The notes beneath the pieces were generated by a model. It saw nothing but the letters and a program-made list of their open reading frames with translations. It had not been told where the DNA came from and ran no database searches. The position numbers were made by a program, and so were the translations under genes. Shown here in pieces: positions 1-23,199 of a DNA stretch of 23,199 bases (positions are counted from its first letter, which is position 1; each line of letters opens with the position of its first letter). The stretch comes from a virus, in IMG/VR virus record IMGVR_UViG_3300025282_000253, positions 1-23,199 of that record. The stretch is one strand, 5' to 3'.

Positions 1-459
1 GTCAGAGGCACTCTGGGAGATTGTGGTGAAATCTGCATCTCCTGCAAAGTCATCAGTCAAGGTGTCCGCATATTTCAGAGTCCGGTCCTTCCCGTCATCC
101 AACTGCTGTGCAGCCATCATCGCCTTGTCGAAGCCCTCCTCCAGAGTTTCCGCATCAAGTGCATCGTTTGCCTGGTAATCAGTTTGTTGAAGAAGATCCA
201 GACTTCTTGAGATTGTGATTGTTGTTCCAGATGCAGGAGTATAATCCGTAGGAGAGGTCAGGAACGTCACAGTCCCTGTTGAAAAGGGTGCAGCAGTCAA
301 GGAATAATGAGTTGCAAGAGTTTTGACACTATCAACACCAGAGGTTGTAACCGTTACGACAATCTCTGCTTGTGTGATTGCAGAGAAGGTCACAGCAAAG
401 GCAACTACGCTGCCATCACCACTGTACTGAACTCTTGATCTGTTGACTGAAACGGTCAT
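1..459 (-). CDS. Tail fibre protein, N-terminal part (cut by window edge)
   Basis: The frame starts at ATG 459 and stays open for 153 codons to position 1, so the C-terminal, receptor-binding part lies outside the window. The N-terminus resembles the virion-attachment domain of T7 gp17-type tail fibres: a YSGDGS motif near residue 12 followed by alternating beta strands (FAVTFSAIT, IVVTVTT), then a TDYTPASGTTITISR stretch and a DYQANDALDAETLEEGFDK helix, the usual order in this domain. In the family, this domain fixes the fibre to the tail tube and the distal part binds the host surface. A Shine-Dalgarno AAGGA lies 6 bases upstream and overlaps the stop of the preceding ejection-protein gene, so the two are probably translationally coupled. 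Family call is from motif recognition; confidence is good for the N-terminus, and nothing can be said about host specificity. Confidence 0.85.
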   Translation of the reverse strand, partial: MTVSVNRSRVQYSGDGSVVAFAVTFSAITQAEIVVTVTTSGVDSVKTLATHYSLTAAPFSTGTVTFLTSPTDYTPASGTTITISRSLDLLQQTDYQANDALDAETLEEGFDKAMMAAQQLDDGKDRTLKYADTLTDDFAGDADFTTISQSASD

Positions 460-468
460 GGTATATCC

Positions 469-2964
469 TTATCTGTTTACAAATTGTGCAGGAGACCACA
501 AGAACTCCTGATTGTTCTTCTTTCTCGCCCTGCGTTCCATTCGTCTGAGGTATCCTGGGTTTAGAAATTCTTGAATCTGGAAATTAATGAAGTAATCCAT
601 CAGGGTGCTGGTTAACCAGAAGTTTCCATATGGAGCATTACGCTTCAGTGCATTCCATGTTCTTGCCGCAAAATCGTCACCTCGCACAAAGGCACTGTAC
701 AACATGGCAAAATCCTGCATGGTTGATGCAGTAGGACCAAGCGAAACATCCCAAAATGAGTGTCCATATTTCCTGTAGTCGTTAAAAACAAGATCTCCAA
801 CAATTCCTCCAAATCCTGACTGCAGCACAGATGCAATAACCGTTTTTGAGAATGCCTCTAGATCTACAAAGGGGTCCACAGGTTCTTTTCCCTTCAAGAG
901 ATCCTTTGCAGATTTTGCTGCGTACCCAAGTCCAACCATTGGAATGAGATGCATCGCCGCAGGCATCCCCATCTCCCAAACTCTAGGATAATTCTTAAAC
1001 ATCATTGAAAGTCCAAAACTCCTGAACTGCCAGAATAGCTTTGCTGCCATTCCAGAGGGAGTCCCAGGTCTTGCAAACTCCTCGTCTCCTCCAAAGGGTA
1101 CTCTTGACATGAATGCCCTTTCACGTCCTCCTGGACGTATCACTTGATTCTCATTCTCTGTAACAAAGAGGTTCTGTAGTTTATCTCCTAAATTCCTCTG
1201 TTGTTTGAATGCATTGAGATCCTCCTTTGTAGGATTTGGAATCGCAGCAATCTTTTCCTCCAAATCCCTGTAGATGAGTTCAGGAGTAAAGAGCTTTGCA
1301 TCTCCAACCACATCAGGTTCAAATTTTGACAGTGCCTTCCACTCTATCTCTGTGATTCCATAGTTTCCAAGAAACACTTGAAACCTTGGAGTAAGTTCTG
1401 AGAACGATTTTCTGGTTGCATCTGCAAGATCATCTGCCAGCAGGATTGCTGCACCTTCTGCCCACCAGTTTGTCCATCCATTGAGTCCTGTCAACTTGAA
1501 GTAGTTATCAACCATCCTCTGCATGGTGCCTGGACCTCCACCATTTGAATCAAACCTCATAGCAGCACTACCAATGACTCCATCAAGTGCAATACCTAAT
1601 TTTCGTGCAAACTCTCTTTTCTCTTTTGAGGATGCAGTTTTCCAGAATGGAGACTGAAGCAAACCTGTCTTGTAAGTCTCATAATACGCACTGAAGTAGT
1701 TCTTTCCCCGGTAGTGCGCCCCAAACGCAGAGTACATTGGATCTGTGAATGCAGAGACTGTTGCCTTTCCAAGTTTTGACATATTCTGGATTGCAGCAAG
1801 ACTCTGCTCCCACTTGTGGAGCGTGGGGTTCCCCACTTGATGTGCTTTTCCAGAAACCTGAGCATACTCAGATTTGATCCTTGCAGTCTCTTTTGGTGTC
1901 AATTCAGGAAATGATTTCAAATACTTGTTGAATGTAAAATCTGGGTTTGCACCAAACTTCTGAATGAGAACCACGTTTGCACTCATTCTTTCAATTCCAC
2001 GAATAATCCCTTGGATTGGATTCTCATGTCCATAGAGAGAGTTGTACTTCAACCATGAATCTGCATTCCTGAAGTGCAACTGCCGAGACTGGGACATCAT
2101 GTTTGCAAGCGACATCTTTCCCATTCCAACCTCATCAGGTGCAGCATCTGCAAGTGCCCTCTTGTTCTGGATAATATTATCATACACCTGTTGCAGGAAA
2201 TTCTCACGATCCTGCATGTCTCTTGAAAAGAAGGTCCGATCCTCATCCAGAAAACCTGAGATATCAGATTTCCACTTTTCAAATCCTGCCTTCTCAATTT
2301 TTCTCAGATCATGATATTGTGTCGTCACAAAATCATCAAGCCATCCAATTGCTGCACCCTCAGAGTTTGCAAGGTTCACCAACTCACGTTGTTCCTTGTT
2401 GATTGCGTCTGCCATCTTGAATGCAAGGTCATTATTTCCCTTCTGCTTTCCTGTGAATGGAAACAATTCTTGAACCACTGCAGCCTGAAACTCCTGCTGG
2501 TCAAACAACCCACGTCCAAAGGGGAAATATCCAAAGACAGAAGGTCTACTTAATGCAGAGTTTCCTCCTGGAAGAACAGAGAAAATCCTTCCCAGACGAA
2601 GAGATCCCATTGCATGTCCAAGGCTCCACACAGAATCAAGAAACCCCTCCTTCTTTTTGGTGCTGCCAACCAAGAAGGCAGAAAAGTTCTCCTTTGTCTT
2701 GGCATCCCTTCTAATCCTCTTCAGGTTTTCAGGATCTTTGAAGATCTGACGCTTCACCTGAATTTCCCTTTGCTGGGCAACCCACTTTACACGTTCACTA
2801 TCGTCAACTATCTTCTTCTTGAACTTAACCTGCCAGTCTCCAGGACTTAACTTTATAAGATGCTGCTTCTCTTCTCTAAGTTTCTTGATGAGATCACGAG
2901 CTTCTTCATCAGACATTCTAAAACGTGCCTGTTTGATAAGATCAAAACAAGGGTCTTTTGCCAT
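469..2964 (-). CDS. Large internal virion (ejection) protein, gp16 C-terminal-like
   Basis: About 831 residues from ATG 2964; a GTG one codon upstream (2967) is also possible. The ATG shares its A with the TGA stop of the upstream gene (TGATG). The sequence resembles the large DNA-ejection proteins of T7-like podoviruses: a charged, helical N-terminal third, a central NADSWLKYNSLYGHENPIQG motif with following GIERMSANVVLIQKFG, glycine-rich turns, a WQFRSFGLSMM segment, an amphipathic or hydrophobic stretch (MPAAMHLIPMVGLGYAA), and a basic C-terminus with LNPGYLRRMERRARKK. In T7, gp16 is one chain of about 1300 residues with an N-terminal transglycosylase; here the equivalent seems divided between this gene and the one before it, and no lytic transglycosylase motif was seen. 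It is expected to sit in the capsid core and be ejected with the DNA to help form the channel across the cell envelope. Confidence 0.75.
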   Translation of the reverse strand: MAKDPCFDLIKQARFRMSDEEARDLIKKLREEKQHLIKLSPGDWQVKFKKKIVDDSERVKWVAQQREIQVKRQIFKDPENLKRIRRDAKTKENFSAFLVGSTKKKEGFLDSVWSLGHAMGSLRLGRIFSVLPGGNSALSRPSVFGYFPFGRGLFDQQEFQAAVVQELFPFTGKQKGNNDLAFKMADAINKEQRELVNLANSEGAAIGWLDDFVTTQYHDLRKIEKAGFEKWKSDISGFLDEDRTFFSRDMQDRENFLQQVYDNIIQNKRALADAAPDEVGMGKMSLANMMSQSRQLHFRNADSWLKYNSLYGHENPIQGIIRGIERMSANVVLIQKFGANPDFTFNKYLKSFPELTPKETARIKSEYAQVSGKAHQVGNPTLHKWEQSLAAIQNMSKLGKATVSAFTDPMYSAFGAHYRGKNYFSAYYETYKTGLLQSPFWKTASSKEKREFARKLGIALDGVIGSAAMRFDSNGGGPGTMQRMVDNYFKLTGLNGWTNWWAEGAAILLADDLADATRKSFSELTPRFQVFLGNYGITEIEWKALSKFEPDVVGDAKLFTPELIYRDLEEKIAAIPNPTKEDLNAFKQQRNLGDKLQNLFVTENENQVIRPGGRERAFMSRVPFGGDEEFARPGTPSGMAAKLFWQFRSFGLSMMFKNYPRVWEMGMPAAMHLIPMVGLGYAAKSAKDLLKGKEPVDPFVDLEAFSKTVIASVLQSGFGGIVGDLVFNDYRKYGHSFWDVSLGPTASTMQDFAMLYSAFVRGDDFAARTWNALKRNAPYGNFWLTSTLMDYFINFQIQEFLNPGYLRRMERRARKKNNQEFLWSPAQFVNR

Positions 2965-4727
2965 CACGCTCTCACCAAACAGTTCCCTGCAGCCAGATAT
3001 CCTTCTGACTGTGCAGTTATTCTCTCACTAGAATCCTCCACGTCCACGATTATCCTTACACCCTCATCTGAGATGTCATCTCCCATTGCAGCAAGATTCT
3101 GATCTGCATGTTCCAACTCCAACTTCTGCTCTTTCCTTGACTTGAGTTGATCATTTGACACAGGAGTTATCTCCTCAGTGGCAACAGCTTCATTTAATTT
3201 TGTGAACTCAGGTTCATAGATGGATTTGGATTGAGCAGGGTCCACTGTGAAGATGACTTTGTTTCCTCCTTCTTCTGTGGACCAGACTGCATCAAACCCC
3301 TCCTTCTTGAACCACTCTGCACCCAACTCCTTTATCTCCTTGGGAGGCATTGGTGGATGGAGATTCTTCACATTGAGAAAGCGAGGATTGATTTCTCCTC
3401 CCACTATTTCAGGAAATCCCTCGTCCAATTCCCTTGTCATGTTTTCAAGAGTGTTCCCCTCAGAAACCGTTTTGATGGGTTCACCGTCCTTATTCCTGAG
3501 AGGAGTTCCTGCTTCCTCTAATCCCTTGATTCTCGCTTCAACATCTGCATCCTGAAGACGTTCTGGCATAAAGTCGAAGACCGCATACGGTTTTCCGCGA
3601 TCAGATATTTCAAAGAAATCTGGAAACTCATCAACAAGTGCTTCGTATGCCGCCAGTCTTTCTGGTGGAATTCCCCTTCTTGGATACCACACAACTTCAG
3701 AAGGATCAGTTGTAAATGCAATCATTCCATTTGAATCCTTGCCTGCAACTATTGCTTCAAACGGATCTGTCCCTTTTGCCTGCACCATTCCGTGGTAGAC
3801 CCTCATAAGAGATCCATCCGGATTCAGAAGTTGAGACTCCACAAATGATCCCTTTATTACTCCAGAAGGTGCCCCTGCGAGTTTAGCGGCGTGTGTTTGT
3901 GCCGTGTCTGCTGGATCTAGAGTTACAGGTTCTGGCTTTGACCTATTGAGAATGTGTGCGGCATCCGGTGTCTCTCCTGCGGCTCTTTGTGCTTGGGAAA
4001 CTTTCACCGCATCTACTCTATCCCTAAGTGGGACAGAGGAGATGTTTTTTGCATCCTCAAGTTTTTTGGTTGAAAAATCAGGGTCTTTGGGATGTATCTT
4101 TCCAAACAATCCTCCAAATGCACCACCAATTCCTGCAGAAATTGCAATATCAGCAAATGCCATTGAGTAATCATACTCTTCTTGGTAAGAACTTTTCTCC
4201 ATTGCATAGAGTGGCTGGAATGCAATTGCCCCTCCTGCTCCTTCAATGACTCCTCTAAGGGCACGTTTTCCACGGGTGGTTGCATTTATTAAAGCCTGAA
4301 CCTGCTTTCCCTTCTTCACCATTCCCAACCATGGAATAAAGTTGATGGGATCAGGAATTGAACCAACCAGATATCCTCCAATGCCAAGAGCCGCGCCTCC
4401 AAAAGAGGTTCTTGACATCAAGTCTGCATATCTCCGGTTTTGATCATGCCTCTCTGCAAGTAAACGTGCCTGTCCTTCTGTCATATCCTGATCATACTCA
4501 AGTCCTTCTCTGAAAAACTCTGAGGACTCCCATTGATCCTCTGTTGAATAGACTGCTCCTCCTGCGTACTGGAGTTGTGTGTAAGAAAGTGCAAGCATTG
4601 GAGTGATATCCCTGAATCCTTCCATGAAGGATTCACTGAAGATGACAGAGAGAGAGGGGTCATACTGCCTTCCAAAATACTCCATTCCTCCAGGAGTCGG
4701 GATTCTCTCTTGTGTGTAAAAAGGCAT
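2964..4727 (-). CDS. Virion/ejection protein with ADP-ribosyltransferase-like region
   Basis: ATG 4727 gives 587 residues and sits just after the TAG stop of the upstream gene with a GAGGA-type site before it; an in-frame GTG at 4766 would add 13 residues but lies inside the upstream gene. Counted from that GTG: residues 120-225 hold glycine-rich hydrophobic segments (AALGIGGYLVGSIPDPINFI, then AISAGIGGAFGGLFG) typical of injected phage polyvalent or core proteins. Residues 305-520 resemble the ART-PolyVal ADP-ribosyltransferase-like family: DGSLMRVYHGM (usual YHGT), GMIAFTTDP, then RFLNVKNLHPP, KKEGFDAVW and VIFTVDPAQSKSIY, matching the usual LNVKNP, GYDGV and QIKS blocks. The C-terminal 60 residues are charged and helical. 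Position between gp15-like and gp16-like genes suggests it is packaged and ejected. Structural role is likely; enzyme activity is an inference, and it may be inactive since YHGT is changed to YHGM. Confidence 0.7.
   Translation of the reverse strand: MPFYTQERIPTPGGMEYFGRQYDPSLSVIFSESFMEGFRDITPMLALSYTQLQYAGGAVYSTEDQWESSEFFREGLEYDQDMTEGQARLLAERHDQNRRYADLMSRTSFGGAALGIGGYLVGSIPDPINFIPWLGMVKKGKQVQALINATTRGKRALRGVIEGAGGAIAFQPLYAMEKSSYQEEYDYSMAFADIAISAGIGGAFGGLFGKIHPKDPDFSTKKLEDAKNISSVPLRDRVDAVKVSQAQRAAGETPDAAHILNRSKPEPVTLDPADTAQTHAAKLAGAPSGVIKGSFVESQLLNPDGSLMRVYHGMVQAKGTDPFEAIVAGKDSNGMIAFTTDPSEVVWYPRRGIPPERLAAYEALVDEFPDFFEISDRGKPYAVFDFMPERLQDADVEARIKGLEEAGTPLRNKDGEPIKTVSEGNTLENMTRELDEGFPEIVGGEINPRFLNVKNLHPPMPPKEIKELGAEWFKKEGFDAVWSTEEGGNKVIFTVDPAQSKSIYEPEFTKLNEAVATEEITPVSNDQLKSRKEQKLELEHADQNLAAMGDDISDEGVRIIVDVEDSSERITAQSEGYLAAGNCLVRA
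3206..3854 (-). other. ART-PolyVal-like domain inside the ejection protein
   Basis: Sub-gene domain call. The reading frame carries the ordered signature blocks of ADP-ribosyltransferase-like domains found in phage polyvalent proteins: VYHG, then FTTDP about 25 residues later, then FLNVKN, GFDAVW and the terminal DPAQSKS. The family transfers ADP-ribose from NAD to targets. Spacing between the first and last blocks is about 190 residues, within the normal range for these domains. A region of about 100 residues between FTTDP and FLNVKN looks like an insertion. No alignment was possible here. Confidence 0.55.
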
Positions 4728-4732
4728 TAGTC

Positions 4733-7666
4733 CTATTTCCTCTGACGAATAAGAAGTTCCCTCCACCCAGAGGGTTCCTCCTCTTCTGGACTTGGTGGAG
4801 GTTCAACCACTTCTGGTCTTGGTGATGGTTCAACCACTTCTGGTTCTACAGGTGTTTCTTCCTGTGGGTGCCTTTTTCTAATGAAAACAGAAGGTGAGGG
4901 TTTCTCCACTTGAGGCCAGCCTATTCTTGTTAAAGGTCTTGGTTCTGCAAGTCCTTGCGGTATGTTCCAAGGTCTTTTTCTAAACAAAACAGAAGTTTCA
5001 TTATTCTTTACTATGTCATATACTCCCTGCAAATCACTCCATGTGAGAGGAAATTTATTTTCATTGTAAAGTGCCTCTTGAAACATACCTGCATCCTCAT
5101 TCCAGAAAAAAAGAGTGAGTCCTGATTCATCTGGGTTTATCCTCCACTGCCAGAGATCTGATCCTCCAATGTCTGCAATATCCCATCCTGTCTCTCTCGC
5201 TTCTGCACTTACATGTTCCACCAGACGTTCTGTGTATTCTATTAATACATCATTAAGAACATCCGGGTTTACTGGTTCACCATTCCTCTGTGGTAAATTA
5301 TTCAATGCAATGCGGACTGTTGTTCTCTCTCCAGATCCTCCTTGAATTACTACATACTGGTTGGAAATCAAGTGAGTCTCTGCAAGTTCTATGACCTCAT
5401 CCAGAGTGAAACCTCTATTTTTGGTTTTCTTGTAAATAACATAATCTGTAAGCATATCCAAAACACTAGACGATTCTGCAGTTCCGGTGCCAAAAGAATC
5501 CAGAAATGCCCTTACAGTCTCATCTCTTGAAACCTTTTCTCTCAGTGTCTTGAAAGAGGATGCTGCAGGTTCTTTCTTTACATCAAAAATTATTCCAACT
5601 TCTTCACGGTTTTTTGCCAAATGCTTCTGGGAATCATTAAACTCATCCAAAAGCACAGGGTTACTTATCTCTGTGTAGATATAATCTCCCCATGTGAATC
5701 CATCTGCTTTGATAAACTCATTCATGACAGAAGATGCATTTTCTCCAGATTTTTTAATTAAGGTATCCAGAAATTCTTTCTTCTTCACACCTGTACCGGA
5801 AATGGTAAGCGCATTCCATTCCTTCCCTCTCCTTTCTCTCATGCTTAAAGACCACACTGCAGTTGTTCCTGCAAGCACTTGTCTTGAAAGTTCACTTGGA
5901 CTTGGATATTGATCATCAGGTATTCCTTTCCAGTTCATCTGATCTCTTATAATCCTCTTAATACCCTCTGGAGATTCTGGATCAATCTCATCTTTCACTG
6001 CTTGCTGATGTCCAATGGATGCCGGGTCTTTTACTCGGAGATCAATCCATTTCTGGAGTTCCCCTAAAACTCCAGAATAAATTCCTATCATCTGGGAATA
6101 CCGGAAGTTTTCTTGATCAGGGATATCCTTTCCTTCAGCATCCTTAAACTTCTGATTCTTAGGATGTAGACTATCTTTGAGTTCTTGAAACTCCTTATAG
6201 GATTTCTTGTCAATATCCTTGATTCCCAATCCAACTGTTTCTGCATACTCAAGAGCCAGCTTCCACTGTTTAAGTTTCCACGGTTTACGTTGAAAATGTT
6301 TGTAATGCTTAAACTGATCAAGAAACTCAGTATTTTTAACTGCTGCAATACTCTCAGGAGATGACTCAGGATCAATAAGAACTTCTCCTGCACGTTTCAG
6401 CATTTGATTTGCCATTTCCATATCTGCTGATTGTTGACTTTCAATCTCAGACAGTGCGTTTTTAATCTTGGATTCCCGTGCTGCTCCCATGAGTGAGGGG
6501 TAATACCCACCTCTCAACTCGTTCAGACGGTTCCATTCTTCCTTGCCAGAATCAGCAATAATCTCTTCCTTCTCCTCCTTTGTTGGTTCATCAGTACGGA
6601 GCATCCAATAGGTATCCAAAGGGTTATCCCTGATATCATTGTTGACATCATTGAGATCAAAGGTTACTTTTGCATCTTCCCTGAGACGTAGGGCATCCTT
6701 TGGACCAATCAACTCTGCAGCAAGACCCCCTTGAAGATGCTCCTCCACTGGGTCTAATCGTGAATCTTCAGAGACTTTACCATCAACCAAACGTCTTCTG
6801 ACACTGGACCCTCCCAATGCAGCAGTCTTCACCAAGTTATTGTACTTTTCTTGCCAGTTTGCTGCAGCAATTCCAGTCTTGATCTTAATGTGGTGTGAAA
6901 GTGCCTTGTATTGTAAATCATTGACTGCAGATGCAGCCCAGAGTTTTAGTCTTTGCGCCTGCCTCCCACTAATGTTGTTAGCTTCCAGTATTTGTTCAAT
7001 CTCAGCATTTGCACGGCCAATAACATGACTTTTGAGAAAGATATCTTGAGGGATGGTATGCCCCAAGCCCTCTCCTTCAGAATTTTTGTTGAAGGAAGGA
7101 TCTTGAATCTCCAGTAACTGGTCATTCAGTGCCCCAGTGATCTGATTTTGAACCATTGAGGATTGGAGTTCATTCTGAAGGGCATACGATTGCTGGAGTG
7201 CCCTGATCTCCATACTGTGTGCCCTGTCACGAAGTATGGTCTCCAGCTTATTCCTGTCTCCCTCATGCGTGATGCTCTTCCAAGATTTGGTACTCTTAAT
7301 ATTATCTATGAGGGTTTTCACATGCAGCTTCCACTGCTTTTTTGATTCCGCCGGACTTAAACCTTGCTGATAATCATCAATAATCCTTTGCTCCAGTTCT
7401 CGATCCAACTCTGCAAGTGCAAGTGGCATCCCCTGTTCCCACACTTCTTTGCGGATACGTCCCTGTTCATTTGTGATCACTTTTCCAAGAGTTGATCCAA
7501 AATCAAGGATTGATTGTCCTAGACGTTCATAGGCGCGGCTTTCACTGAGAACCTCATCTCCTACCATTTGCTGGGGAGGAGGTGCAGCAGGATAAGACGG
7601 GATTCCAACTCCCTGCTCAACAGGACTCAGTTCCTTCTCAAACTTCTGGAATCTTAGACGTGCCAT
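4733..7666 (-). CDS. Internal virion protein, gp15-like
   Basis: 977 residues from ATG 7666, whose A is the last base of the TGA of the preceding gene. The protein is long, polar and mostly helical, with many charged residues and few cysteines, like the gp15-type core or ejection proteins that follow a gp14-type gene in T7-like phages. The N-terminus contains a proline-rich linker (PSYPAAPPPQQ near residues 24-34). The last 90 residues are low-complexity, with PEVVEP repeated twice and a run of P and E before the basic end ELLIRQRK; this tail is encoded by a 27-base direct repeat. No enzymatic motif was recognised. Its order (gp14-like, this gene, ART-bearing protein, gp16-like) supports a role in the core complex that is expelled into the host envelope before DNA. 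The family call rests on position, length and composition rather than on a specific motif. Confidence 0.65.
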   Translation of the reverse strand: MARLRFQKFEKELSPVEQGVGIPSYPAAPPPQQMVGDEVLSESRAYERLGQSILDFGSTLGKVITNEQGRIRKEVWEQGMPLALAELDRELEQRIIDDYQQGLSPAESKKQWKLHVKTLIDNIKSTKSWKSITHEGDRNKLETILRDRAHSMEIRALQQSYALQNELQSSMVQNQITGALNDQLLEIQDPSFNKNSEGEGLGHTIPQDIFLKSHVIGRANAEIEQILEANNISGRQAQRLKLWAASAVNDLQYKALSHHIKIKTGIAAANWQEKYNNLVKTAALGGSSVRRRLVDGKVSEDSRLDPVEEHLQGGLAAELIGPKDALRLREDAKVTFDLNDVNNDIRDNPLDTYWMLRTDEPTKEEKEEIIADSGKEEWNRLNELRGGYYPSLMGAARESKIKNALSEIESQQSADMEMANQMLKRAGEVLIDPESSPESIAAVKNTEFLDQFKHYKHFQRKPWKLKQWKLALEYAETVGLGIKDIDKKSYKEFQELKDSLHPKNQKFKDAEGKDIPDQENFRYSQMIGIYSGVLGELQKWIDLRVKDPASIGHQQAVKDEIDPESPEGIKRIIRDQMNWKGIPDDQYPSPSELSRQVLAGTTAVWSLSMRERRGKEWNALTISGTGVKKKEFLDTLIKKSGENASSVMNEFIKADGFTWGDYIYTEISNPVLLDEFNDSQKHLAKNREEVGIIFDVKKEPAASSFKTLREKVSRDETVRAFLDSFGTGTAESSSVLDMLTDYVIYKKTKNRGFTLDEVIELAETHLISNQYVVIQGGSGERTTVRIALNNLPQRNGEPVNPDVLNDVLIEYTERLVEHVSAEARETGWDIADIGGSDLWQWRINPDESGLTLFFWNEDAGMFQEALYNENKFPLTWSDLQGVYDIVKNNETSVLFRKRPWNIPQGLAEPRPLTRIGWPQVEKPSPSVFIRKRHPQEETPVEPEVVEPSPRPEVVEPPPSPEEEEPSGWRELLIRQRK
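4800..4853 (-). repeat. 27-base tandem repeat coding for PEVVEP units
   Basis: The 18-base block GGTTCAACCACTTCTGGT (plus-strand reading) occurs at 4800-4817 and again at 4827-4844, a period of 27 bases or nine codons. It encodes repeated PEVVEP-type units in the C-terminal tail of the gp15-like protein. The exact identity of the DNA suggests a recent duplication or slippage. Confidence 0.8.
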
Positions 7667-8292
7667 CAGGGTCTAAACCAAGGAATTCGTTGATCCACAG
7701 GCATCTTATACTGGGTTTGAACCATTGTTCCTGTTCCTGTCAAGAGGGTTCCTGCGCCTTCAATCAAACGTGATGCCTCTTTTGCGGCAGCAGCAGCAGT
7801 TGCCCATTCTGCCTTTGCAACCATTGATGTTTTTGCAAGCTCTGCAGAATCCTGCATGATCTCCAATTGTCTGCTGGTACTCACTTGAAGATTATGTGCT
7901 TTCAAGTTTGCACTGTTTACCATGTTTGCGGATGCACGGTTTGCAGTCAAAACCTGTTCAAACTCAATCTGCCCTGGAGTTCCATATCCAACAACTGCAC
8001 CAGATGATCCTGTTTCTGCACTAATTGCTGAGGTTGCACGTCTTCCCTGTATTTTGATTTCATGTCCTCTCAATTGTCCTAACACTCTTAGTTCATCTTC
8101 CTTTCTCAAGGATTGTAGACGAATAAACCCCATCTTCTTCTGGGTGATCTTGTATTGTTCATTTGCATACCTTCTATACTCTGCTGCCTGTGCATTATAC
8201 TGAGACTGCTGTTGCCGGGATTGCTGCTGTTGTGCCTGCCATGATAACAAAAGACCTGTTGCCTGTATTAGAGGGACTACCCACCATGCCAT
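7666..8292 (-). CDS. Internal virion protein, gp14-like
   Basis: 208 residues. The N-terminus is hydrophobic (MAWWVVPLIQATGLLLSW), followed by a glutamine-rich coiled-coil-like stretch (AQQQQSRQQQSQYNAQAA, residues 20-37), a basic helix, a small glycine/serine-rich centre (SSGAVVGYGTPGQIEFEQVL) and an alanine-rich helix. This layout is seen in gp14-type ejection proteins, in which the hydrophobic part is thought to enter the outer membrane. A Shine-Dalgarno AGGAG sits 6 bases before ATG 8292 and overlaps the TAG stop of the tail tubular protein B gene (TAGGAG). The gene ends in a TGATG overlap with the gp15-like gene. Function is inferred from order, size and the N-terminal hydrophobic helix. 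Confidence 0.7.
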   Translation of the reverse strand: MAWWVVPLIQATGLLLSWQAQQQQSRQQQSQYNAQAAEYRRYANEQYKITQKKMGFIRLQSLRKEDELRVLGQLRGHEIKIQGRRATSAISAETGSSGAVVGYGTPGQIEFEQVLTANRASANMVNSANLKAHNLQVSTSRQLEIMQDSAELAKTSMVAKAEWATAAAAAKEASRLIEGAGTLLTGTGTMVQTQYKMPVDQRIPWFRP

Positions 8293-8301
8293 TTTAATCT
8301 C

Positions 8302-11217
8302 CTAGTCGTTGGTTTCATAATCAAGTGCAAGCAAGGTGATGGTACTTGGAAATGGTTGGGAACACCTCAAATATGCTTGTCCTAATGTATCATAGTTTGA
8401 TGGAAACACGAGTTCCTTGTCTCCACTAAAAAGTGGAAGTGCAGATGAAATTGGATCTCCTCCTCTTCTGAATGTTGCAACTGTTAAATCATCACTTGAC
8501 ATTCCATAACTGAGAGACATTGATTCATGAAATCTTACAACAATCCTGTGGATTCTCTTCTGGTTTCCAACGGATGTGTTATCTGCAGTTCCAAGTGCAA
8601 GTGGAAGAGTTTGGAGATCACTGTTGTATGAGAGTCCAACATGTGCTCGTGTGACTGCAAGTTGTGCAGTTATTGCTCCAGAGGACACAGTTTTATCAGG
8701 TTGTGCGGCGGCATCTCCAAGAAGTGAAACTGTTTCTCCTTCCAAATATCCCAATCCTGTAATTGAGGTTGTTGATCCTCCAGAGTAAATTGCTCCACAA
8801 TCAAGAAAATGTGCTGCATTTGCATCAGTCTCAGAGGAATCATAGAATTTATCAAGGTACTCCACATACCTACGGTCCATCATCCTTACAGTGTGGGTTC
8901 CTGTTCCTGTGTCTGTGATGTTGACTGCACCTCCTCCTGATGTAGTTGAAACCTTGAAGTCATTTGTTGCGGTGCTAACAACATAATAGTCTGTGTCCAC
9001 ACTGAGAGGATCAGGAAGGGTATCTGTAGTAGAAAACCGGACTCGTGTTGTGTTCACCATTCCATGACCACTGAGTGCAAGTTTATCATTTGTATGATCT
9101 GGAACAGTCACAATTCCAAGGTTGATGGATCTTTTTACAACAAACCACATCTGGTCATAGTTGATCCTTGGAATTGAAACCATCCTTTCAACTTTTGCAT
9201 GTGTTCCATAGTTCAGAGTTGCCTCTGTGTGGGTTCCTGCAATCTCATGACGATGCCACCCAATCACTTGTTGGTATCTAACATAGGTACAGGCAGCAAG
9301 TTTCCCATCTGCCTTCCTGCACCACAAAATTGCATGTGGTTGATCTTGGTATGTCATCTCCACAATTCCCTGCTGGGAGAGGTTTTCTGAGCGGATGGAG
9401 ATGTCATCTGCACTGTATCGCTCTTGTTCATTATCAAAGATCAACTCCCGGACCTTTCGTCCATTCTGCTGGACATACAAAACATTGTTTCCAATCTTCT
9501 GTGGAAGTGCAGTGTCCTCAGAGGGCCAGTCTGTGATTTTCTTGATTGTAAAGTTGAATGGAGTGAGGGTAGAGTCTGTATCTGATCCATACACTTGAAA
9601 GATTCCTCCAGAGGTTCCAAGAGAGAGACGTGCATCCTCATTTAACCACTCAATGAGATCAACAGTATCAGAGGAGATTTGAAGGGTAATTGCATTGTCA
9701 TCAAAAATCTGCTCTGTGATTATCTTTGCGCCTGTGGAATCCACACTTCCACTATCCTTTCCAAATGCCTCTGTGGTTGCAAAGTTGTTGAAATCTCCTG
9801 TTTTTGAGAAGTAGATATTCTGGGGTTCACTGGTGGTTCCTGCAAAAACAAGCCTCTGTTGGTAAATCTGGGTTGTTCTTGGATACCCTGATGTCCCACT
9901 GAATGCACCTAGTGCCCACTCCTTTGTTGTAAATTCGTTTGCAAGGGATTCCTTAACTGTTGCAGTGACAACAGAGGTGGAGGATCTTGTTTTAATCTGT
10001 GCATATCCCCAACGAATGTGGGGATAGATCTCATTGTTTAATCGAATGTACCTGTTTACATCAGTGGTTTGAAATCCTGTGTCAGAGTTGATTCCAAGAA
10101 TTCCATTTGCATGAAGAGTTGTTGCCTGGAAGTTGGTTGCTCCTGTGATTACAGTTCCTCCTGCTGAGGCAGAGAGTTGAAAATCGTTGGTATCTGTTCC
10201 AACCACATAGTAGATAGTCTCTATTGTAAATTCACTTACAGGAACAGATCTGACAAAGCGCATCTTTGTCCCATTTGCAAATCCATGCTCGGTTTTGTTG
10301 AACTTGTTATCAGACGCAGTGAAGTTGATATTACTAAGAAGATTATAACTTGTCAGGGTGATTGTTGTATCCTTTGGAATAAACTCCTTCCAGATTGTGA
10401 GGGTTCCTGTTTGGACATTGGTGATGTTGACAGGAGTCCCACTGTAGGCAGTTGAAACCTGAAAGGTGTTCTCTGTTGAGTTGATGATGTAATACTGGGT
10501 TCCTGGCCCTGCAGTCAACCCGGAGGGAATGGTTCCAGAGGATACAAAGTAGATCTTCTGTCCATTGACAAAGGGATGTTTTGTGACACTGAATCTCTCA
10601 TTTGTAATATCAATGTAATCAGAGGTTTGGATGATATCTGTCATCCTCTCCTTGTCAAATGACCCTGTGGTCATATCAACATGAAGAACTGTGTCTGAGA
10701 CATTGACAGGATCAAAGGGACCATGCTTGAGATCCAACTTTGCAAACACCCAAGTGTAGGTGCCTGTGCGTTTGAGAGTGAAGGGTTGATAACTCGGATG
10801 GACAATAAAGAGGGTATCTGCACTCTGGGTGACATAAAGCCCGTCAAGATCTGCAACTCCATATGGAACTGCATCTCCATCAGAGTCTGTTGTGATTTCC
10901 AGTGGAGTGGAACTTAATGCTCCTTCCATCAAGACTCCATCTGCAGTGAAGAACCTGAAGTATGCTGCGCCTGCCTCAATCACATAGGATTGTCCTTGTC
11001 CAAAATTGAAGGGGATCAGACGTACCTCTCCATCATTCTTTGTTGGAGTGACATACCTCGTTCCAGGTCTCCTCATCACTGCACCCTGTGGAACAACAAC
11101 ATAATTCAAACAGGTTCCTAGTGAACTCTTGTATGATTCCAAGAGGACATTCCCCTGTAACTTTGGAGAAATCTCTCCTGTTACAAAACTTCCCTGAAGT
11201 GCCTGAACCCGTGCCAT
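8302..11217 (-). CDS. Tail tubular protein B (nozzle), gp12-like
   Basis: 971 residues, longer than the roughly 800 of T7 gp12. The N-terminus is diagnostic: MARVQALQGSFVTGEISPKL followed by VPQGAVMRRPGTRYV, as in podovirus tail nozzle proteins that form the distal end of the tail tube. The central part carries typical blocks such as SGYPRTTQIYQQRLVFAGT and NVLYVQQNGRKVREL. Three copies of a beta-rich module of about 65-70 residues are inserted at residues 208-275, 304-368 and 710-778, each with HGF/HGM, a YYV/YYI pair and NDF or NTF followed by QVS/QLS/KVS; they account for much of the extra length. The ATG overlaps the TGA of the gp11-like gene, so the two tail-tube components are co-translated. 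Confidence 0.9.
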   Translation of the reverse strand: MARVQALQGSFVTGEISPKLQGNVLLESYKSSLGTCLNYVVVPQGAVMRRPGTRYVTPTKNDGEVRLIPFNFGQGQSYVIEAGAAYFRFFTADGVLMEGALSSTPLEITTDSDGDAVPYGVADLDGLYVTQSADTLFIVHPSYQPFTLKRTGTYTWVFAKLDLKHGPFDPVNVSDTVLHVDMTTGSFDKERMTDIIQTSDYIDITNERFSVTKHPFVNGQKIYFVSSGTIPSGLTAGPGTQYYIINSTENTFQVSTAYSGTPVNITNVQTGTLTIWKEFIPKDTTITLTSYNLLSNINFTASDNKFNKTEHGFANGTKMRFVRSVPVSEFTIETIYYVVGTDTNDFQLSASAGGTVITGATNFQATTLHANGILGINSDTGFQTTDVNRYIRLNNEIYPHIRWGYAQIKTRSSTSVVTATVKESLANEFTTKEWALGAFSGTSGYPRTTQIYQQRLVFAGTTSEPQNIYFSKTGDFNNFATTEAFGKDSGSVDSTGAKIITEQIFDDNAITLQISSDTVDLIEWLNEDARLSLGTSGGIFQVYGSDTDSTLTPFNFTIKKITDWPSEDTALPQKIGNNVLYVQQNGRKVRELIFDNEQERYSADDISIRSENLSQQGIVEMTYQDQPHAILWCRKADGKLAACTYVRYQQVIGWHRHEIAGTHTEATLNYGTHAKVERMVSIPRINYDQMWFVVKRSINLGIVTVPDHTNDKLALSGHGMVNTTRVRFSTTDTLPDPLSVDTDYYVVSTATNDFKVSTTSGGGAVNITDTGTGTHTVRMMDRRYVEYLDKFYDSSETDANAAHFLDCGAIYSGGSTTSITGLGYLEGETVSLLGDAAAQPDKTVSSGAITAQLAVTRAHVGLSYNSDLQTLPLALGTADNTSVGNQKRIHRIVVRFHESMSLSYGMSSDDLTVATFRRGGDPISSALPLFSGDKELVFPSNYDTLGQAYLRCSQPFPSTITLLALDYETND

Positions 11218-11813
11218 CAGATGGTGGTGCTGGTGTTCAAGAGGTAGGAGGTGTCAAAACGTGCATTGATGAAATCATTTGCCTCAATCACCATTGGCAT
11301 CCCAGTCTCTTGGGAATCCACACCCCGTGCTTCAGAGAGAACCAGCAGATATTTCTGGTACATCTCCTGCTTGAGTTCTGTTCTTCCTGTGAGTGCCTCT
11401 GCAATCTCAGACGCAAGCCGGATTCCAATTGCCTGTTGAAGAAGAATGTCATAATCGTTTGGATCAGTGATTCTTGCAATATACTTCAGTTTTGCGGATG
11501 AGTTCTCTGTGAGCAGGAACCTCCCTTCAATTGCAAAGGGAACAGTGTAATCATAGACATCAAGAACTCTCAGGCAATCAGAGGGAAGTGCAAAACTGTA
11601 GGTGAATCCCCAGACAGGATCAGTTGTTGACCGTGCAAGCTCAACACGAGTGGTTGCACAATTCCACGGGTATGATCTCAAAACTGCATCTCTGACATCC
11701 TCATACCTCAAATCACATGAACGTGCCCTGTCATTGTTCTCAGAGAGAGAGGCGATTTTCTCATCTCCAAGGTTTGAGAGTGCAATGTTGCAGATGCTTA
11801 CCACGGAAGCCAT
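11217..11813 (-). CDS. Tail tubular protein A (adaptor), gp11-like
   Basis: 198 residues, the usual size for this family. It starts with SICNIALSNLGDEKIASLSE, then RYEDVRDAVLRSYPWNCATTRVEL, FALPSDCLRVLDVYD and a C-terminal ALTGRTELKQEMYQKYLLVLSEAR helix; these are the standard blocks of gp11-type adaptor proteins that form the ring joining portal and nozzle. A moderate ribosome-binding site (AAGGT) lies 7 bases before ATG 11813, inside the end of the small upstream gene. Its TGA overlaps the ATG of the tail tubular protein B gene. The sequence pattern makes this one of the safer calls in the window. Confidence 0.9.
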   Translation of the reverse strand: MASVVSICNIALSNLGDEKIASLSENNDRARSCDLRYEDVRDAVLRSYPWNCATTRVELARSTTDPVWGFTYSFALPSDCLRVLDVYDYTVPFAIEGRFLLTENSSAKLKYIARITDPNDYDILLQQAIGIRLASEIAEALTGRTELKQEMYQKYLLVLSEARGVDSQETGMPMVIEANDFINARFDTSYLLNTSTTI

Positions 11814-11816
11814 TAG

Positions 11817-11963
11817 TCATACCTTGTATGATTGTTTGGATTTCTTGACACTAGGTTTCTTCCAGGTGGTCCACCCCTGGGAAACCCTCTGTTTGTATTC
11901 ATCAGAGTTTGAATCCAACTCTTCAGATACATTCTTGTCATCATATAGGGTTATTTTGGACAT
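11817..11963 (-). CDS. Small hypothetical head-tail region protein (48 aa)
   Basis: A 48-codon frame from ATG 11963 to a TGA at 11817-11819. It begins MSKITLYDDKNVSEELDSNS and ends with a lysine-rich tail KKPSVKKSKQSYKV, so it has an acidic first half, a QRVSQGWTTWKKP middle and a strongly basic end. A good Shine-Dalgarno GGAG lies 4 bases upstream. The stop is 3 bases before the start of the gp11-like gene, in agreement with the tight packing of the whole block, and it fills what would otherwise be the only large gap between capsid and tail genes. No family recognised. It may be a head-tail joining or assembly factor by position only. Confidence 0.65.
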   Translation of the reverse strand: MSKITLYDDKNVSEELDSNSDEYKQRVSQGWTTWKKPSVKKSKQSYKV

Positions 11964-11983
11964 ACTTCTCCATGCAAGGAAAG

Positions 11984-12003
11984 GGGCCGATTCTCATCGG
12001 CCC
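11984..12003 (-). terminator. Stable hairpin with GNRA loop, partial terminator candidate
   Basis: Read on the minus strand, a perfect 8-base-pair stem GGGCCGAT/ATCGGCCC closes a GAGA (GNRA) tetraloop and is followed by CTTTCC. It lies just after the decoration-protein stop (12022) and 20 bases before the next start at 11963. The T-tract is short, so it may reduce rather than stop transcription or may protect the 3' end of the abundant capsid messages. Stem is directly visible; function is inferred. Confidence 0.6.
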
Positions 12004-12021
12004 GTTAATTATCAGAACTCT

Positions 12022-12513
12022 TCAATCAATCGTGTAGAAACACGCAAGATTGATGGTTCCAGTGAGGGCTGCGGTTGCCGTGGTGAGGATCACAGTGGTT
12101 TCTGCAGTGAGTGCATAACCAAATGCGTCAATACCTGTTCCACTTACTCCTCCCAAAAGAGTCAGATTGCTATCTGATGCATGTGCCTTCGGGTGCATGT
12201 AGTGGACTTTGTTGGCATCTCCACAGATTGACTCTGTGATGAACCGATTGGGATCACTGGAATCTCCAACCTGAAGGGTTCCTGACGAACTCAGATCATC
12301 TGTGATCAAGATCATCTGCCAGATTCTTGCTCCATTTGGAAGCTTGAACATGGAGATGGTGGACCCTGATGCAAGGCTGGATGCCTCATAAGTGTCGTAT
12401 GCGACCCTCATGCGACCACCAACTTCTGACACAGGCACTTGTGACTGTGCAGACGTGGAGCCAGACTCGATTGGGTAATTTTTGGTGTAATTTACACCAT
12501 ATACTGCTGCCAT
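12022..12513 (-). CDS. Putative capsid decoration/stabilisation protein
   Basis: 163 residues. The composition is that of a small beta-rich structural protein: many G, S, T and A, few charged residues, with strand-like segments SMFKLPNGARIWQMILITDD and a C-terminal run of TTVILTTATAALTGTINLACF. It directly follows the major capsid gene (21 bases between the coding regions) and has a strong Shine-Dalgarno AGGAG 7 bases before ATG 12513. Genes in this position in similar podoviruses often code for head-stabilising or decoration proteins, but no diagnostic motif was recognised here. The call is based on context and composition. The hairpin after its stop suggests that capsid and decoration messages may be made in higher amounts than the tail genes. 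Confidence 0.5.
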   Translation of the reverse strand: MAAVYGVNYTKNYPIESGSTSAQSQVPVSEVGGRMRVAYDTYEASSLASGSTISMFKLPNGARIWQMILITDDLSSSGTLQVGDSSDPNRFITESICGDANKVHYMHPKAHASDSNLTLLGGVSGTGIDAFGYALTAETTVILTTATAALTGTINLACFYTID

Positions 12514-12534
12514 TTCTAATCTCCTGGCTCAGGG

Positions 12535-13494
12535 TTAAGTGGGATCACATGCGATTTCAACAACACGCTCTTCCTCAAGACGTGCTGCGCCAATCGTCAT
12601 CTCATAATAGACCTGCGTGGAATAACGCTTGTCTGGACGTTCAGAGATCCTTGCTCGTATATCATCAAAGATCGCCAATCCAACTCCGCTACGATGCCAA
12701 CAAACAACCAGTTGATCACTGCTGGAATCGGTGTTGAGGAGTTCGGTCCGGATGAACTTGAATCCCATGAAAGTATCAATTTCTCCTGCGACCAGGCTAC
12801 GCACAGAGTTGTAGTCTGCTGATGCAGCACTAATTCCCTGTACTCCGGATGCACCTCCCATTGAGAAATCTGCAAGCATATTTGAAATCTGCTTTGCATT
12901 GATTGCACAAAAGAGGTTTGGAGATCCATCCAGACCATAATCGTCTGCTTCTCCTGCACCCAAAATTTCTCGTGCTTTCAGCAGTTTTCCAAGGGTGAGT
13001 CCCTTGTCTCCTGACCCTGTGTCATAGGTGTGGAAATCAACTGCAACCTTCTGTCCTGAAGGAAGTGCGATTGCCGTGGATGCATCAGATCCGGAGGTTC
13101 CAGAGGAGTCGCCAAAGGCGTTTCCACTGATTGCATCCAGAAGCTCATCATCAATTGCCCTTCCCATTGCATATGCTGCATTCTGGGCATATGGACTGGT
13201 GGGGTCAATGATCATCTTCACACGATCAACATTGTCAATCAGATCTCCCCAGTTGTAACTCACTGGAGTGATTCGCCTGCGGTCATGAGGAGTCGAGATG
13301 AGTGGAGTGTCTGCATGTCGAGAAGTCACCTTCTGTGGTGCAGTTGATCCAACCCGGTCCATGAAGACCTCTTCTCCACGAACTCCTGTTTTGAGCGTGA
13401 CTGCATTACGCAGTCTGCTTCCTTTCTGTTGGACTAAAAAGTCCACATTTGCCATGTACTGCTTGACAAATGCAGTTGTTACTTGAGTAGACAT
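12535..13494 (-). CDS. Major capsid protein
   Basis: 319 residues. The N-terminus FVKQYMANVDFLVQQKGSRL, then VFMDRVGSTAPQKVTSRHAD, the RRRITPVSYNWGDLIDNVD block and DPTSPYAQNAAYAMGRAIDD are characteristic of a podovirus major capsid protein family, expected to have the HK97 fold. The C-terminal part carries AIFDDIRARISERPDKRY and a GAARLEEERVVEI end, also typical. There is no separate prohead protease nearby; assembly is probably by the scaffold encoded just upstream. A good Shine-Dalgarno AAGGA lies 6 bases before ATG 13494. The 114 bases upstream are non-coding, the largest gap in the structural block, which may hold an element giving high capsid expression. Confidence 0.9.
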   Translation of the reverse strand: MSTQVTTAFVKQYMANVDFLVQQKGSRLRNAVTLKTGVRGEEVFMDRVGSTAPQKVTSRHADTPLISTPHDRRRITPVSYNWGDLIDNVDRVKMIIDPTSPYAQNAAYAMGRAIDDELLDAISGNAFGDSSGTSGSDASTAIALPSGQKVAVDFHTYDTGSGDKGLTLGKLLKAREILGAGEADDYGLDGSPNLFCAINAKQISNMLADFSMGGASGVQGISAASADYNSVRSLVAGEIDTFMGFKFIRTELLNTDSSSDQLVVCWHRSGVGLAIFDDIRARISERPDKRYSTQVYYEMTIGAARLEEERVVEIACDPT

Positions 13495-13608
13495 AATCCG
13501 TCCTTGTTTTGGTGAAACGATTACTCGCTTCGACTCACGAATGACGGATTATCTACCAGAGGTAGGTCCGACTCAGAGATCTCAGGTCAGGCCATTACGG
13601 TTATCTGA
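13495..13608 (-). other. Intergenic gap upstream of the capsid gene
   Basis: 114 non-coding bases in an otherwise gene-dense operon. Visible short dyads are GGTTA/TAACC overlapping the scaffold stop (about 13595-13610), CTACC/GGTAG with a 3-base loop (13554-13566) and a GAGATCTC palindrome (13577-13584). No convincing sigma70 promoter or T-tract terminator was found. It may be a processing or translation-control site for capsid mRNA; that is inference only. Confidence 0.4.
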
Positions 13609-14445
13609 CTAACCTGCTGCCTCGTATAGTCGTTGCATTTGAGTCACGGCATCCGAATGCCGTGGGTGGTACTGGTTGTAGTACCTCTCTGTGAAATCCT
13701 TGTCGTTTAGAAGTTCATCAATTCTTGTCTTTGCAGATCCTGAAGAGATTCCTCCAATTCGACCTTCTTGATTGCCTGTCAATGAACCATCCTCTGTGAG
13801 GATCTGTCCAATCTGGGCAAACATCCTTACAAGCGCAGGGTGAGTTCCCAACCCTGTCTTGTTCATGACATCAAGTGCGTCTTCATCTGCAAACTGATGA
13901 AATGCTCTTTCTGCCAACTGTTTGTTTTTGACATAGGAATCTCCCCACTCCTTCTGAAGTGCGGCGACCCACTGAACTTGCTCTGATGCGAAATCCTCAT
14001 TATCCTTCTCGTCCACACTTGCTTGGGTGTCACTGTACCAGTTTAGAAGTTCAGATGCCTGCTTCTGGTTAAGTCCCAACTGATGTGCTTGTTGTCGAAA
14101 ACCATCTGCCAAGTCTCCTGTGCCGTTCAACTCGTAGCCCTCTGGAGATTCTGGTCTTCCTAGTGCGGAAAATACTCCATTCCAATCTGCATTCTCTCCT
14201 TGTGGAAGTTGCAGCAACTGCTCTGAAGGAACTCCCAACTTCTTGTTTGCATGAATGTAACTCTTTGCGAGTGCATCCCAAGATTTGAAGTTCTTCAAAA
14301 CTGGTTCATGCCTGATGTCTTCAGGCAAGCTCTCTATGTTTAGTGCAAGTGGATCTGTAGATTCAGATCCTCCTGTTCCTCCAAGGATTGACCCTCCTTC
14401 ATGCATTTCTGCAGAGGGGGGTGCCTCAGTCTGGGTTGTACTCAT
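13609..14445 (-). CDS. Capsid scaffold (assembly) protein
   Basis: ATG 14445 has the best ribosome-binding site (GGAAGAG just upstream) and gives 278 residues; an in-frame ATG at 14454 and TTG at 14472 are alternatives that would overlap more of the upstream gene. The protein is acidic and polar with no cysteine, has a disordered N-terminus (TTQTEAPPSAEMHEGGS), a helical centre (LGVPSEQLLQLPQ, PESPEGYEL, GLNQKQASELLNWY), and a C-terminal helix-rich region ending in RHSDAVTQMQRLYEAAG. The PESPEGYEL and LNQKQASELLNWY blocks are typical of podovirus scaffold proteins, which guide procapsid assembly and then leave. It lies directly before the major capsid gene, as expected. Confidence 0.85.
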   Translation of the reverse strand: MSTTQTEAPPSAEMHEGGSILGGTGGSESTDPLALNIESLPEDIRHEPVLKNFKSWDALAKSYIHANKKLGVPSEQLLQLPQGENADWNGVFSALGRPESPEGYELNGTGDLADGFRQQAHQLGLNQKQASELLNWYSDTQASVDEKDNEDFASEQVQWVAALQKEWGDSYVKNKQLAERAFHQFADEDALDVMNKTGLGTHPALVRMFAQIGQILTEDGSLTGNQEGRIGGISSGSAKTRIDELLNDKDFTERYYNQYHPRHSDAVTQMQRLYEAAG

Positions 14446-14692
14446 CTCTTCCATCTGTGGATTCTCGTGCAAGACGTTCCAAATCCTTTGTGTTTAATCC
14501 AAGGTAGTTCATAATATCAACTACTACACTTCTCCTTCCATCTCGAAAGGCACTTATCTGGGGGTTCTCTACTGTGATTACATCAAAAACGTGGTTTCTT
14601 CTTGCGAGATCCTCTAGAAACCTCTGTCCATCATCACTTTTGAAAAGTCTGTCATACAGTGCTTTGCGGTCCCGCTCCTTCTTTCTGATCAT
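14426..14692 (-). CDS. Bbp19-like small phage structural protein
   Basis: 88 residues. The blocks LYDRLFKSDDGQRFLEDLARR (shown here in part: LFKSDDGQRFLEDL) and FRDGRRSVVVDIMNYLGL follow the pattern of the Bbp19-like family described from Bordetella phage BPP-1: a helix with an F/L-x-S-x-x-G-Q motif, then a G-x-R-S-V-V-x-x-I helix. The gene lies between portal and scaffold, its usual place. Its ATG overlaps the TGA of the portal gene (ATGA), and its 3' end overlaps the start of the scaffold gene. The molecular role of the family is not well known; position suggests part of head assembly or the portal vertex. Confidence 0.7.
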   Translation of the reverse strand: MIRKKERDRKALYDRLFKSDDGQRFLEDLARRNHVFDVITVENPQISAFRDGRRSVVVDIMNYLGLNTKDLERLARESTDGRDEYNPD

Positions 14693-16371
14693 ACAGGTAA
14701 CTGACTCTTTGCAACTGCAAGTCCTGCTTGTGCGTCATTCCTTCTTGATTGACTCACAAGATTGTCTGCCTCTGCAACCTGAAGGTTACTCTGTAGGAGC
14801 ATCTGCTCCTCTTGTGCCTGCCTCTGTGCAAGCATCAACTCCTGCATCTCCTCTTCTGTTCTCAAAACACTAGGAGGAACTCTAAGGATCTCTGCACCTA
14901 ATTCTGCAATTCGTCCTGTGTTGAACCTCTGAACTACAGAGGGGTCAATCTGTGCAATTGGAAGAAGAAACTGGATTAGTTGTGCGATACTGTTTAACTC
15001 TCCTGTTCTCATTGAGATGCTTACAGGGTTTGCATACTCTACTCTGAAATCTGCATTCATTAGTGCAGGAGGTGCAGGAGAAAGCATTCCATTGCTTTCC
15101 ATGACTCCTAGGGTTCTCATAACCATTGGTGCCAAAAACTCCACCTCCTGCCGTGAGACGATTGGACCAAGGACTGAGAGTCGGTCTCTTTGACGTGCGT
15201 TGATCTCTGTTGCACTAAACCTCATGACATCTCCATCTGCAGCAGTTGGTCCTGGAAGTTCAAGGAGATCCAAAAAGAAAGTCTTGTTGATGGATTCTCG
15301 GACTTGTCCAATCTTTGATTCATTCAAATCAAGACGACCTCCTGTCTGCAGGGGGATAATCCTGTCATCCCTTCCTAGTCCTGCACGGTAATAATTCAAT
15401 CCTCCTGGTTGTGTTCTAACAGGGTTTAAGAATCCATCATCTGGAACCAAAAGTGGTGGGTCCACCACCTTTTGAAGTGCCTTTAGTCCAACCTTCTCCA
15501 TCAGGTTTATCATCTTTACATCTGGAAGTGCAGAGGTTCCTGGGCCTCGTCCATATAATTCTTCAGAGTTTCTTGACCACCTGCTGACAATGTATGGAAA
15601 TTCCTCAAATCCTGATTCTCTCAAAACATGCTTCTGGTCCATCAGGATGTAAACTGACATCCACGGCATGTTTAGGTTTCCAACTGCGTTTACATCGTGG
15701 TTTCTCCTCTTCTTCACACAATGAAGACATTCAAACTTCTTGTTTTCATCCTTACTGTTGTATGAACGTAAAACACTCTCTGGAACTCCTTCTTCTCCAT
15801 ATTCTTGAACTAATTGACGTGCAGTGTGTTCATAAACCCTCAGAACTCCATCTACTCTTGAGAGATTATCCTGCATCAAAAAACATTGTCCTAAGAAATA
15901 ACTCCTGTATCTTGGACCCATGCCTGGTTCATCTACAACATATAAAATTCCTGTACCAAATCCTACCAAATCGAGGTAGAATTCATGAAGTGCAGGGTGA
16001 AAGTTGGAATCTGGAGATGCAAAGACATCATAAAGCCTGCGCTCTGCTTCCTCAATCCACAATTGCACATCCCTGTCTTCTTGTAGTGCCCTTTGAACCT
16101 TCAAGTGAAACCAAGGAACTGCACTTGAAGTGAGTGTGTTGTGTAGTCCTGCGGCACTTCTCTCAAGGGCGCGGACTGCGGTTCCTTCATATATCTTCTC
16201 TCTACGTTGTTCTCCTGAAGATTGCTTTACTGTGAAATCTGCACGTTGTGGAATCATGTACTCTGCGATTTCTTGCCACATCCTCTCCCAGTTTGACCTT
16301 GTTTGCTTCATATCCTCATATTCTTCAAGGATTTCTACAACAAGATCATTTGGATAAACATTATCAATCAC
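14689..16371 (-). CDS. Portal protein (head-tail connector)
   Basis: 560 residues, the usual length for T7-type connectors. Typical blocks are WERMWQEIAEYMIPQRADF near the N-terminus, GTAVRALERSAAGLHNTLTS, YDVFASPDSNFHPALHEFY, LVGFGTGILYV, EFPYIVSRWSRNSEELYGRG and ALPDVKMINLMEKVGLKALQ, all characteristic of head-to-tail connecting proteins that form the dodecameric DNA channel. The C-terminus is a Q/E-rich helical tail (LMLAQRQAQEEQMLL). The start is a GTG at 16371 that overlaps the end of the 42-residue gene before it (GTGATTGA); the next ATG is 21 codons further in and would remove conserved residues. The end overlaps the Bbp19-like gene as ATGA. Confidence 0.93.
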   Translation of the reverse strand: MIDNVYPNDLVVEILEEYEDMKQTRSNWERMWQEIAEYMIPQRADFTVKQSSGEQRREKIYEGTAVRALERSAAGLHNTLTSSAVPWFHLKVQRALQEDRDVQLWIEEAERRLYDVFASPDSNFHPALHEFYLDLVGFGTGILYVVDEPGMGPRYRSYFLGQCFLMQDNLSRVDGVLRVYEHTARQLVQEYGEEGVPESVLRSYNSKDENKKFECLHCVKKRRNHDVNAVGNLNMPWMSVYILMDQKHVLRESGFEEFPYIVSRWSRNSEELYGRGPGTSALPDVKMINLMEKVGLKALQKVVDPPLLVPDDGFLNPVRTQPGGLNYYRAGLGRDDRIIPLQTGGRLDLNESKIGQVRESINKTFFLDLLELPGPTAADGDVMRFSATEINARQRDRLSVLGPIVSRQEVEFLAPMVMRTLGVMESNGMLSPAPPALMNADFRVEYANPVSISMRTGELNSIAQLIQFLLPIAQIDPSVVQRFNTGRIAELGAEILRVPPSVLRTEEEMQELMLAQRQAQEEQMLLQSNLQVAEADNLVSQSRRNDAQAGLAVAKSQLPV

Positions 16372-16492
16372 GAGATTTTCTCTTCAAACGCTTGCGGTAC
16401 TTCATGGATCTCTCCTCTTCATCCCACTTCTCTGCAATCTCTGGTTCATGGACATGCATCCACTTCCTCTGCTTCTCACTGACGTATGGCAT
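16364..16492 (-). CDS. Small conserved phage protein (42 aa, SEKQRKWMH type)
   Basis: A 42-codon frame from ATG 16492 to TGA at 16364. It starts MPYVSEKQRKWMHVHEPEIA and ends in a highly basic KYRKRLKRKSRD. The N-terminal pattern (MP-[YF]-x-SE-x-QR-[RK]-[FW]-MH-x-x-x-PEIA-x-x-W) is common to very small proteins in the structural blocks of many phages; its role is not established. The start shares its A with the TAA of the previous gene (TAATG), with a strong GGAGG immediately before, and its stop overlaps the GTG of the portal. Two-sided coupling and the conserved motif make it a real gene despite its size. Confidence 0.75.
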   Translation of the reverse strand: MPYVSEKQRKWMHVHEPEIAEKWDEEERSMKYRKRLKRKSRD

Positions 16493-16992
16493 TATCCTCC
16501 CAAGGAATATCCTGTGCCAACCATCTCTGCACGTCCTCCTCTTGTCTCTCGTCTTCCAAAGCGGTCCCTCAACCTCCTTCGGATCTTTCTTAGTGCAACC
16601 TCATCTGCAATTGTTTGCTCCACGTTTGGATCTTCTTCTGAAGTTGAAGGGGTTTCTGTCTGATCTCCAGACCCTAGATCTATACTTACTCCAAGTGGAG
16701 AAGTTAACTCTTCTAAATCCTCTTCAATCATTGTCTTCTTCTTCTCAATGCCTACTCCAATTTCCTCACCAATGTCCTCAAACATCTTCTGCTTCTTTCC
16801 GATGCCCTGGATTAGAGTGTGGATTCCTGAGCCTGGTTCAGTTTCCATGAACATCTTCTGTTTCTTCTTGATACCCTCTCCTATTCCTGTCTTGTCAAAT
16901 GCACTTGATGCCACTTGTGAGAGTTTCTCCAAACCAAGAGTCTCAATTGCACTTGTCTGTGCCTTCCGGATCTCTTTATGTACTGCACCCAT
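16492..16992 (-). CDS. Unknown protein with KKKQKMF repeats and GR-rich C-terminus
   Basis: 166 residues. Three related units occur at residues 41-48 (IKKKQKMF), 64-71 (IGKKQKMF) and 82-88 (IEKKKTM), each preceded by a glycine-rich turn. The middle (100-130) is acidic and S/T-rich, and the last 30 residues are basic and glycine-rich (RRRLRDRFGRRETRGG, ending GTGYSLGG). Small proteins ending in a GR-x-[ST]-x-x-x-G-LGG type tail are frequent between terminase and portal in podoviruses, and this looks like a diverged form. A strong Shine-Dalgarno AGGAG lies 6 bases before ATG 16992. No function recognised; a virion or head-completion role is possible by position. Confidence 0.6.
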   Translation of the reverse strand: MGAVHKEIRKAQTSAIETLGLEKLSQVASSAFDKTGIGEGIKKKQKMFMETEPGSGIHTLIQGIGKKQKMFEDIGEEIGVGIEKKKTMIEEDLEELTSPLGVSIDLGSGDQTETPSTSEEDPNVEQTIADEVALRKIRRRLRDRFGRRETRGGRAEMVGTGYSLGG

Positions 16993-17022
16993 TTTGTTCT
17001 CCTAGAAAAGTTTCTGCTTGTG

Positions 17023-17427
17023 TTAATGATTCTTGTGTGTGTTCATGACTCTTTCAAAAAGATGCCAGTTTTCATTGCCGTCTTCTCCACTGATTCTGTC
17101 AAGACGCTTATCCAACAGAAAGTGGAAGGGACTCGTTTCCTCGCATAAAATCAAATACTTTGTGATTCTGTTTTCTAACATTAAACTCTCCAAAATTGAC
17201 CACATTCCCAAGGAGTCCCTCTTGGTGCAGTATTCCCTGTCCATCTGTAATAGAACTGTTGGAGATCCAAGACAGAATGATCCAATGATTCTTCCTTCCT
17301 TTCTTAAAACGTGGGTTGGATGCACTGGAGTGCTGGATTCTGTTCTTGTTCTTTGAAATTGTTCTAACAATTCCTTGTGTTGTTCCTTTGTCTCCAAAGG
17401 TTCTGCGCGTAAATGATCAAGACTCAT
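17023..17427 (-). CDS. Hypothetical protein, possible GNAT-like fold
   Basis: 134 residues. The central segment has the pattern PTHVLRKEGRIIGSFCLGSP, then TVLLQMDREYCTKRDSL, then a helix and KYLILCEETSPFHFLLDKRLDRI. This resembles small podovirus proteins found next to terminase with a HV-x-x-[KD]-G-x-[IV]-x-G hairpin and a final N/E-x-SP-[FY] block, which are suspected to have an acetyltransferase-like (GNAT) fold. No clear acetyl-CoA loop (Q/R-x-x-G-x-G/A) is visible, so activity is doubtful. The ATG overlaps the terminase TGA as ATGA, so the gene is coupled to the terminase. Role unknown. Confidence 0.55.
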   Translation of the reverse strand: MSLDHLRAEPLETKEQHKELLEQFQRTRTESSTPVHPTHVLRKEGRIIGSFCLGSPTVLLQMDREYCTKRDSLGMWSILESLMLENRITKYLILCEETSPFHFLLDKRLDRISGEDGNENWHLFERVMNTHKNH

Positions 17428-18899
17428 GCAACATCCAACATCTCAAAGGGGTCATAATCTGAAAACCCCTGTGCCCTCTCTGGACGTGCCTGAAAAATCC
17501 CTGTTCTTCCAAACCTGCCAATTGACATTACTCCATACCTGGATGCACTCATTAAATCATCTCTTGTTCTTACTACCTTTCCATCTTTTCTATGGTACAT
17601 CCTGTATTCCTCAAACCAGTCTCCTAAGTGAGAGAATACCTTCAAAAGTCCTGTCTGGAACCTTGTGAGCATCTCCTGCAACCCTGGTTCCACGCTGATT
17701 GATCCATCTGGGTTTGTGAAATGTGAACCTGACATCTCAACGCCTGCACGTCTGTATTGCTGGCTTAATCCAACTCCACTTGCCTTGTCGTGCTGTGCCC
17801 CGTCATGTGGCCACACACATGGAATCCAGTCTCCTCTTTGCTTGATTGCATGTGCGTGTACCAAAATGGTTGCGTGTGCTTGCCTGTAACAATCATAAAT
17901 GTAGATTGTGTCTCCATCCCTGTCGTGTGCAAACCAAACAACTGCAGTTGGATGGTTCCATCCAAAATCAATTGCACACATTCTTGCCCAGTGTTCTGGG
18001 ATTGAAAAGGAATCACACTTGATATCCTCCTCTGGAATTGGAAAGACAACTCCTGAACCTAAAACTGGCAGACCCTGACTCCGCATCTTCCTCTCATGCT
18101 CTGGAAGTGCAGAGTAAATCTCCTCCTTGAGATTGTCTGTCAGATGAGATGCGTCATCCCATGTTGCCCTGTAAAGTGCTTGTCCTGGTTTGATGGAGTT
18201 GATGAATTGTGCCGTGATCTCATCCATTCCCTTCTCTGGAGTGTATGTCAAATACACAAGTCCTGCAGTGTTCAGGGTTGCTCTCAGGGCTTGAGAATAA
18301 ACTGCTTGTCCACATAACTCATCAAACCAGACGACATCTACGCTTTTGCCCATGAATGCCTCTGGACCTGAATCATAACTCTTGAAGAAGAGTTTGGAGT
18401 TCATTCCAGACTTGTGGCGTATGATAACACTTGAAACTGCGTTTGGAACTCCTGGGTTTCTGTCTGTGTCTATAATCAAATCCTCTGGAATTGCTGCTTT
18501 TCCAAATTGTGTCTTGTCTCCGGGTTCTCCCAACAACTCTGCTTGTAAAATATCTCTTGTGTTGTAGTGAGACTGTCCTGCTGCCCATCCCAAAATTGGA
18601 CCTTCAAATCTGTGGCCCTCCCACCACTCTGGGTACCATCCTGTCAGGTGAAAAGACATCTCCATTGCACCACAAAATGTCTTTCCAACCTTGTTTGCGG
18701 CCATCAGACACCTCTGACGTGCCCGTCCTCCTGTCTCTGACCGCGCACAGTGAAACTCCCTCTGGTAGGGATATGGATTGTATGAGAGCATCTGGTATCT
18801 TCCTCTTGATGCGTCATACTCGTCCTTTAATTCTAGTAACTCCTCCAAATCCAAGTCTGGAGAAGTTCCTGTGCCTGATCCTGAAGGGAAACTATCCAT
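17424..18899 (-). CDS. terL: Terminase large subunit
   Basis: 491 residues with both motor and nuclease signatures. ATPase: Walker A AANKVGKT at residues 67-74 and Walker B VDVVWFDE at 187-194, with catalytic Glu194; coupling-type motif YLTYTPEKG near 216-224. Nuclease (RNase H-like): Asp311 in AIDFGWNHP, Asp366 in WPHDG, and Asp447/448 in RTRDDLMSASRYGVM. These fit the phage terminase family that translocates DNA into the procapsid through the portal and cuts it. The start ATG 18899 has only a weak ribosome-binding site, so translation may depend on coupling to the frameshifted small frame ending 5 bases upstream. The 3' end overlaps the GNAT-like gene as ATGA. Confidence 0.95.
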   Translation of the reverse strand: MDSFPSGSGTGTSPDLDLEELLELKDEYDASRGRYQMLSYNPYPYQREFHCARSETGGRARQRCLMAANKVGKTFCGAMEMSFHLTGWYPEWWEGHRFEGPILGWAAGQSHYNTRDILQAELLGEPGDKTQFGKAAIPEDLIIDTDRNPGVPNAVSSVIIRHKSGMNSKLFFKSYDSGPEAFMGKSVDVVWFDELCGQAVYSQALRATLNTAGLVYLTYTPEKGMDEITAQFINSIKPGQALYRATWDDASHLTDNLKEEIYSALPEHERKMRSQGLPVLGSGVVFPIPEEDIKCDSFSIPEHWARMCAIDFGWNHPTAVVWFAHDRDGDTIYIYDCYRQAHATILVHAHAIKQRGDWIPCVWPHDGAQHDKASGVGLSQQYRRAGVEMSGSHFTNPDGSISVEPGLQEMLTRFQTGLLKVFSHLGDWFEEYRMYHRKDGKVVRTRDDLMSASRYGVMSIGRFGRTGIFQARPERAQGFSDYDPFEMLDVA

Positions 18900-18933
18900 G
18901 TTACTTAGACTGAAACATCATCTAACAATGCGG

Positions 18934-19044
18934 CTACAACACAAGTAACGGTACTTGCCGATGAGATTGCATGGACACTACTGTCTTTGCAATCTCGCCT
19001 GGTAACATCGTTGCGATGATTGAAATTGTTGCTGCGTCTGCCAT
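18934..19044 (-). CDS. Very small gene with possible -1 frameshift extension
   Basis: ATG 19044 has a good Shine-Dalgarno (AGGA, 8 bases spacing). In the zero frame it codes for 36 residues and stops at TAG 18934-18936. The first 20 codons read MADAATISIIATMLPGEIAK. In the -1 frame from GCAAAG (A-AAG slip site, about 18983-18988) the reading continues DSSVHAISSASTVTCVVAAL and LDDVSV to TAA 18905-18907, just 5 bases before the terminase ATG, which fits the packing of the operon better than the zero-frame stop. There is no start codon for the -1 frame alone. Either programmed frameshifting, a real or sequencing frameshift, or chance could explain this. Function unknown. Confidence 0.5.
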   Translation of the reverse strand: MADAATISIIATMLPGEIAKTVVSMQSHRQVPLLVL

Positions 19045-19078
19045 TTTATTTTTCCTGAAATTTGGTTCGTGATTGCTC

Positions 19079-19645
19079 TTAGTTTAACTCGCTGGAGGCA
19101 GGAGTGGAAACAGTTGGGGAAAGGGTGTCCCCTGCTGGCTGAGATGCGGCCACTCCTGCCGTAGTTCCGTTTATTACTCTTGCCTTTCCCATGATCATGT
19201 CTGCGACATCCCTTCCAAATCGCTCCCGCATCTCCTCCTCAATCTCCACAGGAGTTCGGGATCTTGTGTCTTCAATCTCTAACTTTGAAAGCTCACTTGC
19301 CTTGAATCCTGCGCGGTCTAGCAAATCCTTGGTTGCAACATAACGGACTTGCTCGGATTCTGCGCCAAATGCAAGACTTACCAAGTTGTCTAATGATTTC
19401 AGAGAGACTGTTCCTAACCTTGATCTCACCTCCTTCTCAATCTGCCTCGCTAACTGCTTGCGCTTAATTCCGATGCTTGACTGTCCTAAATCAAACTTTG
19501 TTGCTAATTCCCGCGAAGACATTCCTTCTGCTGCGTCCCTAGAAAATTCCTCGTCCCGCTTCTGCTTTGTCCTGTGGGTGGGGTGGGGTAACTTCTTCTT
19601 CTTCCTCAAATTTAATCCCCGTGTTTGAGAGGGAATAGACCTCAT
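19079..19645 (-). CDS. terS: Putative terminase small subunit (HTH protein)
   Basis: 188 residues. After a basic N-terminus (LRKKKKLPHPTHRTKQKRDE), residues 34-66 look like a helix-turn-helix (SRDAAEGMSSRELATKFDLG, then QSSIGIKRKQLARQI), as in small terminase subunits that bind the packaging site. A helical region (SLDNLVSLAFGAESEQVRYV, ATKDLLDRAGF) may form the oligomerisation part, followed by MRERFGRDVADMIMGKAR and a disordered S/T/P tail. It lies at the head of the late block, two genes before the large subunit, which is the normal place. The ATG at 19645 has no evident Shine-Dalgarno, and a shorter start cannot be excluded (Met42 would lose part of the helix-turn-helix). Identity rests on order and architecture. 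Confidence 0.7.
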   Translation of the reverse strand: MRSIPSQTRGLNLRKKKKLPHPTHRTKQKRDEEFSRDAAEGMSSRELATKFDLGQSSIGIKRKQLARQIEKEVRSRLGTVSLKSLDNLVSLAFGAESEQVRYVATKDLLDRAGFKASELSKLEIEDTRSRTPVEIEEEMRERFGRDVADMIMGKARVINGTTAGVAASQPAGDTLSPTVSTPASSELN

Positions 19646-19654
19646 ATATCAAGA

Positions 19655-19920
19655 GGGCCGTTTTGTTGCCCCCTATGGGTCTTTTGTCCGCACAAATAGG
19701 GCGGATCGGGCCTGAATCGCTTAAGTGCCTGAAATCATGAGCGATTTGCTAAGGGTCCACTTATTAGTCTGACCTGTTTCCGTATCAGGTGCAATATCAA
19801 TCGGGCGTGAGCCGTTGCCAGCACTGGCAGGACATCGGATTGGCAAACAGGTGTCCTTGTTTCCGGAGGGGTTTGGGCGTGTCCTGGTGTCGGGTCGCTG
19901 GGAGTCGAGCAAGCGGATTT
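19655..19920. other. GC-rich non-coding stretch with inverted repeats (leader or packaging-site candidate)
   Basis: Between the small terminase gene and the AT-rich repeats there are about 270 bases with higher GC and several dyads: AATCGCT/AGCGATT (19715-19721 with 19740-19746), ACCTG/CAGGT (about 19772-19790) and TGCCAG-CA-CTGGCA (about 19814-19829). Three overlapping frames on the minus strand are open here, but none has a good ribosome-binding site or protein-like sequence, and they were not called. It would be the 5' leader of the late mRNA and is also a plausible place for a terminase recognition site. Function is inference. Confidence 0.4.
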
Positions 19921-19924
19921 CCAA

Positions 19925-19953
19925 CTAATAGGTGCAGAAGCAAATAATTGCAA
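19925..19953 (-). promoter_or_regulatory. Weak sigma70-like promoter candidate for the late block
   Basis: On the minus strand, TTGCAA (19948-19953) and TATTAG (19925-19930) are separated by 17 bases; each matches 4 of 6 consensus positions. It would start a leader of about 270 bases before the small terminase gene. Weak match, right place and spacing. Confidence 0.35.
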
Positions 19954-20008
19954 GTAAACTTGTTATTCTTTACTTTTAGCACTTATCTATTTACTTTTCA
20001 TCTATTGA

Positions 20009-20192
20009 ATATTCAACTATCAGTATATTTAAGAAGTCAAACATAGTCTAAGTCGGAAAGCATTCAAGAACTAGAATATACAAGAATCTAAATATACCAG
20101 AAATAGAATATTGCAGGAAGTCAAATACAGGTTGAGAGCCGCTTGTCAATATTCAAGAAACAGTATATTCAAGAAGTCAAATATAGATTAAG
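20009..20192. repeat. Array of degenerate 16-17 base repeats (iteron/operator-like)
   Basis: AT-rich array between the divergent blocks. The clearest unit is ATATTCAAGAAGTCAA. A 46-base composite unit occurs at 20007-20052 and again at 20147-20192 with 38 of 46 bases equal, both ending in AAGAAGTCAAA-ATAG-TTAAG-like sequence; a third copy with one extra base is at 20098-20136 and a partial copy at 20062-20086 (21 of 25 equal to the 20152-20176 segment). Inside each composite the 16-base unit is itself repeated (20009-20024, 20025-20040 and so on), so about ten degenerate sites are present at 1.5 helical turns. Such arrays are common as replication-initiator or regulator binding sites. It is not a CRISPR array: units are contiguous with no unique spacers. 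Confidence 0.7.
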
Positions 20193-20251
20193 CGTGTTTT
20201 GGCCAGGTTGTCTTCTACTTGAGAAAAAAGCCAAGGGATGAAAGAAAAGGC

Positions 20252-20278
20252 TTGACTCTCATCATTCAATATAATAAT
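20252..20278 (+). promoter_or_regulatory. Rightward promoter candidate
   Basis: TTGACT (20252-20257) is 5 of 6 for the -35 box, and AATAAT (20273-20278) is 5 of 6 for the -10 box with a short 15-base spacer; an exact TATAAT at 20270-20275 overlaps it but gives only 12 bases. Transcription would start near 20285 and run into the gene at 20377. It follows the repeat array, which could control it. Confidence 0.4.
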
Positions 20279-20307
20279 CTACGGATAAGCTAAGGAAAGC
20301 CTTGGCC

Positions 20308-20345
20308 TTGAGTACCTGTTTTTGTGGTAGATTTCAGGTACTTAA
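20308..20345 (+). promoter_or_regulatory. 11-base-pair inverted repeat in the leader
   Basis: TTGAGTACCTG (20308-20318) and CAGGTACTTAA (20335-20345) can pair over 11 positions (one G-T), with a 16-base T-rich loop. It sits between the promoter candidate and the first gene of the rightward block. It could be an operator dyad or an RNA hairpin that controls the leader; there is no T-tract after it, so it is not a plain terminator. Confidence 0.55.
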
Positions 20346-20376
20346 AGCGAGAAACCATCACACGAAAAGGGGATGC

Positions 20377-20529
20377 ATGTCCTATTCCTTAGAAGTACCC
20401 ACAGAAAAACAAGAAGCCGCCGAACGCGACTTTTTCGCCGACTACGCAGCCGTAACAGGGGAAAGCCCACTAGTCTTTGAATCCTTTGACGATGCGCTTG
20501 ACGCGCTGGACGCGCTGGAGGCATCATGA
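20377..20529 (+). CDS. Small acidic hypothetical protein (50 aa)
   Basis: ATG 20377 is preceded by AAAAGGGG at good distance; an upstream TTG frame start at 20302 would run through the inverted repeat and is rejected. The 50 residues begin MSYSLEVPTEKQEAAERDFF and end with a strongly acidic repeat, DDALDALDALEAS. Such small acidic early proteins in phages often mimic DNA or bind host proteins, but nothing specific is recognised here. It is the first gene of the rightward block and its TGA overlaps the ATG of the GP88-like gene (ATGA), so the two are co-translated. Confidence 0.65.
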   Translation: MSYSLEVPTEKQEAAERDFFADYAAVTGESPLVFESFDDALDALDALEAS

Positions 20530-21158
20530 CCATCAAGGAAGCACTTGAGACGGTAGGCGGTCTATCCACACCATCTAAAATGCCATGCTTCGGTTATTCG
20601 ATTCCAGCGGGGCATTGCATCACGGGGAGCAAGCTATGGTCTGTCCCTGGGACAGTCTGTTTTGACTGTTACGCGCGTAAGGGCCGTTACATGTTCCGGA
20701 ACGTCAGGGAAGCTTTGGAGCGCAGGTTTCAAAGCCTGCATGATCCACGATGGACTGAAAGCATGGCGTACCTAATAAAGGAACGCAAGATGGAGTATTT
20801 CCGCTGGCACGATTCCGGGGATCTCCAGGGAGTGTGGCACTTGTCGCAGATATGCGAAGTTGCCCGGCAAACTCCGAAGTGTTCACACTGGTTGCCGACA
20901 AGGGAAACCCGGATAGTCAAAGCCTACCTTGACGAGTATTGGTTTGGCATACCTGAAAACCTGAACGTCCGCATATCGGCAATGGCATTTGACAAGTCAC
21001 CGCCGATACGTTTTGCTCGCAAGTATTGCTTGACGGTTAGCGGTGCAAGCTCTAACGGTTCCCACACTTGTCCGGCTCCGGATCAGGGGAACAGTTGCGG
21101 GGACTGCCGGGAGTGCTGGGATTCAAAAACTTTTTCCATTTCATACCAAAAACACTAG
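20526..21158 (+). CDS. GP88-family cysteine-rich protein
   Basis: 210 residues with 11 cysteines. The blocks are those of the phage GP88 family: KMPCFGYSIPAGHCITGSKL (Cys21, Cys31), VCFDCYARKGRY (Cys45-x-x-Cys48-Tyr-Ala), a FRWHDSGDLQG motif (His95, Asp96, Asp99), CSHWLPTRETRIVKAYL, and a C-terminal CPAPDQGNSCGDCRECWD cluster (Cys182, 191, 194, 197). The cysteine pattern suggests one or two metal sites, possibly iron-sulphur as in radical-SAM-like enzymes, but a three-Cys CxxxCxxC radical SAM motif was not seen. The family is widespread in phages and its function is not settled. The start overlaps the acidic 50-residue gene. Base composition here is more GC-rich than in the late genes. Confidence 0.75.
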   Translation: MTIKEALETVGGLSTPSKMPCFGYSIPAGHCITGSKLWSVPGTVCFDCYARKGRYMFRNVREALERRFQSLHDPRWTESMAYLIKERKMEYFRWHDSGDLQGVWHLSQICEVARQTPKCSHWLPTRETRIVKAYLDEYWFGIPENLNVRISAMAFDKSPPIRFARKYCLTVSGASSNGSHTCPAPDQGNSCGDCRECWDSKTFSISYQKH

Positions 21159-21168
21159 GAGAGAGGCC

Positions 21169-21336
21169 ATGAGTGATAAAAAAAAGAAGTGCAGATGCTG
21201 TGGCAAACCTGTCTGGCATTCAGATGGACATCCCATCCACACTGGATGTATCCGTAGGCACTGGATGCACCATGCAAAGGGCTTGGCAGCATCCCGCTGT
21301 CGAGAGTTCAAACCATCAACCAAGGGGTACAAATGA
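21169..21336 (+). CDS. Small zinc-finger-like protein (55 aa)
   Basis: ATG 21169 has AGGAGAGAGG just before it; longer in-frame versions begin inside the GP88-like gene and have no such site. The 55 residues start MSDKKKKCRCCGKPVWHSDG and contain Cys8, Cys10, Cys11, His17, His21, His24, Cys27, His31, His34, His35 and Cys44, with the spacing CxxC-like / H-x-x-x-H / C typical of a small zinc-binding knuckle. It is strongly basic and ends EFKPSTKGYK. It may bind nucleic acid or a host protein. The TGA stop overlaps the next ATG (ATGA). Confidence 0.65.
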   Translation: MSDKKKKCRCCGKPVWHSDGHPIHTGCIRRHWMHHAKGLAASRCREFKPSTKGYK

Positions 21337-21548
21337 GAACATTGACACTTATCCCGGCCTACGGACGGGACTACGGCTCTCAGAAAGCGGTCGCGGCAGA
21401 TTTCGCGGCTGACAAGGACTTTATAGTGCAGGACGTGAGTTGCCGCTGGGACGGCAAGATGGTGAACCGCATGGAAATGCGGGGACATTACAATCAAGCC
21501 CACATTCGCTACTCACGGTTGACGAAGCTAACCGTGATCAAAATTTAA
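21333..21548 (+). CDS. Conserved phage early protein, PAYGRDY type (71 aa)
   Basis: 71 residues: MRTLTLIPAYGRDYGSQKAV, then ADFAADKDFIVQDVSCRWDGKMVNRMEM and a C-terminal RYSRLTKLTVIKI. The combination L-x-PAYGRDY-x-S-x-KAV-x-x-D-[FW], KDFI, and YDGK/WDGK followed by an RY-x-x-L-x-x-x-x-VIK end is known in many small early proteins of T7-like and other phages. The function is unknown. It is translationally coupled to the zinc-finger-like gene by ATGA. Identification as a conserved family is from memory of the motif pattern; no activity is claimed. Confidence 0.7.
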   Translation: MRTLTLIPAYGRDYGSQKAVAADFAADKDFIVQDVSCRWDGKMVNRMEMRGHYNQAHIRYSRLTKLTVIKI

Positions 21549-21582
21549 CCAACCGGATTAACCCTTTCAACAGGAGAATGGA

Positions 21583-21939
21583 ATGAGACAGAAAAGGTAT
21601 TTTTCAAGCGAATCCGCCCACGGGAGCGAGTCCAGCTTTGGGTTTGCGAACGATACGATTGTGCTTGTGTTCGATTCTAGGCAAGCACGGGACAAGTACG
21701 TTCAGCAAAGCCGGAACCTGTCGTGCAGGGCAATCCCGGCGCGAAGAGCAACCAGGGAAGCAACGAACATCAGCTTGACGGGAAACCATAACGGGAAGCC
21801 CAGGGCATTTACAATTGAATGCTGGATCATCCGCGAACCGTTCGATCCAGAGAGGGTTCCGGGTTGCATCGGCAGCTTGGAGATTGGAACGACCTGGGAT
21901 GTTGGACACGGGTCGGACATCGAACGATTTTACCGTTAG
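21583..21939 (+). CDS. Hypothetical early protein (118 aa)
   Basis: 118 residues from ATG 21583, with AGGAGAA upstream. The sequence has a SSFGFANDTIVLVFDSRQAR strand-helix unit (residues about 17-36), a basic middle (CRAIPARRATREATNISLTG) and an AFTIECWIIREPFDPE segment, ending HGSDIERFYR. The N-terminal part looks like a small alpha/beta fold, but no family was recognised. It is the last gene before the strong terminator, so it closes the first rightward transcription unit. Confidence 0.65.
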   Translation: MRQKRYFSSESAHGSESSFGFANDTIVLVFDSRQARDKYVQQSRNLSCRAIPARRATREATNISLTGNHNGKPRAFTIECWIIREPFDPERVPGCIGSLEIGTTWDVGHGSDIERFYR

Positions 21940-21944
21940 TAATG

Positions 21945-21979
21945 AGCCTGCTCTGGAAATTCCAGAGTGGGCTTTTTTT
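21945..21979 (+). terminator. Strong intrinsic terminator
   Basis: A long stem built from AGCCTGCTCTGGAA and TTCCAGAGTGGGCT (two G-T pairs, small AT loop) is followed at once by seven T residues (21973-21979). It starts 6 bases after the stop of the 118-residue gene. This is a classical rho-independent terminator on the plus strand. Confidence 0.9.
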
Positions 21980-22006
21980 GGTCAAATTGGTGGAGAAATC
22001 CCAGAG

Positions 22007-22056
22007 GGTAATGACCTGTGACATTAGGTAATGACCTGTGCAGCAGGTAATGACTT
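22007..22056 (+). repeat. Tandem repeat GGTAATGACCTGTG (three units)
   Basis: GGTAATGACCTGTG occurs exactly at 22007-22020 and 22027-22040, and a shortened copy GGTAATGAC is at 22046-22054, with a period of 19-20 bases. A fourth GGTAATGACCT is at 22466-22476, where it forms a stop/start overlap between two genes. Units carry TAATG, so short frames can terminate and restart here (for example ATG 22011 to TAA 22029, overlapping ATG 22031). Could be operators at two helical turns or duplicated gene-junction sequence. Confidence 0.75.
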
Positions 22057-22063
22057 TTTCAAC

Positions 22064-22077
22064 GCCCCTTCGGGGGC
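22064..22077 (+). promoter_or_regulatory. UUCG-loop hairpin next to a ribosome-binding site
   Basis: GCCCC, loop TTCG, GGGGC: five GC pairs closed by the very stable C(UUCG)G tetraloop. It ends 5 bases before the AGGAGG of the gene at 22094. There is no T-tract, so it is more likely an mRNA-stability or translation element than a terminator. Confidence 0.65.
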
Positions 22078-22093
22078 ATCACAGGAGGATGAG

Positions 22094-22231
22094 ATGGAGA
22101 AGTTCTACACTTACGAGATTTGCCACAATGGGCTGACTCAAGAGCAGCTTGGCGAAGAATTCGGTCCGCTTCTGGAAGAACAGGAGCGGCGAAGACAAAC
22201 CCAGAATGACCTTAACTTGGAGGAAAGATGA
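22094..22231 (+). CDS. Small acidic hypothetical protein (45 aa)
   Basis: ATG 22094 has a perfect AGGAGG (22083-22088) five bases before it and gives MEKFYTYEICHNGLTQEQLG followed by a charged helix EEQERRRQTQNDLNLEER. An in-frame ATG at 22031, inside the tandem repeat, would add 21 residues and read through the UUCG hairpin; it has no comparable ribosome-binding site and is less likely. The 45 residues look like one short strand plus a long helix. No family recognised. Its TGA overlaps the next ATG (ATGA). Confidence 0.6.
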   Translation: MEKFYTYEICHNGLTQEQLGEEFGPLLEEQERRRQTQNDLNLEER

Positions 22232-22470
22232 GAAATTTCAGGACATTGTATAAGCCAAACACTGCATTCGGCGGTGCGGTATACTCTGCAACAACAGACG
22301 GGAAGTCCGTGAGGTTGCGGGAAGATGGAAAGTGCAAGCTGGAGATGAGCTTGCAGGATTTCGAGGCTCAGGTGCGAGAGATTGAGTGGGACTTCTCCAC
22401 AATCGCGGGATTGATTGCAGGAGATGGGGAACTTCTGGGTCCGGAGGACTTCAGAGATGACAATCGGTAA
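22228..22470 (+). CDS. Hypothetical early protein (80 aa)
   Basis: 80 residues, acidic at the C-terminus (GDGELLGPEDFRDDNR). The first half has short strand-like segments (AVYSATTDGKSVRLREDGKC) and the second a helical QDFEAQVREIEWDFSTIAG. No family recognised. It is coupled at both ends: ATGA with the 45-residue gene, and its TAA is part of a GGTAATGACC junction with the next frame. Confidence 0.6.
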   Translation: MRNFRTLYKPNTAFGGAVYSATTDGKSVRLREDGKCKLEMSLQDFEAQVREIEWDFSTIAGLIAGDGELLGPEDFRDDNR

Positions 22471-22490
22471 TGACCTTGAAAGGAGGTGAA

Positions 22491-22700
22491 ATGATTTACG
22501 ATGAAAAAAAGAAGTCTGAAATCTTCAAGAAGCTGAAACGCCGTCATGAATTGAGGTATCTCCTGGATTTCATAGGAGCAGAACTAGACAAGGAGGTTGA
22601 GGAGTGGCCTGTTGACGCTCCTAGCAATTCTCACTGGTCTGCATATCACCTGTCCAGGGGATATGACCAACTGAATCAGATTCTGAAGGAGACAGAATGA
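22491..22700 (+). CDS. Hypothetical early protein (69 aa)
   Basis: The start is set by AAGGAGGTGA at 22480-22489, an almost complete match to the 16S rRNA tail, directly before ATG 22491; an in-frame ATG at 22470 overlaps the previous stop and would add 7 residues. The 69 residues begin MIYDEKKKSEIFKKLKRRHE, strongly basic, followed by a helical LRYLLDFIGAELDKEVEEW and a C-terminal HWSAYHLSRGYDQLNQILKE helix. It looks like a small all-helical protein. No family recognised. The TGA overlaps the ATG of the next gene. Confidence 0.65.
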   Translation: MIYDEKKKSEIFKKLKRRHELRYLLDFIGAELDKEVEEWPVDAPSNSHWSAYHLSRGYDQLNQILKETE

Positions 22701-22951
22701 TTTACGATATTTCCCACACAGGGAATCGCCGTTGGGTGCTAGAGTCCGTTACACTTTCCGCATACACGGATCAATCCTTTGATGCCGTTGCGATCCCAAC
22801 CTATGGGGCAGACATAAACGGGGATGCACCTTCCTACTACCGTGCAGGAGTAGCATGGAAGGAGTGGGAGGCACTCACAGAGGGGCAGAGGATGCGTTTA
22901 CGCATGGAATTTCCAAACCTGACACCAAAGCAGAATAATGAAAGTCTTTAG
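22697..22951 (+). CDS. Hypothetical early protein (84 aa)
   Basis: 84 residues: MIYDISHTGNRRWVLESVTL, SAYTDQSFDAVAIPTYGADI, a tyrosine-containing loop and a C-terminal helix with WEALTEGQRMRLRMEFPNLT. The first 12 coding bases (ATGATTTACGAT) are the same as those of the gene before it. No family recognised; the mixed strands and the final helix suggest a small alpha/beta protein. Its start overlaps the previous stop and its end overlaps the next start by 14 bases, so it is in one translation unit. Confidence 0.6.
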   Translation: MIYDISHTGNRRWVLESVTLSAYTDQSFDAVAIPTYGADINGDAPSYYRAGVAWKEWEALTEGQRMRLRMEFPNLTPKQNNESL

Positions 22952-23183
22952 ACTGAAACTACCTGCACCAGTGCTGGTAAGATCAAGCGGGTATTACTTG
23001 GTTTACACTGCGTCCAAGAAGGACGCAGAGGCAGACATCAAGAGTTGGATTAAGCGTTTTCCTCAGTGGAAGAGAGAGCATTTCGACTTGGAGTGGATCA
23101 TCTTGAAGAACAAGGAAGATGTTGTCAGTGAGTTGAACAAGGCAATCACAGATTCTGTGAAGCGTGGACCAATAGGTATGTGA
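22938..23183 (+). CDS. Hypothetical early protein (81 aa)
   Basis: 81 residues from ATG 22938: MKVFRLKLPAPVLVRSSGYY followed by LVYTASKKDAEADIKSWIKR and a C-terminal helix (DVVSELNKAITDSVKRG). The layout (strand, turn, strand, helix, W/F-rich strand) resembles small early phage proteins that take residue values through a YYLVYTASKKDAE-type motif, but no family could be named. It overlaps the previous gene by 14 bases and lacks a strong ribosome-binding site, so it likely depends on coupling. It stops 16 bases before the right edge of the window. Confidence 0.6.
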   Translation: MKVFRLKLPAPVLVRSSGYYLVYTASKKDAEADIKSWIKRFPQWKREHFDLEWIILKNKEDVVSELNKAITDSVKRGPIGM

Positions 23184-23199
23184 GACGCAGGGCAGCACC

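Follow-up and report, generated by a model that had tools for sequence, protein, structure and literature searches.

What is an array of iteron-like repeats doing where the late and early genes of a phage diverge? The window analysed here, a stretch of 23,199 nt, covers part of a temperate marine podovirus, and its near relatives are found among the viral contigs of IMG/VR. The original prediction proposed that the array is a replication origin or the site of a regulator that controls both directions. We argue instead that it is probably a lineage-specific degenerate tandem repeat within a fast-changing spacer between two conserved control regions. The array alone matters little, as a convincing iteron look need not mean an origin, and it is the comparison with relatives that distinguishes the two. 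That comparison also yielded two findings of greater interest than the array: a likelier origin for an NrS-1-type primase-polymerase phage, marked by ACTTCA boxes in three lineages, and an early leader RNA that resembles put.

The array was predicted to lie between early and late blocks, and its setting bears this out. terS, terL, and the portal, capsid, and tail structural genes run leftward, and small early genes run rightward from 20377 (Table 1). A host search confirmed no terL relatives in genome contigs, the tRNA search found none, and there was no match to Rfam at the gathering threshold.

Table 1. Coordinates of the array, its neighbors, and the box regions on related contigs (positions are those of the window unless a contig is named).
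Feature	Position	Strand	Remarks
terL, terminase large subunit	17424..18899	-	Pfam Terminase_6N/6C
terS, terminase small subunit	19079..19645	-	phrog_2538 and alignment; start codon uncertain
Conserved element beside terS	19616..19860	-	kept in all four lineages; overlaps uncertain terS start
Hypervariable slot with array	19870..20245	.	differs by lineage
Repeat array	20007..20192	.	eight 16-nt units as four A-B dimers within 45-nt composites
First 45-nt composite	20008..20052	.	84% identity to 20148-20192
Last 45-nt composite	20148..20192	.	holds the best-preserved units
Early promoter-like site, TTGACT-17-TAATCT	20252..20280	+	by eye
Early leader RNA, two hairpins one nt apart	20289..20345	+	hairpins 20289-20306 and 20308-20345 (folding)
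First early ORF (MSYSLEVPTEKQ...)	20377..20529	+	by eye similar to first early ORF of L006
GP88-family early gene	20526..21158	+	Pfam PF17338
ACTTCA/TGAAGT box regions	L124:4769-5060; L123:7849-8038; L142:202-375 (minus strand)		outside the window

The description of the repeats themselves also held up. About ten degenerate units of 16-17 bases had been counted; a position weight matrix places eight 16-nt units (starts at 20009, 20025, 20060, 20076, 20092, 20109, 20149, and 20165; span 20009-20180), and the weaker third subunits seen by eye, ATAGTCTAAG, ATACAGGTTGAG, and ATATAGATTAAG, bring the total near ten. Each unit is made up of the core ATATTCAAGAA and a variable 5-nt tail. The units are irregularly spaced and alternate between two types, with mean matches of 10.8/16 for A-A, 11.2/16 for B-B, and 9.1/16 for A-B, and we therefore read the array as four A-B dimers. 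The larger composites, given as 46 bases in the prediction, measure 45 nt, and the first and last of them form the 84% identical pair; a partial copy lies at 20114-20136. The array contains 24 repeated 8-mer pairs, where 500 dinucleotide shuffles gave no more than 8 (run 1) or 11 (run 2), and its best ungapped self-match scores 31, against a shuffle maximum of 15. As predicted, it is AT-rich and non-coding, with 30% GC and no ORF of at least 60 aa across it. The unit had been called unfamiliar, and a DNA search with window positions 19000-21500 found no match in 50,697 phage records. When folded as a single strand, the array is unremarkable (z -1.55), and outside it the matrix finds only weaker, dispersed matches in the window (best 15.0 bits at 22521).

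Is the array conserved? The original prediction had offered conservation in relatives as its own test. Searching IMG/VR with terL recovered near-identical contigs together with two more distant clusters, at about 84% and 75% DNA identity; among the contigs from these clusters, L006 is an approximately 84%-identical relative, and L009 and L010 are approximately 75%-identical relatives. The array is not kept in L006, L009, or L010. Its core is present twice in four other near-identical contigs, as in the window, and when IMG/VR was scanned for exact occurrences of the core pattern, conspecific contigs alone were returned. In three contigs compared base by base the array is without any change, which is uninformative because these contigs are too alike elsewhere. 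In the available data, then, sequence comparison points to an array that is confined to one lineage.

The same slot in the relatives holds other DNA. In L006, one metagenomic contig, it carries unrelated microsatellites (GAGACCTTC x4.9 and GACCTTG x6.7) as well as a stretch whose GC content is 70-84%. The L006 segment 7920-8690 runs from these microsatellites into low-complexity DNA of up to 84% GC, in a phage that is about 50% GC around it, and the slot of L006 could be a misassembly. The slot of L009 and of L010 is AT-rich and has no significant repeats; in L010, a GP88-type gene comes closely after it. Between the window and L006, the promoter and leader are 72% identical and the terS-side element 72-78% identical at aligned positions, whereas the slot is 29% identical over the whole alignment.

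The two flanks are therefore kept while the slot is unrelated between the window and L006. On the terS side, the conserved element contains the fixed blocks CCCCGTGTTTGAGA, GGBCCGTTTTGT, and ATATCAATC, and the spacing from CCCCGTGTTTGAGA to GGBCCGTTTTGT is fixed across four lineages. We infer that this element is a candidate packaging site (cos/pac) or late promoter. Distant terL relatives (51-57% identity) have another layout upstream of terL, and the conserved element was not matched there. On the early side, the promoter-like site has a counterpart at the matching place in L006, TTGATA-17-TAGACT (also by eye). A stricter sigma-70 consensus scan of the region missed the site in the window; it gave two matches against 1.8 expected, one of them within the array on the minus strand.

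Could the array be a set of terminase-binding repeats that flank a cos or pac site? It lies about 360 nt from terS, past the conserved element and thus past a possible packaging site. However, TerS is conserved (54-71% identity) and the array is not, and the conserved part lies to the terS side of the array. We consider this explanation scarcely probable and rejected it on the grounds that terS is conserved and the array is not.

The proposal of an origin fares little better. In this reading, the repeats would be iterons, and a bound initiator would open the adjoining AT-rich DNA. Like the iteron origins of lambda and of RK2/P1-type plasmids, the array lies in AT-rich non-coding DNA and repeats a unit of similar length several times in direct orientation. 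Unlike them, it is irregular and degenerate, has no initiator gene adjoining, and is missing in close relatives. Its neighbors are terS and small early genes, and the PrimPol-helicase gene starts about 3.5 kb off in the conspecific contig L124, whose copy of the array is at about 1422-1607. The replication operon, which lies beyond the window in L124, encodes a 730-aa NrS-1-type PrimPol-HBD-helicase protein, a Holliday-junction resolvase, and a Sak4-like protein. The relatives' PrimPol is 69-77% identical, yet the array is absent there. GC skew had been suggested as a check and does flip at the array, but it also flips wherever genes in L124 change direction. Because skew tracks gene orientation everywhere, the flip is a coding effect that is uninformative on replication. 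Moreover, the NrS-1 enzyme begins DNA synthesis at TTTGGTTA or GTG (PMC8718748), and the octamer TTTGGTTA does not occur in the array; the window has one chance-level match, at 12116, and L124 has one.

A far better origin candidate, judging from sequence, lies outside the window at a distance of about 3.2 kb from the array, in the interval that separates an XRE-type regulator gene from the NrS-1-type PrimPol-helicase gene. ACTTCA/TGAAGT boxes cluster there in three lineages, with 11 in 292 nt (L124), 7 in 190 nt (L123), and 8 in 174 nt (the L009 lineage), against shuffle means of 0.12-0.19. In L124 and L123, the boxes surround an AT-rich core at positions that match, and a similar layout is seen in the L009 lineage. 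It is this conserved box array, rather than the repeat array, that adjoins a replication gene. Short boxes that adjoin AT-rich DNA are where papillomavirus E1 and SV40 T antigen load, and the ACTTCA-box layout would fit loading of this kind. The NrS-1 helicase domain has itself been likened by its authors to these two proteins (PMC7102993). The origin proposal for the array was thus not borne out: the repeats are unconserved, the skew follows gene direction, and a better candidate sits beside the PrimPol gene. We rejected it as very unlikely.

A different role would be regulatory. The array may be a set of binding sites for a lineage-specific regulator that fine-tunes both divergent promoters, late and early, with sites and protein changing together. 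L124 carries genes for DNA-binding proteins in its early and lysogeny regions, and candidates for such a regulator include, for example, the XRE-type 124-aa protein, the HTH_17 protein, and a late activator. Two observations favor this possibility and count against a plain repeat. First, the 11-nt core is better kept between units than the 5-nt tail, as a binding site would give. Second, the slot fits exactly between the conserved terS-side element and the early promoter, both of them control regions. The divergent-promoter operator arrays of temperate phages are placed likewise, with late genes leading away leftward and an early promoter pointing rightward. In contrast to those arrays, the repeats here are unconserved and do not recur at other control regions of the phage, either in the window or in L124. 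The array is also missing in close relatives that keep both flanks. We therefore regard a regulator array as possible but rather unlikely, although clearly ahead of an origin or of terminase binding.

A lineage-specific tandem repeat agrees best with these data. The slot of L006 contains a different repeat of opposite composition, L009 and L010 lack significant repeats, and the core is found in conspecifics only, all of which argues for this reading. In addition, the alternating A and B units sit inside longer 45-nt composites, the signature that stepwise duplication leaves. The array may thus have been born by slippage or duplication: a 16-mer would have been doubled into an A-B dimer, which would then have multiplied and decayed. 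Tandem repeats peculiar to one lineage in phage spacers show the same hierarchical duplication, unconserved sequence, and other repeats at the same place in a relative; the array is set apart from them only by its placement between two conserved control regions. It probably has no essential sequence-specific role. Any present role might be that of AT-rich upstream DNA, or of accessory sites for a factor peculiar to the lineage. A bolder idea is that the slot is a dedicated fast-evolving regulatory array, in which each lineage has its own repeats and its own fast-changing phage regulator. We think this improbable; if true, every phage would control its late/early switch in a way private to it.

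Downstream of the early promoter, the leader RNA is the second product of the comparison. In the window, L006, and L010 alike, it is predicted to fold into two hairpins that abut. Pairing of the first stem is kept despite changes on both sides, with A-U/G-C at the third pair from the loop and A-U/C-G at the fourth (by eye). HK022-type put RNA antiterminates in cis, by way of the zinc-binding domain of the RNA polymerase beta-prime subunit. The putL RNA of HK022 consists of two abutting hairpins, about 60 nt in all, just downstream of an early promoter (PMC9378689). The leader shares this two-hairpin architecture and its place after an early promoter. It differs from the HK022 put RNA in that it matches nothing in Rfam, even with E relaxed to 1, and in that L009 has the first hairpin alone.

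Other short elements recur in the early regions. At about 20350-20375 of the window, AAACCATC...GATG could form a short hairpin ahead of start codons; the early leaders of the window and L006 both have it, and it reappears farther along the early region of L125, downstream of a swapped cassette. In the window, the cassette at 22232-23180 is wholly different from that of the conspecific contigs L124, L125, and L128, and homology to conspecific contigs returns past it, at GAGACGCAGGGCAGCACC, the window's end. Finally, GGTAATGACC recurs, and all three lineages have it in their early operon. It lies at 22007, 22027, 22046 (one mismatch), and 22466 (+) in the window and also in the early regions of L123 and L124, with 7 exact copies in L123. 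Every copy lies on the early coding strand, many just 5' of gene starts and some within genes, and this placement in one orientation recalls, by analogy, the stoperators of mycobacteriophages.
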